The notes beneath the pieces were generated by a model that was not told the origin of the DNA, did no database searches, and was given only the letters and a program-made list of their open reading frames with translations. Shown in pieces: positions 1 to 64,000 of a DNA stretch of 64,000 nt (position 1 is the stretch's first letter; every line of letters starts with the position of its first letter). This stretch comes from Rhizobium sp. CIAT894 (lineage in GTDB: Bacteria > Pseudomonadota > Alphaproteobacteria > Rhizobiales > Rhizobiaceae): the NCBI RefSeq assembly GCF_000172795.2, contig NZ_CP020952.1, forward strand, positions 310,001-374,000. The letters are read 5' to 3'. The translations under genes were made by a program, and so were the position numbers.

Positions 1-75
1 CGGTCGGTAACGAGCGCACGCGAAACAGTGTGTCCAAGACCGCCGCACCGACACATAAAACACTGCGCGCCGGAC

Positions 76-187
76 TAGAGCATGATGCCGAAAAGTGTGA
101 GCGGTTTTCGGACGACATCATGCTCTAACTCTTTAATTTGGAACAGGATTCAGATTTTAGGCCGACCGGCCTAAAATCATCCTGTTC
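76..187. repeat. RIME-like intergenic palindromic element
   Basis: Two adjacent palindromes fill most of the gap at the left edge. In the first, TAGAGCATGATG (76-87) pairs with CATCATGCTCTA (115-126), with inner CCGAAAA/TTTTCGG arms. In the second, GAACAGGAT (141-149) pairs with ATCCTGTTC (179-187), and inside it an 11-bp arm at 154-164 mirrors 167-177 around a 2-base centre. This two-palindrome layout and the AGAGCATGATG motif match the Rhizobium intergenic mosaic element (RIME) family as I remember it. It lies just past the end of the leftward sugar-importer operon and could act as its terminator. I see nothing else in 1-242. Confidence 0.7.
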
Positions 188-242
188 TGGCAGGCGGGTC
201 AAAGGCAGAAGAAGTCGTCACGGCCGTCGTCTCATCGGCGGC

Positions 243-1058
243 TCACTTGACGGCGCCGGCCGTCAGGCCCGCCACGATCTGCCGCTGCGCAAACACCGTC
301 AAGATCAGCACCGGTAAGGTGACGATCAACGCTGCTGCCGCGAGCGGCCCCCAGCTGACCTGTTCGAACGACAGCATGTTGTAGACCGCAACCGGAAGTG
401 TGCGCGTCTCGCGGCTGGCGAGCACGATGCCGAAGACGAAGTTGTTCCAGGAAAAGATCACCGAAAGGATGAAGGCGACGACGATGCCGGGCTTGGCGAT
501 CGGCAAGGCGACCATGCGGAAGACCTGCCAGGGTGTGGCGCCGTCGATGCTTGCAGCCTCTTCCAGCTCCATCGGCGTCGTCTCGAAATAGCCGATCATG
601 ATCCAGACAACGATCGGTACCGTGACGACGAGATGGATGATGATCTGCGGCAGCAGCGTACCGAGCAGGTTCAGCCATTGGAACAGCAGGAAGAGCGGGA
701 TCAGGAAGGAGAGGCCCGGCGTCATGCGCGCGATCATGATGACCATTGCCGACTTCTCCGCCTTCAGGCGCGCGATTCCATATCCGGCCGGAACGCCGAT
801 CAAGAGCGCCAGAAGCGTTGCCGCACCCGTCACCAGCACCGAATTCCAGAGATAGAGGAAGAAGTTGTTCTCCTCGAAAACCTTCACATAGTTCGACCAG
901 GCAAAACGTTCCGGAATGAAGATCGGCGGATAGGCGCCGTTGTCGATCTCATATTTCAGCGACAGCGAGATCATCCAGAGGAAGAACAGGACGACCGGCG
1001 AGATCATCACCACTGCAACGAACAGCAGCCCGATGCGATCGAGCGTCTTGCGCTTCAT
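243..1058 (-). CDS. CUT1-family sugar ABC transporter permease (MalG-like)
   Basis: Inner-membrane permease of a binding-protein-dependent carbohydrate importer, 271 residues, normal for MalG/UgpE-type subunits. About six hydrophobic helices are visible, the first at residues 10-30. The cytoplasmic EAA loop reads EEAASIDGATPWQVFRMVALP at about 166-186, the contact site for the ATPase. Its start overlaps the stop of the upstream permease by one base (TGATG), so the two are translationally coupled. It is the last gene of the operon; no ATPase gene follows, only the RIME-like repeat. Substrate cannot be read from the sequence; the aldolase-like gene in the operon hints at a sugar or sugar acid. 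Confidence 0.93.
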   Translation of the reverse strand: MKRKTLDRIGLLFVAVVMISPVVLFFLWMISLSLKYEIDNGAYPPIFIPERFAWSNYVKVFEENNFFLYLWNSVLVTGAATLLALLIGVPAGYGIARLKAEKSAMVIMIARMTPGLSFLIPLFLLFQWLNLLGTLLPQIIIHLVVTVPIVVWIMIGYFETTPMELEEAASIDGATPWQVFRMVALPIAKPGIVVAFILSVIFSWNNFVFGIVLASRETRTLPVAVYNMLSFEQVSWGPLAAAALIVTLPVLILTVFAQRQIVAGLTAGAVK

Positions 1059-1996
1059 CAGCGTGCCTCCCCGTCGGACCAGTTCACGCGCTGCCGGATC
1101 ATCATCAGGACGAAGGAGAGCAGCACGATGAGGATGAAGAAGACGACCGCCATGGCCGAGCCGTAGCCGATGTCGTAATAGGCGAAGGCGGTGTTGTAGA
1201 GATAGATGTTGATCGTTTCCGACGCCGTGCCCGGGCCGCCCTGGGTCATGGCATAGATGATGTCGAAGCTCTTCACCGCATCGATGCTGCGGATAATCAC
1301 CGCGATCATCAGGAACGGCGCGATCATCGGCAGCGTGAGATAGCGGAATTTCTGCCAGACATTGGCACCGTCGATCTCGGCACTCTCATAAGGCTCGCGC
1401 GGAACCGCCGCGAGGCCCCCGAGCACGATCAGCATGACGAGCGGCGTCCATTGCCAGCTCTCGACTAGAACCAACGAGGGAATGACGCTCCTCTGATTGT
1501 AGATCCATTCCTGCGGGCCGATGCCGGCGAAGGAGAGGAGATAGTTGAGCACGCCGAGCTGCGGGTGGTACATCATCGTCCAGACAAGCGCGATGGCGAC
1601 CGGCGTAGCCATCATCGGCATCACGAATATGCCTCGTATGAGGCCGCGCAGCGGAAACTGGGCATCGAAGATCAGCGCCGCGAGCGTCCCCAGAAAGAGG
1701 GGAGCCACCACGGAGAGCGTCGTATAGAGCACGGTGTGCCACAGCGACTCCCAGAAGCGCATGTCGGTGGCGAGTCTGATATAATTGTCGAGCCCCGCAA
1801 AAACCTGAGACTGACCGAGCGTCCAGCTGTTGACGCTCATCCACACCGTAAACACCCATGGAAAGACGATGACGGCCGATATGACGATGAGCGCCGGGAT
1901 GACGAAGGGCCAGTAGTTGGGAGCAAACCTGTCCGGTTTGCTCCTTCCCTTCGGCGCCTTGGCCACTGCGGCCGTTTCGATGCTTGCCGAGGCCAT
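1058..1996 (-). CDS. CUT1-family sugar ABC transporter permease (MalF/UgpA-like)
   Basis: Partner permease of the downstream MalG-like gene, 312 residues. A cytoplasmic N-terminal tail of about 30 residues precedes the first membrane helix (about 31-55). The EAA motif is YESAEIDGANVWQKFRYLTL in the C-terminal third, typical of MalF/UgpA-type subunits. ATG at 1996 shares a base with the TAA stop of the binding-protein gene (TAATG), indicating coupled translation. Together the two permeases form the channel through which the periplasmic binding protein delivers its ligand. Confidence 0.93.
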   Translation of the reverse strand: MASASIETAAVAKAPKGRSKPDRFAPNYWPFVIPALIVISAVIVFPWVFTVWMSVNSWTLGQSQVFAGLDNYIRLATDMRFWESLWHTVLYTTLSVVAPLFLGTLAALIFDAQFPLRGLIRGIFVMPMMATPVAIALVWTMMYHPQLGVLNYLLSFAGIGPQEWIYNQRSVIPSLVLVESWQWTPLVMLIVLGGLAAVPREPYESAEIDGANVWQKFRYLTLPMIAPFLMIAVIIRSIDAVKSFDIIYAMTQGGPGTASETINIYLYNTAFAYYDIGYGSAMAVVFFILIVLLSFVLMMIRQRVNWSDGEAR

Positions 1997-3324
1997 TATC
2001 CCTCGCTTTTCGCCAGGACGGGTTCGAACTGCGCCGTCGCCGCCTTCAACTCGGTTTCGGGATCGGCGCCGCCGATCATATTGGTGAGGCCGACGCCATA
2101 GATATCACGGAACTCGGTGACCGGAATGATGACCGGCAGTGCAAGCTGCGAGATCTTGCCGGAGCCGACGACGGCATCCAGCCATGCGCCCGGCATCTTG
2201 ACGCCTTCGCGGACCTTTGCATCCTCCAGCACGGACTGGCGGAAGGGAACGCCGGCGCCGGCCTGCAGCAGGCGTGCGCCCATTTCATGCGAAATCGCCC
2301 ATTGGCAGAACAGATAGGCGGCTTCCTTCTTCTGGCTCGCCGCGACGACGCCAAGCCCATCGCCGAAGGTGCCTGCGGCCTGTGCCTTCGGGCCCTTCGG
2401 CATGATGCCGTAACCGACCTGGCCGACGACCCGCGACTTTTCCGGGTTTTCGATCGGCGGCGCAAAACCGACGCCGTCAAGCCACATGCCGATCTTGCCC
2501 TGGAGGAAGGCCGACTGCGCCTCGGCCCAGTTGAAGCCGGAGACACCGGGAGGGGCGGTCTTGGTCATCAGCTTCTGGTAAAGCTTGGCTGCATCGACCG
2601 CTTCCGGCGATGTCGTGCGCAGCTTGCCGTCGGGGCCGAGCGGGCTCGAGCCGTAGCCGAGCAGCAGCGACGTCCAAACCGGCGTATTGGCGTTCTTCAG
2701 GCCGCGGGCGACGAAGCCATAGGTGTTGGTCGAAGGATCGGTCAGCGCTTCGGCTGCACTTGCCAGTTCGTCGAAGCTCGTGGGATAGGCAAGTCCCTTC
2801 TTCTCGAACAGCGCCTTGTTCCAGTAGATGATCCAGTAATCGACCGAAAAGCGAAGAGAGCGCAGAACGCCGCCGGCGTCCTTGGCGAAGGCAAGACCGG
2901 CTTCAGCGAAATCGCCCTCTGTCAGGGACGGGTCGGTCAGCGAGGGATCCTTGAGGAAGCCGCTGATATCGGCAAGCCAGCCACCCTTTTCGAACTGCCG
3001 CTTCTGGACGTGATAGCTCATGTGCACGACGTCGAAGCTCGGCTTGCCGGAGCTGAGCTCGATCGTCGTCTTCTGGCGCTGCTGCTGTTCGGGCGTCGCC
3101 TCAGCATTGACCTTGATGCCGGTCAGCGTCTCGAATTCAGGCAGGTACTTCAGAAGGATTTCACTGCGCGGGCTCTTGACCAGGTTGACTTCGAGCGTCG
3201 TGCCGGTGAAGCGCTTCCAGTCGACGGCAGCAAATGCCGAGCGCATGCCGAGCATGCTGCCGGCCCCAAGCGCGGCCGTGCCCGCCAGAAAGCCTCGGCG
3301 CGTCGGGTTCAAAAATGATGGCAT
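1996..3324 (-). CDS. Sugar ABC transporter substrate-binding protein (family 1)
   Basis: Periplasmic receptor of the CUT1 importer, 442 residues, typical for this family. It begins with a twin-arginine-type leader: TRRGFLAGTAALGAGSMLG followed by an AFA-type cleavage site near residue 33, so export may be through Tat. The body has the extracellular solute-binding family 1 pattern, for example the hinge-region segment WIIYWNKALFEKKGL. A strong ribosome site (AGGAGGAGG) lies just before ATG 3324. It sits between the GntR regulator and the permeases, the normal CUT1 order. The ligand is unknown. Confidence 0.92.
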   Translation of the reverse strand: MPSFLNPTRRGFLAGTAALGAGSMLGMRSAFAAVDWKRFTGTTLEVNLVKSPRSEILLKYLPEFETLTGIKVNAEATPEQQQRQKTTIELSSGKPSFDVVHMSYHVQKRQFEKGGWLADISGFLKDPSLTDPSLTEGDFAEAGLAFAKDAGGVLRSLRFSVDYWIIYWNKALFEKKGLAYPTSFDELASAAEALTDPSTNTYGFVARGLKNANTPVWTSLLLGYGSSPLGPDGKLRTTSPEAVDAAKLYQKLMTKTAPPGVSGFNWAEAQSAFLQGKIGMWLDGVGFAPPIENPEKSRVVGQVGYGIMPKGPKAQAAGTFGDGLGVVAASQKKEAAYLFCQWAISHEMGARLLQAGAGVPFRQSVLEDAKVREGVKMPGAWLDAVVGSGKISQLALPVIIPVTEFRDIYGVGLTNMIGGADPETELKAATAQFEPVLAKSEG

Positions 3325-3378
3325 GTGATCCTCCTCCTTTTGCCGGCGATCTCCTCACCTCCGGCTGATTATTCCCGA

Positions 3379-4056
3379 TTATATCCTCAGCGCACGATCC
3401 CTTGCACCGTTGATGTGTGCGACAAGGCTGTTGACGGCGTCCTCCGCCGATCGTCGCTCGATCGCCTCGAGCACCTTCAGATGCTCGCCCATGACAGGCC
3501 CGACGTGACCGTCGATCCGAAACCGATCCTGGCTGATCAGGCGCATCTTGATCGAGTTCACGCGGTAGGCGTTCGAGATGATAGTGTTGCCAAGCGCATC
3601 GATAAAGGCATCGTGCATGCCCCAATCGACGGCCTGCGCGCGCAGTTCCAACTCATGCGAGCCGTCGCCGCTGCGGATGGCGTCGGCGATATCGCGATGC
3701 TGCTTCAAGAGCTTGGCGATCGTCTCGTCCGACGCGGACCGAGTGAAGAGCGCCACGGCCTCCTTCTCCAGGAAGACACGCAGCTGGAATGCCTCACGAA
3801 TAAGGTTGAGATCGATGTGAGCGATCTGCAAACCCCGTTGCGGCACGGTCTTGATCAGCCCTTCGGCTTCCAGCCTTGGGATGAGTTCGCGGATGGCGCC
3901 GAGCGTCAGTCCGGTCAGCTCCACGAGACGGCGCTGGGAAACGAACTGGCCGGGACGCACGTCACGCGCAAGAAGATGGCGCGTGAAGCTCGCATACGCC
4001 TTTTCCCGCAGCGTCGGCTGCTCGTCCGTTTCGTCCATCGCCTCTTCCCGAAACAT
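3379..4056 (-). CDS. GntR-family transcriptional regulator (FCD-type)
   Basis: DNA-binding regulator of 225 residues. The N-terminal winged helix-turn-helix covers about residues 10-75 (LVELTGLTLGAIRELIPRLEAEGLI, recognition helix near 45-60) and is followed by an all-helical FCD effector domain (about 85-215). It starts 6 bases after the aldolase gene and is followed by the importer genes, so it probably controls this operon in response to the imported compound or an intermediate. A second in-frame ATG at 4038 has a better-placed GAGG and may be the true start. The effector is not predictable. Confidence 0.88.
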   Translation of the reverse strand: MFREEAMDETDEQPTLREKAYASFTRHLLARDVRPGQFVSQRRLVELTGLTLGAIRELIPRLEAEGLIKTVPQRGLQIAHIDLNLIREAFQLRVFLEKEAVALFTRSASDETIAKLLKQHRDIADAIRSGDGSHELELRAQAVDWGMHDAFIDALGNTIISNAYRVNSIKMRLISQDRFRIDGHVGPVMGEHLKVLEAIERRSAEDAVNSLVAHINGARDRALRI

Positions 4057-4062
4057 GCCTGA

Positions 4063-4947
4063 CTATGCCGCTTTCGACTGGAAAAGACGATCGAAAGCAA
4101 GAGCGAGTTGCGCCTGCCCCTCGGCGGATATTGAAGCGAGCGGCGGACGAGCGGCAAGCCAGATTTCCTCCGACGTCACGTGCGCCACCATGGCCTTCAC
4201 GGCCGGGACAACAGGGTATTTCAACAGTTCGGCCACGAAACCCTCGATGCGGGGGTCGTCCTTGCCTTCTTCGGCCATCAGCCTGACGTCGCGGGGGACA
4301 ATATTCGCCATGCCGGAGATCGCCCCCTGGCCGCCGAGCTGCACGCCCCTGGCGAGATGCCGTTCATCGCCCACCAGGATGATGAGATCGCCATGCGCCT
4401 TGAGCAGGCTTTCGGTATACGGCCAGTCGCCGGAAGAATCCTTGACGCCCGTCACGATATTGGGAAAGGCGGTCCGCAGCCGTCCGATCAGCGACACGGT
4501 CAGCGGAACCATGGTGAGCGACGGAAGATTGTAGACGATGATGTCCCGCGCCTTGTCTCCCAGCACGGCGAAGACGGCCGCAAACCATTGGAAGACACCG
4601 TCGTCGCTGACGTTCTTGAAATAGGACGGCGGGGCAAGAAGGATATTACGAACGCCGTGGGAAAGAGCATGATCGGCCTGCATCGCCGCGTCCTCGGCGG
4701 CATCGACCAGCACGCCGACGATGATGTGTTTTGCTGCGATTCCGGCATCGAGGAAGGCCGCGAAGACGCGCTCACGTTCCCGGTTTCCGATGGAGGAGCC
4801 TTCCCCCGTCGTTCCGAACAGGCTTACGCTCGAGCATCCGGCAGCGAGGCATCGCCTTGCCTGCGCGATCATAACATCGATCGCAATATCGCCATTGCTG
4901 TCGAACGGCGTGGCGAGAGCGACTGACAGCCCGAATTTCTGGGTCAA
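4063..4947 (-). CDS. Dihydrodipicolinate synthase/N-acetylneuraminate lyase family protein
   Basis: Class I aldolase or dehydratase of the DapA/NanA superfamily, 294 residues, full length. The carboxylate-binding GTTGE motif is at 45-49, the catalytic Tyr at about 139 (IIVYNLPS) and the Schiff-base Lys at about 169 (TGVKDSSGDW). It is the first gene of an operon with a GntR regulator and a CUT1 importer, so it more likely splits or dehydrates a 2-keto-3-deoxy sugar acid than makes lysine. The start is TTG 4947, preceded by GGGAGGAAG; there is no suitable ATG nearby. The exact substrate is unknown. Confidence 0.85.
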   Translation of the reverse strand: MTQKFGLSVALATPFDSNGDIAIDVMIAQARRCLAAGCSSVSLFGTTGEGSSIGNRERERVFAAFLDAGIAAKHIIVGVLVDAAEDAAMQADHALSHGVRNILLAPPSYFKNVSDDGVFQWFAAVFAVLGDKARDIIVYNLPSLTMVPLTVSLIGRLRTAFPNIVTGVKDSSGDWPYTESLLKAHGDLIILVGDERHLARGVQLGGQGAISGMANIVPRDVRLMAEEGKDDPRIEGFVAELLKYPVVPAVKAMVAHVTSEEIWLAARPPLASISAEGQAQLALAFDRLFQSKAA

Positions 4948-4977
4948 ATATGCTTCCTCCCGATTGTTGGGATTAGA

Positions 4978-5032
4978 TGTAGCAGCCTGACATGTTAGCT
5001 GTAAAGAGGTGATTGCATGCTATCCTGCTACA
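4978..5032. promoter_or_regulatory. Inverted repeat in the promoter gap of the aldolase/importer operon
   Basis: TGTAGCAG (4978-4985) and its exact reverse complement CTGCTACA (5025-5032) flank 39 bases in the 112-bp gap between the end of repC and the start of the leftward aldolase operon. Possible uses are an operator for the GntR regulator of that operon, or a hairpin ending repABC transcription. The spacing is long for a GntR operator. No T-run follows on the repC strand. Confidence 0.3.
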
Positions 5033-5059
5033 CGATCGCCCGCTGCCATTTCCTTGCAA

Positions 5060-6364
5060 TCAGCCCGCATGTTTTGCCGTGCCGCCATTGGCCCGCACGA
5101 GCGCCATCAGCATCGGGCCGATCGCAAATTCGCCTCGCTCGGTCCTTCGCGTGAGATCCCGGAGATAGCCGCCTGGCGAATTGATATGCCCGCCCCTTTC
5201 CAGGATGCAGGCGATCACCGTCGCGGCGTTTTCCGGTCCCATGCCGGCGCAGGCTTCTTCATAGGCCGAGGGGCTGACGCCGAGCATCGAGCGGACGACG
5301 ACCGCCGCCGACATCAGGTCGCGCCAATTGCCGATCGTTCCGCCCGGCCCATAATCGAGAATTTGCGGGCACGCCTGAAGAACCAGACCAAGCGGGAAGG
5401 ATTTCAGCGTATGTCCCGCCGCTGGTTCGGCCACGCCGGATCTCCCGCCGCTGATTGCGCCGGCCGATGCCGGATGTTTCAATCTTTGCTCGTCCTGCGG
5501 CCCGGCGATCGGGTCATTATTGGCCGCCGGCTTCGCGCCCTGCTTCGGTTCGAAGCTTGGTTCAAGTTCAGATGTGGAGTTGGGGTTTGAATTCTGTTTG
5601 TGATGCTCAATTTGAGACTCATTGGCGTCTATTTTTTGTAATTTTATATGTCTTTCCAGCAGGTTGACGGCCTCATCGCGCAGTAGGCCCATCTCGTCGA
5701 GCAATGGCGCCAATTCCTCGGCTCCCGCCACGCGTGGAATCTTGCGGACAAGGTCTCGAAACATCAACGACATCTGCTCCCAGTCGCCGGGCACAGCTTC
5801 ATCGAGCGCTGCCGAGATCAGCTTGGAGATATCCCGCCGGCAGACAGTGAGGCGTTCCCTGGTCGCCCGGATGAGTTCCCGGTCGGCAATCACCTCGGCG
5901 GCCAGACCTTCAATCTCGACCGCACGTGCGAGCAGTGGGGCGACGCTGAAGCCGAAAGCCTCACCGATCTCCCCTGCCCTGTCGCGGCGGGCATAACGCT
6001 TTCCGTTCGGGCTGTCCTTGCGCAGGATCAGGCCGGCCTCGACCAGCACAGCCAGATGCCGCCGCAGTGTCGCCGGCGTCATGCCGCGGGCGCGAAGCGA
6101 AAGCTGCGCATTCGAGGGAAAGACGATCAGGCCCTTCTCTTCGGAAATCTCGTCATCGGGATAGAAGGTCAAAAGCGCATCGAGCACCGTCAGCGCCCGA
6201 TCGGTCACGCCGAGCGCCGGCCGAGCTTCGCAGATCGCCCTGAACAGCTTCCACTTGCTGCGTCTCATCCCCGGCTCGATGGTCTCGGCCAGTTGCTGGT
6301 TTGCCAGCATGCCAAGCGACATCGGCCGCCGCCCAAAGGGCGTCGTCACATATCCACTCTCCAT
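5060..6364 (-). CDS. repC: Plasmid replication initiator RepC
   Basis: Initiator protein of a repABC plasmid, 434 residues, within the normal 400-440 range. It is last in the repA-repB-repC order and separated from repB by a gap carrying an antisense RNA. The N-terminal part (about 1-130) has the conserved RepC opening TPFGRRPMSLGMLANQ and a winged-helix region (ALRARGMTPATLRRHLAVLVEAGLI-like, about 95-120), followed by a charged middle and a C-terminal domain (about 330-420). In known repABC plasmids the replication origin lies within repC, so oriV is probably inside this gene. ATG 6364 has GGTGAAGG just upstream. Copy number should be limited by RepA/RepB repression and by the antisense RNA. 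Confidence 0.96.
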   Translation of the reverse strand: MESGYVTTPFGRRPMSLGMLANQQLAETIEPGMRRSKWKLFRAICEARPALGVTDRALTVLDALLTFYPDDEISEEKGLIVFPSNAQLSLRARGMTPATLRRHLAVLVEAGLILRKDSPNGKRYARRDRAGEIGEAFGFSVAPLLARAVEIEGLAAEVIADRELIRATRERLTVCRRDISKLISAALDEAVPGDWEQMSLMFRDLVRKIPRVAGAEELAPLLDEMGLLRDEAVNLLERHIKLQKIDANESQIEHHKQNSNPNSTSELEPSFEPKQGAKPAANNDPIAGPQDEQRLKHPASAGAISGGRSGVAEPAAGHTLKSFPLGLVLQACPQILDYGPGGTIGNWRDLMSAAVVVRSMLGVSPSAYEEACAGMGPENAATVIACILERGGHINSPGGYLRDLTRRTERGEFAIGPMLMALVRANGGTAKHAG

Positions 6365-6423
6365 TTGCCTTCACCTTCGTTCAGGCAAAAGAAAACAGTC
6401 CACCAATTTGGTGCCTAAGACGC

Positions 6424-6513
6424 TTGACTGGGATTCGTGGAAATGCGATTCTCGATGTGCTTAAGATCTGAGAAGGGCTTCCACGACGGCGTCGTTGGGG
6501 GCCTTTTTCTTTT
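6424..6513 (+). ncRNA. Counter-transcribed RNA (ctRNA/incA) of repABC, with promoter and terminator
   Basis: The repB-repC gap carries a rightward transcription unit opposite to the rep genes. A -35 box TTGACT (6424-6429), 17 bases, then GATTCT (6447-6452) as a weak -10 put the start near 6459. The end is a strong intrinsic terminator: left arm about 6472-6487, loop GGC (6488-6490), right arm about 6491-6507 with one bulged base, then a T-rich tract to 6513. Position, orientation and roughly 50-nt length match the small antisense RNAs that inhibit repC expression and set incompatibility in rhizobial repABC plasmids. The terminator is the firmest part; the transcription start is inferred. Confidence 0.75.
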
Positions 6514-6518
6514 GCGCG

Positions 6519-7520
6519 TTACGCTCCTCTGTCCTTTTTGAACTCCTGAAACAGGCCCTGCAGCCTTTCCTGGACGAATTGATCGAAACCGGGGGCGGTC
6601 TTGCCGTCGAAGACGAAAGTCGCACCGGACGCCGTTTTCTTGACCATCACAGGCACACCGCTGACCGCAGTTTTGGCAATTGCTGGCTTCGGCGCCGCCG
6701 TCCGCTTCGTTGCCAGCACAAGGGTGCGGTGAAACCGCTCGTCGCTCGAGATTTTGCGCGCGTCGTCCGCGGACAACTCAGCGATGATCTTCTCGATGTC
6801 GGCGTCTTCAAGACGCTCACCGAGTTCCAGCCACCGCCGGCGGCCGATATCGGGCGCCGCACCGATGGCATTGATCAGATCGAGGGGCACCTGCCGGATG
6901 ACGATCAACATTCTCGACAGCGCCGCCTTGTCGACGCCGAGTGCCGCCATGATGACATCACGGCCGAAGCTGCGTTCCTCGAGCCGCGACGCAAACAGCG
7001 CCCGTTCGATATAGGAGAGATTGGTTCGAGCGCTGTTTTCCTGCCCCTGGCTGACGACCAGCTGGCCGTCCGTGAGATCGCGGACAACCGCTCGTACCCT
7101 GATGCCGATCTCTTTCGTGGCCGCCAGACGACGATGGCCGTAGGCAACCTGATAGCGTCCCCTGGTTTCGGGGTGCGGGCGAACCAGGATCGGAACCTGC
7201 TGCCCGTGCTCGCGGATCTGCTCGACGAGCTGGGCGAGTTCGGTCGGATCGATCGCCAATCGGTCGCTGACGAAAGAGGCGTCGATCAGGCCGGTATCGA
7301 GCTCGACGATGGTCTGGCCGGCAGCGAGCTGCCGTTCCAGTTCACTCGCCCGCTCCATTTTCTCGGTAATGTTTCCCAGCGTTTTGGTGATGCCGCCGAC
7401 CGGCGCGGCGCTGCGCTCCTGCGGCACGAAACCGGCGATCGGTCGATTGTCGCGCGGTGCGACTGCTTCGGCCCTTGCCGGGCTCGGGGCGGAAATCTCG
7501 ATGAGGTTCTTACGCGCCAT
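6519..7520 (-). CDS. repB: Plasmid partition protein RepB (ParB family)
   Basis: Centromere-binding partition protein, 333 residues. The ParB/Spo0J N-terminal domain has the family motif QIREHGQQVPILVRPHPETR (about 141-160), followed by the box YQVAYGHRRLAA, a helix-turn-helix segment around 210-260 (MAALGVDKAALSRMLIVIRQ) and a C-terminal dimerisation region. It starts 4 bases after repA and must be co-transcribed with it. RepB binds parS sites and works with the RepA ATPase to segregate the plasmid; it also helps repress the operon in characterised systems. Confidence 0.96.
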   Translation of the reverse strand: MARKNLIEISAPSPARAEAVAPRDNRPIAGFVPQERSAAPVGGITKTLGNITEKMERASELERQLAAGQTIVELDTGLIDASFVSDRLAIDPTELAQLVEQIREHGQQVPILVRPHPETRGRYQVAYGHRRLAATKEIGIRVRAVVRDLTDGQLVVSQGQENSARTNLSYIERALFASRLEERSFGRDVIMAALGVDKAALSRMLIVIRQVPLDLINAIGAAPDIGRRRWLELGERLEDADIEKIIAELSADDARKISSDERFHRTLVLATKRTAAPKPAIAKTAVSGVPVMVKKTASGATFVFDGKTAPGFDQFVQERLQGLFQEFKKDRGA

Positions 7521-7524
7521 CTAT

Positions 7525-8718
7525 CTATTTCCTCCCCCAGGTCGAACGAATATGCGCCTCGATCTCGCCGTTCACCAAGTTGAGGGAGTCCAACGCCCGG
7601 TCATAGGTTCCGCGGGTGAACTGCGACCGCTCGACCTCGTAGAGGGTCTGCTTGGTAACGCCGGCGTCGGCGACCGCCGTCGACTTTACCATCGCATTGT
7701 GGAGCATGCGATTGCCGAAGATCGCCCGCATGAAGCCGGTCATCTGGCTCTGCGGCCCATCGTTCGGCTCGAACCGCGTCACGAGATAACGCATCCAGTC
7801 ATAGCTGGTGCGTCCACCGGCCTTCTCCACCACCGACATCAGCTCGCTCGTCATCGTCAGAAACTGCGACATCGACATGACGTCGAGCATTTGCGGATGA
7901 ACCGTGATCAGGACCGAGGTTGCCGCGCAGAGCGCCGACATCGTCAGGAAACCCAGCTGCGGCGGGCAGTCGATGACGACGACGTCGTAAAGGCTTTCGA
8001 TCTCGGTCAGCACTTCCCCGATGCGAGCGAAGAACATCGTCTCCGCCGTACCCGACGACATCGCCTTCGGCGTCTCGTGCTCGAACTCCATCAGCTCGAG
8101 ATTTCCCGGAATGAGATGCAGATTGGGCGTGTAGGTGGCGCGCACGATATCAGCGATCGGGCGCGGATCCTCATAGCGGATCGCGCCATAGATCGTTTCA
8201 CCCTCGCCGACGTCGAATTCCGGCTGATGACCGAACAGGGCCGACAAGGAAGCTTGCGGATCGAGATCGACGGCGAGCACGCGATAGCCCCTCAGCGCCA
8301 TGAACTGCGCCAGATGGGCCGCGGTGGTGGTCTTGCCCGAGCCACCCTTGAAGTTCATGACGGAGACGATCTGGAGCTTTTCCCCCGGCCTGCGGGCCGG
8401 CACATATTTCGGCGTGCCGTTTCGCTCGTCGAGGACCCGGCGAATCCGGTCCATGTCCGTTGCGCTGTAAAGCCGCCGTCCGTTTGCCAGCGGATCGGGT
8501 CCATGGCCGTCGGCCGCCACCTGCCGGAGATAACCTTCGCCGATGCCGATAAAGGCTGCGGCCTCCGCCGGAGAAAATGTTCTGATGGTCTTTTGTGACA
8601 GCGGGGGGAAGATTTTTGCCTGATGCTGCTGAAGTTGATAGGACAACTCCTTGGCATCCGTTGCCAGAAGCGACGGGAGATGCTCTTGATCGTCCTGAAG
8701 AGCAAGACTCGGCTGCAT
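7525..8718 (-). CDS. repA: Plasmid partition ATPase RepA (ParA family)
   Basis: ParA-type ATPase of the repABC operon, 397 residues as expected. An N-terminal helical region with a DNA-binding helix-turn-helix (about 45-95) precedes the deviant Walker A motif KGGSGKTT (about 124-131). The Walker A' region (AVDLDPQASLSALFG, about 149-163) and the Walker B-like VVVIDCPPQLGFLT complete the fold. RepA drives plasmid segregation and, with RepB, represses its own operon. ATG 8718 has only a weak ribosome site, and a perfect inverted repeat starts 16 bases upstream. Confidence 0.97.
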   Translation of the reverse strand: MQPSLALQDDQEHLPSLLATDAKELSYQLQQHQAKIFPPLSQKTIRTFSPAEAAAFIGIGEGYLRQVAADGHGPDPLANGRRLYSATDMDRIRRVLDERNGTPKYVPARRPGEKLQIVSVMNFKGGSGKTTTAAHLAQFMALRGYRVLAVDLDPQASLSALFGHQPEFDVGEGETIYGAIRYEDPRPIADIVRATYTPNLHLIPGNLELMEFEHETPKAMSSGTAETMFFARIGEVLTEIESLYDVVVIDCPPQLGFLTMSALCAATSVLITVHPQMLDVMSMSQFLTMTSELMSVVEKAGGRTSYDWMRYLVTRFEPNDGPQSQMTGFMRAIFGNRMLHNAMVKSTAVADAGVTKQTLYEVERSQFTRGTYDRALDSLNLVNGEIEAHIRSTWGRK

Positions 8719-8733
8719 GATCTTTTTCCCAAA

Positions 8734-8776
8734 TAACTGCGCAATTTTGAACGAAAGCGCTTCAGTTGCGCAGTTA
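8734..8776. promoter_or_regulatory. Probable operator of the repABC operon (perfect 11-bp inverted repeat)
   Basis: TAACTGCGCAA (8734-8744) and its exact reverse complement TTGCGCAGTTA (8766-8776) are separated by 21 bases, placing the two half-sites three helical turns apart on one DNA face. The repeat begins 16 bases upstream of the repA start codon, inside the expected promoter/leader. RepA-type autoregulation through long inverted repeats next to repA is known for repABC plasmids, so this is the best candidate operator. A possible TATAGT -10 lies immediately beyond it on the repA strand. Confidence 0.65.
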
Positions 8777-9171
8777 CTATATGCCGCGATTCGTGACCGA
8801 ATTACAAATGCTTAACCAAAAGGCAGATCGAGCCACGAAAAACGGGTTCGGCAATCCGGCAGTTTCCGGGTCCAATTACCGGTGATTCGCACCCGCCCGA
8901 AGCGCCGGCGAGCAAGGCCGATGCCCCCATTATGCACATGAAGTTCATTGAATTTTTTGCGACGCCGCCGGCGGCCCAGAAAGCCTATTGTCCGTCATTT
9001 TTCAGATGGTTGTTACCGGCAGCGCGTAACGGCGGCCTGCGCCCGGCGGCGGCCTGACGGGGTGATCCAGGATTGCGATCGACCCGCAGGCGAAAATAAG
9101 CCGCCGGTCAGTTTGAGACGGCTGAGAAAAGGCGATGAGCGAACGGCCGGCAAAATGCCGATCGGCATGAT
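8777..9171. other. Gene-free region upstream of repA, with a parS-like palindrome
   Basis: I see no convincing gene in these 395 bases. An imperfect 19-bp palindrome, GTTACCGGCAGCGCGTAAC (9012-9030), has arms GTTAC..GC/GC..GTAAC around a central A. It resembles the GTT...GC...AAC look of repABC parS sites but is 3 bases longer than the 16-bp consensus I recall, so it is only a candidate. A GC-rich GCCGCCGGCGGC palindrome lies nearby around 8963-8974. The region probably holds the repA promoter and perhaps the centromere. Confidence 0.35.
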
Positions 9172-9924
9172 CTAATCCGCCATCGATTGGTAGAGCCATT
9201 CGGAGAGCGTCTCGGATGCCATCCGCGCACCAGTGCCCGGAAGCAGTGCATCCTCGGTCAATTCGACACCGAAGTACGACGTGGACGGATCGGTTATCAC
9301 CGGCCGCTCGTCTTCGTTTGCGGTGAGATAGATCCGTGCGATCTCATCGACACCGAACTGTTCCGGGCCGCCGATCTCGACGATACCGCCCAAAGGCATT
9401 GAGACGGTCAATTCGGCAAGGAAGGCGGCGACCTCACCGGCTGCGACAGGTCTCATCAAGGCTGGCGGCAATCGAACGACATCGCCTTGCGCACCGATGT
9501 CGATCAATCCGCTGATGAACTCGTAGAACTGTGTGGAGCGGAGGATCGTATAGGGCCGATTAGACGCCCGGATAAGATTTTCCTGCACCATTTTCGCGCG
9601 AAAATAGTCGCTTTCGACGAGCAGCGGCGTGCCCACGACGGAAAGGGCGAGATAATGCGCAACACCGGCCTCAGCGGCGGCCGCGAGCAAATTCTTCGTC
9701 GATGCCTTGAAGAAATCCAGGGCAGCGCTGTCGCCGAAGGAGGCGGCGTTGGTCACATCGACGACGATGTCGGTTCCCGCTATCGCCGCTTCGAGGCCCG
9801 CGCCGGTAACTGTATCGACGCCAAGTGACAAGGATGCCGCCGTGACCTCATGGCCTGAGCGGCGCAGGCCTTCGCTGAGCCGCGTTCCGATGAGGCCGCT
9901 TGCTCCTGCCACGGTAATTTTCAT
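9172..9924 (-). CDS. NmrA-like/atypical SDR family NAD(P)-binding protein
   Basis: Rossmann-fold protein, 250 residues. It begins with the NAD(P)-binding motif VAGASGLIGTRL (4-15), the GxxGxxG form of the atypical short-chain dehydrogenase/NmrA group. The classical catalytic YxxxK is not evident, which fits a redox-sensing or promiscuous reductase of the LscO/NmrA type rather than a standard dehydrogenase. The segment RPYTILRSTQFYEFISGLI (about 123-141) is typical of the family. It is monocistronic and divergent from the sensor kinase to its right. Substrate and role are unknown. Confidence 0.85.
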   Translation of the reverse strand: MKITVAGASGLIGTRLSEGLRRSGHEVTAASLSLGVDTVTGAGLEAAIAGTDIVVDVTNAASFGDSAALDFFKASTKNLLAAAAEAGVAHYLALSVVGTPLLVESDYFRAKMVQENLIRASNRPYTILRSTQFYEFISGLIDIGAQGDVVRLPPALMRPVAAGEVAAFLAELTVSMPLGGIVEIGGPEQFGVDEIARIYLTANEDERPVITDPSTSYFGVELTEDALLPGTGARMASETLSEWLYQSMAD

Positions 9925-10266
9925 GTCGGCATCCTCGCGATCGATTGCATCGACAATGACCGGAAAGCCAAGAGCCTTCCATCATGCATGAGGGTGGCTA
10001 CCTTAGCCCTAGGTATAGCCGAGCAGACCCAAGGTTTAGGATGGCGAGCGGGAACCGCAAACGGCCTCCCCTCCTCGCTGGCGCTGAAGATCCGGTCGGC
10101 GGGCGCAACGCTACCTCTCCGCGCAATCTATGGATTTCCATGAGTTGCGGCTGTGGTGCTGCGGGATTACGGTTCGAGTATGAGCTCGCCGGCCCCGACA
10201 TCAAGAACGAGTGCTGCACCGAATGCTGGCGATCCCCGCGCTTTGCCTGCCCGACAGGAGCGATTG
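9925..10266. other. Intergenic gap between the SDR gene and the kinase operon
   Basis: These 342 bases must hold the divergent promoters of the SDR gene and the kinase/regulator operon. I found no strong -35/-10 pair, no clear palindrome and no FNR/FixK-type box. The kinase reading frame extends upstream to 10153, but that stretch has no ribosome site and looks non-coding. Confidence 0.4.
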
Positions 10267-13200
10267 ATGATGAGCGTCTGGTCGCACCGTCCCCGATCCC
10301 TGTATCTGGGGCTTTTCATTGCAGCCTATGTGCTCGCCTGCGGCTTCGCCCAGTCGCTGGCGATCGTGCCGGGAACGGGTATTTCCATCTGGCCTCCGGG
10401 CGGACTTTTCATCGCGACGCTCGTCCTCGCCTCCAGGCGCAGCTGGCCATGGTGGATAGTGGCGGGCTGCCTTGCCGAGTTGTTCAGCAATGCCCTGTGG
10501 TTCTACAGTCCGCTGCCTGCGGCCTTCCTGATCTATGTCGGCAATGCTCTTGAAGCGGTCGTCGCGGCATGGTTGGTCGATCGGAGTTTGAAGCGTCCGG
10601 CTCAGTTGGAAACCTTGCAGGAGGTTCTTGCATTTGTCGTCCTGGGCGCCGGAATTGCGCCAATCGTCAGCGCAACGATAGGAAGCGCGACGCTCGCCTG
10701 GTTCGGCATTCAATCGCAATCCTTCCTGACGGCCTGGCCGCTCTGGTGGATCGGTGACGCAACCGGTATCCTGATCGTCGCGCCGCTGGCACTCACAGTC
10801 TTCCACAACTGGCGCGACAAGACCCGGCTCTCGGCTGCCCAATGGCTGGAAGCCTGCGTCCTGGGGCTGATTTTTCTCGGTGTCGCCGCCCTTTCGCTCA
10901 GCGGCTACCTTCCCTTCGCCTATATCATCATGCCGCCGCTTCTTTGGGCCGCGGTCCGCTTCGAATTCAAGGGCGCGGCCATATCGCTTGCTCTCCTCGC
11001 CCTGATCACTGCCATCTTCACGATCACAGGCGCCGGCCAGTTTATCGGCGATCCCGGCTCCCAGAAACACCAGCAGGTCATGCTGCAGCTTTTTCTGGCC
11101 ATCTCGGCGTTTTCGGCGCTCATCGTCGCCGCCATATCAAGGCAACACCAACTGGCCGTGCTGACGTTGCGACAAAGCGTGGAGACGTTACGCGAGCGGG
11201 AGCAGGAACTCTCGCAGCTCGTCGACATGGTTCCGAGCCACGTCTGGCGCCTGACGCCCCAGGGCGAACCGACCTTTTTCAATAGACGAATGGTCGATTT
11301 CCTCGGTCTCGATGTCGCAGATTCGGACAGGCCCGATATGAGCCGGCTGGAGGCGCTCATCGAGGCCGTCATTCATCCCGATGATGCAGCCGGTTTCAGG
11401 GATTCGCTCAACCACTGCCTCGCCACCGGCGAAAACTTCGCGTTGCGGTATCGGCTGCGCCGCGCCGACGGCGTCTATCACTGGATGTCGAGCCGCGCCG
11501 AGCCGCTGCGGGATCAGACTGGGAATATCGTCCAGTGGTACGGTCTTTGCCACGACATCGACGATCAGGTCCGCGCCGAAGAGGCCGTGCGACAGAGCGA
11601 GCGAGCGCTGCAGCAGATGATCGACGCGGTGCCGGTCCGCGTCTGGAGCGTCGAGCCGACGAGCGGGTCGGTCTATTTCAACAAACGTTATCAGGACCAT
11701 TTCCGCGCCGTCATCGCCGGTTTCGACGCTCTCGGCGAGCCGCGCATCGAAAAGCTTCTACAGCAGCTGATCCACCCCGAAGATGCGCCCGGCGTTCAGC
11801 GCACGCTGCGGAATTGTTTCGAAAACGGCAACGGCACGGCGATGCGGTTTCGCTGGCTCGAAAAGGACGACGTCTACCGCTGGGCGGAATGCAGGGTGGA
11901 ACCCCGGCGCGATGACGACGGAACCGTCGTGCAATGGTACGGCGTTTCCCTCGACATCGACGAGGAGGTCCGCGCCCTGGAGGCACTGCGTGATCGCGAG
12001 CGAGAACTCTCGCAGCTCGTGGACATGGTCCCGGCCCAGATCAGACGCTTGACGCCGGAAGGCGAGCCGGTCTTCTTCAACAAGCGCCTGATCGATTTTT
12101 TCGGTCTCGATGTAGGGGATATGGATAGGCCCGGCATGAGCCGGCTCTCATCGATCATTCACACCCTCGTTCACCCCGATGATTCAACGCGACTGCTGGA
12201 GACGGTTCACCACTCCCTTTCCAGCGGCGATCCCTTCTCGATAAAATACCGCATGCGCCGTGTCGATGGAGCCTATCGCTGGGTCGACGGCCGCGCCGAG
12301 CCGCTGCGGGATCAGAACGGCGCGATCGTCCAATGGTATGTGATATCGGTCGACATCGATGATGAGATGCGCGCGCAGGAAGCGCTGCGCGACCGGGAAC
12401 GGGAGCTTTCGCAACTCGTGAACATGGTTCCGAGCCTGCTCTGGCGGCTTAATCCGGAAGGCGCTCCGACCTTCTTCAACCAGCGCCTGATCGATTTCCT
12501 GGGTCTCGACATCCCTCATATGGAAAAGCCGGGAGTGAGCAGCCTCGCGGCGCTGATCGAAGCTGCCGTCCATCCCGACGATGCGGGGAGCCTCGCCGAA
12601 GCTCTCAACCATTCCTTCGCCACCGGCGAGCGCTTCTCCAAGCAGTATCGCCTGCGGCGCGCCGACGGCGTCTACCGCTGGGTCAAAGGCAGCGCCGAGC
12701 CGCTGCGGGACGAGAGCGGGCAAATCCTTCAGTGGTACGGCCTCACCAATGACATCGACGATCAATTGCGCATCGAGGAGGAGTTGCGGGAGAGAGAACG
12801 TTCGCTCTGGCAAATCGTCGAAACGCTGCCGGCAATGATCGATTGCGCAGCGCCTGATGGAGAACCGGTATACCGCAACCCCCAGCTCCGCGACTTCCTC
12901 GGATATAAGCTCGAAGAGCTTGACGGAACGGGAAAAACCCGGCTGGACGGCACGCTCGATGCCGGCGTTCATCCCGACGACGTGGCGGGTGTCAAAGAGA
13001 ACTACGCCCATTCATTGGCGTCCGGCGAGCCCTATGCGCGCAGACATCGTCTGCGGCGGTTCGACGGCGAATATCGCTGGGTCGAAACACGCGCCGCGCC
13101 GATGCGCAATGCCGAAGGCGTCATCATCCAGTGGAACGTCATATGCCTTGATATCGACGGTGAGGTTCGGGCGGAGGAGGATCTGCGTCAGGCACGGGAG

Positions 13201-13902
13201 GGCCTTGCGCGGGCGAGCCAGGTTGCGAGCCTCGCCGAGCTTTCGGCCTCCATCGCCCACGAGGTGAACCAGCCGCTGGCGGCCGTCGTCGCGAACTCAC
13301 ATGCCTGCCAGCGCTGGCTCCTGGCCGAGCCGCCAAACATGGAGCGGGCACAGAGGACGGTCGAGCGCATCATCCGGGACGCCAACTCGGCCGCGGATGT
13401 CGTCAGCCGTATCCGCGCCCTGTTCAAACAATCCGCAGACAGGAGGGCTCATACGGCGCTTTCGGGCGTTGTCAACGAAGCGCGCAACCTCATGGCCGAG
13501 GAAGCGGCACGCCGCCGCGCCCGGATCGCGGTGGAGATCGATGGCAACCTTCCGCTCATCGCCATCGACCGCGTCCAGATCCAGCAGGTTCTGATCAATC
13601 TCATCCGCAACGGCATCGAGGCGATGGATGCCATTGCCGGCGACAGGGTGATCGAGATGCGCCTGCGCCACATGGGCAACGCCGTCCAGACCGAGATCAG
13701 CGATCGCGGCCAGGGGATCGCGTTCCCCGAGAAGATGTTCGAGCCTTTCTTCACCACGAAGGAAAACGGCATGGGCATGGGTCTGGCGATCTGCCGCTCG
13801 ATCGTCGAGCTGCACGGCGGACGATTGTGGGCAGAGAAGAACAATCCGCACGGAGCGACGTTGATCTTCACCTTGCCCATTGAAATGAAGGCAGCGTCAT
13901 GA
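10267..13902 (+). CDS. MASE1-domain sensor histidine kinase with five tandem PAS domains
   Basis: Membrane sensor kinase of 1,211 residues. An N-terminal MASE1-type membrane region (about 1-290, eight or so helices, with the IWPPGGLFIATLVLA signature) is followed by five consecutive PAS/PAC units of about 130 residues each (10267 numbering about 310-975). The kinase core follows: HisKA box SIAHEVNQPLAAVVANSHA with phospho-accepting His at about 998, then an ATPase domain with N box (LINLIRNGIEAMD), DRGQGI and GMGMGLAICRSIVELHGGRL. This core is of the FixL/TodS class, which pairs with FixJ-type regulators, three of which follow directly. ATG 10267 is preferred because AGGAG lies 6 bases upstream. 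The signal is unknown; no haem-binding His-containing FixL PAS was recognised. Confidence 0.92.
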   Translation: MMSVWSHRPRSLYLGLFIAAYVLACGFAQSLAIVPGTGISIWPPGGLFIATLVLASRRSWPWWIVAGCLAELFSNALWFYSPLPAAFLIYVGNALEAVVAAWLVDRSLKRPAQLETLQEVLAFVVLGAGIAPIVSATIGSATLAWFGIQSQSFLTAWPLWWIGDATGILIVAPLALTVFHNWRDKTRLSAAQWLEACVLGLIFLGVAALSLSGYLPFAYIIMPPLLWAAVRFEFKGAAISLALLALITAIFTITGAGQFIGDPGSQKHQQVMLQLFLAISAFSALIVAAISRQHQLAVLTLRQSVETLREREQELSQLVDMVPSHVWRLTPQGEPTFFNRRMVDFLGLDVADSDRPDMSRLEALIEAVIHPDDAAGFRDSLNHCLATGENFALRYRLRRADGVYHWMSSRAEPLRDQTGNIVQWYGLCHDIDDQVRAEEAVRQSERALQQMIDAVPVRVWSVEPTSGSVYFNKRYQDHFRAVIAGFDALGEPRIEKLLQQLIHPEDAPGVQRTLRNCFENGNGTAMRFRWLEKDDVYRWAECRVEPRRDDDGTVVQWYGVSLDIDEEVRALEALRDRERELSQLVDMVPAQIRRLTPEGEPVFFNKRLIDFFGLDVGDMDRPGMSRLSSIIHTLVHPDDSTRLLETVHHSLSSGDPFSIKYRMRRVDGAYRWVDGRAEPLRDQNGAIVQWYVISVDIDDEMRAQEALRDRERELSQLVNMVPSLLWRLNPEGAPTFFNQRLIDFLGLDIPHMEKPGVSSLAALIEAAVHPDDAGSLAEALNHSFATGERFSKQYRLRRADGVYRWVKGSAEPLRDESGQILQWYGLTNDIDDQLRIEEELRERERSLWQIVETLPAMIDCAAPDGEPVYRNPQLRDFLGYKLEELDGTGKTRLDGTLDAGVHPDDVAGVKENYAHSLASGEPYARRHRLRRFDGEYRWVETRAAPMRNAEGVIIQWNVICLDIDGEVRAEEDLRQAREGLARASQVASLAELSASIAHEVNQPLAAVVANSHACQRWLLAEPPNMERAQRTVERIIRDANSAADVVSRIRALFKQSADRRAHTALSGVVNEARNLMAEEAARRRARIAVEIDGNLPLIAIDRVQIQQVLINLIRNGIEAMDAIAGDRVIEMRLRHMGNAVQTEISDRGQGIAFPEKMFEPFFTTKENGMGMGLAICRSIVELHGGRLWAEKNNPHGATLIFTLPIEMKAAS

Positions 13903-14540
13903 CGAGAGACGATCATATAGTCTTCATCGTCGATGACGATGAGCGCATCCGCGAAGCACTCGGCGAGCTGCTGGACTCGCATGGCATGCGCGCCATCGCC
14001 TTCGAATCGGCCGGCGATTATGTGAAGACGGACAAGCCGGATGTCCCTGCCTGCCTTATCCTCGATATCGAACTGCCCGATATCAATGGCCTCGACCTGC
14101 AAAGACAGATCGCCAACGGCGATCATCCGCCGATCGTCTTCATCACTGGACATGGCGACATCCCCTCCTCCGTGCGTGCGATCAAAAGCGGCGCTGTAGA
14201 TTTCCTGACCAAACCCTTCAGCGATGCCGATCTCATGGCGGCAATCCACGCAGCGATTGCCCAGGATCAAGAAAAGAGGTCCGAACGCGCCGAAATCACC
14301 GCGCTGAAACAACACTACCTCGAGCTGACGCCGCGGGAGCGCGAGGTGCTGCCGCTTGTGGTCAGCGGTCTTTTGAACAAGCAGGCGGCAGCCGAACTCG
14401 GCATCAGCGAAGTCACGCTGCAGATCCACAGACGAAATGTGATGCAGAAAATGGCGGCGGCATCGCTCGCCGATCTCGTGCGGATCGCGGAGAAACTGGA
14501 AATACCGATTACCCACTCGCGCCGGGTGGGGGGGAATTGA
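13899..14540 (+). CDS. FixJ-family response regulator (REC + LuxR HTH)
   Basis: Two-domain transcriptional regulator, 213 residues. The receiver has the acidic pair in IVDDDERIREAL, phospho-acceptor Asp at about 56 (LILDIELPD) and conserved Lys at about 105 (DFLTKPF). A LuxR/FixJ helix-turn-helix occupies about 145-205 (LTPREREVLPLVVSGLLNKQ, LGISEVTLQIHRRNVMQKM). Its ATG overlaps the kinase stop (ATGA), so the pair is coupled and almost certainly cognate. It resembles FixJ/TtrR-type regulators; target genes are unknown. Confidence 0.93.
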   Translation: MTRDDHIVFIVDDDERIREALGELLDSHGMRAIAFESAGDYVKTDKPDVPACLILDIELPDINGLDLQRQIANGDHPPIVFITGHGDIPSSVRAIKSGAVDFLTKPFSDADLMAAIHAAIAQDQEKRSERAEITALKQHYLELTPREREVLPLVVSGLLNKQAAAELGISEVTLQIHRRNVMQKMAAASLADLVRIAEKLEIPITHSRRVGGN

Positions 14541-14542
14541 AC

Positions 14543-14920
14543 ATGAACGAGACAAGACATGTCGTCGCAATTGTCGACGACGATCCAAGACTGCTTGAAT
14601 CGATGGGCGACCTTCTGGAATCGGCGGGTTATGTGGCCCGCGGCTTCTCGTCGGCGGGCTCGCTGCTCGTCAACGGGCTGTCGGACCTCGACCTTCTCAT
14701 CACCGATATCGGAATGCCGGGCATCGACGGGTTCGAACTGCGTGACCTGGTGAGCAAGTCACGCCCGGAGCTGCCGGTATTCCTTATCACCGGGCGCCAC
14801 GAGATAGCGGATCAGAGCCGCGCGCAAGGCGCGGGCGGGTTTTTCCGCAAACCTTTCGATGCCCAGGCCCTGCTGGCGGCCATCGCCAACGCTTTGCATA
14901 AATCGACAGATGGAGGGTAA
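14543..14920 (+). CDS. Single-domain response regulator (REC only)
   Basis: A 125-residue stand-alone receiver with the acidic pair in AIVDDDPRLLESMG, phospho-acceptor Asp in LLITDIGMPGIDGFELR and the Lys in GGFFRKPFDAQ. No output domain is present, so it may pass phosphate on, act as a phosphate sink or bind a protein partner, as single-domain regulators near FixL-type kinases do. ATG 14543 is chosen over the TTG at 14537 because the GGGGGA ribosome site is spaced correctly for it; it starts 2 bases past the previous stop. Confidence 0.9.
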   Translation: MNETRHVVAIVDDDPRLLESMGDLLESAGYVARGFSSAGSLLVNGLSDLDLLITDIGMPGIDGFELRDLVSKSRPELPVFLITGRHEIADQSRAQGAGGFFRKPFDAQALLAAIANALHKSTDGG

Positions 14921-14921
14921 C

Positions 14922-15614
14922 ATGAGAGTTGACCAGCCGTTGCTGCGGAGATCGGCGCCGTTATCATTGCAATACAGATCTGAAGAGGCTGAGCCGCTCG
15001 TCCTTATCGTCGATGACGACGTATCGGTTCGCGAGGCGCTGTCGGAGCTGATCCTGTCGGCGGGTTTCCGATCGGCCAGTTATGCCTCGACCCGCGAACT
15101 GCTTGACGCCGACATCCTGGATAGTCCCGGCTGCCTGATCCTCGACGTGCGGATGCCGGGGGCAAGCGGCCTCCACTTGCAGCGTCATCTGGCCGAAAAC
15201 GGCATTCCCAAGCCGATCATCTTCCTGACGGGCCATGGCGACATCCCGATGACCGTCCAGGCGATGAAGGCCGGCGCCGTGGACTTTCTCACCAAGCCGG
15301 TGCGAGACCAGACGCTGCTCGACGCCATCACCGCAGCCATAACGATGGATACCGAACGAAGGGCGGAAGCCGCGGTCTCCAAGCGCAACATCGAGCGCCT
15401 GGAGACGCTGACGCAGCGTGAACGCGAAGTTCTGCACGAAGTGGCGCACGGCCGTCTCAACAAACAGATCGCCTTCGATCTCGGCATCAGTGAAGTGACG
15501 GTCAAACTGCATCGCAGCAATGTCATGCACAAGATGGAGGCCGCTTCGATCGGCGAACTGATCCGGGCATGGGAGACATTGCCGGCGCAGATGCGTCAGG
15601 CTGGGTCGCGTTAG
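14922..15614 (+). CDS. FixJ-family response regulator (REC + LuxR HTH), second copy
   Basis: A 230-residue paralogue of the first regulator in this operon. An N-terminal extension of about 20 residues precedes the receiver (LIVDDDVSVREALSELI; Asp in CLILDVRMPGASGLHLQ; Lys in VDFLTKPVRDQ). The LuxR-type helix-turn-helix at the C-terminus reads LTQREREVLHEVAHGRLNKQ and LGISEVTVKLHRSNVMHKM. ATG 14922 follows TGGAGGG at a good distance, 1 base after the preceding stop. With two DNA-binding regulators and one bare receiver served by one kinase, the operon is a branched phosphorelay. Confidence 0.93.
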   Translation: MRVDQPLLRRSAPLSLQYRSEEAEPLVLIVDDDVSVREALSELILSAGFRSASYASTRELLDADILDSPGCLILDVRMPGASGLHLQRHLAENGIPKPIIFLTGHGDIPMTVQAMKAGAVDFLTKPVRDQTLLDAITAAITMDTERRAEAAVSKRNIERLETLTQREREVLHEVAHGRLNKQIAFDLGISEVTVKLHRSNVMHKMEAASIGELIRAWETLPAQMRQAGSR

Positions 15615-15727
15615 CTTTTAGCCACATGCCTATAAGGGGTGCAGGCTGTCCAATTTAATGCGCACCGTATCCGATTCGCGCCAAAAAAGACGATCCGGCA
15701 CCGACAATGGGTTTCGGCGCCGCACCC

Positions 15728-15743
15728 TTGCGTTATCTCTAAA
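15728..15743 (-). promoter_or_regulatory. Candidate NolR-type binding site upstream of the ArsR-family gene
   Basis: Read on the minus strand, 15743-15728 is TTTAG-AGATAACGC-AA. This fits the NolR recognition pattern as I recall it, (A/T)TTAG-N9-A(T/A). It lies 59 bases upstream of the TTG start of a NolR-like gene, where an autoregulatory site would be. The motif has few fixed bases, so chance matches are common. Confidence 0.35.
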
Positions 15744-15801
15744 TTAAAGCTCGGGGATATGATCAGGTGCCCGGCTTTGATTCCCCAAAGGAGATCACGC
15801 C

Positions 15802-16155
15802 TTGAACAATCTATCGTCCGCCGCGCCTTCCCCTGAAACCGACGCCTTCGGCAACGAAGCAACATTCCTGTCGGCCCTGGGGAATGCCAAACGGCTTCAC
15901 ATTCTGCATCTGTTGAGCGCAGGAGAAATGTCCGTGACCGTCCTGGCTGACGAAGTAGGATTGAGCCAATCTTCGACTTCCCAGCATTTGGCAATTCTTC
16001 GGGAACAGGAACTCGTGCAGACGCGAAGGGCTGCCCAGACGATCTATTATTCACTTCAATCGAGAGCTGCCAGGGTGATGCTCGACACGCTCGCCGACAT
16101 TTTCGGATCGCATCCTCGTACAATAGTGGAACGTGTCCGAACCGTGAACGCCTGA
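15802..16155 (+). CDS. ArsR-family winged-helix regulator, NolR-like
   Basis: DNA-binding protein of 117 residues with one ArsR/SmtB winged helix-turn-helix (about 20-95). The segments LSALGNAKRLHILHLL, VGLSQSSTSQHLAILR and LVQTRRAAQTIYYSL closely follow my memory of NolR, the rhizobial repressor of nodulation and other genes (GLSQSALSQHL, TRRDAQTIYYS). No cysteine pair for metal sensing is present, consistent with NolR-type rather than arsenic-type members. The start is TTG 15802 with GGAG at 15790-15793; no ATG is available. It could be a plasmid-borne NolR paralogue; the true NolR is usually chromosomal. Confidence 0.85.
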   Translation: MNNLSSAAPSPETDAFGNEATFLSALGNAKRLHILHLLSAGEMSVTVLADEVGLSQSSTSQHLAILREQELVQTRRAAQTIYYSLQSRAARVMLDTLADIFGSHPRTIVERVRTVNA

Positions 16156-16608
16156 GGCAAATGGGGAAGGTACTGCCGCTGAATCAGGGGCAAGGTCAGC
16201 GAGCCATGCTTCTGCTTGCTATTATCGGGAAGTATCGGGGCGCCTGAGCTTTGGTATCGGGACTGCAGGCGTGCGGGCGGAATCCGGCTGACCGCATGCC
16301 GATGCGCATTGACGGCACGAATGCCATGCCGGCAATTCTCCCAGAAAAACCGGCAGGCAGACATAGGCTTTGGTTTGCTAAGCACGCTCCGGCCGTATGA
16401 CTGGGCGAACTGCGCGGATTCTGGGAGGTTCGGGGCGTGAGCCGTGTTAACCGAACGCGACAGGGATGATGAACACAGGGGTTTTTTCGGTTTCACCCTG
16501 TGGCCGACGAATTGGCAGGCGAGCGTCCCACCTGTCCGGCTCCCACCTTTTTTGCTGCAGGACCGGCCGCTTCCATGCGGGCAACCGCCGGTCCCGTTTT
16601 TCAGCGGA
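16156..16608. other. Long gap with a terminator-like hairpin, between convergent genes
   Basis: No convincing gene is present in these 453 bases. Near the right end GGACCGGC (16560-16567) pairs exactly with GCCGGTCC (16587-16594), followed by CGTTTTTC on the plus strand, which looks like a rightward intrinsic terminator. It would end transcription coming from the NolR-like gene, and the stem could also slow the leftward dehydratase operon. The remainder may be decayed sequence; no transposase fragment was recognised. Confidence 0.4.
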
Positions 16609-17799
16609 TCAGGCGAAGGCGTAAGAGCCGTCCGGACGCTTCGGCACGCGCCGCTGCCAATGGATGTAACCTTCATCCTCCATTGCCTTCTCGTCCATTT
16701 CAACGCCCCAGCCGGGCCGGTCGGGCCGCAGTTCCAGATAACCGTCCTTCGGCAGATAGGGATCGACGACGTAGCGGGTTTCCCCTTCACGCTTCTCGAT
16801 ATCGAGACCACCATAGACATAGGCTTGCCCCTTCGGCAGCCGGTATTCGAGGATGCGGAAATTCTGCGCCGCGGCCGAAAAATGCACGTTGACCGCCGTT
16901 GCAAGCGGTCCCATCGGATTGTGCGGCGCAACGCCGACGAAGAAGGCCTCGGCGAGCGTGGCAATGCGGCGCATTTCGCTGATGCCGCCGACGACGCAGA
17001 TATCCGGTTGGATGAGATCGGCGCCCTTGACCTGCAGCAGCCGCAGGAACTCGTTTCTGTTGTAAAGCGACTCGCCGGTCGCCAGCGTGCAGTTGAGACC
17101 CTGTTTCAGGTCGCCCCAGGCCTCGATATTCTCGGGCCGTAGCGGCTCCTCGAAAAACAGCGGATCGTAGGGGGCCAACGCATTGCCGAGCTGACGCGCG
17201 GCGACCGGCTCGAAAATCTTGGCATGCGCGTCGAAAGCGATCTCGTATTCGTCGTTGACCGTTTCGCGCAGCGAACGGAAATAATCCGCCGAAGCTTTGA
17301 CGACATTGCCCCAGCGATTGGAATGCATGTCGATCCGCCAGGGGCTGAGCTTGAAGGCGGTGAAGCCCCATCCCTCCTTCAGACGATCGAATTCGTCGCG
17401 AGCCGCCGGCGCATCCGGCGCGGTGTAGACCCCGGCATAGACTTTGATGCGGTCGCGCACCTCGCCGCCGAGCAGCTTGTAGACCGGGACGTTCGCTGCC
17501 TTGGCCGCGAGATCCCACAGGCAATGGTCGAGCGCGGAGATCGCGGCAAGGCCGAGCGCGCCTGGGGGGAAGCGGCTTTGCTGGATCAGCAAATTGACGA
17601 GATACTCGACGCGCGTCGGGTCCTGGCCTGAAATAAATCCGTAGAGATAGTCGAGCAGCGGCGGCAGCGCCTTGTCGGGGCCGTGATTGTAGCATTCGCC
17701 CCAGCCCGTCAGCCCGTCATCGGTGTCGAGCGCGACGATTACGCGCGGACGGTCCTTATCGCGGGTCATGAAAACCCGCATGCGGTCGATCTTCATCAT
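16609..17799 (-). CDS. Enolase-superfamily sugar-acid dehydratase (mandelate racemase group), A
   Basis: Enzyme of 396 residues with the two-domain enolase fold. The metal-binding and catalytic pattern of the mandelate racemase/galactonate dehydratase group is complete: Asp190 with His192 (IAFDAHAK), Glu217/218 (LFFEEPLRP), Glu243 (LATGESLY), Asp266 (LIQPDICVVGG) and His293 (VAPHNPMGP). Such enzymes remove water from aldonic or aldaric acids to give 2-keto-3-deoxy acids. It is the last gene of a leftward operon with a similar dehydratase and a peptide-type ABC importer. The substrate, perhaps an aldarate, aldonate or their lactone, is not resolvable by eye. Confidence 0.9.
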   Translation of the reverse strand: MMKIDRMRVFMTRDKDRPRVIVALDTDDGLTGWGECYNHGPDKALPPLLDYLYGFISGQDPTRVEYLVNLLIQQSRFPPGALGLAAISALDHCLWDLAAKAANVPVYKLLGGEVRDRIKVYAGVYTAPDAPAARDEFDRLKEGWGFTAFKLSPWRIDMHSNRWGNVVKASADYFRSLRETVNDEYEIAFDAHAKIFEPVAARQLGNALAPYDPLFFEEPLRPENIEAWGDLKQGLNCTLATGESLYNRNEFLRLLQVKGADLIQPDICVVGGISEMRRIATLAEAFFVGVAPHNPMGPLATAVNVHFSAAAQNFRILEYRLPKGQAYVYGGLDIEKREGETRYVVDPYLPKDGYLELRPDRPGWGVEMDEKAMEDEGYIHWQRRVPKRPDGSYAFA

Positions 17800-17808
17800 T
17801 CTGTCCTT

Positions 17809-19020
17809 CTAGCGATTGAAATAGCTGCGGCGCGCCACGCGCGTCTGCACGTAGACATGCTCGTTGTCGGTTCCGGGATTGTAGGCGCCGGCGGCTTGCG
17901 GCACCGAGACATTGCCGCCGCTCGGGAAGCGCGCGACGAATTCCTCGTCGATATCGCAGCCGAGCCCCGGGCCATCGGGAACGGCGATCAGGCCATCGAC
18001 CTGCTGCGGATGCGGCACGATCGTCTGGCGGCGGCCGTCCCAGTCGTCGTCGAGGCGCTCGAGAATGAGGGCGTTGGGGATCGCTGCCAACAGATGCAAG
18101 GCTGCATATTCCGCCACCGGCCCGAGCGAGCCCGAATGCGGCGCCATCTGGATATGATGGGCTTCGGCCATGGCGGCGATCTTCTTCATCTGGGTGATGC
18201 CGCCGGCCCGGCCGGTGTCCGGCTGGATTACGTCGACCAGTTCCTTCTCGATGAGTTCGCGCTCCCCGAAGATGGTCGCCGAGCGCTCGCCGGCCGCAAG
18301 CGGCACGTAAGCGGCGTCGCGAATGCGACGGTAGCCGTCGATATTCTCCGGTGCGATCGGATCTTCCACCCACATCAGTTCATAGGGTTCGAGCGCCCGC
18401 ACCAGCCGGCAGGCATCCGCGGGCGTCAGCCACGGTGGCCCATGCAGATCGATGGCGATATCCATATCGTCGCCGACGGCATCGCGGAGTGCTGCGACCT
18501 TGCAGACCGGGTCGGCGACGCCGCCGCACTTGATCGCCTTGATGCCGCGCTCCTTGAGCGCAAGCGCCCGTTCGGGCGTATTCGCATGCGAATAGATCGG
18601 GATCCGATCACGCACCTTGCCGCCGAGCAGCATCCAGACCGGCACGCCGAGCGCCTTGCCCTTGATGTCCCAGAGCGCCATATCGATGCCGGTCATCGCA
18701 CCGCCGCCGACCGTTCCGAGCATGCCATGGCCCATCATCGCGACATGCATCTTCTGCCACAACCGTTCGATATGGGCCGGATCCTCGCCGATGAGGAGAG
18801 CCGCAAGATCATGGATCGCCGTCTCGACGACACGCGGCCAGCCCGAGCACTCGCCGATGCCGGTGATGCCCTCGTCAGTATCGATCTTCAGAAAGAGCCA
18901 GTTCCGGGTGCCTCCGAACTGCTTGGAGGCCGCGCCGCCCGGACGATGATCGGAAGCCCAGTTCGAAGGATCGGGCTGACCGACTTGCATGAGAAACGTG
19001 CGGATTCCGGTGATTTTCAT
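17809..19020 (-). CDS. Enolase-superfamily sugar-acid dehydratase (mandelate racemase group), B
   Basis: A 403-residue homologue of dehydratase A but clearly divergent. Conserved positions are Asp191 with His193 (IAIDLHGPP), Glu219 (MWVEDPIAPEN), Glu245 (LAAGERSAT), Asp268 (VIQPDTGRAGG) and His295 (QMAPHSGSLGP). The region normally KxK reads AIKCGG, so the usual second lysine base is absent, as in galactonate/mannonate-dehydratase-like members. ATG 19020 overlaps the stop of the upstream ATPase gene (ATGA); the open frame reaches further upstream to 19233 but that part lies inside the ATPase gene. Agrobacterium's galactarolactone cycloisomerase also belongs to this superfamily, so lactone isomerisation is an alternative. 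Confidence 0.9.
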   Translation of the reverse strand: MKITGIRTFLMQVGQPDPSNWASDHRPGGAASKQFGGTRNWLFLKIDTDEGITGIGECSGWPRVVETAIHDLAALLIGEDPAHIERLWQKMHVAMMGHGMLGTVGGGAMTGIDMALWDIKGKALGVPVWMLLGGKVRDRIPIYSHANTPERALALKERGIKAIKCGGVADPVCKVAALRDAVGDDMDIAIDLHGPPWLTPADACRLVRALEPYELMWVEDPIAPENIDGYRRIRDAAYVPLAAGERSATIFGERELIEKELVDVIQPDTGRAGGITQMKKIAAMAEAHHIQMAPHSGSLGPVAEYAALHLLAAIPNALILERLDDDWDGRRQTIVPHPQQVDGLIAVPDGPGLGCDIDEEFVARFPSGGNVSVPQAAGAYNPGTDNEHVYVQTRVARRSYFNR

Positions 19021-20753
19021 CTCTGAGAACTTCCATTCTTCAGATTGTCGGGCTTCGGATGATCGGGCGCGACGTAGCGGAAACGTCTGGAATGATCTCG
19101 GTCGCGCGGATCGGGGCGCGGGATCGCCGATATCAGCGCCTGGGTGTAGGCGTGCTCGGGTGTGCGGCAGACCTGCTCCGCCTCGCCGATTTCGACGAGC
19201 TGGCCTTTGTACATGACGCCGACACGATCGCACATGTAGCGGATGACGCCGATGTCATGGCTGATGAAGATATAGGCAAGGCCGAGTTCGTCCTGCAGGC
19301 GCATCAGGAGATCGAGCACCTGCGAGCGCACCGAGACGTCAAGCGCCGAGGTCGCCTCGTCGGCAACGATGACACGCGGATTGAGCGTAATGGCGCGGGC
19401 AATACCGATGCGCTGGCGCTGACCGCCGGAGAATGCATGCGGGTAACGTTCGCGCGCCCTGGGATCGAGGCCGACCTGCTCCATCAGATGGCAAACGCGC
19501 TCATCCAGCACCCGCCCCTTGGCAATGCCGTTGACCAGCAACGGTTCGCCGATGATCTGGGATACGGTCATGCGCGGATTGAGCGAGCCGAACGGATCCT
19601 GAAACACCATGCGCAACTCCCGCCGTGCGGCGGCCAGCGTCTGGCCTTTTGCCGTTGCCAGATCGATGATGTCGCCGCTGGCGTTGCGATAGAGGATTTC
19701 GCCTGCCGTGGGATCGAGCAGCCGCATGATCGAGCGGCCCATCGTCGTCTTGCCGGATCCACTTTCGCCGACGATACCGAGCGTTTCGCCCGGCAGAAGC
19801 GAAATGGAGACGTCGTTCAGCGCTTTCACCTCGCCGAAGTCCATCGACACGTTGCGCAGTTCGAGGATCGGCGCTTTGGTTCTGTCGAGCGGCGGGCGCG
19901 CCAGGCGGATCTCGGCCTTCTGCTCCAGCTTCAGCACCGAGCCGATCAGCATGCGGGTATAGTCGTCTTGCGGCGCATGAAAGATCTGCTCGACCGGACC
20001 GTATTCTTTGGCAACACCGTGATGCATGACGAGCACATCGTCGGCGATCTGCGCCACGACGCCCATATCATGCGTGATGAAGAGAACAGCCATGCCGTTG
20101 GCTTTTTGCAACCGGGCGATCAGGTCGAGAATTTCGGCCTGTGTCGTCACGTCGAGCGCCGTGGTCGGCTCGTCGGCGATCAGCAGCTGTGGTTTGCAGG
20201 CGAGCGCCATGGCAATCATCGCGCGCTGGCGCATGCCGCCGGAATATTGGAAGGCATATCGATCCAGGGCTTTTTCCGGTGAGGGAATCTCAACCTGCTT
20301 GAGCAGCGAGATGGCCTCGGCCCGCGCCTCTGCCTTGCTCATCCTGGTGTGCAGCCGAAGAGCCTCGACGATCTGGTTTCCGACCGTGTGGATCGGCGAC
20401 AGCGACGACATCGGCTCCTGGAAGATCATCGCGATGTCGCGGCCGCGGATCGCCCGAATCTGGCGCCCGCGTGGACTGAGGCTGGTGAGATCGGTCGAGC
20501 CGCCGTGTTGATCGTTCAATACGATCGATCCGGCGGCGATGCGGCCGGGCGCATCGACGATCTGCAGGATCGAACGCGCCGTCACCGACTTGCCGGATCC
20601 GCTTTCGCCGACGACACAGAGCGTCTTGCCCGGTTCGATCGAGAAAGACAGATCGCTGACGGCGCGAAACACGCCGGTGCGCAGAGGGAACTCGACGGTC
20701 AGGTTTTTCACCTGGAGCAGCGGCCTGCCGGCAATGGGAACGATATCGGTCAT
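19017..20753 (-). CDS. Fused two-domain ABC transporter ATP-binding protein (DppD-DppF type)
   Basis: A 578-residue protein with two complete ABC ATPases in one chain. Domain 1 (about 10-260) has Walker [11 protein letters not shown], signature YSGGMRQR and Walker B LLIADEPTTALD. Domain 2 (about 300-560) has GESGSGKTTM, FSGGQRQR and VIVADEATSALD. Each ends with the oligopeptide-family C-terminal extension. Fused ATPases (GsiA/YejF type) serve binding-protein-dependent importers of peptides or opine- and uronate-like compounds. ATG 20753 is 8 bases past the preceding permease stop. Confidence 0.93.
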   Translation of the reverse strand: MTDIVPIAGRPLLQVKNLTVEFPLRTGVFRAVSDLSFSIEPGKTLCVVGESGSGKSVTARSILQIVDAPGRIAAGSIVLNDQHGGSTDLTSLSPRGRQIRAIRGRDIAMIFQEPMSSLSPIHTVGNQIVEALRLHTRMSKAEARAEAISLLKQVEIPSPEKALDRYAFQYSGGMRQRAMIAMALACKPQLLIADEPTTALDVTTQAEILDLIARLQKANGMAVLFITHDMGVVAQIADDVLVMHHGVAKEYGPVEQIFHAPQDDYTRMLIGSVLKLEQKAEIRLARPPLDRTKAPILELRNVSMDFGEVKALNDVSISLLPGETLGIVGESGSGKTTMGRSIMRLLDPTAGEILYRNASGDIIDLATAKGQTLAAARRELRMVFQDPFGSLNPRMTVSQIIGEPLLVNGIAKGRVLDERVCHLMEQVGLDPRARERYPHAFSGGQRQRIGIARAITLNPRVIVADEATSALDVSVRSQVLDLLMRLQDELGLAYIFISHDIGVIRYMCDRVGVMYKGQLVEIGEAEQVCRTPEHAYTQALISAIPRPDPRDRDHSRRFRYVAPDHPKPDNLKNGSSQR

Positions 20754-20760
20754 GCCGGCC

Positions 20761-21882
20761 TCATTTATTGTAGGGGTCGGCCGCGTCGCGCAGGCCGTCG
20801 CCGAGAAGGTTGAGCGCCATGACGGCGACGACGACGGCACAGCCCGGCATGAAGAGCCAGGGCGCCGTGGCGATCGAGCGGATGTTCTGGGCCTCGCGCA
20901 GTAGCACGCCCCAGGAGATCGTCGGCGGCTGCAGCCCGAGCCCCAGGAAGGAAAGAGACGTTTCGGCAAGGATCATTGCCGGCACAGCAAGCGTGATCGA
21001 TGCGATGATGTGGCTGGCAAAGCTCGGCAGCATGTGACGAAAGATGATGCGCCCCTCGAGAACGCCGTCGAGCCTAGCGGCGGCGACAAACTCCTCGGTG
21101 CGCAGCGATAGGAAACGTCCGCGAACGACGCGGGCGAGTTGCGCCCAGCCGGTCAGCGACAGGATGATCGTGATCATCATATATTGCAGCGTCGCCGGCC
21201 AGTCCTGCGGTAGGGCCGCGGCCATCGCCAGCCAGATCGGGATCGTCGGCAGCGACAGCACGAAATCGATCAGCCGTTGCATGAAGAAATCGATGCGGCC
21301 GCCGTAATATCCCGAGATACCGCCGATCACGATGCCGAGCATCAACGACAGAAAGACGCCGACAAGGCCGATCGACAGCGAGACCTGCGAACCCTGCACC
21401 GTTCGGCTGAAGACATCGCGCCCAAGCCGGTCGGCGCCGAACAGAAGCAGCGGCGTCGTCTTGTCGGGCGAGGCGATCAGATGGATGTTGGTGTTGAAGA
21501 GGCCGAACACGGAATATTCGTAGCCGCGCCCGAAAAACTGGACGTCGACACGTTTGGTCGTGTCTTCCTTGAAGATGGCGGCCAGTGTTTCCGGATCGCG
21601 GGTGAGCTTCATCGGGTAATAATGCGGGCCGAAGGAGAACCCGTTCTGAGTATCGATCAGATGCAATCTCTGCGGCGGATGAAAGGTTGCCCGCGCATTT
21701 TGCAGGTTCGGATCGTTGATGGCGAAGAAGCCGGGAACCAGGGCGACGATATACATCATCACGGTGACGACGAGCGCCACCATGGCCAGCTTGTGGCGGC
21801 GAAACGCCCACCAGATCAGTTGCCACTGCGATGCGACGGCCGCGCGGTCCGGCTGAATGTTTGTAACGGCGATGTCGGCCAT
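20761..21882 (-). CDS. ABC transporter permease, OppC/YejE type
   Basis: A 373-residue inner-membrane permease. A first helix at about 32-55 is followed by a long periplasmic loop of about 100 residues (NDPNLQNARATFHPPQRLHL and onwards), then five helices in the BPD-transport domain with the EAA-type segment EEFVAAARLDGVLEGRIIFR near 270-290. The long loop and the C-terminal NLLGDGLRDAADPYNK are typical of YejE-like OppC proteins. It is co-transcribed with the OppB-type permease 10 bases upstream and the fused ATPase. Confidence 0.93.
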   Translation of the reverse strand: MADIAVTNIQPDRAAVASQWQLIWWAFRRHKLAMVALVVTVMMYIVALVPGFFAINDPNLQNARATFHPPQRLHLIDTQNGFSFGPHYYPMKLTRDPETLAAIFKEDTTKRVDVQFFGRGYEYSVFGLFNTNIHLIASPDKTTPLLLFGADRLGRDVFSRTVQGSQVSLSIGLVGVFLSLMLGIVIGGISGYYGGRIDFFMQRLIDFVLSLPTIPIWLAMAAALPQDWPATLQYMMITIILSLTGWAQLARVVRGRFLSLRTEEFVAAARLDGVLEGRIIFRHMLPSFASHIIASITLAVPAMILAETSLSFLGLGLQPPTISWGVLLREAQNIRSIATAPWLFMPGCAVVVAVMALNLLGDGLRDAADPYNK

Positions 21883-21891
21883 ATCAGACTC

Positions 21892-22878
21892 CTATTCCAA
21901 CCGGATGCGGGGATCGACCAGCGCAAGCAGGATGTCGCTGATCAAAGAGCCTATCAGCGTCAGCGCGCAGATCAGCAGAACGAAGGCGCCCGCCAGATAC
22001 ATGTCCTGGGCCATCAGCGCCTGCAGCAGCAAGGGTGCGGCCGTCGGCAGATTGAGGACGATAGCGACGACGACCGAGCCGGAGATGAGGTTGGGCAGCA
22101 GCCAGGCAATCGTCGAGATGAACGGATTGAGCGCGATCATCATGGGGTATTTCATCAGCAGCCGGAATTCCGACAGGCCCTTTGCCCGTGCCGTGGTCAC
22201 GTAAGGCTTCGGCAGTTCGTCGAGCATGTTCGCGCGCATGACGCGGATGAGGCTCGCCGTCGAGGAGACGGCAAGGATGATGACGGGAAGCCAGAGATGC
22301 GAGAAGAGATCGCCCATCTTGGCAAAGCTCCAGGGCGCATTCTCATATTGCGGCGAAAACAGCCCGCCGACATCCTGGCCGAATTCGACCGCCGCGATAT
22401 ACATCAGCACCAGCGCCAGCAGGAAGGACGGAACGGCCAGGCCGAAAAATGTGAATGCGGTGAAGAAATAGTCGCCGATCGAATATTTGCGCACGGCGGA
22501 AAAGACGCCGATCGGCAGGGCGATCGCCCAGGTGGCGATCAGTGTCGAAAGAGCCAGGACGAGGGTCAGCGCCATGCGCTCCCAGATCAGATCGGAGACC
22601 GGCTGCTGCCACTCGAAGGAGATGCCGAAATCGCCGCGCGAGAGGATGCCCCACATCCATTTGAAATATTGGATGAGCATCGGATCGTCGAGGCCGAAGC
22701 GCTCGCGCAATTGCGCCGCCGTGTTCTGATCGACGATCTCGTTGGAGGCCGCCAGCGTCGCGATATAGGTGGTAACATAATCGCCCGGCGGCAGCTGGAT
22801 CAGCACGAAAGCGAGGAAGCTGACGGCAAAAAGCGATGGAATCATCCATAGAAAGCGTTTGGCGATAAAGACCAGCAT
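21892..22878 (-). CDS. ABC transporter permease, OppB/YejB type
   Basis: A 328-residue permease with the standard OppB opening (RFLWMIPSLFAVSFLAFVLIQLPPGDYV, split here: helix about 9-30, then the PPGDY motif). Later helices include the conserved RAKGLSEFRLLMKYPMMIAL-type EAA region (about 225-245). The C-terminal DPRIRLE is a family hallmark. ATG 22878 is preferred because AAGAGG precedes it; the frame extends to 22995 without a ribosome site. It follows the binding protein and precedes the OppC-type gene. Confidence 0.92.
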   Translation of the reverse strand: MLVFIAKRFLWMIPSLFAVSFLAFVLIQLPPGDYVTTYIATLAASNEIVDQNTAAQLRERFGLDDPMLIQYFKWMWGILSRGDFGISFEWQQPVSDLIWERMALTLVLALSTLIATWAIALPIGVFSAVRKYSIGDYFFTAFTFFGLAVPSFLLALVLMYIAAVEFGQDVGGLFSPQYENAPWSFAKMGDLFSHLWLPVIILAVSSTASLIRVMRANMLDELPKPYVTTARAKGLSEFRLLMKYPMMIALNPFISTIAWLLPNLISGSVVVAIVLNLPTAAPLLLQALMAQDMYLAGAFVLLICALTLIGSLISDILLALVDPRIRLE

Positions 22879-22997
22879 GGGGCGCCTCTTGCATTGAACG
22901 CCGCCCACCAGACCCTGTCGGCTGTCGAAGCCGGCAAGGCGTCTCGGAAGGCGAACCGAAGAAAGCGCCGTACCGTGGGTACGGCGCTCGATCAAAA

Positions 22998-24938
22998 TCA
23001 GCTCGTGAAGGTGAACTGCTGCGGCAGAGCAGGCCCCGGATTGGGCCAGGACCAGCTATCCGGCTCCTTTTCGGGAACATTGCGCAGATTGTTGCGGATG
23101 ATCCCGAAGCCGCCGACGGCAAGGCAAAGCCCGACGGTCTCGAATTCCTCCGCGGCGATATCGAAGATCTGCTTCATGACCGCACCGCGCTTGTCGAGAT
23201 CGGCCGTCGAACGCGCCTCGTCGAAGAGCTTCATGCGCTTCTTCTGGCTTTCCGGCGGTTCTTCGCCGCGCGCACCATTGGAGGTGTACCACAGCGTCCA
23301 TGGAATGGCGTAACGAGAGCCCTGCGGATGGAAGGCGAAGAAATCGCGCGGATCGAGCATCGGATCGAGACCGCCGGGGCCCGGCCACACCTGCGCATCA
23401 TGGGCATTGTCGTCGCCGCGGGTGTAATAGAGCGCCCGTTCGATAGTATTGACCTTCATGTCGATGCCGATCTGGGCCCAATGCGTCTTGACCAGTTCCA
23501 GCGCGTCGACCAGATCGGGATAGAGCGTCGGAATGACGTCGATCGAGAAGAACACCTTCTGACCGTCGGGACGAAGGCGGAAGCCGTCGCCGCCTTTCTT
23601 GTAGCCGGCCTGATCGAGCATCGCGCCTGCCTTGTCGGCGTCAAATTCGGTGAACTGGCGCGCGTATTTCTCGTGATACCACGGATGGCTCGGACGCGGC
23701 CCGGCCTGGTAGGGCTCGCTCTGCCCGAAATAGACGATATCGATGAGCTCCGGGCGATTGATGCCGATCGACAGCGCCTGCCGGAACGACTTGTCCGCAA
23801 ACATCTTGCGCATGGCAGGATCTTTGTGGGTGATGTTGAAGTAGATCTGGCACTGTTGCGAGGCCGAGGGCACGAGCGCCAGCAGGCGATAGTCGCCCTT
23901 CTGCATGTTCTGAGAGAGCGTCGGCTTGTTGGCCAGCACGCTGATGTGACGTTCCTGGATATCGATCTTGCCGGAGATGACGTTCAGCATCAGCGATTCG
24001 ACATCCTGCGAGATGCCGAAATTGATCTCATCGATGTAGGGAAGCTGGTTGCCTGCCGTGTCGACCTGCCAGAAATAAGGATTGCGGGTCATGACAACGC
24101 GGGTTGCGCCACCGACATAGGGTTCCTTGACAACCCATGGGTCGAGCGTCGGTTTGTCGACATTGCCCCAGCGTGTCGGGATCTCGATATCGCCGCAGCG
24201 GCTGCGGAACAGCTCCGTCCAGCTGGTGACGCCGGCCTTCTTCGCATCGGCCTCGATATTGGGATTGTATTTCGGCAGGAACTGGCTGCAGTAATGCTTC
24301 GGGAACAGCGTCGGATGCTGGCCGAGCGGCGTGGCGAGGTTTTCCAGGTAAAGCGCGTTGGCCGCCGCAAAGGTGAACTTCACGGTATAATCGTCGATCT
24401 TCTCGACCGTGACCGGCTTGCCGGCGACAGCAAGCTGCGCCGGTGTCGCGCTGTAGAGCTCGGTGTTCTTGACGCAGTCTTCGATCGCGAAAACGACGTC
24501 ATCTGCGGTAAAGGGATGACCGTCGGACCAGCGCACGCCTTCGATCAGATGGAAGGTGAATTGCGTTGCGTCGTCGCTGACTTCCCAGCGCTCGGCAAGG
24601 TTCGGCTGCACGGCGGTAAAATCGAGGTTCCAGCGCACGAGACTCTGGTTGCCGACCATGCGCAGGATACCGTTATGGTCCGACGAACCGCGAAGGCCGC
24701 GGCGTAGCGAGCCGCCATAGGTACCGACCTTCTCGTACGGCGTCACCACCATCGGCTTTTTCGGCAGGCGCTCGGCGAGCGGCGGCAGTTTTCCATCTTT
24801 CACAAGCTGTGCAAGCGCGGGTGCTTCACCACCTGCGGCGGCGGAGACGCGACCAGCGATGGACAAGGCAGCGACGCCGGCCATGCCACCAAGCACAGTG
24901 CGGCGGGTAACGCCACGCGACAGTATTTCGTTGGGCAT
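22998..24938 (-). CDS. ABC transporter substrate-binding protein, family 5 (oligopeptide/opine class)
   Basis: A 646-residue periplasmic receptor, longer than DppA (about 535) and in the size class seen in YejA-like and rhizobial sugar/oligosaccharide receptors. A twin-arginine leader (GVTRRTVLGGMAGVAAL, cut near residue 34) suggests Tat export. Family 5 features include WEVSDDATQFTFHLIEGVRW and SDGHPFTADDVVFAIEDC (about 100-140). It is the first gene of a leftward operon ending in two sugar-acid dehydratases, so uptake of sugar acids or oligouronides fits the context better than peptides. Confidence 0.92.
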   Translation of the reverse strand: MPNEILSRGVTRRTVLGGMAGVAALSIAGRVSAAAGGEAPALAQLVKDGKLPPLAERLPKKPMVVTPYEKVGTYGGSLRRGLRGSSDHNGILRMVGNQSLVRWNLDFTAVQPNLAERWEVSDDATQFTFHLIEGVRWSDGHPFTADDVVFAIEDCVKNTELYSATPAQLAVAGKPVTVEKIDDYTVKFTFAAANALYLENLATPLGQHPTLFPKHYCSQFLPKYNPNIEADAKKAGVTSWTELFRSRCGDIEIPTRWGNVDKPTLDPWVVKEPYVGGATRVVMTRNPYFWQVDTAGNQLPYIDEINFGISQDVESLMLNVISGKIDIQERHISVLANKPTLSQNMQKGDYRLLALVPSASQQCQIYFNITHKDPAMRKMFADKSFRQALSIGINRPELIDIVYFGQSEPYQAGPRPSHPWYHEKYARQFTEFDADKAGAMLDQAGYKKGGDGFRLRPDGQKVFFSIDVIPTLYPDLVDALELVKTHWAQIGIDMKVNTIERALYYTRGDDNAHDAQVWPGPGGLDPMLDPRDFFAFHPQGSRYAIPWTLWYTSNGARGEEPPESQKKRMKLFDEARSTADLDKRGAVMKQIFDIAAEEFETVGLCLAVGGFGIIRNNLRNVPEKEPDSWSWPNPGPALPQQFTFTS

Positions 24939-25054
24939 CGAGTTCCTCCCTTTCTACGCCGGTGCAATTTTTGAACCGGCTGATGCGGCGGGTTCCCGAC
25001 CTGCCGCCTGCGCCCTCCTCGGCGCTGGGACCGAACCATAGACACGTTCCCAAA

Positions 25055-25083
25055 TGATTACAAGAGTTGACAGATAATTACAA
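25055..25083. promoter_or_regulatory. Direct-repeat motif in the divergent promoter region of the uronate operons
   Basis: TGATTACAA (25055-25063) and TAATTACAA (25075-25083) repeat the core ATTACAA with a 20-base period, two helical turns. A TTGACA hexamer (25067-25072) sits between them on the plus strand and could be the -35 of the GntR operon. Placement between the two divergent operons suggests an operator for the adjacent GntR protein or an activator. The remaining bases of the 302-bp gap show nothing clear. Confidence 0.35.
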
Positions 25084-25240
25084 ATTTCGTAGCGATACGA
25101 CATCGACATCAGGATTTCACGCCCCGAAATAAGGGCTGCAGCGAACAAAAGGCGGCAACCTGTTAGAATCTGTGCGCCGCCATCGAGATCACCGGCCGGC
25201 GCCGGCAAGAGCCCGCAGCGTTCCAAGGAAAAGGACGATA

Positions 25241-25954
25241 ATGACATTTGAGGTCGACGCCGTTTCGAACAGAGGCGCAACGCGCTTCAGCGACATCATC
25301 TACGAGAAGATCGTGGGGATGATCGCCGACGGCAACTTTCCGGTGAACGAACGGCTGCCGTCGGAGACGAAGCTCGCCGCTGATTTCGGCGCCTCAAGAC
25401 CCGTCGTGCGCGAAGCGCTCGAGCGCTTGAGGGCCGATGGCCTGGTGGTTTCACGCAAGGGCTCCGGCTCCTATGTCAGGCAAAGACCGGACTCGTCGAT
25501 GCTGAAAATGGTGCCTGTGGGATCACTCGCCGATGTCCAGCGTTTTTTCGAATTCCGCGCCGGCCTCGAAGCGGAGGCTGCGGAGCTTGCCGCACGAAAC
25601 TGGCAGCCGGAGGACCGGGAGCGGATAACGGCGGCACTTCTTTCGATCGAACAATGTCTGCGCAACGGAGAGCTCGGCGCCGAGCAGGACCAGGCTCTGC
25701 ACGATGCCATCGCCATGGCGACCGGCAACCAGTTCCATATCACCGTGCGCGAATGGTTCAGGCCGCATTTCGCGATCGGGCATTCCGTGACGCGAAGCTT
25801 GAGCCTGAAACGGACGCCGGAGCAGATCCGCAGCGTCCAGGATGAGCATGCGGTGATCGTCGAGGCGATCTTCGCGCGCAACGAAACCGAGGCCCATGAC
25901 GCCATGAAAAGACACATACTGAATGCTCGCGCCCGCATGTTCCAGGGCGTTTGA
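25241..25954 (+). CDS. GntR/FadR-family (FCD) transcriptional regulator
   Basis: A 237-residue regulator. The winged helix covers about 10-78 (ERLPSETKLAADFGASRPVVREALERLRADGLV, recognition helix near 48-60) with the family box RKGSGSYV. The FCD effector domain (about 95-225) has RAGLEAEAAELAARNW and the metal/ligand histidines of the fold. ATG 25241 follows AAGGAAAAGGA. It heads the rightward uronate operon and lies divergent to the transporter/dehydratase operon, so it most likely represses both until a uronate or aldarate is present. Confidence 0.9.
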   Translation: MTFEVDAVSNRGATRFSDIIYEKIVGMIADGNFPVNERLPSETKLAADFGASRPVVREALERLRADGLVVSRKGSGSYVRQRPDSSMLKMVPVGSLADVQRFFEFRAGLEAEAAELAARNWQPEDRERITAALLSIEQCLRNGELGAEQDQALHDAIAMATGNQFHITVREWFRPHFAIGHSVTRSLSLKRTPEQIRSVQDEHAVIVEAIFARNETEAHDAMKRHILNARARMFQGV

Positions 25955-25975
25955 GCGGGGATGGGAGGAAGAACG

Positions 25976-26806
25976 ATGAAACGGATCGCTGTGACGGGTG
26001 CTGCCGGACGGGTTGGAACGCTGCTGCGCCCGCTGCTTCGCGCGCACGCCGAATACGTCAGCCTGATCGATCTGCAGGAGCCTGCCGGGCTTGGCGAAAA
26101 CGAGACGTTCGTAAGGGCCGATCTTACAAAGCTTGACGAGGCAACGGCTGCATTGAAGCATATCGACGGCGTCGTTCATCTCGCCGGCATCGCAAGCGGC
26201 ATCGACATGAATGCCATTCTGCACGCAAATGTGCTTGGAACCTACAATCTCTACGAAGCCGCGCGAGCCAACGGAGTCCAGCGGGTCGTCTATGCATCGA
26301 GCAACCATGCGACCGGCTTCTATCCGCGTGGAGAAATCATCTCGCCGCTCGATCCCATGCGCCCCGACAGCCCATACGGGCTTTCCAAATGCTGGGGCGA
26401 ACTGGTGGCGGGGCTCTACTACGACACCTCGGGCATTCGCTCTCTTTCCATCCGTATCGGCAATGCCGGCACCTATCCCAACAGCGAGCGATCGGTTGCG
26501 ATCTGGATCAGCGCGCGGGATCTGGCGCAACTGGTGCGGATCGGGCTCATTCACCCGCTGATCGCCGCGACAGTCGTCTATGGCGTTTCCGATACGGACG
26601 AGAAATGGTGGGACAACGATCTGGCGACGAGGCTCGGCTACCGGCCGCAGGACCGGCCGCGCGATCACGCCCGCATCGAACAGGGATCGGAAGGGCCGGT
26701 CGCGCTTGCGTTCCAGGGCGGCGGCTTCTGCGAGATCAATCATGACGGCACCATCCGCATGCGTGACGCCGAAGGTTTGGCCAAGAGCCTGGAGGCGGCT
26801 GAATGA
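25976..26806 (+). CDS. NAD-dependent epimerase/dehydratase family protein, probable uronate dehydrogenase
   Basis: A 276-residue Rossmann-fold enzyme with NAD-binding motif TGAAGRVG (7-14) and catalytic Ser-Tyr-Lys (Ser108/109; Tyr134 and Lys138 in YGLSK). The segments GTYNLYEAARANG, YASSNHATGFYP, ISARDLAQLV and KWWDND follow the Agrobacterium uronate dehydrogenase as I remember it (NLYEAAR, ASSNHTIGYYP, WWDN). That enzyme oxidises D-galacturonate or D-glucuronate with NAD+ to the aldaro-lactone. ATG 25976 has GGGAGGAAG upstream; an in-frame ATG at 25961 overlaps that site. Its stop overlaps the lactonase start. Confidence 0.85.
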   Translation: MKRIAVTGAAGRVGTLLRPLLRAHAEYVSLIDLQEPAGLGENETFVRADLTKLDEATAALKHIDGVVHLAGIASGIDMNAILHANVLGTYNLYEAARANGVQRVVYASSNHATGFYPRGEIISPLDPMRPDSPYGLSKCWGELVAGLYYDTSGIRSLSIRIGNAGTYPNSERSVAIWISARDLAQLVRIGLIHPLIAATVVYGVSDTDEKWWDNDLATRLGYRPQDRPRDHARIEQGSEGPVALAFQGGGFCEINHDGTIRMRDAEGLAKSLEAAE

Positions 26807-27678
26807 CGGCGCCTCGGATCATCCGCCCGGACATTCGTTCCGTGATCCAGCAACCGCTGACGGTCGGTGAATCGCCGGTATGGGACGATGAGACCGGCAC
26901 GCTGTGGTTCGTCGATATCCTGGCGCCGGCGGTTGTGCGGCTGTCGGCCTCGGGACAAATTGATCGCTTCGACATGCCGGCCGCAATCGGTTGTCTCGGG
27001 CTTTGCCGCGATCACAGGATCGTCGTCGGCCTCCAGACGGGCGTCCATCTCTTCGATCCTGTCTCCGGCGATATCGATTTTTTGTGCGACCCGGTCGGGC
27101 GCGATATGAATGGCCGCCTCAATGACGGCAAAATCGGCCCCGACGGCTGCTTCTGGGTCGGCTCGATCAGCGAAGCCAAGCCGCAGGTGAGTGACGCTGC
27201 ACTTTTCCGCGTCGGGGCCGATGGCAGCACGCGGACCGTCGCCACGGGGCTGACAAGTTCCAACGGCCTCGCCTGGTCGCCGGACGGCCGGCGGATGTAT
27301 CACTCCGACAGCCGCCAATGTTTCCTGCAGGCATTCGACTTCGATCCCGAGACGGGCAGCCTCGGCGAAGGACGTCGCCTGCGCGGCTTCACCGAAGATG
27401 AGGGGCGCCCGGACGGAGCCGCCATCGATCGCGACGGGTTTTACTGGAGCGCCGGCGTCTCGGCCGGCCGCCTCAACCGCATATCGCGCGAAGGCGAAAT
27501 CGTCGAGATTTACATTCTGCCGATCCCGGCACCGACGATGCCGTGTTTCGGGGGGCCGGATCTCCGGACCCTCTTCGTCACCAGCCTGTCGACGGACCGC
27601 ACCGGCCGTTTCGAGGCGGGCACGGTCATCGCCTTCGATTTGGATGCGGAGGGGCTGCCGCCCTTCCGCTTCGGATGA
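26803..27678 (+). CDS. SMP-30/gluconolactonase family lactonase
   Basis: A 291-residue six-bladed beta-propeller lactonase. Metal-binding residues are in place: Glu23 (VGESPVWDDE), Asn in MNGRLNDGKIGPDG, Asn in SSNGLAWSPDG and Asp in GRPDGAAIDRDGFYW. These enzymes hydrolyse sugar-acid lactones. ATG 26803 overlaps the stop of the uronate dehydrogenase (ATGA), so the enzyme probably opens the aldaro-lactone that the dehydrogenase produces. Confidence 0.92.
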   Translation: MTAPRIIRPDIRSVIQQPLTVGESPVWDDETGTLWFVDILAPAVVRLSASGQIDRFDMPAAIGCLGLCRDHRIVVGLQTGVHLFDPVSGDIDFLCDPVGRDMNGRLNDGKIGPDGCFWVGSISEAKPQVSDAALFRVGADGSTRTVATGLTSSNGLAWSPDGRRMYHSDSRQCFLQAFDFDPETGSLGEGRRLRGFTEDEGRPDGAAIDRDGFYWSAGVSAGRLNRISREGEIVEIYILPIPAPTMPCFGGPDLRTLFVTSLSTDRTGRFEAGTVIAFDLDAEGLPPFRFG

Positions 27679-27714
27679 CGATCATTTGGATGGAAAGCAA
27701 ACGGGGAAAGAAAA

Positions 27715-28665
27715 ATGAGCATCGCGATCATGCGCAAGGCGCTCACGGGCGTGTCGGGCGTTCCCGTCACGGCCTATAACGGTAAAGGCGAAGTCGAACC
27801 GCGGGTGACCGCCAAGGTCTATGCGCGGGTGGCGGCGGCCGGCATCCACAACATTGTCGCTGCCGGCAATACCGGCGAATTCTATGCGCTGACGCCGCAG
27901 GAGATCCGGATCGTCCACGAGGCGGCGGTTTCAGGCGTTGGCGGCCGGGCGCCGGTGACGGCGGCGATCGGCCGGTCGCTGCGCGAGGCGATCGGCATGG
28001 CCAGGGATGCGGCCGCGATCGGCGCATCCGCCGTGATGTCGCATCAACCCGTCGATCCTTTCGCGGCACCTTCGGCCCAGATCGGCTATTTCTGCAATCT
28101 AGCCGATGCATCCACCGTGCCGCTCGTCGCCTATGTCAGGGCCGAGGGTTTCGGTGTCGAGGATATCGTCCGCCTCGCAAACCACGGCAATATTGCCGGC
28201 ATCAAGTTTGCCACAACAGATCTGATGCTGCTGTCACGAGCAATCCCGGCCGCCGATCCGGCCGGTGCGTTGTTCGTCTGCGGCCTGGCGGAGAGCTGGG
28301 CGCCGACATTCACCGCGGCCGGCGCGCGCGGCTTCACATCGGGCCTCGTCAACGTCGCGCCGAAACTGTCGCTTGCCGTCCACGAAGCGCTTGAGAAAGG
28401 CGACTTCGGTGCGGCGAGAGCAATCGTCAACAAGCTCGAACCCTTCGAGCGGATGCGCACCAAATTCCGCAACGGCGCGAACGTGACCGTCGTGAAAGAG
28501 GCCGTCACCTATTCCGGCCTCGATGTCGGCCCGGTGCGCGTGCCGGGATTGCCGCGGCTCGATGCACATGATCGCGAGGAATTGCATCGGTTGCTACAAG
28601 CCTGGCAGGCCGGCGGCGACATTCAGGTCCAAGCGGACGAAGAGTCCATAAAGGCAGCCGGCTGA
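27715..28665 (+). CDS. Dihydrodipicolinate synthase family protein, probable 5-keto-4-deoxyglucarate dehydratase-like (KdgD)
   Basis: A 316-residue member of the DapA superfamily. Carboxylate-binding motif GNTGE at 51-55, Tyr140 (VPLVAYVR) and Schiff-base Lys164 (AGIKFATTD). The C-terminal DVGPVRVPGLPRLDAHDREE resembles the tail of KdgD (DAGPVRAP...LTADEYE), unlike DapA. KdgD converts 5-keto-4-deoxy-glucarate to 2-oxoglutarate semialdehyde plus CO2 and water. Context with uronate dehydrogenase and lactonase supports this; an aldolase on another 2-keto-3-deoxy acid remains possible. It starts 36 bases after the lactonase. Confidence 0.82.
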   Translation: MSIAIMRKALTGVSGVPVTAYNGKGEVEPRVTAKVYARVAAAGIHNIVAAGNTGEFYALTPQEIRIVHEAAVSGVGGRAPVTAAIGRSLREAIGMARDAAAIGASAVMSHQPVDPFAAPSAQIGYFCNLADASTVPLVAYVRAEGFGVEDIVRLANHGNIAGIKFATTDLMLLSRAIPAADPAGALFVCGLAESWAPTFTAAGARGFTSGLVNVAPKLSLAVHEALEKGDFGAARAIVNKLEPFERMRTKFRNGANVTVVKEAVTYSGLDVGPVRVPGLPRLDAHDREELHRLLQAWQAGGDIQVQADEESIKAAG

Positions 28666-28733
28666 GCCGGCAAGAATTTCCACAAGCAACAGGCGTGGGG
28701 GATGGCCGCGCCACAGGATTGGGAGGTCTAGAG

Positions 28734-30320
28734 ATGCTAAAACAGCTACTGACAACGATCGCGATTACCGGTGCTCTGATGACGACGCAGCCTGCCTGGG
28801 CGGCATCGCCGCCAAATATGCTGGTGATCGGGACGAATCTCACCGGGATCCGCACGCTCGATCCGGCCCAGAACAACGCCCGCACGGTCTCCGAGCTGAT
28901 CTCGAATCTCTACGACAATCTCGTGCAGCTGTCGCCTGACGATCTCAAGACGCTGAAGCCAATGCTTGCGACGCAATGGAGCGTCTCGGACGACGGCAAG
29001 ATCATTACGCTGACCTTGCGCGACGACGCCGTCTTCCAGAGCGGCAACAAGGTGACCGCCGAGGATGCGGCCTGGTCGATTCAGCGCGTCATCAAGATGG
29101 GTCAGGTCGGCTCCACCGATGTGGCGCTCTGGGGCTTCAAGCCCGACAATGTCGAAAAACTCGTCCGCGCCAGGGACGAACACACGCTGGAGATCGAGCT
29201 GCCGCAGGCTGTCAATACCGATCTGGTGCTCTATTCGCTGGCAGGCTCGTCGCTCGGCATCGTCGACAAGAAGACGGTGCTGTCGCATGAAGCGAACGGC
29301 GATTTCGGCGGCGCCTGGCTTTCCGCCAATTCCGCCGGCAGCGGACCGTTCAGCCTGGCGCAATGGCGGCCGAACGATGTGGCGATCTTCAATGCGCAGC
29401 CGAAATATTGGGGCGGCAAGCCTGAAATGGCCCGCGTCGTCGCCCGCCATATCCCGGAATCCGGCAATCTCCGGCTTCAGCTCGAAGCAGGCGACGTCGA
29501 TGTCGGCCAGTATGTGGCAAGTGGCGATCTCGATGCGCTCGCCACCAATAAGGATATGGTGATCGAGAACGTGCCGGGTCTCGGCTTCTACTACATCGCC
29601 CTCAACCAGAAAGATCCGGACCTGCAGAAGCCGAAGGTCCGAGAGGCCTTCCAGCACGCCTTCGACTGGAAGGCGATCTCCGGTAACATCATGCGTTATA
29701 CCGGCTTTCCCTGGCAGTCGATGATCCCGCGCGGGATGATCGGCGCGCCCGGCGAAGCGGCGGCTCGTTATGATTACGACCCCGCCAAGGCCAAGCAGCT
29801 GCTGGCGGAGGCCGGATATCCCAACGGCCTGAAGAAGGTGCTCAATCCCTCGGGAGCCCCGACCCTGCCCTTCGCAGAAGCGCTGCAGGCGAGTGCGCGC
29901 GCCGCCGGTTTCGATCTCGATCTCGTGCCCGGCGAATTCACGCCCGCCTTCCGCGAGCGCAAATTCGAAGTGCTGCTCGGCAATTCCGGCGCCCGCCTGC
30001 CCGATCCCTTCGCTGTCGCCACGCAATATGCCTTCAACCCCGACAATAGCGACGAGGCGCGCCTCGGCAGCTATTATCTCTGGCGGACGGGCATGAAGGT
30101 GGACGAGCTCAACACGCTCATCGACCAATCGATGCGGGAGCGCGACACGGAAAAGCGCACCGACATCTTCAAGAAGATGGACGGCATCTATTCCGGCATG
30201 GCTTCGCCGCTCGTCATCTTCTTCCAGCGAACCGACCCCTATGTCATGCGCGCCAACGTCAAGGGTTATCACGGCCATACGACCTGGTCGACGCGCTGGC
30301 ATGACGTGACCAAGGAGTAG
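28734..30320 (+). CDS. ABC transporter substrate-binding protein, family 5
   Basis: A 528-residue periplasmic receptor with a Sec signal peptide (MLKQLLTTIAITGALMTTQ, cut after AWA near residue 23). Family 5 pattern: DPAQNNARTVSELISNLYDN (about 40-60) and GNKVTAEDAAWSIQRVIKMG. The size equals DppA/OppA. Start at ATG 28734 after GGGAGG. It belongs to a second importer in the same region and differs in length, leader type and sequence from the receptor at 22998-24938, so the two probably take different ligands. Confidence 0.92.
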   Translation: MLKQLLTTIAITGALMTTQPAWAASPPNMLVIGTNLTGIRTLDPAQNNARTVSELISNLYDNLVQLSPDDLKTLKPMLATQWSVSDDGKIITLTLRDDAVFQSGNKVTAEDAAWSIQRVIKMGQVGSTDVALWGFKPDNVEKLVRARDEHTLEIELPQAVNTDLVLYSLAGSSLGIVDKKTVLSHEANGDFGGAWLSANSAGSGPFSLAQWRPNDVAIFNAQPKYWGGKPEMARVVARHIPESGNLRLQLEAGDVDVGQYVASGDLDALATNKDMVIENVPGLGFYYIALNQKDPDLQKPKVREAFQHAFDWKAISGNIMRYTGFPWQSMIPRGMIGAPGEAAARYDYDPAKAKQLLAEAGYPNGLKKVLNPSGAPTLPFAEALQASARAAGFDLDLVPGEFTPAFRERKFEVLLGNSGARLPDPFAVATQYAFNPDNSDEARLGSYYLWRTGMKVDELNTLIDQSMRERDTEKRTDIFKKMDGIYSGMASPLVIFFQRTDPYVMRANVKGYHGHTTWSTRWHDVTKE

Positions 30321-30325
30321 AGCGC

Positions 30326-31420
30326 GTGGCAAGCGCCGATCTGACATCGAAGCAGGAGAGCCGTCATTCCAGGGCGGGCGGGTTTGCCGATGCGGCCCCG
30401 CACCCCTTGACGAGCCTGTTGCGGCGCCTGGCAGGGCGCGTGGTGGCTATCGTCACCACGCTGCTCGGCCTGCTTTTCCTAACCTTTTCGATGGGCCGTC
30501 TGCTGCCTGCCGATCCGGTACTGGCCATCACCGGGGCGGAGGTCAGCAAGGAGGTCTATGATCGGGTCTATAACGAGTTGGGACTTGGGCAGCCGATCTG
30601 GATGCAGTTCTTCTCCTATGTCGGGAAGGTCGCCACAGGCGATCTCGGCACGGCGGCGACGACGGGCCAGCCGATCCTCACCGATCTGATGACGATCTTT
30701 CCCGCCACGATCGAGCTTGCGATCATTGCCATGATCATCGGCGCCGTCATCGGCATTCCCTTGGGCGTCACGGCTGCGGTGAAGCGCGGAACGATCATCG
30801 ATCATATCGCCCGGATCGTAGCGCTTGCCGGCCACTCCATCCCGATCTTCTGGACCGGGCTGATGGCGCTGTTCATCTTCTATGCCAAGCTCAAGCTCGT
30901 CGGCGCATCCGGCCGGATCGACGTCTTCTACGAGGGCCTCGTCACGCCGATGACCGGCTTTCTGCTGATCGACGCCGCGATACAGGGCCAATGGGACGTT
31001 TTTCACAACGCGCTCGGCCACATCATCCTGCCGGCGGCGATCCTCGGTTATTACTCGGTCGCCTATATCAGCCGCATGTCGCGCAGTTTCATGCTGGAAC
31101 AACTCAGCCAGGAATACATCATCACCGCGCGTGCAAAGGGGCTCGGCACCCGCAAGGTCGTCTGGCGCCATGCCTTCAGAAACATTCGCGTACAATTGCT
31201 GACGATCCTGGCGCTGACGTTCGGCGGGCTGCTCGAAGGCGCGGTGTTGATCGAGACGGTCTTCGGCTGGCCCGGGCTCGGCCAGTATCTCACCCGCGGA
31301 CTGCAGATGAACGACATGAACGTGGTGATGGGTTCGGTGCTGACGATCGGCGCCGTCTTCCTGATCATCAATATCGTGTCCGACGTCCTCTATCGCATCC
31401 TTGATCCGAGAACACGGTGA
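30326..31420 (+). CDS. ABC transporter permease, OppB/DppB type
   Basis: A 364-residue permease with an unusually long polar N-terminus (about 40 residues before the first helix). The conserved DppB opening TFSMGRLLPADPVLAITGAE follows the first helix, and the EAA region reads EYIITARAKGLGTRKVVWRH. The tail DVLYRILDPRTR is standard. The start is GTG 30326 with AAGGAG 8 bases before it, 5 bases after the binding-protein stop. Confidence 0.92.
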   Translation: MASADLTSKQESRHSRAGGFADAAPHPLTSLLRRLAGRVVAIVTTLLGLLFLTFSMGRLLPADPVLAITGAEVSKEVYDRVYNELGLGQPIWMQFFSYVGKVATGDLGTAATTGQPILTDLMTIFPATIELAIIAMIIGAVIGIPLGVTAAVKRGTIIDHIARIVALAGHSIPIFWTGLMALFIFYAKLKLVGASGRIDVFYEGLVTPMTGFLLIDAAIQGQWDVFHNALGHIILPAAILGYYSVAYISRMSRSFMLEQLSQEYIITARAKGLGTRKVVWRHAFRNIRVQLLTILALTFGGLLEGAVLIETVFGWPGLGQYLTRGLQMNDMNVVMGSVLTIGAVFLIINIVSDVLYRILDPRTR

Positions 31421-31424
31421 CGCC

Positions 31425-32360
31425 ATGACGATCTCCACCGAAGACGCAGACAGCACCCATGCTGGCGGCTTTCGCAAATGGCTGCTGGCGCCGGAGCCAC
31501 AGGGCTGGTTTCAGTCGTCGATGCAGCAGATCCATCAGGGCTGGCTGAAGTTCAGCCTGCATCCGCTTGGTCTCGCCGGCCTCGTCATCATCGTGCTCCT
31601 GATCGGGGTGGCGACGGCCGCCCCTCTGCTGACGAGCTACGATCCGATCGTGCAGGACATGGCCGGGCGGCTTGCGCCGCCCTCGGCCGCCCATTGGCTC
31701 GGCACCGACAATTTCGGCCGCGATGTCTTTGCGCGGGTAATCTACGGCGCCCGCACGACGCTCTACATCATCATGCTGGTGACGATCATCGTCGCACCGC
31801 TCGGCCTGCTGATCGGCACCTTCTCCGGCTATTTCGGCGGCATCGTCGATGAAATCCTGATGCGCATCACCGATATCTTCCTCTCCTTCCCCGGGCTGGT
31901 GCTGGCACTCGGTTTTGCCGCAGCCCTCGGCCCCGGTATCACCAACGCGATCATCGCGATCTCGCTGACCGCCTGGCCGCCGATCGCCCGGCTGGCGCGC
32001 GCCGAGACGCTCAGTCTTCGCAAGGCGGATTATATAGCCGCCGTGCGCCTGCAGGGCGCGACGTCAATTGCGATCATCACCCGCCACATCCTGCCGATGT
32101 GCATTCCCTCGGTGATCGTCCGCGTCACCCTCAACATGGCCGGCATCATCATCACTGCGGCCGGCCTCGGCTTTCTCGGCCTCGGCGCGCAGCCACCCTG
32201 GCCGGAATGGGGTTCGATGGCGGCCAGCGGCCGCGAATTCATGCTCGACAGCCCATGGGTGATCGCAGCACCCGGCATTGCCATCGCGCTCGTCAGCCTC
32301 GCCTTCAATCTCGTCGGCGATGCCCTTCGCGACGTGCTCGACCCAAGAGGTTCGGAATGA
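31425..32360 (+). CDS. ABC transporter permease, OppC/DppC type
   Basis: A 311-residue permease. First helix at about 48-70 (LAGLVIIVLLIGVATAAPLL), then the DppC signature HWLGTDNFGRDVFARVIYGAR and the EAA-type segment KADYIAAVRLQGATSIAIIT. The C-terminal [18 protein letters not shown] is typical. ATG 31425 lies 4 bases after the OppB-type stop; a TTG at 31401 would overlap that gene. Coupled downstream to the first ATPase by ATGA. Confidence 0.93.
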   Translation: MTISTEDADSTHAGGFRKWLLAPEPQGWFQSSMQQIHQGWLKFSLHPLGLAGLVIIVLLIGVATAAPLLTSYDPIVQDMAGRLAPPSAAHWLGTDNFGRDVFARVIYGARTTLYIIMLVTIIVAPLGLLIGTFSGYFGGIVDEILMRITDIFLSFPGLVLALGFAAALGPGITNAIIAISLTAWPPIARLARAETLSLRKADYIAAVRLQGATSIAIITRHILPMCIPSVIVRVTLNMAGIIITAAGLGFLGLGAQPPWPEWGSMAASGREFMLDSPWVIAAPGIAIALVSLAFNLVGDALRDVLDPRGSE

Positions 32361-33214
32361 CGGAGCCCCTGATCGATATCCGCAACCTCGAAATCGCCTA
32401 TGGCGGCGGCCACATGCGCGCGGTACGCGGCGTCAGTTTTGCGCTCGGCCAGGAAAAGCTCGGCATCGTCGGTGAATCCGGATCGGGCAAATCCACCGTC
32501 GGCCGGGCGATCATGAAGCTGCTGCCGCCGACCGCAAAGGTCAGCGCCGAGCGGATGCGCTTTCGCGACGTCGACCTCATCACGGCAGACGAACGGAGGA
32601 TGATGACGATCAGGGGGCGGCGGATCGGCCTGATCCTGCAGGACCCGAAATATTCGCTCAATCCGGTCATGCGGATCGGCGAACAGATTGCCGAGACCTA
32701 CCGCTTCCATCATCCAAAGGTAAACAAGGCAAAAACCTACGCCCAGGCGCTCGACATGCTCGAAGCCGTCCAGATCCGCGATCCCGAGCGCGTCGCCCGC
32801 CTCTATCCGCACGAAATATCCGGCGGCATGGGCCAGCGCGTGATGATCGCCATGATGCTGATCGCCGAACCGGAAGTGCTGATCGCCGACGAGCCGACCT
32901 CGGCGCTCGATGTCACGGTCAGGCTGGAGATTCTGGCCCTGCTCGACGAACTCGTTGCCCGCCGCAATCTCGGCCTGATCTTCATCAGTCACGATCTCAA
33001 TCTGATCCGGAATTTCTGCGATCGCGTCCTCATCATGTATGCCGGCCGCGTCGTGGAAGTGCTTGAGGCGCGCGATCTCGACAAGGCCAGACACCCTTAT
33101 ACGCAAGGGTTACTGGCGTCCCTGCCGACGATCGAGGATCCGCCTGCCCGGCTGCCGATCCTGAAGCGCGATCCCGCCTGGCTTGACGACCGCGCATTGG
33201 AGCCGCCGCGATGA
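32357..33214 (+). CDS. ABC transporter ATP-binding protein, DppD type
   Basis: A 285-residue ATPase with Walker [11 protein letters not shown] (about 42-51), signature ISGGMGQR, Walker [13 protein letters not shown] and switch His in FISHDLNLI. The signature has Gly for the usual Arg/Gln at its sixth position (GGMGQR), a common DppD variant. C-terminal oligopeptide-type extension [12 protein letters not shown]. The start overlaps the OppC-type stop (ATGA) and the stop overlaps the next ATPase start (ATGA). Confidence 0.93.
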
Positions 33215-33954
33215 TCCGGATCGACAATCTCACCATTCGTTTCGCGCACGGCCAAAGGCCTGTTGTCAGAGACGTAAACCTCGTCATCGAAAAAGGGACA
33301 GCGTTCGGCCTGGTCGGCGAATCCGGCTGCGGAAAATCTACCGTCCTCAGAGCTCTCTCCGGCCTCAACGCAAATTATGACGGCCGTATCGAGCTCCAGG
33401 GCGAGATTCTGGAGCGGCAGCGCAGCCGGCCATTCTTCCGCCGGGTACAGATGGTGTTTCAGGACCCCTACGGATCGCTCCACCCTCGCAAAACCGTCCG
33501 CTCGCAGCTCAAGGAACCGCTGCGCAACCAGGGACTGGATACGAACTCCGTCGATGTCGACGCGGTGCTGAGATCGGTCGGCCTCGATCCGGCGCTGAGC
33601 CACAGATTTCCGCACCAGCTCTCCGGCGGGCAGCGCCAGCGCGTGGCGATCGCCCGAGCCTTGATGCTCAACCCGGACGTCCTGATTCTGGACGAACCGA
33701 CATCGGCGCTCGATGTGTCGGTGCAGGCCGAAATCCTCAATCTCCTGCAGGATCTGCGCAAAGAGCGCGGCCTGACCTACCTCCTCGTCAGCCATGATCT
33801 GGCCGTCGTCTCCCACATGTGCGGCCGCGTCGCCATCATGGAAGCGGGCGAGATCGTCGAACAGGTCGATATCGAGGCATTGCGAAAGGGCGCCGTCGAA
33901 CATCCCTATTCGCAGCGCCTGCTGCGGGCGAGCCGGATGTACGGGAGGGCATAA
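33211..33954 (+). CDS. ABC transporter ATP-binding protein, DppF type
   Basis: A 247-residue second ATPase of the importer: Walker A GESGCGKSTV (about 37-46), signature LSGGQRQR, Walker [12 protein letters not shown], switch His in LLVSHDLAVV. It is shorter than typical DppF (about 320) because the C-terminal extension stops soon after HPYSQRLLRASRMYG. It is the last gene of the rightward uronate operon, which thus contains a complete five-gene importer, in contrast to the leftward operon with its fused ATPase. Confidence 0.93.
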   Translation: MIRIDNLTIRFAHGQRPVVRDVNLVIEKGTAFGLVGESGCGKSTVLRALSGLNANYDGRIELQGEILERQRSRPFFRRVQMVFQDPYGSLHPRKTVRSQLKEPLRNQGLDTNSVDVDAVLRSVGLDPALSHRFPHQLSGGQRQRVAIARALMLNPDVLILDEPTSALDVSVQAEILNLLQDLRKERGLTYLLVSHDLAVVSHMCGRVAIMEAGEIVEQVDIEALRKGAVEHPYSQRLLRASRMYGRA

Positions 33955-33977
33955 CCGCTACCGGCACGCCCCGGCGT

Positions 33978-35066
33978 CTATTTCCAGCTGGTATAATCGG
34001 CAGCAACGCAACCAAACGGTGCGCGTTCCTGAGCAAACCGGTTCTTCAACTGCTCGCATCCCCACTCGTTCAGCGGCGCCGGCATGAGATTGTTGATGTC
34101 CATGCCAGGCGATTGGAATTGCGTCGAGGAACTCGTGACGTACCAAAGCCAGAAGCCGACCACACCGACGGCGATCAGAAGCAACACACCGAAGAAAAGC
34201 TTCAGCCGCTTCCAGACCGATACCGTCCTTATCGGTTCTTCGATCAACATCGGCCCACTCGGATCGCCGTCCCGCCGATATGGCGCAAGAGCCGCGGTGC
34301 GCTCGGCATCGGTCAGCTCAACGCGCTGCAGACGATCGTCCAGAAGCACCGGCAGGGCTGTGTTGCCGTGCCTGACGGCCAGCCCGATAGCCTTGCCGTT
34401 GGCTTCACCGACGATCAGCGGCTCCTGTCCACTCTTCATGCGCGTATAAGCCGATCGCCCCGTTTTGTCGGCGGCAATCTTGTCATTGTAGGTGATGGAG
34501 AGAACGCCGCGTTTGCGGTCGAATGCACCGATCTCGACCGGGACGGGGATCAGCCTGGCAGGCCGGCGCAACTGTCCCTTGACCCGCCAAATGCGGAGAC
34601 CGAGAAAAATCGTTCCCAGGCTCGTGCCGCCAAGCAGGAGGACGAATAGAGTGAGCGTGATGATCCTGTTCCAGAGCATGTCCAGACCCAGGCTTATCGT
34701 CGCGAGTTCCGGATGATCGGCCGAAATCACAAGATCGGTTTCATAGTCGCCGGTGTGGAAATCGACGAACATCACCTCGACCTCGGTGTCGTAGTTTCGC
34801 CCACCGTAGCTGTAGACAAGGCGTGCCTCGCAGTCCGTGAAGACTGCCTTGCGTGTCGTGCATCGCCCGTTTTGCACGTCGCCATCTTCGAGCACCAAGG
34901 GGTTCTGGCTGATCTGGAAATCACGGATCACCCCCGGGGCTTCCCAGACGAATAGAAAGACAGCCAGTGCCAGGATTACAGGCGTTGACCAGAAGTAAGC
35001 GTTCGGCGTGGAAATGACGTCGCGCGCCAATGAAAGCGGGCGACTTGGAAGAACAAGCGAAGTCAA
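33978..35066 (-). CDS. Membrane protein of unknown function, DUF3592-like layout
   Basis: A 362-residue protein I do not firmly recognise. One membrane helix at about 28-44, then an exported domain of about 85 residues with paired cysteines (GRCTTRKAVFTDCEARLVYSY, cysteines near 67 and 78), a second helix at about 133-157, a cytoplasmic charged region, a third helix near 290-312, and a tail ending CEQLKNRF...APFGCVAADYTSWK. The helix-exported beta domain-helix arrangement recalls DUF3592 proteins, unverified. It converges with the ABC operon and is monocistronic. Confidence 0.75.
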   Translation of the reverse strand: MTSLVLPSRPLSLARDVISTPNAYFWSTPVILALAVFLFVWEAPGVIRDFQISQNPLVLEDGDVQNGRCTTRKAVFTDCEARLVYSYGGRNYDTEVEVMFVDFHTGDYETDLVISADHPELATISLGLDMLWNRIITLTLFVLLLGGTSLGTIFLGLRIWRVKGQLRRPARLIPVPVEIGAFDRKRGVLSITYNDKIAADKTGRSAYTRMKSGQEPLIVGEANGKAIGLAVRHGNTALPVLLDDRLQRVELTDAERTAALAPYRRDGDPSGPMLIEEPIRTVSVWKRLKLFFGVLLLIAVGVVGFWLWYVTSSSTQFQSPGMDINNLMPAPLNEWGCEQLKNRFAQERAPFGCVAADYTSWK

Positions 35067-35404
35067 TGGGCGCGGCCCCCTCGAGTGACAGCGCAGCGCG
35101 CCGGTAAAGCTTCAAACAGCGGCCAATGATCAACGAGCGGAGTTGACGTCATTGCGACCAGACTGCACAATCCCCTTGTGCGATACCGATCTACAACCTG
35201 AGGCGGGCGATCGGCAATCCCTATCGGCACGCGTAAGCAGCATTGGCGCGTTGAATCCTGTCGATAAGCGAGTATGCCGTGCCGGTTGCAAGTCCGAACG
35301 CTTCCCATGCGGAACCAAATCGCCGCCGAACGATTACCATGACAGCCGTCGTCCGCCTTGATTGGCTGCGCCGTGATGCTGATGTTCCCCTGAGAGTGAC
35401 TGGC
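35067..35404. other. Gap between two divergent envelope genes
   Basis: These 338 bases should hold the promoters of the membrane protein to the left and the secreted protein to the right. The right-hand reading frame stays open back to 35279 but without a ribosome site. I see no operator, hairpin or additional gene. Confidence 0.35.
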
Positions 35405-35917
35405 ATGATCAAGGTCCTTGCATGCTCCATCGCTATGGCGACCGCGTCAATGGTCACGGCCGGTGCCGCCTATGCCGACGAATCCGCCTTCTTGAAAACA
35501 CTCGCGGGGAGTTGGAGCGGTAACGGGACGGTGAAAGTGCGGACAAATGCACCGACCATCAAAGTCACTTGCCGCTTCAAGTCGGACACGAACGCAGCTT
35601 CCCTTGCGCTCATCGGACGCTGCACCAGCCTCATGATTTTTTCCCGTGTCATCAGCGCCAACCTCAAGGCGAGCGGCGATAGCTATACCGGCTCCTATAT
35701 TGGGGCGGGAAGCGGCACTGCGGGTCTAGGCGGCAAGCGCAACGGTGATGCCATAAACCTCGCGATAAGATGGGCGAAAGAGGTAAACGGCGATCGAAGT
35801 GCTGAGATGACGATCAAAAAGATCGGAGCGTCGGGCATGCGTCTCACCACCGTCGATACCGACCCGGCGACAGGCCGGTCCGTTGTCACGAGCCGGATCG
35901 ACCTTCGACGAAGCTGA
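35405..35917 (+). CDS. Secreted protein of unknown function
   Basis: A 170-residue protein with a clear Sec signal (IKVLACSIAMATASMVTAGA, cut after AYA near residue 24). The mature part begins with SAFLKTLAGSWSGNGTVKV, and the sequence alternates short beta-strands with two cysteines (about 59 and 74), suggesting a small beta-barrel or lipocalin-like fold. The LAGSWSGNGTV opening occurs in many rhizobial exported proteins without assigned function. ATG 35405 begins the signal peptide; upstream in-frame codons would spoil it. Monocistronic. Confidence 0.75.
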   Translation: MIKVLACSIAMATASMVTAGAAYADESAFLKTLAGSWSGNGTVKVRTNAPTIKVTCRFKSDTNAASLALIGRCTSLMIFSRVISANLKASGDSYTGSYIGAGSGTAGLGGKRNGDAINLAIRWAKEVNGDRSAEMTIKKIGASGMRLTTVDTDPATGRSVVTSRIDLRRS

Positions 35918-36016
35918 CGCTCTCTGCTTGCGTCACCGGCATGCAGGTTGATAGAAGAGCGGCGGCGGTATAGTTTCGCTTTGCAAATCGACGAATGATA
36001 CAAGGAATAGTTTCTC

Positions 36017-36220
36017 ATGCCGACAGGTACGGTTAAATTCTTCAATGACGACAAGGGCTTCGGCTTCATCACCCCCGAGGACGGCGGTCAAGACGTGTTC
36101 GTGCACGTGTCCGCGTTGCAGCGCGGCGGTTCGCTCCGCGAAGGCGACAAGGTCAGCTTCGACGTCGGACAGGATCGCAAGACCGGAAAGTCGAAGGCCG
36201 AGAACGTCTCGACCCTCTGA
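36017..36220 (+). CDS. Cold shock protein (CspA family)
   Basis: A 67-residue single cold-shock domain with RNP1 [10 protein letters not shown] (about 14-23) and RNP2 VFVHVSAL (about 29-36). These proteins bind single-stranded nucleic acid and melt RNA structure during cold or growth transitions. AAGGAA precedes ATG 36017, and a strong hairpin lies 17 bases after the stop. Rhizobia carry several copies; which one this is cannot be told. Confidence 0.95.
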
Positions 36221-36236
36221 TCGAAAATCGAAGATC

Positions 36237-36263
36237 GCCCAGCCCGCCTTGAGCGGGTTGGGC
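36237..36263 (+). terminator. Hairpin terminator after the cold shock gene
   Basis: GCCCAGCCCGC (36237-36247), loop CTTGA, then GCGGGTTGGGC (36253-36263): an 11-bp stem with one G-T wobble. No T-run follows, so it may need a helper factor or simply protect the mRNA 3' end. Confidence 0.65.
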
Positions 36264-36380
36264 TCGTCGTCACGATCTGCAGGCGCGAATGCCTGGCTGC
36301 GCCATAAACCGTCACGACGGTGATCGAGCTTATATCTGCCGTTTTAGGTTACCCAAGACGGCAAGAATTTTTTCGCGCAA

Positions 36381-36563
36381 TCACTTCAGCCAAATGTGAG
36401 GCGCTATTTGCGCCTCTGGTAGAACGCTCTCGGCCGTCTTTTTGGCAATCATCATCACCGGCGAGTTGGTGGCACCCGAGACGATCGTCGGCATGATCGA
36501 GGTATCGATTATTCTCAGCTGCGCCAGCCCACGCACCCGCAATTGCGGATCGACCACCGCCAT
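36381..36563 (-). pseudogene. C-terminal remnant of a GMC-family oxidoreductase (choline dehydrogenase-like)
   Basis: A 60-residue reading frame whose sequence is the conserved end of GMC flavoproteins: VVDPQLRVRGLAQLRIIDTS and IMPTIVSGATNSPVMMIAKK, containing the region where the active-site Asn of the family sits. Full proteins are about 530-550 residues, so about 90% is missing. Its ATG shares a base with the matC stop (TGATG), so it may be translated as a coupled fragment. Loss of the FAD-binding part makes it inactive. It looks like a scar from a deletion or rearrangement at the end of the mat operon. Confidence 0.75.
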
Positions 36564-37909
36564 CAGACCAGACCCGGCACGACGAACACCAGCCAGGCAA
36601 CGATCGGGCCGATGATCGCGATCAAGGCGCTGTAGAGCAGCAATTGTCGCAGCACCTGCTCTCGCCTGTCATCCGGCGCATTGGCGACGACAAGGGCACC
36701 ATTGGTGGAAAACGGGCTGGTATCGACGATCGTGGTCGAAATTGCGATCGCGGCGACCACACCGACGGCGCTGATGTGTCCTTGCAGGAGGAATGGAACG
36801 GCGAGAGGGATAATCGCGCCGAGCAGCGCGGTCGACGATGCAAAGGCCGAGACGATTGCGCCGGTGAAACAAAGCAGAAGCGCCACCAGAAGCGGCATGC
36901 CCAGACTGGATATGCCGTTCGCCACATAATCGACCGTACCGGCTTTTTCCATGACGCCGACATAGGTGATAATGCCGGCGATCAACAGCACGGTCGACCA
37001 GCTGACTTTGTCGATCGCTGTCTTCTGAGCCTTCGGCGACAGCAGCGCGAGAACGACGGCCACCGTCATTGCGACGAGGCCAACATTGAACTTGAAAACC
37101 AGGGCGCCGATGCCAAGCGCCGTCAAGCCGATCAAGGTGGTGATTCTCTCATTGTTCAGGCGCAAGGTCGTCGCGGTATCCGCCGCCGTGCCATAGGCAT
37201 GCTCTCTGATCGGTTTTGCAGGCGTGCCGCCATGACCTCTGATCGACGCCGATACGCCCTCGGGATGCAGTTCCGGCAAGGGGCCGAGTGACGAGGCTTC
37301 TTGCCTCACTACTTTCGCGCCGCCGAAAATGAAGAAAACCAGCACTGCTATCGCCAGGTTGAAGAAGAAGCTGGAGAGAAACAGCGATGTCGGGGCGAAA
37401 GGCAGTCCGGCCTTCGCAACGATCTGGTTGGTGATGCCGCCATAAATACTGATCGGCGAAAAACCGCCCGCCTGCGCGCCGTGGATCACCATCAGGCCCA
37501 TCATGACAGGGTGGATGCGGTACTGCACGGCAAAGCTCAACGCGACGGGCGCGAGGATCGCGACCGCAGCCGGGCCCAGGGCACCGAAACCGGTGATCAC
37601 AGCGGCGACGAGAAACATCACCCAGGGAATCAAGGCGATCCGGCCGCGCACCAGGCGGACGGCACACTCGACGAGCCAGTCGATCGTGCCGTTGATCTGC
37701 GCTATGGCAAAGAGGTAGGTGACCGCCACCAGCGTCAGGAACAGGTCGCTCGGAAAGCCGGCGAAAATGTCGTTGGTTTTCATCCCGAGAATCATCGAGC
37801 CGAGCACGAAGGCGCCGGCAAAGGCGAGCGCACCCATATTGATCGGCTGGATCGTCGCAATGATGAACATCGCGACCAGCAGGCCTATGGCCAGTAATTC
37901 AATACCCAT
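36563..37909 (-). CDS. matC: Malonate transporter MatC
   Basis: A 448-residue inner-membrane carrier with about 12 hydrophobic helices. From memory it is nearly identical to MatC of R. leguminosarum bv. trifolii through the opening LAIGLLVAMFIIATIQPINM and FGALGPAAVAILAPVALSFA. It belongs to the broader DASS/citrate-type carriers and imports malonate, a plant dicarboxylate that is abundant in clover and other legumes. A strong GGAGGGAGGGG ribosome site precedes ATG 37909, 95 bases after matB. It is the third structural gene of the operon. Confidence 0.92.
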   Translation of the reverse strand: MGIELLAIGLLVAMFIIATIQPINMGALAFAGAFVLGSMILGMKTNDIFAGFPSDLFLTLVAVTYLFAIAQINGTIDWLVECAVRLVRGRIALIPWVMFLVAAVITGFGALGPAAVAILAPVALSFAVQYRIHPVMMGLMVIHGAQAGGFSPISIYGGITNQIVAKAGLPFAPTSLFLSSFFFNLAIAVLVFFIFGGAKVVRQEASSLGPLPELHPEGVSASIRGHGGTPAKPIREHAYGTAADTATTLRLNNERITTLIGLTALGIGALVFKFNVGLVAMTVAVVLALLSPKAQKTAIDKVSWSTVLLIAGIITYVGVMEKAGTVDYVANGISSLGMPLLVALLLCFTGAIVSAFASSTALLGAIIPLAVPFLLQGHISAVGVVAAIAISTTIVDTSPFSTNGALVVANAPDDRREQVLRQLLLYSALIAIIGPIVAWLVFVVPGLV

Positions 37910-38004
37910 GATTCCCCTCCCTCCGACGCCTCCAGCGCCGCAGCTTTTGTGTTCCAGATCGATGCGGGATGCAGCCGCACCCTCCTCCCAGAGGGCGCGG
38001 CGCC

Positions 38005-39519
38005 TTACGTCCTTGTGTAGAGATCGGCGTATTGCTGCCGCAGGATATTTTTCTGCACCTTGCCCATCGTGTTGCGCGGCAGGTCCTCGGCAAAGATGAT
38101 CCGCTTGGGTTGTTTGTAGCGGGCGAGACGGTCCTGGAGAGCGCTGACGATGGTCTTTTCATCCAGGTCGGCGCCGGGTTTGCACACGACGACGGCGGTC
38201 ACGCCTTCTCCGAAATCGGGATGCGGCACGCCGATGACGGCGCTCTCGACCACGCCCTCGATCTGGTCGATTTCGCCTTCGACCTCTTTCGGATAGATGT
38301 TGTATCCCCCCGAAATCACCAGATCCTTGCCGCGGCCGACGATATGGACATAGCCGTCCCGATCGATCTTGCCGAGGTCGCCGCTGATGAAGAAACCGTC
38401 CGCCGTGAATTCCGCCGCGGTCTTTTCCGGCATGCGCCAATAGCCCTTGAAGACGTTCGGTCCCTTGATCTCGATCATGCCCGTTTCGTCAGGCGGCAGC
38501 ACCAGTCCGGTGACTGGATCGGTGACACGCACCGTCACGTCAGGCAGTGGAAAGCCGACCGTTCCGGCAATCCGTTTTCCCTCGTAAGGGTTCGACGTGT
38601 TCATATTGGTTTCCGTCATGCCGTAACGCTCCAGAATCGCGTGACCGGTGCGCGCCTGAAACGCGGCATGGGTCTCGGCAAGCAGTGGAGCCGAGCCGGA
38701 AATGAAGAGGCGGATGTTGGCGACGCTCTCTCTGTCGAGGCGCGGGCTTTGCAGGAGACGTACATAGAAGGTCGGCACGCCCATCAGCATCGTTGCCTGC
38801 GGCATCAGCGAAACCACTACCTCCGGATCGAACTTCGACAGCAGGAACATCGAGGCGCCGGCCAGCAATGTGACGTTCGTGGCGACGAACAGCCCATGCG
38901 TGTGAAAGATCGGCAAGGCATGGATCAGCCGATCCTCGGCGGTGACGCGCCAATAATCTCGCAGGGTCAGGGCATTCGACAGCAGGTTCCCATGCGTGAG
39001 CATCGCTCCCTTGGAGCGTCCCGTCGTTCCCGACGTGTAGAGGATCGCGGCCAGATCATCGGCGGAGCGCGAGGCATCGATAAAATCGGCCGGCTCATCG
39101 CGTGCGAGATCGAACAGCGAGCCGCTGCCATCAGCGTCGAGCGTTTCGACGATCGCGCCGTGCGACTTCGCGATCTTCTCCACCCCCTCTCGGGCAGCCG
39201 GCGCCACCACCACCAGACGCGGCTCCGCATCGCCGATAAAGTAATCGAGCTCAGCCAGCGTATAGGCAGTGTTGAGCGGCAGATAGACCGCGCCGCTGCG
39301 AAGGCAGGCGAGATAGAGGATCAATGCCTCGGCACTCTTCTCGACTTGCACCGCCACCCGGTCGCCCGGGCGAATGCCGAGCGCGTCCATCGCGCTGGCA
39401 ATACGGCCGGAAAGAGCGAATGCGTCGTTGTAGGTCCATGTCTGCGTGCTGTCGATACGGATGAATGGTGCGTCGCCGGGTGCTGCGGCCCGCATGGCGT
39501 CGAAAAGATGGTTGCTCAC
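38005..39519 (-). CDS. matB: Malonyl-CoA synthetase MatB
   Basis: A 504-residue acyl-adenylate-forming enzyme, the exact length I remember for MatB of R. leguminosarum bv. trifolii. It makes malonyl-CoA from malonate, CoA and ATP. Visible motifs: P-loop YTSGTTGRSKG (about 161-171), A5 ERYGMTETNMNTSNPYEGKR with the Arg that binds the malonate carboxylate, A7 FISGDLGKIDRDGYVHIVGR and catalytic Lys in PRNTMGKVQKN. The GTG start overlaps the matA stop (GTGA), so translation is coupled. Confidence 0.96.
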   Translation of the reverse strand: MSNHLFDAMRAAAPGDAPFIRIDSTQTWTYNDAFALSGRIASAMDALGIRPGDRVAVQVEKSAEALILYLACLRSGAVYLPLNTAYTLAELDYFIGDAEPRLVVVAPAAREGVEKIAKSHGAIVETLDADGSGSLFDLARDEPADFIDASRSADDLAAILYTSGTTGRSKGAMLTHGNLLSNALTLRDYWRVTAEDRLIHALPIFHTHGLFVATNVTLLAGASMFLLSKFDPEVVVSLMPQATMLMGVPTFYVRLLQSPRLDRESVANIRLFISGSAPLLAETHAAFQARTGHAILERYGMTETNMNTSNPYEGKRIAGTVGFPLPDVTVRVTDPVTGLVLPPDETGMIEIKGPNVFKGYWRMPEKTAAEFTADGFFISGDLGKIDRDGYVHIVGRGKDLVISGGYNIYPKEVEGEIDQIEGVVESAVIGVPHPDFGEGVTAVVVCKPGADLDEKTIVSALQDRLARYKQPKRIIFAEDLPRNTMGKVQKNILRQQYADLYTRT

Positions 39520-40937
39520 TTTCGCCCTCCTCCAAGCGTTGAGTTCATGATCTGTGCGAATGGCCGGGAGCCCTGTTGGCCATTGCCGCCATTGCGGCTG
39601 TCGTCTTGATTGACCAGTTTTTTGACATCAGATGAGGCGATCACCTCGCCGCGCTGCGCCAGAGCCTCGTGATTGGCCACGATATCGTCGAGCTTGTAGA
39701 GGTAATTGACCATCAGCCCGTGTGCTTGCTGCATCGCCTTGGTCGAGCGGTCGCCAAGAAAATTCAGTCTTTCAAGCCGAGCGCCGTTGCCGAGATGGAA
39801 GCGGGCAACGGGATCGACGGGGCGCCCTTCCGGCGTCCGCTCCATCAGGAAATAGCCCGCCGCCAGCGGCAGCAGCACGCGCTCCACTTCGGCCGCCGTC
39901 TTCTCGTTGGCGGGCCAGTTCGGATCGTCCAGCAACATCAGCGTTTTGCGGGCCGCTGACGGCAGCAACCGGTCGGCTGCCGAAGCGCGCGCCTTGGCAA
40001 GCCAACTGGCAAAGCCCGGCACCGGCGATAGCGTCACGAAATTCTTCAGGCCGGGCAGGTCCCTGCGCAAGTCTTCCACGACCTGCTTGATCAGAAAGTT
40101 GCCGAACGAAATTCCGCGCAAGCCATCCTGGCAGTTGGAAATCGAATAGAAGACGGCCGTCGTCGCCTCGTCGGCATTGATCTGCTCCCTGCCCTCGTCG
40201 AGGACATCTCCAATCGCTCTCGGCACCGATCGTGTGAGCGCCACCTCGACGAACACGAGCGGCTCGTCGGCCAGCCGGGGGTGAAAGAAGGCGAAGCATC
40301 GACGGTCGGCCGGCGCCAACCGACGGTGCAACTCCTCCCAGCCGGCAATTTCGTGCACCGCCTCGTATTTGATGATCTTTTCAAGGATGTAAGCCGGCGT
40401 CGTCCAGTCGATTGGCCTGAGCGTCAGGAAGCCGCGGTTGAACCAGGAACCGAACAGATGCGTGAGATCGGCATCAACGGCGTGATAACCTGCCGATTGG
40501 TCCTTCGAAGCAAGCAGCTGCTGGCGCATCCGCACGAGCTTGGCGGTGCCGTTCGGCGCATGGTTCAATCGGCGCAGGAGTTCCTGTCGCCGCGGCTCAG
40601 CCGCCTGATGGAGCGCAATGGTGGTGGCAGAGCTTTTGTCGGCGCGGTAATTTTCAATCGCCTGGTCGAGCCTCGCCGTGTCGGGGCCGAACTTTTCATG
40701 CAGCATATGGAGGAATGCCTGCGCGCCCTCGCTGTCGAGCGCTTCCCAGCGATCGAGTATCTCGGCCGCAAGGGCCATGCCCGACGCTTCGCCCCGGCTC
40801 GACAGCAGCATTTCACAAAGTGTTTGGAGATCGACCTTGGCTGCGGCCTGTGTAGCGCGTGAGCCGGAAAACAGAAGCTGGCGCCCGCGGTCCGTGATGC
40901 TCTGCAGCATGTCGGTGAAGAAGGAAGCCTCGGACAT
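39516..40937 (-). CDS. matA: Malonyl-CoA decarboxylase MatA
   Basis: A 473-residue enzyme of the MCD family; converts malonyl-CoA to acetyl-CoA and CO2. An N-terminal helical domain (about 1-165) precedes the GNAT-like catalytic domain (about 170-450), where the conserved FHPRLADEPLVFVEVALT, SISNCQDGLRGISFGNFLIK and TLSPVPGFASWL segments carry the catalytic Ser/His elements. ATG 40937 has GAGGAG upstream. First gene of the leftward mat operon, divergent from matR. MatB and MatA together turn imported malonate into acetyl-CoA. Confidence 0.95.
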   Translation of the reverse strand: MSEASFFTDMLQSITDRGRQLLFSGSRATQAAAKVDLQTLCEMLLSSRGEASGMALAAEILDRWEALDSEGAQAFLHMLHEKFGPDTARLDQAIENYRADKSSATTIALHQAAEPRRQELLRRLNHAPNGTAKLVRMRQQLLASKDQSAGYHAVDADLTHLFGSWFNRGFLTLRPIDWTTPAYILEKIIKYEAVHEIAGWEELHRRLAPADRRCFAFFHPRLADEPLVFVEVALTRSVPRAIGDVLDEGREQINADEATTAVFYSISNCQDGLRGISFGNFLIKQVVEDLRRDLPGLKNFVTLSPVPGFASWLAKARASAADRLLPSAARKTLMLLDDPNWPANEKTAAEVERVLLPLAAGYFLMERTPEGRPVDPVARFHLGNGARLERLNFLGDRSTKAMQQAHGLMVNYLYKLDDIVANHEALAQRGEVIASSDVKKLVNQDDSRNGGNGQQGSRPFAQIMNSTLGGGRK

Positions 40938-41037
40938 GCCATTTCTCCTCTCTGCTGACGGTCGGCCGCATAGGAGCACTGTTTGACCGCTGCTTCCCAT
41001 CGGCTGAATTCACCTGTAGTATGTAAGTTGCCATCTT

Positions 41038-41070
41038 TCGTACACGAGGTCAATAATCTTGTATACAAGA
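41038..41070. promoter_or_regulatory. Probable MatR operator region (two palindromes)
   Basis: The matA-matR gap holds a perfect 14-bp palindrome, TCTTGTATACAAGA (41057-41070), and an imperfect one, TCGTACACGA (41038-41047), with centres 21 bases apart (two helical turns). I recall TCTTGTA/TACACGA as the operator published for MatR; both half-sites appear here. Position between divergent genes allows one protein to control both directions. Confidence 0.7.
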
Positions 41071-41101
41071 ATGGCCTTTTTGTATGAAGGAAGTGAAGCG
41101 A

Positions 41102-41752
41102 ATGTCCGAGAATGTCGGCAGGTGGCTGCGGGATGAAATTGAAAACTCAATTCTTTCCAACGAGTTCTCCCCCGGTGAGCGGCTCGATGAAACGGTGCTC
41201 GCGACGCGGTTCGGGGTCTCCCGTACGCCGGTGCGCGAGGCGCTGATGCAACTCGATGCCATCGGCCTCATCGAAATTCGACCGCGCCGGGGCGCTGTCG
41301 TCATCGATCCGGGACCGCACCGCGTCTACGAGATGTTCGAGGTTATGGCTGAGCTAGAGGGCCTGGCCGGATCGCTCGCCGCACGACGGCTGGACAAGGT
41401 CTCCCGGGAAGCGATCACGGCCACCCATAGCCGCTGCGAACAATCAGCCGGCGCCGGTGACAGCGATGCCTATTATTACGACAATGAGGAATTCCATAAG
41501 GCCATCTATGCTGCAGGCCGAAGCGATTTCCTCGAGGAGCAATGTGTGCAATTGCATCGACGCCTGCGCCCCTACCGCCGCCTCCAGTTGCGCGTCCGAA
41601 ACCGCCTGTCGACATCCTTCTTGGAACATTGCGCCATCGTCGATGCGATCTTTGCCGGAGATGGAGATGAAGCCCGTCGCCTGCTGCGGACGCATGTCGG
41701 AATTCAGGGTGAGAGGTTCAGCGATCTGGTCGCAAGCATGGCAACCAGATAG
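41102..41752 (+). CDS. matR: GntR-family regulator MatR of malonate metabolism
   Basis: A 216-residue regulator: winged helix (about 1-68; LDETVLATRFGVSRTPVREA holds the recognition helix) and FCD domain (about 75-205; EMFEVMAELEGLAGSLAARR). Gene position, divergent from matABC, and palindromes in the shared gap identify it as MatR, which senses malonate. ATG 41102 follows AAGGAAGTGAAG; ATG 41084, 6 codons earlier, lacks a ribosome site but cannot be excluded (222 residues). Confidence 0.92.
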   Translation: MSENVGRWLRDEIENSILSNEFSPGERLDETVLATRFGVSRTPVREALMQLDAIGLIEIRPRRGAVVIDPGPHRVYEMFEVMAELEGLAGSLAARRLDKVSREAITATHSRCEQSAGAGDSDAYYYDNEEFHKAIYAAGRSDFLEEQCVQLHRRLRPYRRLQLRVRNRLSTSFLEHCAIVDAIFAGDGDEARRLLRTHVGIQGERFSDLVASMATR

Positions 41753-41965
41753 GCTTTGTCACATCGGTTCATCTCCACCACAAATGCGCCAGTATTCGAC
41801 GCACCGCCGCAGGGTGCAGCAACCTCATTGATGATTTACTCAGCCCACTGCCGAAGGGCGTGCGCAATCCCCAACAGCGCACATCACACCATTGACATTG
41901 GCAGTGTTAAGGCCGAAGCCGCACTCGGTCGCGCAGGCGCGGCCGTTTTCGCGAGGATTCGAAAG

Positions 41966-42883
41966 ATGAAGACCAAGGCGGCTGCAGCCAATGCCGGAAA
42001 CCTGATCATGACGGGTGTCCTGCTGATGTTGCTCGGCGATCTACTCTTTGCGCTGAACGATGCGATGGGCAAGTGGCTGGTTGCAAGCTTCGCCGTCGGC
42101 CAGGTGCTGGTGATCCGTTCGGTCGGCGCCTTCATCGTGCTCGGACCGATGATCGCACGCCAAGGACCGATGGCCCTGTTCCGCGTCGAGCAGAAGGGCC
42201 TCCAATTCATACGTGTTTTCATGGCGACCTGCGATGTCGCCCTGTTCTACGCTGCCGTCGCCTATCTGCCGCTCGCAGACGTCATGACCTTCTATATGGC
42301 TGGGCCGATCTACATTGCGGCGCTCTCGCATTTCTTTCTCGGGGAAAAGATCGGCTGGCGCCGGTGGCTTGCCGTTCTGGTCGGCTTCACAGGCGTCGTC
42401 ATCGCGCTGCGTCCGTCGACCGCGATGCTGTCGCTTCCGTCACTCTTCGGCCTTGCGGGCAGCTTGGCCTTCGCGCTGTCGCTTGTCATGAGCCGCTATC
42501 TGCGCTCGACCAGCGACACGACGCTGGTGACATGGCAGACCGTCGCCGCCCTTGCCACCGGCATCGTTCTCAGCATCGGCCACTGGCAGTCGGCAACGCT
42601 GATCGATTGGTCCGGCATGCTGCTGCTCGGGATCGTCGCCACCTGCGCGCATCTGCTCATCACGCGCTCGTTGAAGCTTGCCCCGGCATCGCTGCTCGCG
42701 CCGCTGCAATATACGCTGCTGCTCTGGGCGATCGTGCTCGGCTATGTCTTCTTCAACGATATTCCCGACATGCAGATCGTCGTCGGCGCCGCAATCATCG
42801 TCTTTGCCGGCCTGTTCATCTTCCACCGGAAGAACCTGAAGGAGACGGTGCCGGCGGAAGCCGTCCCGCCGGACGGGCATTGA
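41966..42883 (+). CDS. DMT-superfamily (EamA) transporter
   Basis: A 305-residue inner-membrane protein with ten hydrophobic helices in two EamA repeats (about 12-150 and 160-290). The first repeat includes LFALNDAMGKWLVASFAVGQ and the family-typical LADVMTFYMAGPIYIAALSH. These proteins export metabolites or amino acids or import nucleotide-type compounds; the substrate cannot be predicted. ATG 41966 has GAGG 9 bases upstream; the open frame extends to 41756 but the extra residues are low-quality. Not part of the mat operon, since the 213-bp gap separates it from matR. Confidence 0.85.
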   Translation: MKTKAAAANAGNLIMTGVLLMLLGDLLFALNDAMGKWLVASFAVGQVLVIRSVGAFIVLGPMIARQGPMALFRVEQKGLQFIRVFMATCDVALFYAAVAYLPLADVMTFYMAGPIYIAALSHFFLGEKIGWRRWLAVLVGFTGVVIALRPSTAMLSLPSLFGLAGSLAFALSLVMSRYLRSTSDTTLVTWQTVAALATGIVLSIGHWQSATLIDWSGMLLLGIVATCAHLLITRSLKLAPASLLAPLQYTLLLWAIVLGYVFFNDIPDMQIVVGAAIIVFAGLFIFHRKNLKETVPAEAVPPDGH

Positions 42884-42894
42884 AAGGCGAACCC

Positions 42895-42926
42895 GATCGG
42901 CATTCAGGAATGCCTCTCGCCGATCA
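42895..42926 (+). terminator. Hairpin region after the DMT transporter
   Basis: Two mutually exclusive stems: GATCGGC (42895-42901)/GCCGATC (42919-42925), and the inner GGCATT/AATGCC (42899-42914) with loop CAGG. No T-run follows. Probably ends the transporter mRNA. The rest of the gap to 43140 shows nothing clear. Confidence 0.4.
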
Positions 42927-43140
42927 TCTCTTGCTGGCGCCGCTCCGACGGGCACGGACAAACCGCGCCCGGATATATTGGACTGTCGTCCGCTCGTAAG
43001 ACTTTTTGTTTTGTCCGATGCGGACTGGACAAGCGCCCTCAGTTCACTGCAGATTGTTCGCCATCCCGCCCGCCACGGGAGCCGGACCATCCCGAGCATC
43101 GAAATCATCGATTGACCTTCAATAAGGATAGGAAGGCGTC

Positions 43141-43212
43141 ATGAGTTTCAACAACAGCCAAAGTGCGTCAAGATCTGCGGGCAGCGGCAAGCGCCCCTCC
43201 CCGTTCGGATAA
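43141..43212 (+). CDS. Short upstream ORF (23 residues) coupled to the DUF4105 gene
   Basis: ATG 43141 follows a strong GGAAGG ribosome site and opens a 23-codon frame (MSFNNSQSASRSAGSGKRPS then PFG). Its TAA shares a base with the ATG of the next gene (TAATG). The DUF4105 gene has no ribosome site of its own that I can see, so translation of this ORF probably feeds it. The peptide is Ser/Gly/Arg-rich and has no recognisable domain; it may be a leader peptide or only a translational launch pad. Confidence 0.5.
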   Translation: MSFNNSQSASRSAGSGKRPSPFG

Positions 43213-44204
43213 TGTTTCGGGCCGCAAAGGCTGTCTTCGGTTTAGCGTTTCTGCTGGCGACCATATGGGCCTCTCTCGCGCTATTCTACCGCCTGCCGGT
43301 TTCCCTGCCCATCCGAGAGGTCGCGGCAGGAGTCCTCGCGCTGGTCGGTGTTGCCGCGGTAATTTCCATCACCTGGAAGCCGCGCCCCCTTATTATCCTT
43401 TCTTTCGTCCTGTGTTTTGCAGGCATCGCCTTGTGGTGGAACTCGATCAAGCCCCCGGTGACGGCCGACTGGGCGGGAGACGTCGCGAGGCAAGTGACAG
43501 GCACGGTCGACGGCAACATCCTCACGCTGACCAATGTCAGAAATTTCGCCTGGAAACCGGATGGCGGTTTTGTGGAGAAATGGGAGTCGCGCACCTACGA
43601 CCTGAACAAGCTCAGAAGCCTCGACTTGTTCATGTCCTATTGGGCCGGGCCTGAGATGGCGCACATGATCCTGAGTTTCGGGTTCGATGACGATCAATAC
43701 CTGGCATGGTCGATCGAGGTGCGGAGAACAGCCGAGGGTAAATTCTCTCCGATCGGCGACCTCTTCAAAAGCAATCCCCTCGTCATCATCGCGGCGGCCG
43801 AAAGCGACGTCATTCGTGTCCGATCCGACATACGCGGCGAGGACGTCCAACTCTTTCGCATGCGCGTTCCGCCGGCCAATGCCGCACGGCTTCTCCTGCA
43901 ATATGTAAGCGATGCCAACACGCTCGCCGAACACCCGCGCTTCTACAACTCGCTCACCACCAACTGCACCACGACTGCCGCCAAAATGATGCGGGCCGTC
44001 GGCGCTACATTTCCGTTCGATTGGCGGCTGATCGTGAACGGTTATCTTCCGGAATTCGCCTATGACCGGAATGCGCTCGACATGAAGCGGCCGTTTGAGG
44101 AGCTGAAAGCGGCGGCGCATATCGCCGCACGGGCAAAAGGCGCCGGCACCTCAGAGAATTTTTCGAAAGCGATCCGTGAGGGTGTGCCTTCACCGCTCGA
44201 TTGA
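43212..44204 (+). CDS. DUF4105-domain membrane protein
   Basis: A 330-residue protein with three N-terminal membrane helices (about 7-27, 36-55, 60-76) and a large exported domain matching DUF4105: TLTNVRNFAWKPDGGFVEKW, MILSFGFDDDQYLAWSIEVR and the conserved Cys motif YNSLTTNCTTTAAKMM. The Asn-Cys-Thr motif and upstream His suggest a papain-like/NlpC-type catalytic site, so an amidase or lipoprotein-processing role is possible; function is unknown. Related Lnb/YcbK-type domains act on the cell envelope. Translation is coupled to the short ORF before it. Confidence 0.85.
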   Translation: MFRAAKAVFGLAFLLATIWASLALFYRLPVSLPIREVAAGVLALVGVAAVISITWKPRPLIILSFVLCFAGIALWWNSIKPPVTADWAGDVARQVTGTVDGNILTLTNVRNFAWKPDGGFVEKWESRTYDLNKLRSLDLFMSYWAGPEMAHMILSFGFDDDQYLAWSIEVRRTAEGKFSPIGDLFKSNPLVIIAAAESDVIRVRSDIRGEDVQLFRMRVPPANAARLLLQYVSDANTLAEHPRFYNSLTTNCTTTAAKMMRAVGATFPFDWRLIVNGYLPEFAYDRNALDMKRPFEELKAAAHIAARAKGAGTSENFSKAIREGVPSPLD

Positions 44205-44274
44205 ACGGCGCATCGGCCCACGAAAGTTGCAATCGAGGGCGCCCGGAAATCGCTGACACTTTCGCCGTCATGGC

Positions 44275-45522
44275 CTAATCCTCACCCCTGGGCGGCTCCC
44301 AGCCGAAGACGCTGCGGCCACCGAAATCGGCGGATTGGCGGAATTCGCCGGCGATGATTTCCTTGAGATCGGGGCCGGTGACATAGCGTTCCATCTGCCG
44401 AGATTGCTCATCCAGGCGCCTGAGCGCCTGCAGCTCTTCCTCCCGGCCGAGCCTGCCTTTCTGCACCGCCGATTTCATCACGCCGATCGTCTCGTCATAA
44501 ACCTTGAGCGGCACCGGGAAAGGATGGCGGTCCTTGCCGCCATGGGCGATTGAGAAGCGTGCCGGATCGGAAAAACGGCAGGGCGCGCCGTGCACGACTT
44601 CCGCCACCATCGCCAGCGCCCTCACCGTGCGGGCGCCGACGCCGGGAACGAGCAGCAGTTCCTGGAAGTCCGCCGGCCCGCGGTCGACGGCGGCGGCCAG
44701 ATTTCCATGCAGCCGGCGCATATGCACATCGCTCTCACGCACGTCGTGATGGGCGGGCATGATCAGGTGCGGCAGCATCGGCTGTCGGGCGGGCTCGGGC
44801 TCCGGCTCTTCGGTGCGCAGCAGTGCGGCGGCCTCGCGGACGATCCTGTCGGGACCGAGCGTTGCCAGCAGGTCGAGCTGGCCGCGCCGCGAGCGCTCGG
44901 CGCGCCTGTCGGCGAGATTGACGATCTCGCCCTGGCTGCGTCCCTCGATCGCCGCATGCGGCGAATCGACGAAACTCTCCAGTCCCTCCGACAACCAGTG
45001 ATAACGCCGGGCCTGCCGCCTGTCGCCGTTCATGCCCTGCTGCACGACCACCCAATGGCCGTCATCGGCGACGATAAAGCCATGGAGATAAAGGTCGAAG
45101 CCGTCCTGAAGGGCGGCGCTGTCGACCTTGGCGATCAGACGGCTCGTCGTCGCCAGTCCCTCCCCGTCGAGGCCGACCCGCTCGCCGATCGAGACGAGTT
45201 CCTGCGGGGTCTTGCGCGATTGCGCCCCGCGGCCACCGCAGACATGTAGGCCGAGTTCGCCGGCACGCGGCTTCAGCCCGCGCTTCAGCGCGCCGAGAAC
45301 GCTCGTCGTAATGCCAGAGGAATGCCAGTCCATGCCCATCACGGCGCCGAAAGACTGGAACCAGAAGGGATGGGCGAGCCTGCGCAGGAATTCATCGCGG
45401 CCATAGTGATGGATGATCGCCTCGGTGATCAGCGTGCCGAGCCGCGTCATCCGGTCGCCGAGCCAATGCGGCACACGTCCTCCGTGAAGCGGAAGATCGG
45501 CGCTGCCTGCTCGTTGTGACAT
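44275..45522 (-). CDS. DUF763-domain protein
   Basis: A 415-residue protein of the DUF763 family, recognised from the opening GSADLPLHGGRVPHWLGDRM, the GMDWHSSGITTSVLGALKR segment and VVVQQGMNGDRRQARRYHWL. The middle part FQELLLVPGVGARTVRALAM is a helix-hairpin-helix-like element, suggesting nucleic-acid binding. The family is widespread in archaea and bacteria but uncharacterised. It lies divergent to the stress-linked PLD gene. No signal peptide or membrane helix, so cytoplasmic. Confidence 0.88.
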   Translation of the reverse strand: MSQRAGSADLPLHGGRVPHWLGDRMTRLGTLITEAIIHHYGRDEFLRRLAHPFWFQSFGAVMGMDWHSSGITTSVLGALKRGLKPRAGELGLHVCGGRGAQSRKTPQELVSIGERVGLDGEGLATTSRLIAKVDSAALQDGFDLYLHGFIVADDGHWVVVQQGMNGDRRQARRYHWLSEGLESFVDSPHAAIEGRSQGEIVNLADRRAERSRRGQLDLLATLGPDRIVREAAALLRTEEPEPEPARQPMLPHLIMPAHHDVRESDVHMRRLHGNLAAAVDRGPADFQELLLVPGVGARTVRALAMVAEVVHGAPCRFSDPARFSIAHGGKDRHPFPVPLKVYDETIGVMKSAVQKGRLGREEELQALRRLDEQSRQMERYVTGPDLKEIIAGEFRQSADFGGRSVFGWEPPRGED

Positions 45523-45578
45523 TTCGTTTCCTATATCCTCTATGCCCGAACGCTATGCATAGCAGCCTCCTGCCGTCG

Positions 45579-45603
45579 GGAACCGTGTGAAATTTCAGGC
45601 GTT
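45579..45603 (+). promoter_or_regulatory. EcfG/RpoE2-type promoter of the PLD gene
   Basis: GGAAC (45579-45583), 16 bases, CGTT (45600-45603): an exact fit to the consensus I know for the alphaproteobacterial general-stress sigma factor. Transcription would start near 45610, about 20 bases before ATG 45632, which argues against the upstream in-frame ATG 45587. Confidence 0.7.
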
Positions 45604-45631
45604 TGCTTTCAGTCAAACGGCCGAGGCAAAC

Positions 45632-47143
45632 ATGAGCGCATTCGAAACCACATCCGAACAAGCGTACCTGACCCGAACAAAAGCGCAACATCCTGGAAGC
45701 CAAAAAGAGGGGAATACGGCATTGCGGCTCCAAGGACGCGCGGAAAAAGCCGCCTTTCTGATCAACGGCGACAGATATTTCGCCGAAGTCGCGCGAGCAT
45801 TACGGCAGGCGCGGCGCACTGTCTGGATCGTCGGCTGGGATTTCAATCCCGACATTCTGTTGGAACCGGAAAAATCCGGCGAAACATTGGCCGATCTGCT
45901 GCATGCGGCGGCGGCGGCCAATCCCGAACTCGAAATACGTATCCTCATCTGGGCACTCGGACCGATCTATTCGGACAAATCCCTGCAGGTGCTTCGGAAG
46001 AAGAATTTCCCGAAGAACGCCAGGATCGATCTGCGCTTCGATCTTCCGGGCGCCCTGCGAGGCTGTCATCATCAAAAGCTCGTCTGCATCGACGATGCAC
46101 TGTCCTTCATCGGCGGCATGGATCTGACGTCGCGGCGATGGGATACAAGGCGCCACCGCGCCAGGGAAAAGCTGCGGTGCGACCCCGAGGGCGTTTCCTA
46201 CGATCCGCTGCATGACGTTCAGGCGATGGTCACGGGCGACGCGGCCGGGCTGATCGGCGATATCGCCAGGCAACGCTGGGAAAAAGCCACCGGCGAAAAG
46301 CACCTGCCGCTCGCCGAGGGCTCGCCGTTCGCATGGCCGGACGATCTAGCCGTTTCACTGCGAGAAATCCCGGTCGGCTTGGTGCTGACGGAGCCGTCGA
46401 CCACCTTCCGAACCGGCATCAGCGACGGCATCGCCTCGACATTGAACATCATCTCCCGGGCGCGGCGCCAGCTTTACATCGAGGCGCAATATCTCGCCTC
46501 CTTTCGTGTCGCCGACGCCATTGCCGCGCGGCTGCGGGAAGAAGATGGGCCGGAAGTGGTCATCATCTGCACGCGCAGCTCTCACGGGCTGATCGAAAAA
46601 CTCGTCATGGGCAGCAACCGCGACCGCCTCATCCGACGCCTCAAGAGGGCTGATCGCGCAGATCGCCTGCGGGTCTATTATCCCGTCGTGCCCGGCCCCG
46701 TGCCCATGCCGGGAAAGGATAGCGAGGTGGAGGTCCTGATCCATTCCAAACTGATACTTGCCGATGACGCGTTGGTCCGGATCGGCTCCTCCAATCTCAA
46801 CAACCGCTCGGAAGGACTGGATTGCGAATGCGACATGCTGTTCGAGGCGGCCTGCGACGAGCATCACCGTGCTATCGCAGATCTGCGCAACCGCCTGCTG
46901 GCCGAATATCTCGGAACGACCAGCGAAACCTTTGCCGCGGCCTTTGGGGAAAGCGGCTCGATGATTGCGGCGATCGATGCGTTGAGTAACGGGCCGCGCC
47001 GCTTGAGGGAATTCACGGTCGAACCGTCCGGCAGTGTTTCACCGATCGCAGGCACCGCGATCTTCGACCCGGCTCGCCCCTTCCTCCCTCTACACCGACT
47101 GGGCCTCGGCTCCCTCGTCCGCCTGCTGGCCCGCCCGGCGTGA
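45632..47143 (+). CDS. Phospholipase D/cardiolipin synthase-like protein (YbhO/ClsB type)
   Basis: A 503-residue enzyme with two HKD catalytic motifs: CHHQKLVCIDDALSFIGGMD (about 147-166) and LIHSKLILADDALVRIGSSN (about 370-389). Both have the HxKx4D core, so it is probably active in transferring or hydrolysing phosphodiesters, as in cardiolipin synthesis. No membrane helix is evident at the N-terminus, unlike ClsA. Neighbours are homologues of YbhN and YbhP, matching the E. coli clsB(ybhO) cluster. An exact EcfG-type promoter precedes it, suggesting stress-induced membrane lipid remodelling. Confidence 0.88.
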   Translation: MSAFETTSEQAYLTRTKAQHPGSQKEGNTALRLQGRAEKAAFLINGDRYFAEVARALRQARRTVWIVGWDFNPDILLEPEKSGETLADLLHAAAAANPELEIRILIWALGPIYSDKSLQVLRKKNFPKNARIDLRFDLPGALRGCHHQKLVCIDDALSFIGGMDLTSRRWDTRRHRAREKLRCDPEGVSYDPLHDVQAMVTGDAAGLIGDIARQRWEKATGEKHLPLAEGSPFAWPDDLAVSLREIPVGLVLTEPSTTFRTGISDGIASTLNIISRARRQLYIEAQYLASFRVADAIAARLREEDGPEVVIICTRSSHGLIEKLVMGSNRDRLIRRLKRADRADRLRVYYPVVPGPVPMPGKDSEVEVLIHSKLILADDALVRIGSSNLNNRSEGLDCECDMLFEAACDEHHRAIADLRNRLLAEYLGTTSETFAAAFGESGSMIAAIDALSNGPRRLREFTVEPSGSVSPIAGTAIFDPARPFLPLHRLGLGSLVRLLARPA

Positions 47144-48052
47144 GCCTCGCCGGAAGACGACCTCGGTGATGAGAAGAAGCGTTGTGCCGAGCGCCAGCGG
47201 AATGAAGAAATAGGTGCAACGGAACGCAATCAGCGCGCCGATCGAAGCCTCTTGCGGCACGGCATAGGAGACCGTCGCTTCCAGCACACCGAGACCGCCC
47301 GGCACATGGGTTGCAAGGATCGCCGAATTGGCGAGAACGTAAGCCGTCACCGAGCGGAAGAAGGCGACGTCGCCAAAGGCCGAGAGCATCTGGTGCAGGC
47401 AGGCGGAAACGAACATGAAATTGATTGTCCCGATTCCGATCTGCGCCAGCGCGATCGAAAATCGTGGCAATTGAAACGACCAGCGCCATAGGCGCAGCTT
47501 GCCGCGGATAAAAGACGCCAGGCCGGCATAGGTGACCGGAGCGATCAGCGCCATCGCGCCGAAGAGGCGAGCACTTACCGCGTCGAGGCGCAGCAGACGC
47601 GCTGCATCCTCGGGATTGACGATCAGGGCAAGGCTGCCGAGCGTGATGAGCCCGAGCCCCACCGTGACACCGCAAAACAGGATGATCTTCGCTACGTCCT
47701 CCGTCGTCAGGCCCCAGCGGGAATAATATCGATAGCGGAAGGCGCCGCTGCTCAGCCCGGCAAAGCCGATATTGTGGCCGAGCGAAAGGCTGATGAACGA
47801 GGCCAGCGCGATCTTCCGGTAAGGCAGGGACTTGCCAAGTGAACGGATCGCCAGGAGATCGAAGCAGCTCAGGCAGAGATAGGATGCCGCAGCAAAGAGA
47901 AGCGCCATGCAGAAATTCGAAAGGGGGATGCTCCCAACCGACTTGACGATCTGCTCCAGGCTGTACTGTTGAAATATGCGGTAGAGAAGAAAGATCGCAA
48001 GGCAAAAGGCGGCTACGAGCAGTCCATTCCAGATTATGTTTTTCAAGCTCAT
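47090..48052 (-). CDS. YbhN/UPF0104-type membrane protein (LPG synthase transmembrane-like)
   Basis: A 320-residue protein with about eight membrane helices. FISLSLGHNIGFAGLSSGAF and GVTVGLGLITLGSLALIVNP and the HVPGGLGVLEATV motif identify the lysylphosphatidylglycerol-synthase transmembrane/UPF0104 family; the soluble aminoacyl-transferase domain is missing. E. coli YbhN sits beside clsB and is thought to take part in envelope lipid handling. Its 3' end overlaps that of the PLD gene by 54 bases on the opposite strand. An EcfG-type promoter is located 83-107 bases upstream. Confidence 0.88.
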   Translation of the reverse strand: MSLKNIIWNGLLVAAFCLAIFLLYRIFQQYSLEQIVKSVGSIPLSNFCMALLFAAASYLCLSCFDLLAIRSLGKSLPYRKIALASFISLSLGHNIGFAGLSSGAFRYRYYSRWGLTTEDVAKIILFCGVTVGLGLITLGSLALIVNPEDAARLLRLDAVSARLFGAMALIAPVTYAGLASFIRGKLRLWRWSFQLPRFSIALAQIGIGTINFMFVSACLHQMLSAFGDVAFFRSVTAYVLANSAILATHVPGGLGVLEATVSYAVPQEASIGALIAFRCTYFFIPLALGTTLLLITEVVFRRGSRRAGQQADEGAEAQSV

Positions 48053-48132
48053 CGATCATTCCATTTCCGAGGTGAGAGTCCAACGCATCGTGTTCTCCGA
48101 AAGAAGGCGCGACACTCCAGGCTCGATTATCC

Positions 48133-48159
48133 GGAACGATCAAACGAGTTCTGTGTTCC
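48133..48159. promoter_or_regulatory. Overlapping bidirectional EcfG/RpoE2-type promoter
   Basis: Minus strand: GGAAC (48159-48155), 16 bases, CGTT (48138-48135), exact consensus, towards the YbhN-like gene at 48052. Plus strand: GGAAC (48133-48137), 16 bases, TGTT (48154-48157), one mismatch, towards the YbhP-like gene at 48233. The -35 of each strand overlaps the -10 of the other, so only one polymerase can bind at a time. Confidence 0.65.
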
Positions 48160-48232
48160 CCCGCAGGAACAGTTCGCTGTTCTCCCCGGGAAACGCGTTC
48201 TGAGTTGGGACGAACGAGCTTTCAGCAGGTCC

Positions 48233-48961
48233 ATGCCGGATAAATCGATCAAACTCCTGACCTATAACGTACACAGCTGCATCGGCAGCGACCGGAAGCT
48301 CGATCCCGGTCGTATCGCCTCCGTCATTGCCGAAGCGGAGGCCGACATCGTGGCACTTCAGGAGGTCGATGTCTCAAGGCGCAGGACCGGCGGCGTCGAC
48401 CAGGCGCATGCAATCGCTTCGCCTCTGAAGATGCAGGCGCATTTCCACCCGGCATTGTCGATTGCCGAAGAGCAGTATGGCGATGCGATCATCACCGCGC
48501 TGCCGACAGGCGCGGTGAAGGCCGGTCCGCTGCCATCCATCGGCGAGCAGCGCGGCGCGCTTTCCGTCGAAGTCCTGGTTGGCGACAGGAAGCTGCTCGT
48601 CGTCAATACCCATCTCGGCCTTCGAGGGCGCGAGCGCATCCGGCAGATGACGACGCTGTTGAACGCCGGCTGGCTGCATGGGAGCGTGGGCGAATCCCTT
48701 CCCGCGATCCTCTGCGGCGACTTTAATGCCATTCCGGCATCGGCGACTTATCGGCTGGCTGCACGGTCATTGAAGGACGCCCAACTCGCAGGCAGCACCG
48801 CGGCGAGAGCGACCTTTCCCGCCCGCTACCCACTGATGCGCATCGACCATATCTTCGTCACCGACGATCTCGTCGTCAAAAGATCGGCGGTCATGGAAAG
48901 CCGGCTGACGAGAGTGGCGTCCGATCACCTCCCCCTGCTTGCTGAAATCGGCTTCGCCTGA
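48233..48961 (+). CDS. Endonuclease/exonuclease/phosphatase family protein (YbhP type)
   Basis: A 242-residue Mg-dependent phosphodiesterase-fold protein. The family motifs are present: LTYNVHSCIG (Asn, about 9-18), ADIVALQEVD with the metal Glu (about 38-47), VVNTHLGLRGRERIRQM (His), ILCGDFNAIP and the terminal SDHLPLLAEI with catalytic Asp-His. No signal peptide. Members include YbhP, sphingomyelinases and DNases, so substrate could be a phospholipid headgroup. With the PLD-like and YbhN-like genes it completes the ybhOPN-type set. ATG 48233 starts the domain directly. Confidence 0.88.
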   Translation: MPDKSIKLLTYNVHSCIGSDRKLDPGRIASVIAEAEADIVALQEVDVSRRRTGGVDQAHAIASPLKMQAHFHPALSIAEEQYGDAIITALPTGAVKAGPLPSIGEQRGALSVEVLVGDRKLLVVNTHLGLRGRERIRQMTTLLNAGWLHGSVGESLPAILCGDFNAIPASATYRLAARSLKDAQLAGSTAARATFPARYPLMRIDHIFVTDDLVVKRSAVMESRLTRVASDHLPLLAEIGFA

Positions 48962-49158
48962 TCGGCCGATGTCCTGCCGGCTCTCAGATCCGCCTAAAAA
49001 ACGACATTCACCAGAGCCTACAACGACATTGAAACGAATATTTCACAAATTTTATGATATGGAATATTCATTCCGCCGGCGTCTGAGCGGGGATAGTAGT
49101 CGGTTCGAGCGGTTCCGGACTTCACTCGAAATCGACGGTTCTTCTGGGAGGAAGGTTG

Positions 49159-51663
49159 ATGTTGGGCAGGCTGTTGTCACGTGTGCGCATCCAGACGCAG
49201 GTGATGGTATTCATCGTTCCGTTCATCTTGAGCATCATGGCCGTGGGTGCGACGGGCCTTTATGCTTCGAGCCTGCTTCAGGGGCGGATGGATATTTCCA
49301 ACTCCGTCCTCCAGTCCTTAAGCGGCTTTCGCGATCTATCCGCTGCGATGGCGGAGTTCCTGGCCAATGCCACGCAGGAAAACCGGGACCTTGTCACTGC
49401 AAAGCTTGGCGATCAACGCGGCCTTTTGAAATCCGGCCTCGACCGGCTTGCCGCGGATCGCAGCGGCCAGCAGGAACTGGAACAGACACTCTCTTCCATC
49501 GACGGAATTTCCGTACGCATGGACTCGCTGTGGCAGCTTCAGGAGAGCCGGACCGCCCTCCTCGCCGATCTCCAGAAGGCGCAGAGCGTCGTTGTCTCCG
49601 CCCAGACCGATATTGTCGAAGGCTCCAAGGTTCTCCAGCGTGCTGCCGACATGAAGGAAGATGAAGCCCGCAATACGCTGGGCGACGCACAGCGCATATC
49701 GGACTTCGCCTCTTTCGCCCAGTCATTGAACGACAAGGCTCAAGCCGCCGGCCCGATCGGCGGTTCCGACATGGAGGAACTTGGCCGGCAGCAGCGCATC
49801 GTCGCAATGGCGCTTGGCGGCGAGGCGCCGGAGGCCAAAAAGGCGATCGACGATGCCATTGCCTCGTTGAAGCCGCTGGTCGAAGCCACCGGCCAGACCG
49901 AGGAGCGCGCAGCCGGCCTCAAGGACGCGACGGGCCAGATCGTCGCCAGGCTGCCGGAATTGCAGGCGGTCGCCGCACGGCGGCTGAAGACGGTAACGGA
50001 CAAGGCGGCCGAGACCGCCAAATCGGTCGAGCGCGCCAAAACCAGTCAGAGAGACGGCCAGAAGCTGACGACCTCGGCTTACGTGATCCAGATCGTCATG
50101 GCGAAACTGACGCTGGCGCCGACCGATGCCAATCTCCAGAGACTGTCGCAGGAAATCACAGCCGTCAGGAAGGGGCTGGACATGCTGATTTCCAATGCCG
50201 GCGGCGTTGCACAATTCGACAATCTCAAGCCTAAACTCCTGCCGGCACTGGACAAGATGCAGCAGGCCGCCGCCGACCTCGTCCGCGTCAGCGCGCAGCG
50301 CCAGGACGAATTCCGCGCCGCAGCCGCCGATGTGGACGGCATGTGGTCCCAACTGACGGCCTTCGCCGAAATGCAGCGGCAGAACGCGGCCGCAGAACGC
50401 ACCGACGCCAATTCCATGTCTCTCGGAACGACGATCCTCGGCGTGGTGATCGCAGTCCTCGCCGGCATAGGTCTGACCGTCACGCTCAAAGGCCCGATCA
50501 ACCAGATCACCTCGGCCATGCGGCGGCTCGCCGACGGCAAGCTCGAAACCTCGATCGTCGGTGATAACAGAGCCGATGAAATCGGCGACATGGCCCGTGC
50601 GCTCGGGGTCTTCAAGAATAATGCCATCGCCAAGGTCGAGATCGAGGAACGCAGCGAGATCGAACGGACAAGGGCCGAAGAGGAAAGGCATCGCAACGAC
50701 GAAGAAAAACGCGTGGTCGAGCAGCAGATCGACTTTGCGGTCACGGCGCTGGCCGAAGGTCTCGGGCGTCTGGCGCGGGGCGATATTTCGCAGACCATCG
50801 CAACACCCTTCTTCGGGCGGTTGGAGCAGCTTCGCAACGATTTCAATTCGTCGCTGCTTCGCCTGCAGGAAACGATCGACCAGATCCGCACCAATACCCG
50901 CATGATCGAAGGAAATGCCGGCCAGATGGATCTGGCCGCAGGCAACCTCGCAAAACGCACCGAACAGCAGGCCGTCGCACTGGAAGAGATCGCCGCGGCC
51001 ATAGAGGAGATCACCACCACGGTTCGCTCTTCCGCGCTGTGCGCCGACGATGCCCGCCAGATCATCACCGATACCAAAGAGACGGCCGATTCCTCATCCG
51101 AGGTGGTCGCCAGCGCAATCGACGCGATGGGCAAGATCGAAGCGGCTTCCGACGAGATCGTGCAGATCATCGGCGTCATCGATGAGATCGCATTCCAGAC
51201 GAACCTGCTCGCGCTCAACGCCGGCATCGAAGCGGCCCGCGCCGGCGAGGCTGGAAAGGGTTTTGCGGTCGTGGCTCAGGAAGTCCGCGATCTCGCTCAG
51301 CGCTCCGCCGAAGCCGGCCAACGGATCAAGCAGCTGATCGGGCGCTCGCGGGCCGAGATTACCAATGGCGCGCGTGTGGTGCGCGAAACGAGTGAAGTCC
51401 TCGAAAATATTTCCGCAAAAGTGGTCACCGCATCCGAGCAGATGGACGTCATTGCCCGCTCGAGCAGGGAGCAATACAACGCCCTGCACGAAGTCAATTC
51501 CTCGGTGAACCGGATGGACCAGATGACGCAGCAGAATGCTGCCATGGTCGAGGAAACCAGCGCGGCGACGAAGGAACTTGCCGACGAGACGAGAACGCTC
51601 CTGCAGCTCATCGACCAGTTCCAACTGGATGAAACGGACATACAACGCGTAGCCGCAGCATAG
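49159..51663 (+). CDS. Methyl-accepting chemotaxis protein
   Basis: An 834-residue chemoreceptor. TM1 at about 13-35; a large periplasmic helical sensor domain (about 36-415, resembling helical-bimodular sensors in size); TM2 at about 422-444; HAMP (about 445-500); then a long cytoplasmic coiled coil. The signalling tip IDEIAFQTNLLALNAGIEAA and GKGFAVVAQEVRDLAQRSAE is at about 675-720. No CheB/CheR-docking pentapeptide at the C-terminus. ATG 49159 follows GGGAGGAAGG. Ligand unknown. A short hairpin (51679-51702, arms CGCATCG/CGATGCG) lies after the stop. Confidence 0.93.
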   Translation: MLGRLLSRVRIQTQVMVFIVPFILSIMAVGATGLYASSLLQGRMDISNSVLQSLSGFRDLSAAMAEFLANATQENRDLVTAKLGDQRGLLKSGLDRLAADRSGQQELEQTLSSIDGISVRMDSLWQLQESRTALLADLQKAQSVVVSAQTDIVEGSKVLQRAADMKEDEARNTLGDAQRISDFASFAQSLNDKAQAAGPIGGSDMEELGRQQRIVAMALGGEAPEAKKAIDDAIASLKPLVEATGQTEERAAGLKDATGQIVARLPELQAVAARRLKTVTDKAAETAKSVERAKTSQRDGQKLTTSAYVIQIVMAKLTLAPTDANLQRLSQEITAVRKGLDMLISNAGGVAQFDNLKPKLLPALDKMQQAAADLVRVSAQRQDEFRAAAADVDGMWSQLTAFAEMQRQNAAAERTDANSMSLGTTILGVVIAVLAGIGLTVTLKGPINQITSAMRRLADGKLETSIVGDNRADEIGDMARALGVFKNNAIAKVEIEERSEIERTRAEEERHRNDEEKRVVEQQIDFAVTALAEGLGRLARGDISQTIATPFFGRLEQLRNDFNSSLLRLQETIDQIRTNTRMIEGNAGQMDLAAGNLAKRTEQQAVALEEIAAAIEEITTTVRSSALCADDARQIITDTKETADSSSEVVASAIDAMGKIEAASDEIVQIIGVIDEIAFQTNLLALNAGIEAARAGEAGKGFAVVAQEVRDLAQRSAEAGQRIKQLIGRSRAEITNGARVVRETSEVLENISAKVVTASEQMDVIARSSREQYNALHEVNSSVNRMDQMTQQNAAMVEETSAATKELADETRTLLQLIDQFQLDETDIQRVAAA

Positions 51664-51711
51664 AGAGGTCTGCTGCTCCGCATCGCATAGGCCCACGATG
51701 CGCGGCGCAGG

Positions 51712-51963
51712 TCAGTGACGGCTGTAGAGCGGCGGCATTACCTCTTCGTCCGCGAACTCCGGATAGAGACGCCTGCGCATGCGGTCGAGCACCTCCGCTT
51801 CCCTGCGGTTTCGTTCCAGGAGAACGGCGGTGACGTCCTTATAGGGCGCGCCGTCCGATAAGCCAACGCAGACCGTAGCGCCCTGCGAAAGAAAGTCGCA
51901 GAACGACCGTACCGAGCGCAGACGCGTGGTAATCTCGATGTAGCGATCGTCATGTCCAGCCAT
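51712..51963 (-). CDS. Small hypothetical protein
   Basis: An 83-residue protein I do not recognise. It is charged and soluble (YIEITTRLRSVRSFCDFLSQ; RNRREAEVLDRMRRRLYPEF), with predicted helix in the second half. GGGAG sits 6 bases before ATG 51963. It is the leftmost of a row of small leftward genes and converges with the chemoreceptor. The frame is open without rare features, so it is probably real. Confidence 0.55.
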   Translation of the reverse strand: MAGHDDRYIEITTRLRSVRSFCDFLSQGATVCVGLSDGAPYKDVTAVLLERNRREAEVLDRMRRRLYPEFADEEVMPPLYSRH

Positions 51964-52118
51964 GTTCGTCTCCCTTTCGAAAATAAGGTGCCACTAATAT
52001 TTCGGCGAGAAGATGGCGCCCGCTTCATTACGGTTCGAGACCTGACAGCCGAGTATCCGGGATGCAAATCGACGATCGAGGCCCGATCTCGTCGGAGGAA
52101 CCCACACGTCTTCCGGCA

Positions 52119-52628
52119 TCATCCTCTGGCGAACTTCCGATTCATCGCGGCAGCGACCAGGGGCATCGCCGCCGTCGCCAGAGTGCCCAGAGGTAGCCGC
52201 CTGATGCCCTTCGTGACGACGAACGTTGCCGCCATTGCGCCGGCCAGCTTGAGCCAGGGCTGCGTGCCGAGCTGTGCATGCGCGCTTGCATCGGCCCACC
52301 GGAGGTTCTCCGCAACCACGGTTTCCGCCTGACGCTTGATCACGTGAAGGCGAGCACGGAGGTTTTCGAGTTCTTCCCTCAAGTCTTGCAGACGGCTTTC
52401 CAGCGCATGGTGGTCGGGGGCCGGGAGAGTGGTATCGGCGAGATCTTCAGCCGGAACATGACCGCCGAGCGTCGCAATATATGCCCGATATTCGGCCTCG
52501 CTCGCGAAACCCTCAGGCCTGATCAGATGGGGATTGGCCTTCGCCTCTCCGTAGGCGGCCGGTGCGGTGCCGACATTGTCGCGCATACCCTCGTCTGTAC
52601 CGATATCGCCGAGTTCGTCCTTGAACAT
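52119..52628 (-). CDS. Small membrane-anchored coiled-coil protein, unknown function
   Basis: A 169-residue protein. Residues about 85-125 form an amphipathic coiled coil (LESRLQDLREELENLRARLH), followed by two short hydrophobic stretches near the C-terminus (AGAMAATFVVTKGI; LGTLATAAMPLVAAAM). The N-terminal half is acidic. ATG 52628 has GGAG 7 bases upstream. The layout recalls DUF3618/ElaB-like proteins that tether to the inner membrane, but no motif settles the family. Confidence 0.6.
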   Translation of the reverse strand: MFKDELGDIGTDEGMRDNVGTAPAAYGEAKANPHLIRPEGFASEAEYRAYIATLGGHVPAEDLADTTLPAPDHHALESRLQDLREELENLRARLHVIKRQAETVVAENLRWADASAHAQLGTQPWLKLAGAMAATFVVTKGIRRLPLGTLATAAMPLVAAAMNRKFARG

Positions 52629-52799
52629 GATGCATCTCCAGCTATTTCCTGGCGATAGAACGCTCGACGGCTCAAAAGGATGCATCCGGCCGCCGACGCC
52701 AACAGGGCCAGCGTCACCGTTGCACCGATCATCATCGCCGGCCAGCACGTCTTCGAGATGGGCAAGTCGCCGCCGCGTCGCGGCTTCCCTTGCACTGCT

Positions 52800-53060
52800 C
52801 TAATCGTAGAGCTCGCCGTGACCGATCTGCTCCTGCCTGGCAGTGTCGCTGCTCACAGGATCCTCAGCCGGATCGGGATCTTTCTTGTTGGCATCACTCA
52901 GAAACTGCGCAGCCTTAAGGATTGCCGCGGTTATCTCTCCCGTTGCCCATCCGGCTTCATTGGCGGCTGCGATCAGCCTTTCCAGAGCGTCGCGCGCGGC
53001 AATGGTTGCCTCTTCGAAGCGCGGCACGGGAGCTTCGGTTTTCGGTGGTGGAAAGGTCAT
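52800..53060 (-). CDS. Small hypothetical protein
   Basis: An 86-residue soluble protein with a Pro-rich start (TFPPPKTEAPVPRFEEAT), a helical middle (AARDALERLIAAANEAGWAT) and an acidic end (KKDPDPAEDPVSS). I do not recognise a family. ATG 53060 is chosen because GGAGGG lies 7 bases before it; in-frame ATGs at 53066 and 53075 overlap that site. Part of the row of small leftward genes. Confidence 0.55.
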   Translation of the reverse strand: MTFPPPKTEAPVPRFEEATIAARDALERLIAAANEAGWATGEITAAILKAAQFLSDANKKDPDPAEDPVSSDTARQEQIGHGELYD

Positions 53061-53192
53061 CGGCATTCCCTCCATGGCTCGGGCTGTTGGAGATGAACGC
53101 AGGCTGGGGGAAATGGATGCACGATCACGCCGATTTCATGAACGGATGCCTTGTCCACGCGACGCAGACAAGGGCCGGCGCCGATTCCCGCC

Positions 53193-53423
53193 TCAAATGA
53201 CGGTCTGCAACAGAAACGGTGAGCGCTCGAGCGGACGCTGGGCAAGAATCCTCAACATCGCTGGGCCTTGTATGCCGGTCGTCGTTATCGAGCGGCCGTC
53301 GTGATAGACCACCGTCATAACTTTGCTGAGGCTATCGTACCTGATTTGTGCGATCGTGCGCGTGTGAACCGGAAAGATGAATTCGTGGGGCTGAGATTTT
53401 CGCCCAGAGGTCTTCGAGGTCAT
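53193..53423 (-). CDS. Small KTSC-like protein
   Basis: A 76-residue protein. The stretch IAQIRYDSLSKVMTVVYHDG followed by a TTGIQGPAMLRIL segment resembles the KTSC domain (I-GYD---L-V-F-nG--Y-Y-gVp), a short beta-rich module often fused to or beside RNA-binding or stress genes. The last residues ERSPFLLQTVI fit the domain end. Its ATG overlaps the stop of a 29-codon ORF (ATGA). An exact EcfG-type site lies about 260 bases upstream, so both may be stress-induced. Confidence 0.6.
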   Translation of the reverse strand: MTSKTSGRKSQPHEFIFPVHTRTIAQIRYDSLSKVMTVVYHDGRSITTTGIQGPAMLRILAQRPLERSPFLLQTVI

Positions 53424-53509
53424 CGTGATGCCCCACCGAAATAATAGCAGGATTGACCCGGCTGTCCCCAGCTCGGGACGAGCATGATATTAGCCAGCAT
53501 ATCCCTCAT
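53420..53509 (-). CDS. Very short ORF (29 residues) coupled to the KTSC-like gene
   Basis: ATG 53509 has GGAG 7 bases upstream. The frame MRDMLANIMLVPSWGQPGQS then CYYFGGASR ends in a TGA that overlaps the start of the KTSC-like gene. It is the first plausible start after the EcfG-type promoter at 53683-53707, leaving a leader of about 170 bases. Could be a real small protein or a translational coupler. Confidence 0.35.
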   Translation of the reverse strand: MRDMLANIMLVPSWGQPGQSCYYFGGASR

Positions 53510-53682
53510 CGCGTGTCTCCACTGGAAAATCGATCGAACAACAGAGCCGCCAGCTCCGGCAATCGGGCCGGCGGCCTGCAAGACCTCGGCTGAACCCCAA
53601 CGATACCGATCAAGCACATATTGTTTCAATGGTCGCGTGACATCGGCGTGACACGCGGATCGCGGCTCGAAAACCCGTCCAG

Positions 53683-53707
53683 AACGGCTTCGTGCAGTGT
53701 CAGTTCC
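53683..53707 (-). promoter_or_regulatory. EcfG/RpoE2-type promoter facing the KTSC-like gene
   Basis: On the minus strand GGAAC (53707-53703), 16 bases, CGTT (53686-53683), an exact match. The gap 53510-53762 contains no other convincing gene, so the transcript has a long leader before 53509. Confidence 0.65.
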
Positions 53708-53762
53708 CTGGAAGCGGATGACCAGGCTGCTGCCTAAACCACTTAGAGGCGGCGGCCGTTCA

Positions 53763-54011
53763 TCAATGCAATCTTCTCGCCGTCCTGTGGACCGGGGCGG
53801 TCTGCGGCCAGCATTCGACGGCACGTGCAAGCGACCGAATGGCTTCATCCACGACGAAAACCGCATCCCCGAGCCGTTCGATCTCGTAATCGAGCTCGTA
53901 CATCTCAACTTCGCCAAGGCTCTTACTGTCCAGCAGCCGCCGGCTTGCCTCGATCAGGCGCTCCGTACGCCCAACAATATCAAGAGCGTCTCGTATGATG
54001 ATGTCGAGCAT
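53763..54011 (-). CDS. Small hypothetical helical protein
   Basis: An 82-residue protein, mostly helical and acidic: IIIRDALDIVGRTERLIEAS, EVEMYELDYEIERLGDAVFV, EAIRSLARAVECW. Such short two-helix proteins are common in rhizobial stress loci. ATG 54011 has GAGGG upstream; the frame is open to 54065 without a ribosome site. Family unknown. Confidence 0.5.
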   Translation of the reverse strand: MLDIIIRDALDIVGRTERLIEASRRLLDSKSLGEVEMYELDYEIERLGDAVFVVDEAIRSLARAVECWPQTAPVHRTARRLH

Positions 54012-54078
54012 GCAGTTGCCCTCGCTTGGATGATCAAGTGTCGGGCATAACAGGCATGCTGACAATCCCGAAATCTTG

Positions 54079-54486
54079 TCAGATGCGCTCCCGGATGGTG
54101 TCGTAAAGTTCCCTCAGATCGCGCAACGCCGGTTGATGGCGCGGCAGGGAGGCGCGGCGCGCGGCGAAGACGAACGCAGCCGCAGCCGCAGCCGCCGCAG
54201 CGAGGAGAAGCGTCGAGGCCGGATAACGCTTCACCGCCGCTTCTGTCTGACGCATTGCCTTCCCGGCACCGCCCTTTACCAATCGGGCGCCATCGAGGAA
54301 CTGCTGCCGGAGCGCGTCGATTTGCTGTCGCAGCGTGTTCAGCTCCTCCTGGAGACCGTGGTCAGGCTGCCGGGGAATGCCGACAGAGGCGGTGGCGGTA
54401 TCAATGACAGCCTTCGGGACCGGCTCGCCTATCCTCGCTCCTTTGGTGTCGAGCATCGTCGTCTGAGAATTCCTGCGTCGCGGCAT
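54079..54486 (-). CDS. Membrane-anchored protein resembling ElaB/YqjD (DUF883-like)
   Basis: A 135-residue protein: polar N-terminus, coiled coil (LQEELNTLRQQIDALRQQFL, about 47-66), then RYPASTLLLAAAAAAAAAFV (about 87-106) as a single membrane helix and a basic C-terminal tail. The order coiled coil-helix matches the ElaB/YqjD group, which in E. coli is stationary-phase induced and binds ribosomes at the membrane, though the helix is less C-terminal here. ATG 54486 has GGAG 8 bases before. It follows the lipoprotein gene by 52 bases and may share its EcfG-type promoter. Confidence 0.6.
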   Translation of the reverse strand: MPRRRNSQTTMLDTKGARIGEPVPKAVIDTATASVGIPRQPDHGLQEELNTLRQQIDALRQQFLDGARLVKGGAGKAMRQTEAAVKRYPASTLLLAAAAAAAAAFVFAARRASLPRHQPALRDLRELYDTIRERI

Positions 54487-54538
54487 GATCAATTCTCCTT
54501 CTCAGGGCGGCGCGCAAAATCGCTTCCGCACTTTTGCT

Positions 54539-54829
54539 CTAGTGGTCGTCGAGCGAGAAGATCGGCCGGTAGTGGCGCTCGGCGATGAGCAAGCTCCGGT
54601 CGGGCCGGATGATGTAAATTTCCTCGACCTCGCGCCCCCACTGATCTGTAAAGCTGTGCGGGAAGGAAGAACCGGCAGGCGATTTCGTCAGCTTTGCGCG
54701 CGGCTGACCATTATAGGTAATGCTGCCCGGAATAGGGGCCAGCCCCGCCGACGAGTAATTGCCTGAGCCAGTCGTGCAGCCCATCAATGCAACGGCAAAA
54801 ACCAGCCCCAATCCCATGCTCTGCTTCAT
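54539..54829 (-). CDS. Small lipoprotein of unknown function
   Basis: A 96-residue protein with a lipoprotein signal: MKQSMGLGLVFAVALMGC, lipobox LMGC, lipidated Cys at about 18. The mature chain is short and beta-rich (SITYNGQPRAKLTKSPAGSS, EVEEIYIIRPDRSLLIAERH). GGGAGGGG precedes ATG 54829; the upstream in-frame ATG 54862 would spoil the signal peptide. An EcfG-type promoter lies 52-76 bases upstream. Probably anchored in the outer or inner membrane. Confidence 0.7.
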   Translation of the reverse strand: MKQSMGLGLVFAVALMGCTTGSGNYSSAGLAPIPGSITYNGQPRAKLTKSPAGSSFPHSFTDQWGREVEEIYIIRPDRSLLIAERHYRPIFSLDDH

Positions 54830-54880
54830 CGACCCCTCCCGGCTTCGCTCTTTACGCGTCACTGATTTTATCGCCAGTGT

Positions 54881-54905
54881 AACAGGGGACGGCAGATATT
54901 GTTCC
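54881..54905 (-). promoter_or_regulatory. EcfG/RpoE2-type promoter of the lipoprotein gene
   Basis: On the minus strand GGAAC (54905-54901), 16 bases, TGTT (54884-54881); one mismatch to CGTT. The predicted leader to ATG 54829 is about 45 bases. Confidence 0.55.
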
Positions 54906-54943
54906 AGAATTCGGCTGAAAACCGGAACAGATCGCCCGCAACC

Positions 54944-54968
54944 GGAACAACCGCGCGATCGCGTCGTT
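54944..54968 (+). promoter_or_regulatory. EcfG/RpoE2-type promoter without an obvious gene
   Basis: On the plus strand GGAAC (54944-54948), 16 bases, CGTT (54965-54968), an exact match. Downstream lies only a 23-codon TTG-started frame (54999-55070 region) and the 3' end of the opposing RraA-like gene, where GCCGC-TTTA-GCGGC (55084-55097) forms a hairpin. It may drive a small or antisense RNA. Confidence 0.5.
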
Positions 54969-55090
54969 CGACCGGCAAAGAGGCGTCGGGCGGGGCGTTT
55001 GCTCGCCCTTGCCGAACAGCCCCCTACCCCGGCAATTCAGCCCGAGCCCAAAGCCCTTCTGTCGCGTTAGCTGACCGCCGATACGCCGCT

Positions 55091-55801
55091 TTAGCGGCCG
55101 TTCACCTTCCGCCAGTCTGCAAAGAGCGCCAGATTGCTTTCGTCGGTGGCCGGATAGAGACCAATGATCGTATGTCCTTGCTTGACGCGCTCGGTGACGA
55201 AATCCTCGTAAGCGGTCATATCGACCGCTTCGTCAGCGATCTCGTCGGCAATCTCAGCCGGAATAACGATTACGCTGTCGTCGTCGCCAACCATGATGTC
55301 GCCCGGGAAGACCGCGACATCCCCGCATCCGATCGGCACATTGATGTCGATCGCCTCGTGGAGCGTGAGATTGGTCGGGCTGGAGGGACGATGGTGATAG
55401 GCGGGTATATCAAGACCGCCGATGGTCATGGCGTCGCGGAAGCCGCCGTCGGTGACGACGCCGGCGCCGCCTCGCATCATCAGGCGGGTAATCAGTATGT
55501 CGCCGGCGGAGGCGGCGCGCGGATCCTTGCGGCTGTCCATCACCAGAACATGGCCTTCGGGACAGGTCTCGATGGCAAGCCGTTGCGGATGTTTCGGGTT
55601 GCGAAAGACGCTCATGGCGTTGCGGTCCTCGCGCGCCGGCATGTAACGCAGCGTGAAGGCTGGCCCGACCATATTGCGGCCCTTCGGTTGCACCGGCCGG
55701 ACATCCTGCACCGTCTGGTTTCTCAGGCCGCGCTTGAACAACGCCGAACAGAGCGTCGCGACGGAGACACCCATCAGCTTTTCGCGGGTTGCGGGGTTCA
55801 T
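55091..55801 (-). CDS. RraA-like/HMG aldolase family protein
   Basis: A 236-residue member of the RraA/4-hydroxy-4-methyl-2-oxoglutarate aldolase fold. The metal- and substrate-binding core GGAGVVTDGGFRDAMTIGGL (about 112-131) keeps the Arg-Asp pair of the active aldolases, and GDIMVGDDDSVIVIP follows. Active members cleave pyruvate from 4-hydroxy-2-oxo acids; RraA itself lacks activity. It follows an IlvD/Edd dehydratase by 62 bases, so it may cleave or process the 2-keto-3-deoxy acid the dehydratase makes. GGAGAAGG precedes ATG 55801. Confidence 0.88.
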   Translation of the reverse strand: MNPATREKLMGVSVATLCSALFKRGLRNQTVQDVRPVQPKGRNMVGPAFTLRYMPAREDRNAMSVFRNPKHPQRLAIETCPEGHVLVMDSRKDPRAASAGDILITRLMMRGGAGVVTDGGFRDAMTIGGLDIPAYHHRPSSPTNLTLHEAIDINVPIGCGDVAVFPGDIMVGDDDSVIVIPAEIADEIADEAVDMTAYEDFVTERVKQGHTIIGLYPATDESNLALFADWRKVNGR

Positions 55802-55863
55802 AATTCCTTCTCCTCATTCAAATTCAAGCGCCGAAACCGATTGGGATCAAACATCGTGGCGCC

Positions 55864-57600
55864 TCAGTTGATGGCCGGTTCAGGCGTCTTGCCGCCGAAT
55901 TCCGTCGTCAGGAAATCGAAGTCGCAGCCTTTGTCGGCCTGCTCGATATGGCTGGAGAACATGAAGCCGTAACCGCGCTCATAGTGCCGCTTGGGCGCCA
56001 CCCAGGCGGCCCGCCGCGCTGCGATCTCCTCTTCGGAAACCAGCATATTGAGGCTGCGCGTGGGAATATCGAGTTCGACCATGTCCCCGGTTCTCAGCAA
56101 TGCCAGAGGGCCGCCGATGTAAGATTCCGGCGCGACGTGCAGCACGCAGGCGCCGAAACTGGTTCCGGACATGCGGGCATCCGAGATGCGTACCATGTCG
56201 CGCAGGCCAAGCTTCAACAGCGCCTTCGGCATCGGGATCATGCCCCATTCCGGCATGCCCGGGCCGCCCTGCGGGCCGGCGTTGCGCAATACGAGCACGG
56301 TGTCCGGCGTCAGCGGATAATCGGGATCGTCGATGATCTTCTTCATCTCGGCATAGTTGTCGGCGACCAGCGCCGGGCCGCAATGGCGATGGAATTTTGG
56401 ATCGCAGGCCGCGGGTTTGATGACCGCGCCATCGGGACACAGGTTCCCCTTGAGCACCGCGAGCGAACCTTCGTGATAGACCGGGTTCGACAATGGCCGG
56501 ATAACGTCGTCATTGTAGATCTTCACCTGGTCGAGACCGTCCACCAGCGGTTTTCCCGTGACGGTAATCGCGGTTGGATCCAGCTTTTCGCCGAGTTGTT
56601 TCATCAGCGCACGCAAGCCGCCCGCATAAAAGAAATCCTCCATCAGGTAGGTCGAACCGGAAGGCCGGATGTTGGCAAGAACCGGCGTCGTGCGACCGAT
56701 GCGATCGAGGTCGTCGAGTTCCAGCGGGACGCCGGCGCGCCGCGCCATGGCGATCACGTGAATGATCGCATTGGTGGAGCAGCCGGTCGCCATGGCGACC
56801 GTGACGGCATTGTCGACCGCCGCCCGCGTAATGATCCGGTCCGGCGTCAGATCCTCCCATACCATATCGACGATCCGCCGCCCGCAGGCCGCCGACATGC
56901 GCTGGTGGTTGGCGTCGGCTGCGGGAATCGAGGACGCGCCCGGCAGCGTCAATCCCATAGCCTCGGCGATCGCCGTCATCGTCGACGCCGTGCCCATGGT
57001 CATGCAATGGCCGTAGCTGCGGGCAATCCCGCCTTCGATGCCCTGCCACTCCTCCTTGGTGATCGTGCCGGCGCGCCGCTCATCCCAATATTTGAAGCCG
57101 TCAGTCCCGGAGCCCAGCGTCTTGCCGGCATAATTGCCGCGAAGCATCGGACCGGCAGGCAGATAGACAAAGGGAATGCCCATGCTGACGGCGCCCATGA
57201 CAAGACCCGGCGTGGTCTTGTCGCAGCCCCCCATCAGAACGGCACCGTCGACAGGATGGCTCCGTAACAGCTCCTCGGTCTCCATCGCCAGCATATTGCG
57301 ATAGAGCATTGTGGTCGGCTTGACGAAGTTTTCGGAAAGGGAAAGGGCCGGCAGTTCCATGGGGAATCCGCCCGACTGAAGAATTCCCCGCTTCACCCAT
57401 TCGGCGCGCTCGCGGAAATGCATGTGGCAGGGCTGGGCATCGGACCAGGTGTTGATGACGGCGATGATCGGCTTTCCCTGCCAATCCTCCGGTGCATACC
57501 CCATCTGCATGGTCCGCGACCGGTGACCGAACGAGCGCTGATCATCCGGCAGCATCCATCGGGCCGACCGCAATTGCTCGTAAGTTTTCCCAGCGGCCAC
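55864..57600 (-). CDS. IlvD/Edd family sugar-acid dehydratase
   Basis: A 578-residue Fe-S dehydratase. The three cluster ligands are visible: Cys58 (DAQPCHMHF), Cys126 (GGCDKTTPG) and Cys199 (YGHCMTMGTASTM); the C-terminal DMVRISDARMSGTSFGACVL is the active-site loop. Length and motifs match the arabinonate/xylonate/gluconate dehydratases rather than dihydroxy-acid dehydratase (about 610). It converts an aldonic acid to the 2-keto-3-deoxy acid. The start is GTG 57600 with GGGAGAG upstream. Divergent to a GntR regulator and co-transcribed with the RraA-like gene. The exact aldonate is unknown. Confidence 0.92.
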   Translation of the reverse strand: MAAGKTYEQLRSARWMLPDDQRSFGHRSRTMQMGYAPEDWQGKPIIAVINTWSDAQPCHMHFRERAEWVKRGILQSGGFPMELPALSLSENFVKPTTMLYRNMLAMETEELLRSHPVDGAVLMGGCDKTTPGLVMGAVSMGIPFVYLPAGPMLRGNYAGKTLGSGTDGFKYWDERRAGTITKEEWQGIEGGIARSYGHCMTMGTASTMTAIAEAMGLTLPGASSIPAADANHQRMSAACGRRIVDMVWEDLTPDRIITRAAVDNAVTVAMATGCSTNAIIHVIAMARRAGVPLELDDLDRIGRTTPVLANIRPSGSTYLMEDFFYAGGLRALMKQLGEKLDPTAITVTGKPLVDGLDQVKIYNDDVIRPLSNPVYHEGSLAVLKGNLCPDGAVIKPAACDPKFHRHCGPALVADNYAEMKKIIDDPDYPLTPDTVLVLRNAGPQGGPGMPEWGMIPMPKALLKLGLRDMVRISDARMSGTSFGACVLHVAPESYIGGPLALLRTGDMVELDIPTRSLNMLVSEEEIAARRAAWVAPKRHYERGYGFMFSSHIEQADKGCDFDFLTTEFGGKTPEPAIN

Positions 57601-57656
57601 GGCTCTCTCCCAACTTTTTGCTTGCTCATCTCAGCCCTCGTAACTGATATTTTAGT

Positions 57657-57672
57657 TTGACATATATATCAA
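57657..57672. promoter_or_regulatory. Palindrome in the dehydratase/GntR divergent promoter
   Basis: TTGACATATATATCAA (57657-57672) is a 16-bp near-palindrome with one mismatched base pair, in the 139-bp gap between the two divergent genes. It could be the operator of the GntR protein, or a TTGACA -35 box reading rightward. Confidence 0.4.
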
Positions 57673-57739
57673 CGGGAACCTTGTATTCTTGTGCCTCAGG
57701 CCATGCAAAGCTATGAGTGGTGCGAAAGGAACGACCCAC

Positions 57740-58459
57740 ATGAATTCCCAGTTCGCCTCCACATTCGGCCTGACTGCACCCGGTTTTCCGGCCGCAGCCG
57801 GCAGCACGGTCCAGCGGGTCTATGACGATCTCAGGAAGCGGATCATCACCATCCAGCTGCCCCCGGACACCACGCTGTCACGCACTGAGCTTACCGAGAC
57901 CTATGAAGTCAGCCAGACTCCCATTCGTGACGCGCTTCAGCTTCTCAAACAGGAAGGCCTGGTTCGCATTCACCCGCAGTCCCGCACTGTGGTGACCAGG
58001 ATCGATGTCCTGCAAATTTACGAGGCGCATTTCCTTCGCGTCGCCCTGGAATCGGAAGTCTGCCGCCGCCTCGCGACCGATCCCGATCCGGATCCGAGCG
58101 TCCTCACCCGAGCCCGCTCGATCATCAAAATGCAGTCGGCGGTCGCCGACGACATCGATCAGATTGCCATGTTCCAGGAACTCGACGAGCTCTTTCACCA
58201 GACATTATTCGCAGGCGCCAAACGCAGCAGCCTGCATCAGCTGGTTCGCGAGCGCTCCGGCCATCTTGACCGCGTTCGTCGTCTGCATCTGCCCGAGAAG
58301 GGCAAGATCATAAGCATTCTCGATGGTCACCACGCCATCATCGACGCAATTACCGCCCGCGATGAACAGCGTGCCGTCGGCGCGATCCGTGAACATCTCA
58401 GCCAGACCGTCGCAAAAGTCGAAGAGCTCAGGAAGGCGTTTCCCGATTATTTCGTATGA
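57740..58459 (+). CDS. GntR-family (FCD) regulator of the dehydratase operon
   Basis: A 239-residue regulator: winged helix at about 20-88 (LSRTELTETYEVSQTPIRDA with the recognition helix, then LLKQEGLVRIHPQSRTVVTR) and FCD domain at about 95-225. ATG 57740 has AAAGGAA upstream; earlier in-frame ATGs (57689, 57713) lack ribosome sites. Divergent to the IlvD/RraA-like operon and separated by a palindrome, so it probably controls that operon. A hairpin (58474-58497, AAGGG/CCCTT core) follows the stop. Confidence 0.88.
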   Translation: MNSQFASTFGLTAPGFPAAAGSTVQRVYDDLRKRIITIQLPPDTTLSRTELTETYEVSQTPIRDALQLLKQEGLVRIHPQSRTVVTRIDVLQIYEAHFLRVALESEVCRRLATDPDPDPSVLTRARSIIKMQSAVADDIDQIAMFQELDELFHQTLFAGAKRSSLHQLVRERSGHLDRVRRLHLPEKGKIISILDGHHAIIDAITARDEQRAVGAIREHLSQTVAKVEELRKAFPDYFV

Positions 58460-58827
58460 ACCGGCCGCGCCGCAGCGAAGGGACTGACCCTTCCGCTTAC
58501 GGCACTGAAAACGCGTAAAAAATCCGGCGATGATTCCCTGTCGTTCGGTCGTTTGAGGCTTGCAAAAATCAGGGGAATACACTTTATGTGTGACAATGAA
58601 CCGCAAAACTACCTCTGCTAGAGAAAATGCTGCCGTCCATTCCCGGCGGAAGAGCGGCCATGTCTCTTCAGCCCAGCGGTTCCGACGGAGCCCGACCTCC
58701 TCGCCCCCCAATTAGCCGACCAGATGCAACCCTGACATCCCCGCCGCCTCTCAGACCCGAGAGGCTGCTCGGATATGTCCGGGAATTTCGCAATCCCCGC
58801 ATCCACTTTCGACATAAGGATATCTTC

Positions 58828-60015
58828 ATGAAGCATATGCGCAATTTTCACCTGATGATGGCAAGCACCGCCTTCCTGACACTCGCCGGTCCGGCGCTTG
58901 CTCTTGACGGCGCCGACATGATGAAGAAGCTCAATGCCGCAACCAGTGCGGGCGGCACGGTCATCACCTTCGAGAAGGCCGATGTCGATGGCGACACGGT
59001 AACGGCTACCGGCGTCCAGGTGGGATATGCCAATCTGCCCGGCGATACTTTGAAAATCGGCGAACTCACCTTCGAGGGCGTCGAGGAAACCGAAGGCGGC
59101 GGTTACCGCGCCAAGACCGTCTCTTTCCCGGATATCGACATGAGCCAGGAGGAAGGCCGCTTCTCCGCCAAGGACATCGAGATTACCGGCTTGACGATTC
59201 CCGCCAACGCAACGGGCGGCACGCTGAACGATATTCTCCTGTACGAGACGTTCAGCACCGGTCCGATCGCTGTCGACATCAAGGGCAAGGACGTCTTTGC
59301 CATCGAGGGTATCGAGTCGAACCTGGAACGCCAGGACGGCGGCTTTGCCTATGACGCCAATGTCGCCGGCCTGAAAGCCGACCTGTCGCAGGTCGAGGAT
59401 GCGAGCTCGAAGGAGGCCATCGAGAAACTCGGGCTGACGACGCTCGACGGCACGGTGACGATGAAGGGCAGCTGGGAAGTCGAAAGCGGCAAGATTGCTG
59501 TCGACGAATACGCTTTCGACTTCAAGAATATCGGCCGGCTGAATATCGCCGTCGACTTTTCCGGTTACACGCTGGGCTTCGTCAAATCGCTGCAGGAGGC
59601 GATGAAAACCGCCGAGGCCAATCCGAACAAGGAAGAGGCCAACCAAGCCGCCGGCCTGGCAATGCTGGGGCTGGTGCAGCAGCTGACGTTTAACAGCGCC
59701 TCGATCCGCTTCGACGATGCCTCGATCACCAAGAAGGCGCTCGACTATGCCGGTTCGCAGCAGGGCGTCACGGGCGAGCAACTGACGCAATCTTTGAAAG
59801 GCCTCGTACCGATAATGATGGCGCAGCTCAACCTCCCGGAGCTGCAAAACCAGGTATCGGCAGCCGTCAACACCTATCTCGACGCGCCGAAAAGCCTGAC
59901 GATCAGCGCCGCACCTGAAAAGCCGGTTCCATTTCCGATGATCATAGGCGCGGCCATGGGTGCTCCGAACACCATTCCTTCGGTACTCGGCGTCAAGGTC
60001 ACGGCGAACGACTAA
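58828..60015 (+). CDS. Large secreted protein of unknown function
   Basis: A 395-residue protein with a clear Sec signal (RNFHLMMASTAFLTLAGPAL, cut after ALA near 25). The mature chain alternates short beta-strands and helices with repeated motifs such as TFEKADVDGDTVTATGVQVG and TFEGVEETEGGGYRAKTVSF, suggesting a beta-rich periplasmic or surface protein. No cysteines, no membrane helix, no known domain recognised. AAGGA lies 7 bases before ATG 58828; the frame upstream to 58627 is Arg/Pro-rich and unlikely. The 368-bp gap before it shows no other gene. Function unknown. Confidence 0.75.
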   Translation: MKHMRNFHLMMASTAFLTLAGPALALDGADMMKKLNAATSAGGTVITFEKADVDGDTVTATGVQVGYANLPGDTLKIGELTFEGVEETEGGGYRAKTVSFPDIDMSQEEGRFSAKDIEITGLTIPANATGGTLNDILLYETFSTGPIAVDIKGKDVFAIEGIESNLERQDGGFAYDANVAGLKADLSQVEDASSKEAIEKLGLTTLDGTVTMKGSWEVESGKIAVDEYAFDFKNIGRLNIAVDFSGYTLGFVKSLQEAMKTAEANPNKEEANQAAGLAMLGLVQQLTFNSASIRFDDASITKKALDYAGSQQGVTGEQLTQSLKGLVPIMMAQLNLPELQNQVSAAVNTYLDAPKSLTISAAPEKPVPFPMIIGAAMGAPNTIPSVLGVKVTAND

Positions 60016-60132
60016 AGCGCGTCGCATCTCCCAGGGGCGGGTTTTCCGACCTGCCTCTGGTCCCTTCCCCAGACAACCAAACAACGTCGACGGTCGAGCC
60101 TGATTCCAGAAAAAGCGATTTCCCAGGAGTGG

Positions 60133-60294
60133 CTAAAGCTCGTCACTGCGACGCTTCACGACGTGCTTTAGCGCGATCATATGTCTTCGCCGCTCCAGCA
60201 GATAATCGGCATAGCCGACGCAGATGAACAGCAATGTCGGGCCGGCGTAGATGATGATCAGAGCCAATGCGATAACGATGAATGCGGTCGTCAT
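60133..60294 (-). CDS. Very small membrane protein (53 residues)
   Basis: The frame from ATG 60294 reads MTTAFIVIALALIIIYAGPT then LLFICVGYADYLLERRRHMI and a basic end ...KHVVKRRSDEL. Residues about 4-27 form one membrane helix; the polar tail is positively charged and likely cytoplasmic. A weak GGAA lies 8 bases upstream. The imperfect inverted repeat TAAAGC.CGTC/GACG.GCTTTA at the end of the gene could be its terminator. Small single-helix proteins of this type are common and usually regulatory; function unknown. Confidence 0.5.
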   Translation of the reverse strand: MTTAFIVIALALIIIYAGPTLLFICVGYADYLLERRRHMIALKHVVKRRSDEL

Positions 60295-60485
60295 GGTTTT
60301 GTTTCCATATTGGTCGTGCCGCAGTTAGAGCGGCGGAAGCGGATAGGCCCTCATCTCGACATTCGCTGTCCTTCTTTGTTCAAAATTCGCCGGCTCCGTA
60401 TTCGTTCCTTCTCGGATCGATTTCCATTCGCGCGACGGGCCAGATCGGGCGACAATCGCGAATCGGACAATTCGCTCAACCGCGA

Positions 60486-62351
60486 TCACTCCCGTGGCCT
60501 TTCCTCCCGCATTGCCGTCGTTACGCTGTTAAACAGCGGACTCGACATCAGATCCTCCAGCAAAACCGATAGCTTCGGCTTCCAGTTCGGATAGCTGTCG
60601 CTGGTGCCCGGAATATTGGTCGGTCTTTTCTCGTCGGTCAGATCGGCAAGCCGCACGGCGGCAAGAAGCGACGGAGTCCGGGCAATGAAACGGTAGGCGC
60701 TGACGGTCAGATCTTTCAGCATCTCTTCGCTTGCCCGCGCAGCAGGGAGCCTGGGCGGCAAGGCGAGGCCGGCGGCCTTGAATGCCGCTTTCAAATATCT
60801 CCGCTCTCGCTTGCGGTATTCGAGATGTTTTTCGGTGAGATCGGGCGGCACGATACCGTGTTCGCAGCGATTCTGAATGTCGGCGCCGCGCCACCAGCCG
60901 GCAAGGGTCTGATGGTCGTGCGTCGAAAGGCAGACGAGTGCGAGGACGGGATAGGCATCGGCCGGCTTGAAGCCCTTCTTGCCCTGTTCATAGGAAAGGA
61001 TCCGATAGGAGAGGATGCCGGCGGCGGCCAGATCCTCCGGCAATCCCTCCGGAATCATTCCCAGTGATTCTCCGATGACGAGGCATCGATGTTCGGCAGA
61101 AGCCTCAGCCAGGATCTGCAGCAGCCGGCCTTCGGGATAGCGGACATAGGCGCCGCTATCCGGCCTGTCGCCCAAGGGAACCAGGAAAAGGCGGCGGACC
61201 GCCGGGGCGTGGTCGATGCGAATGGCGCCTGCATAACGCATGGCCGCACTCACCATGCGCTGGTAAGGCGACATGCCGCCTCCGGCAATTTCGGAAGGCA
61301 GGTATCCGGCAAGATGCCAGTCCTGCCCCTCGACGGCGAAGGGGTCGGGAGGGCTGCCGATCGTGGCCTTGGAGACGTAGACCTCAGGCTCGCTCCACGT
61401 TGCCGAGCCGTCGACCGCCTCCCCGACGGCAAGGTCCATATAGAGCCCGATGCGCAGGCCGGCCCTGCGCGCCCGATCTGCCGCCTGCATCAGTTGGCGG
61501 TGGGCGAGCCATTGCAGCCACATATGGAAGAAAACATCGTCCGTGTGCTCGCGTTCGAAATCGTCGACGGCGGCGCTGTCGAAACGCTGAAACTCGGCCG
61601 GCCACCGCTGCCAACCGGCGCCGGCCCCGCGCTCGACCATGGAAAACGACAGGCATTCGAAAAGCGCATGCAGCCGCAAGCTGTCACCGCCTCGCGCGAC
61701 AAAGGCGTCGAAATCGGCTGGGCTATAGTCCTTATCACCGGCGCGGCGCTGTCGCCACGCCGGCCAGAGATCATGAAGGGCTCCAAGCTTGGCTCGTGCG
61801 ACGCCGACGTAATCGACGAGATTGGATTGGCGGAGGCGCTTCAATTCGCGTTCGAGTTCGGGACTGCCGGCGAAACCTGGCACCTCGTCGACCGCGATAT
61901 AGAGTGGGTTGAGATGCTGACGGCTTGAGGGTTCGTAGGGGCTGCAGCGGTCGGGATCGGCAAGGAACGGCGCGTGAAGCGGGTTGAGTCCGATGAAATC
62001 CGCCCCCAGCGATCCTGCCAGATCGGGCAGATCAGACAGATCCTTGAAGTCTCCGATACCCCAGTTGCGGGCCGAACGGAGCTCGTAAAGCTGCAGGCTC
62101 ACACCCCAGACCCGTGTGCCGGAAAGGAAATCCGGCAGAAACGACACCGGGATCTTCCTGCCGTCCGGTTTGACTTGCCGCCCCGGCGCGCCACTCTGCG
62201 GATCTGCCGTCGCCGTCAGCTCGATGTTGAGCGCCGAGAGTATCTTGCGCTTGGTCGCGGCGGAAATCGCCACTTCCCTGTTGTCGGGGCTGGGCCTTGT
62301 CGGGCTGATGCCGTAAAGTCGGGCAAGCTTGTCGAGCTCGGCGGGTTTCAT
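60486..62351 (-). CDS. malQ: 4-alpha-glucanotransferase (amylomaltase)
   Basis: A 621-residue glycoside hydrolase family 77 enzyme that transfers maltosyl units between alpha-1,4-glucans. Family signatures are present: WGVSLQLYELRSARNWGIGD near 132-151 (with the acceptor site), LNPLHAPFLADPDRCSPYEP, GLRIGLYMDLAVGE (catalytic Asp), LVIGESLGMIPEGL (acid Glu) and LSTHDHQTLAGWW. An extra N-terminal region of about 130 residues is typical of bacterial MalQ of this length. ATG 62351 has AAAGGA upstream; the frame extends to 62549 only within the neighbouring treZ. It follows treZ by 26 bases. Confidence 0.94.
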   Translation of the reverse strand: MKPAELDKLARLYGISPTRPSPDNREVAISAATKRKILSALNIELTATADPQSGAPGRQVKPDGRKIPVSFLPDFLSGTRVWGVSLQLYELRSARNWGIGDFKDLSDLPDLAGSLGADFIGLNPLHAPFLADPDRCSPYEPSSRQHLNPLYIAVDEVPGFAGSPELERELKRLRQSNLVDYVGVARAKLGALHDLWPAWRQRRAGDKDYSPADFDAFVARGGDSLRLHALFECLSFSMVERGAGAGWQRWPAEFQRFDSAAVDDFEREHTDDVFFHMWLQWLAHRQLMQAADRARRAGLRIGLYMDLAVGEAVDGSATWSEPEVYVSKATIGSPPDPFAVEGQDWHLAGYLPSEIAGGGMSPYQRMVSAAMRYAGAIRIDHAPAVRRLFLVPLGDRPDSGAYVRYPEGRLLQILAEASAEHRCLVIGESLGMIPEGLPEDLAAAGILSYRILSYEQGKKGFKPADAYPVLALVCLSTHDHQTLAGWWRGADIQNRCEHGIVPPDLTEKHLEYRKRERRYLKAAFKAAGLALPPRLPAARASEEMLKDLTVSAYRFIARTPSLLAAVRLADLTDEKRPTNIPGTSDSYPNWKPKLSVLLEDLMSSPLFNSVTTAMREERPRE

Positions 62352-62377
62352 CCTTCGATCCTTTTCTCCCACCGCCG

Positions 62378-64000
62378 TCACCCCGCGCTGATGCTCCAGA
62401 TCACCGTCCACGGGCCGAGACCGCCGCCGCCGCTTCCGCCAAGACGGAATATCGTCTCGGTGTCGTCCTGCCGCGGCTCGAGCAGCGGCGCCGCCGCGTT
62501 GCCGAGATTGGCGCGCAGATGAAGCCGCCGGTTTTCCGCAAGGGTCCAATCCACCGCGATCGCATTTCCCGCCGAGCGGTAGACCGCGCCTCCGCCAACG
62601 GCACCTTTCAGCAAAGGAACGATCCGCCGGTGCCGGAGGTCGAGAAGTGTTCTGTAATAATCAAGCATGTCGGAGGTGGTGCGTTTCGACCAGTCGAGCT
62701 TGGCCGCAGCAAAGGTCGATGGCGCCGTCGGGTCGAGAAGGTCGTCCGCGTCGAAGCCGGGCAGACGCGAAAGCTCCTGGCGCCGGCCTTGCCTGACCTT
62801 CTCGTTCAGATCTTCATCGAAATCGCAGAAAAAGGGAAAAGGCTCTCTGGCGCACCATTCCTCTCCCATGAACAGCATCGGTATCTCGGGCGCCAGCAGA
62901 TAGATTGATATGACGGCCTTGACGGCATCGACCGGGCTCGACGCCAGAACCCGGTCGCCCAGTGCCCTGTTGCCGATCTGATCATGGTTCTGGATGAAGG
63001 ACACGAAGGCTGTGGGCGGCAGGTGGCCGCTCGGCCTGCCCCGCCTTCCGCCGCGATATGGCATATGTTCGCCCTGGAACACGAAACCCTCCGCCAGCGC
63101 CCGCCCGAGCTTGCCGACGTCGCCGGCGTAATCGGCATAATAGCCGAAGGTTTCGTCCGTGGCGGCAACATGCAGCACATGGTGCACATCATCGTTCCAC
63201 TGGGCGGTGAACAGCCTCGCCTCGCCCTTATCGTCACGCTGCAGGAGGTCGGCATCGTTCTCCTCGTTTTCGACGATCAGATGAACATGCCGGTTGCCGG
63301 CCGCAGCCCTGACGCGGCGGGCAAGCGCCTGAAGAAGATGCTCGTCGCTGTCGTCCTTGATGGCGTGGACGGCATCAAAGCGGAAACCGTCAAGCCTGAA
63401 CTCGGTGATCCAGTAGATGGCATTCTCGATGATGAATTCGCGGATCGCCTCCGACCCGTCGCCGTCGTAATTGACCCCGTGCCCCCAGGGCGTTTTGTGA
63501 TGGTCGGTAAAGAGCGGCGCATAGGACGGGATATAGTTTCCGTCAGGCCCGAAGTGATTGTAGACGACATCGAGAAACACGGAGATGCCGCGCTCATGCG
63601 CCGCATCCACCAGCGCCAGGAAATCTTCCGGCCGGCCGTAACTGCTGTCGGGCGCATAGGGAAGCACGCCGTCATACCCCCAGCTGTAACGACCCGGAAA
63701 CTCACTGAGCGGCATGATCTGCAACGCCGTGATACCAAGCTCTTGCAGATGATCCAGCCGCTCGATAGCGGCCCTGAAGCTGCCCTCCGGCGTAAAGCCG
63801 CCGATATGCATCTCGTAGATGACCATCTCCTCCCAGGGCCGGCCGGTCCAGTCGCCCGCCTTCCAATGATAGGAGGAAAGGTCGACCACTTCGCTCGGGC
63901 CATGTACGTCCAGCGGCTGAAACCGCGAGGCAGGATCGGGAATTTCAAGACCGTCCGGCAGGGCGAAGCGATAGCGCGTCCCGGGACGAGCATCCTCAAC
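62378..64000 (-). CDS. treZ: Malto-oligosyltrehalose trehalohydrolase, 5' end beyond the window
   Basis: A GH13 enzyme that releases trehalose from maltooligosyl-trehalose; the first part is cut off by the window edge (540 residues present of about 590-600). Visible: end of the N-terminal CBM48-type domain (ALPDGLEIPDPASRFQPLDV, at the edge), VIYEMHIGGFTPEGSF, GYDGVLPYAPDSSYG, the catalytic Asp in FRLDGFRFDAVHAI, the Glu in HLIVENEEND and SFIQNHDQIGNRA. This pattern is specific to TreZ among GH13. The gene order treZ-malQ is part of the glgX-treY-treZ type glycogen/trehalose loci of rhizobia. Confidence 0.93.
   Translation of the reverse strand, partial: VEDARPGTRYRFALPDGLEIPDPASRFQPLDVHGPSEVVDLSSYHWKAGDWTGRPWEEMVIYEMHIGGFTPEGSFRAAIERLDHLQELGITALQIMPLSEFPGRYSWGYDGVLPYAPDSSYGRPEDFLALVDAAHERGISVFLDVVYNHFGPDGNYIPSYAPLFTDHHKTPWGHGVNYDGDGSEAIREFIIENAIYWITEFRLDGFRFDAVHAIKDDSDEHLLQALARRVRAAAGNRHVHLIVENEENDADLLQRDDKGEARLFTAQWNDDVHHVLHVAATDETFGYYADYAGDVGKLGRALAEGFVFQGEHMPYRGGRRGRPSGHLPPTAFVSFIQNHDQIGNRALGDRVLASSPVDAVKAVISIYLLAPEIPMLFMGEEWCAREPFPFFCDFDEDLNEKVRQGRRQELSRLPGFDADDLLDPTAPSTFAAAKLDWSKRTTSDMLDYYRTLLDLRHRRIVPLLKGAVGGGAVYRSAGNAIAVDWTLAENRRLHLRANLGNAAAPLLEPRQDDTETIFRLGGSGGGGLGPWTVIWSISAG

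Follow-up and report, generated by a model that had tools for sequence, protein, structure and literature searches.

The question raised by this locus is whether one short sequence between two divergent genes can act as a promoter in both directions for the same stress sigma factor, or whether one of two superimposed promoter matches is an accident of the consensus. The window analysed, a stretch of 64,000 nucleotides from Rhizobium sp. CIAT894, contains genes for products of 320 and 242 residues, here called ybhN-like and ybhP-like after the E. coli genes. The sequence between them at 48133-48159 is most probably one promoter that works in both directions under the general stress sigma factor EcfG (ECF15), serving ybhN to the left and ybhP to the right. 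A two-way promoter is preferred to coincidence because relatives keep the site where ybhN and ybhP diverge.

Sequence and geometry of the site

The site at 48133-48159 reads GGAACGATCAAACGAGTTCTGTGTTCC. The plus strand carries GGAAC-N16-TGTT and the minus strand GGAAC-N16-CGTT, offset by two bases (Table 1). The first-pass annotation had reported both motifs within 27 bases, and its sequence and spacing are confirmed by reading of the window; its explanation of the overlap is also right, as AACG is CGTT seen from the other side. Its description of the promoters as face-to-face is a misnomer, however, since the predicted transcripts diverge (leftward from ~48126, rightward from ~48166) without overlap. 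Measured against the EcfG consensus (GGAAC, CGTT and a 16-17 nt spacer), the leftward element is exact in the window and fits in 68 of the 69 loci of the tree described below, whereas the rightward element fits in its -35 and spacer and has TGTT instead of CGTT as its -10. The near-symmetry of bidirectional promoters is apparent in the palindromic arms, which are conserved. No sigma-70-like site was found in 47950-48330, where 0.3 would be expected by chance.

Table 1 Features of the ybhN-ybhP region, in window coordinates.
Feature	Position	Strand	Remarks
ybhN-like gene, 320 aa, LPG_synthase_TM (PF03706)	47090..48052	-	family search
ybhP-like gene, 242 aa, endonuclease/exonuclease/phosphatase family (PF03372)	48233..48961	+	family search
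phospholipase D-like (PLD) gene, 503 aa, PF13091 and PF00614	45632..47143	+	convergent with ybhN
one-way EcfG-type promoter of PLD gene, GGAAC-N16-CGTT then TG	45579..45603	+	served as control
27-bp near-palindrome GGAACG-N15-TGTTCC	48133..48159	no strand	putative overlapping divergent EcfG-type promoters; read from sequence, kept in relatives
rightward (ybhP) -35 GGAAC	48133..48137	+	first GG serves rightward direction only; both G in 69/69 rows
rightward (ybhP) -10 TGTT	48154..48157	+	first base over 69 rows: T 54, G 12, A 3, C 0
leftward (ybhN) -35 GGAAC	48159..48155	-	final plus-strand CC serves leftward direction only; 68/69 rows, exception L155
leftward (ybhN) -10 CGTT, exact consensus	48138..48135	-	69/69 rows
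predicted leftward transcription start	48126 (about +/-2)	-	from TT-N8-G spacing in the available part of PMC6011840
predicted rightward transcription start	48166 (about +/-2)	+	from TT-N8-G spacing in the available part of PMC6011840

The convergent PLD and ybhN reading frames share 54 bases at their 3' ends (47090-47143). The ClsB model matched the PLD product far below its cut-off, and the Pfam/NCBIfam matches of the ybhN-like and ybhP-like products include no DNA-binding domain. An EcfG system is present in this genome: one NepR scored over the cut-off, at 55.9 bits, and adjoins ORFs whose sequences, read by eye, suggest an ECF sigma and PhyR. Two EcfG proteins occur in R. etli, and GGAAC-N16-CGTT was reported for targets of EcfG1 (PMC3892343); this sigma accepts a spacer of either 16 or 17 (PMC6011840).

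Published regulation of the three genes was sought by keyword and by locus tag. The words 'endonuclease' and 'cardiolipin' are absent from the main text of PMC3892343, PMC3188799 and PMC4167512 (R. etli) and of PMC6180224 (S. meliloti), as is 'phospholipase' from the main text of PMC3892343, PMC3188799 and PMC6180224, and no tags of the form SMb2009x occur in PMC3616915. Of two tags with a possible link to this locus, SMb20091 is raised by RpoE5 and RpoE2, with no upstream motif given (PMC6180224), and SMb20094 has a start recorded upstream of it with a foreign ECF (PMC10880074). A literature search with R. etli locus tags guessed from map position found nothing.

Chance occurrence of the overlapped pair

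Single matches to GGAAC-N16-YGTT number 7 in the window against 0.59 expected from shuffles, so this motif class is enriched here. Two further exact GGAAC-N16-CGTT matches lie on the minus strand at 34005-34029 and 53683-53707. Another pair of EcfG-type motifs, at 54881-54905 (-) and 54944-54968 (+), is divergent with 38 bp between its members and no overlap, and may offer a contrast to the present site.

Two such promoters overlap at little cost, the consensus being in part its own complement; given one promoter, a second takes about three more bases. The paired pattern was defined as GGAACR-N15/16-YGTTCC and the reversed pattern was used as the control. The genome itself showed no enrichment (3 against 3 in the control, and 5 against 8 with wider spacing), nor did 148 genomes of the genus (674 against 882), the pattern standing above its control in 41 of them, equal in 17 and below in 90. 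As a bare pattern the overlap is unremarkable and on its own proves nothing. With the paired pattern at chance genome-wide, conservation must therefore decide.

The other occurrences of the pattern were inspected. Among the five places in the genome itself (wider spacing), the other two with EcfG spacing (L071 and L072) sit inside mechanical ORFs, and of nine places from relatives seven overlap an ORF of at least 100 aa, L139 and L142 being the exceptions. One place, L138, is a divergent gap between Nramp-type transporter-like and S49-type peptidase-like ORFs, which we take by eye to be mntH and sohB, with the pair at 1982-2009. The gene was present in 60 genomes, and 30 loci (L175-L204) were compared. 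This type of gap has a leftward EcfG-like motif, and the overlapped pair occurs in only five of the 30 loci. The gap was rejected as a second conserved case, the pair looking incidental, and no second conserved overlapped pair is claimed.

Conservation and gene order in relatives

A search for related loci gave 69, of which the 47 from Rhizobium and Rhizobiales isolates (L001-L044, L046, L049 and L050) were used; the 22 left out belonged to other groups or were weak matches, and a palindrome scan of six of these (L045, L047, L048 and L051-L053) gave no match. GGAACG...GTTCC lies upstream of ybhP in all 47 loci, compared with 7 of 14,100 shuffled upstream regions, and YGTT is also kept on both strands in 42 of them (3 of 14,100 shuffled regions). 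The palindrome is present as well in R. etli CFN42 (L105), S. meliloti 2011 (L205) and S. fredii NGR234 (L206). Among 48 loci compared, R. etli CFN42 included, ybhN is divergent in 45; it was not found in L033 and L036, and a remnant is left in L049.

Gene order was then compared with presence of the palindrome in two wider samples. In the family sample of 199 genomes, 30 had ybhP at 1e-30. With ybhN divergent from ybhP, the palindrome occurs in 20 of 21 loci; with ybhN on the same strand as ybhP or not found, it occurs in one of nine (L172). The order sample comprised 397 genomes, 31 of them with ybhP, from which 25 new loci were read, 24 outside the family. None of these 24 has the palindrome, and in them ybhN either comes after ybhP in the same orientation or was not found within 1.5 kb; the single new locus from the genus of the window is divergent and has it. 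Fisher tests gave p ~1e-5 and ~1e-12, values that treat related genomes as independent and serve as a guide only. Present with the divergent order and rare otherwise, the palindrome therefore goes with that order. The first-pass annotation had named beforehand a lack of the paired motif in relatives as grounds for giving up its proposal, and the motif proved to be conserved (47/47 loci and 20/21 divergent family loci).

Several loci depart from this pattern. In L172 the order of ybhP and ybhN is that of an operon; GGAAC-N16-CGTT is matched exactly on both strands, and 6 nt past the palindrome comes an ATG. This palindrome may be due to chance, the search of the genus around it having covered two genomes, one with ybhP. 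The whole palindrome, including the leftward -35, is kept in L033 and L036, in which no ybhN was found, and in L049, with its C-terminal ybhN remnant. The divergent ybhN of S. fredii NGR234 (L206, ~2941-3925) looks like an interrupted gene, with a frame that is broken close to its beginning and a remainder ~1 kb from the palindrome. For these four palindromes kept without an intact ybhN, recent loss of the gene and another use of the site are both possible.

Constraint on individual positions

Base changes per column were counted on a tree of 69 ybhP proteins. The rows were found by ybhP match, with 18 family rows chosen as divergent and two rows (L046 and L163) identical, and the site GGAACG...GTTCC was present in each of the 69 loci tried except L155, which was entered as is. 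The GGAACG and GTT columns have no changes, a result that is partly built in, as rows entered through a search for GGAACG...GTTCC, and the two C columns have one change each. The six flanking columns on the left have 13-21 changes, the eight on the right 10-23 and the spacer columns counted 2-19. The site is 27 bases long in 50 rows and 28 in 19.

The GGAAC/GTTCC arms are thus the most conserved part of the site, and L033, L036 and L049 retain them with ybhN missing or a remnant, as might be expected if the palindrome were the binding site of a dimeric regulator and held no promoters. The two lengths speak against such a site, since they match the two accepted EcfG spacings, 16 and 17, which are also mixed among relatives at the PLD promoter; moreover, the published EcfG consensus accounts for half of the site, and the PLD gene nearby has an EcfG-type promoter of the ordinary kind. 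A regulator site in place of promoters is considered quite improbable.

Promoters being the preferred reading, the remaining question is whether both directions function. The alternative that only the leftward EcfG promoter works, the rightward match being a by-product of the self-complementary consensus, agrees with the chance level of paired matches genome-wide and with the L138-type gap, where the pair appears incidental. It also agrees with the tree, in which the leftward -10 is exact in 69/69 rows and the first base of the rightward one varies. The PLD promoter, matched exactly in 46 of the 69 rows, supplies a one-way control. There, too, the two columns that follow CGTT are under constraint, with 1 and 2 changes, the bases being TG, TC, TT or AG and never CC; CC follows 3 of 30 matches in the genome itself. 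At the palindrome only the identity of the CC is special, not constraint after CGTT as such. A leftward promoter alone nevertheless leaves the GG at 48133-48134 unexplained, as these bases lie outside the leftward consensus and yet never change in the 69 rows. L155 likewise has lost the leftward -35 and keeps the rightward GGAAC, GGTT and an ATG at +8. Together with the start codons considered next, these observations make a promoter for ybhN only an unlikely explanation.

In L033 and L036 a relaxed palindromic site, GGAACTG...TTGTTCC, was found 145 and 126 bases, respectively, before the PLD start. Such a site occurs in just these two of 51 PLD upstream regions, both from loci with no ybhN found beside ybhP. 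Like the CC after some matches elsewhere in the genome, these two sites weigh against the contrast with the PLD promoter.

Start codons

The position of the ybhP start codon follows the rightward -10 in distant relatives. Counted from the last T of the rightward -10, an in-frame ybhP ATG follows at a distance of 8-10 nt in 21 of the 32 rows with less than 70% identity, a position held within +/-1 nucleotide that a leftward promoter alone would not explain; 20 of the 21 rows are distinct (L046 and L163 being the same). For S. meliloti 2011, with this ATG at +10, no other in-frame start was found past the -10; several of the 21 rows have additional in-frame starts downstream. In PMC6011840 an RpoE2 promoter whose start was mapped is written GGAAC-N18-TT-N8-G; with the final G taken as the start, transcription would begin at the ninth base, within a base of the 21 ATGs. 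For S. meliloti, 171 leaderless starts are on record in the portion of PMC3616915 available. The spacing of the ATG suggests a leaderless ybhP mRNA in many distant relatives. No Shine-Dalgarno match occurs at the 21 ATGs, which is weak evidence because none occurs at the aligned ATG of 37/37 close rows either. The spacing does not extend to the clade of the window, in which the aligned ybhP ATG is 28-95 nt away from the -10, the window itself having 76. Among the 32 distant rows, 17 have a ybhN ATG 26-34 nt from the leftward -10, and a Shine-Dalgarno match accompanies it in 8 of these.

Inequality of the two directions

The rightward -10 is GGTT or AGTT in 15 of the 69 rows and is never CGTT. 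Its first base is also the base that follows the leftward GGAAC, and at the PLD promoter 45 of 46 rows have C, T or A after GGAAC. That the rightward -10 at the palindrome is never CGTT may therefore reflect avoidance of G in this position. Among the 30 matches in the genome itself, which are probably mostly background, G after GGAAC is not avoided (7/30); a trade-off between the two directions is thus something that we infer. On the bases of the two -10 elements, the promoter is probably stronger towards ybhN than towards ybhP.

Discussion

The proposal in the first-pass annotation that the divergent ybhN-like and ybhP-like genes have overlapping promoters of EcfG type is supported by the motifs and their conservation. 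As GGAAC(G) and CGTT(CC) are partly complementary, a near-palindrome of 27-28 bp would hold a full promoter on each strand. EcfG-RNA polymerase would bind in one orientation or the other, producing either a leftward ybhN or a rightward ybhP mRNA, and both genes would be induced together under stress. The directions would be unequal, with an exact CGTT leftward and TGTT rightward (some distant relatives having G or A as its first base), and ybhP would probably be translated from a leaderless mRNA in many distant relatives. From the comparison we infer dependence on EcfG, the start sites, the relative strengths, leaderless translation and mutual exclusion of the two polymerases, the last of which follows from the geometry.

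The same annotation had suggested a competitive toggle between the two genes. The full overlap, on which two polymerases could hardly bind at once, would allow it on geometric grounds only. A toggle needs feedback, and the family matches of both products are not regulators, so that no feedback is apparent; at the sigma-70 bidirectional promoters tested, competition arises only at raised activity, according to the available part of PMC12825309. The toggle is therefore unsupported, and of the explanations weighed it seems the least probable. A broader account of the bidirectional promoter is offered tentatively, as possible but short of probable. A half-palindromic stress-sigma consensus would have given rise to a dedicated bidirectional promoter in Rhizobiaceae when ybhN became divergent from ybhP. 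Its bias for ybhN over ybhP would be hard-wired, the base after each GGAAC being the first base of the other -10 and both perhaps never optimal, and the weaker message would be leaderless in many genera.

Bidirectional promoters are well described as a class, and Warman et al. 2021 reportedly described bidirectional sigma-70 promoters of bacteria. In the sections available of PMC10268837 and PMC12825309, these share a -10 and have starts 7-25 bp apart, most often 18. Five that were tested had basal activity too low for competition, which is possible on strong activation (PMC12825309, part available). As far as these portions describe them, the sigma-70 promoters resemble the present site in a pseudo-symmetrical sequence, polymerase binding in either orientation, divergent RNAs and mutually exclusive binding, the last three of these being predicted here; they differ in that here each -10 overlaps the -35 of the other and the sigma would be an ECF. 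No -10 is shared at the present site, its -10s being separated by 15 bp and its predicted starts ~40 bp apart; it is therefore no member of the sigma-70 class and would only work alike.

The EcfG, RpoE2 and RpoE4 (ECF15) promoters GGAAC-N16/17-CGTT, in the available parts of PMC3892343 and PMC6011840, have the same consensus as the leftward element, an accepted spacing and an EcfG-type locus in common with this site. The examples in those parts are treated as one-way, whereas the site here would be two-way, with TGTT as the rightward -10. In the intergenic region shared by hrpL and hrpJ of Pseudomonas syringae, too, holoenzyme with an ECF sigma acts at one promoter and influences its divergent neighbour (PMC5263251), as is predicted here; that neighbour depends on sigma-54, and the promoter elements lie side by side, whereas here they are superimposed. 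A search of an open-licence library listed no overlapped bidirectional promoter for an ECF sigma, an overlap of which the first-pass annotation likewise knew no described case.

The site would thus be a variant of the bidirectional promoter with a new geometry and an ECF sigma, an interpretation well supported by comparative sequence. Wherever the two genes diverge in the Rhizobiaceae sampled, the site is retained, which speaks for selection and against accident. If the interpretation is true, bidirectional promoters would extend from the housekeeping sigma to a stress ECF sigma, with a -10 over a -35 instead of a shared -10, and the site offers a small, testable case for how polymerase orientation is chosen. 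As PLD has its own conserved EcfG-type promoter, PLD, ybhN and ybhP may constitute a stress module. A bidirectional EcfG promoter at this position would link these three genes, which belong to envelope or phospholipid-type families, to the general stress response.
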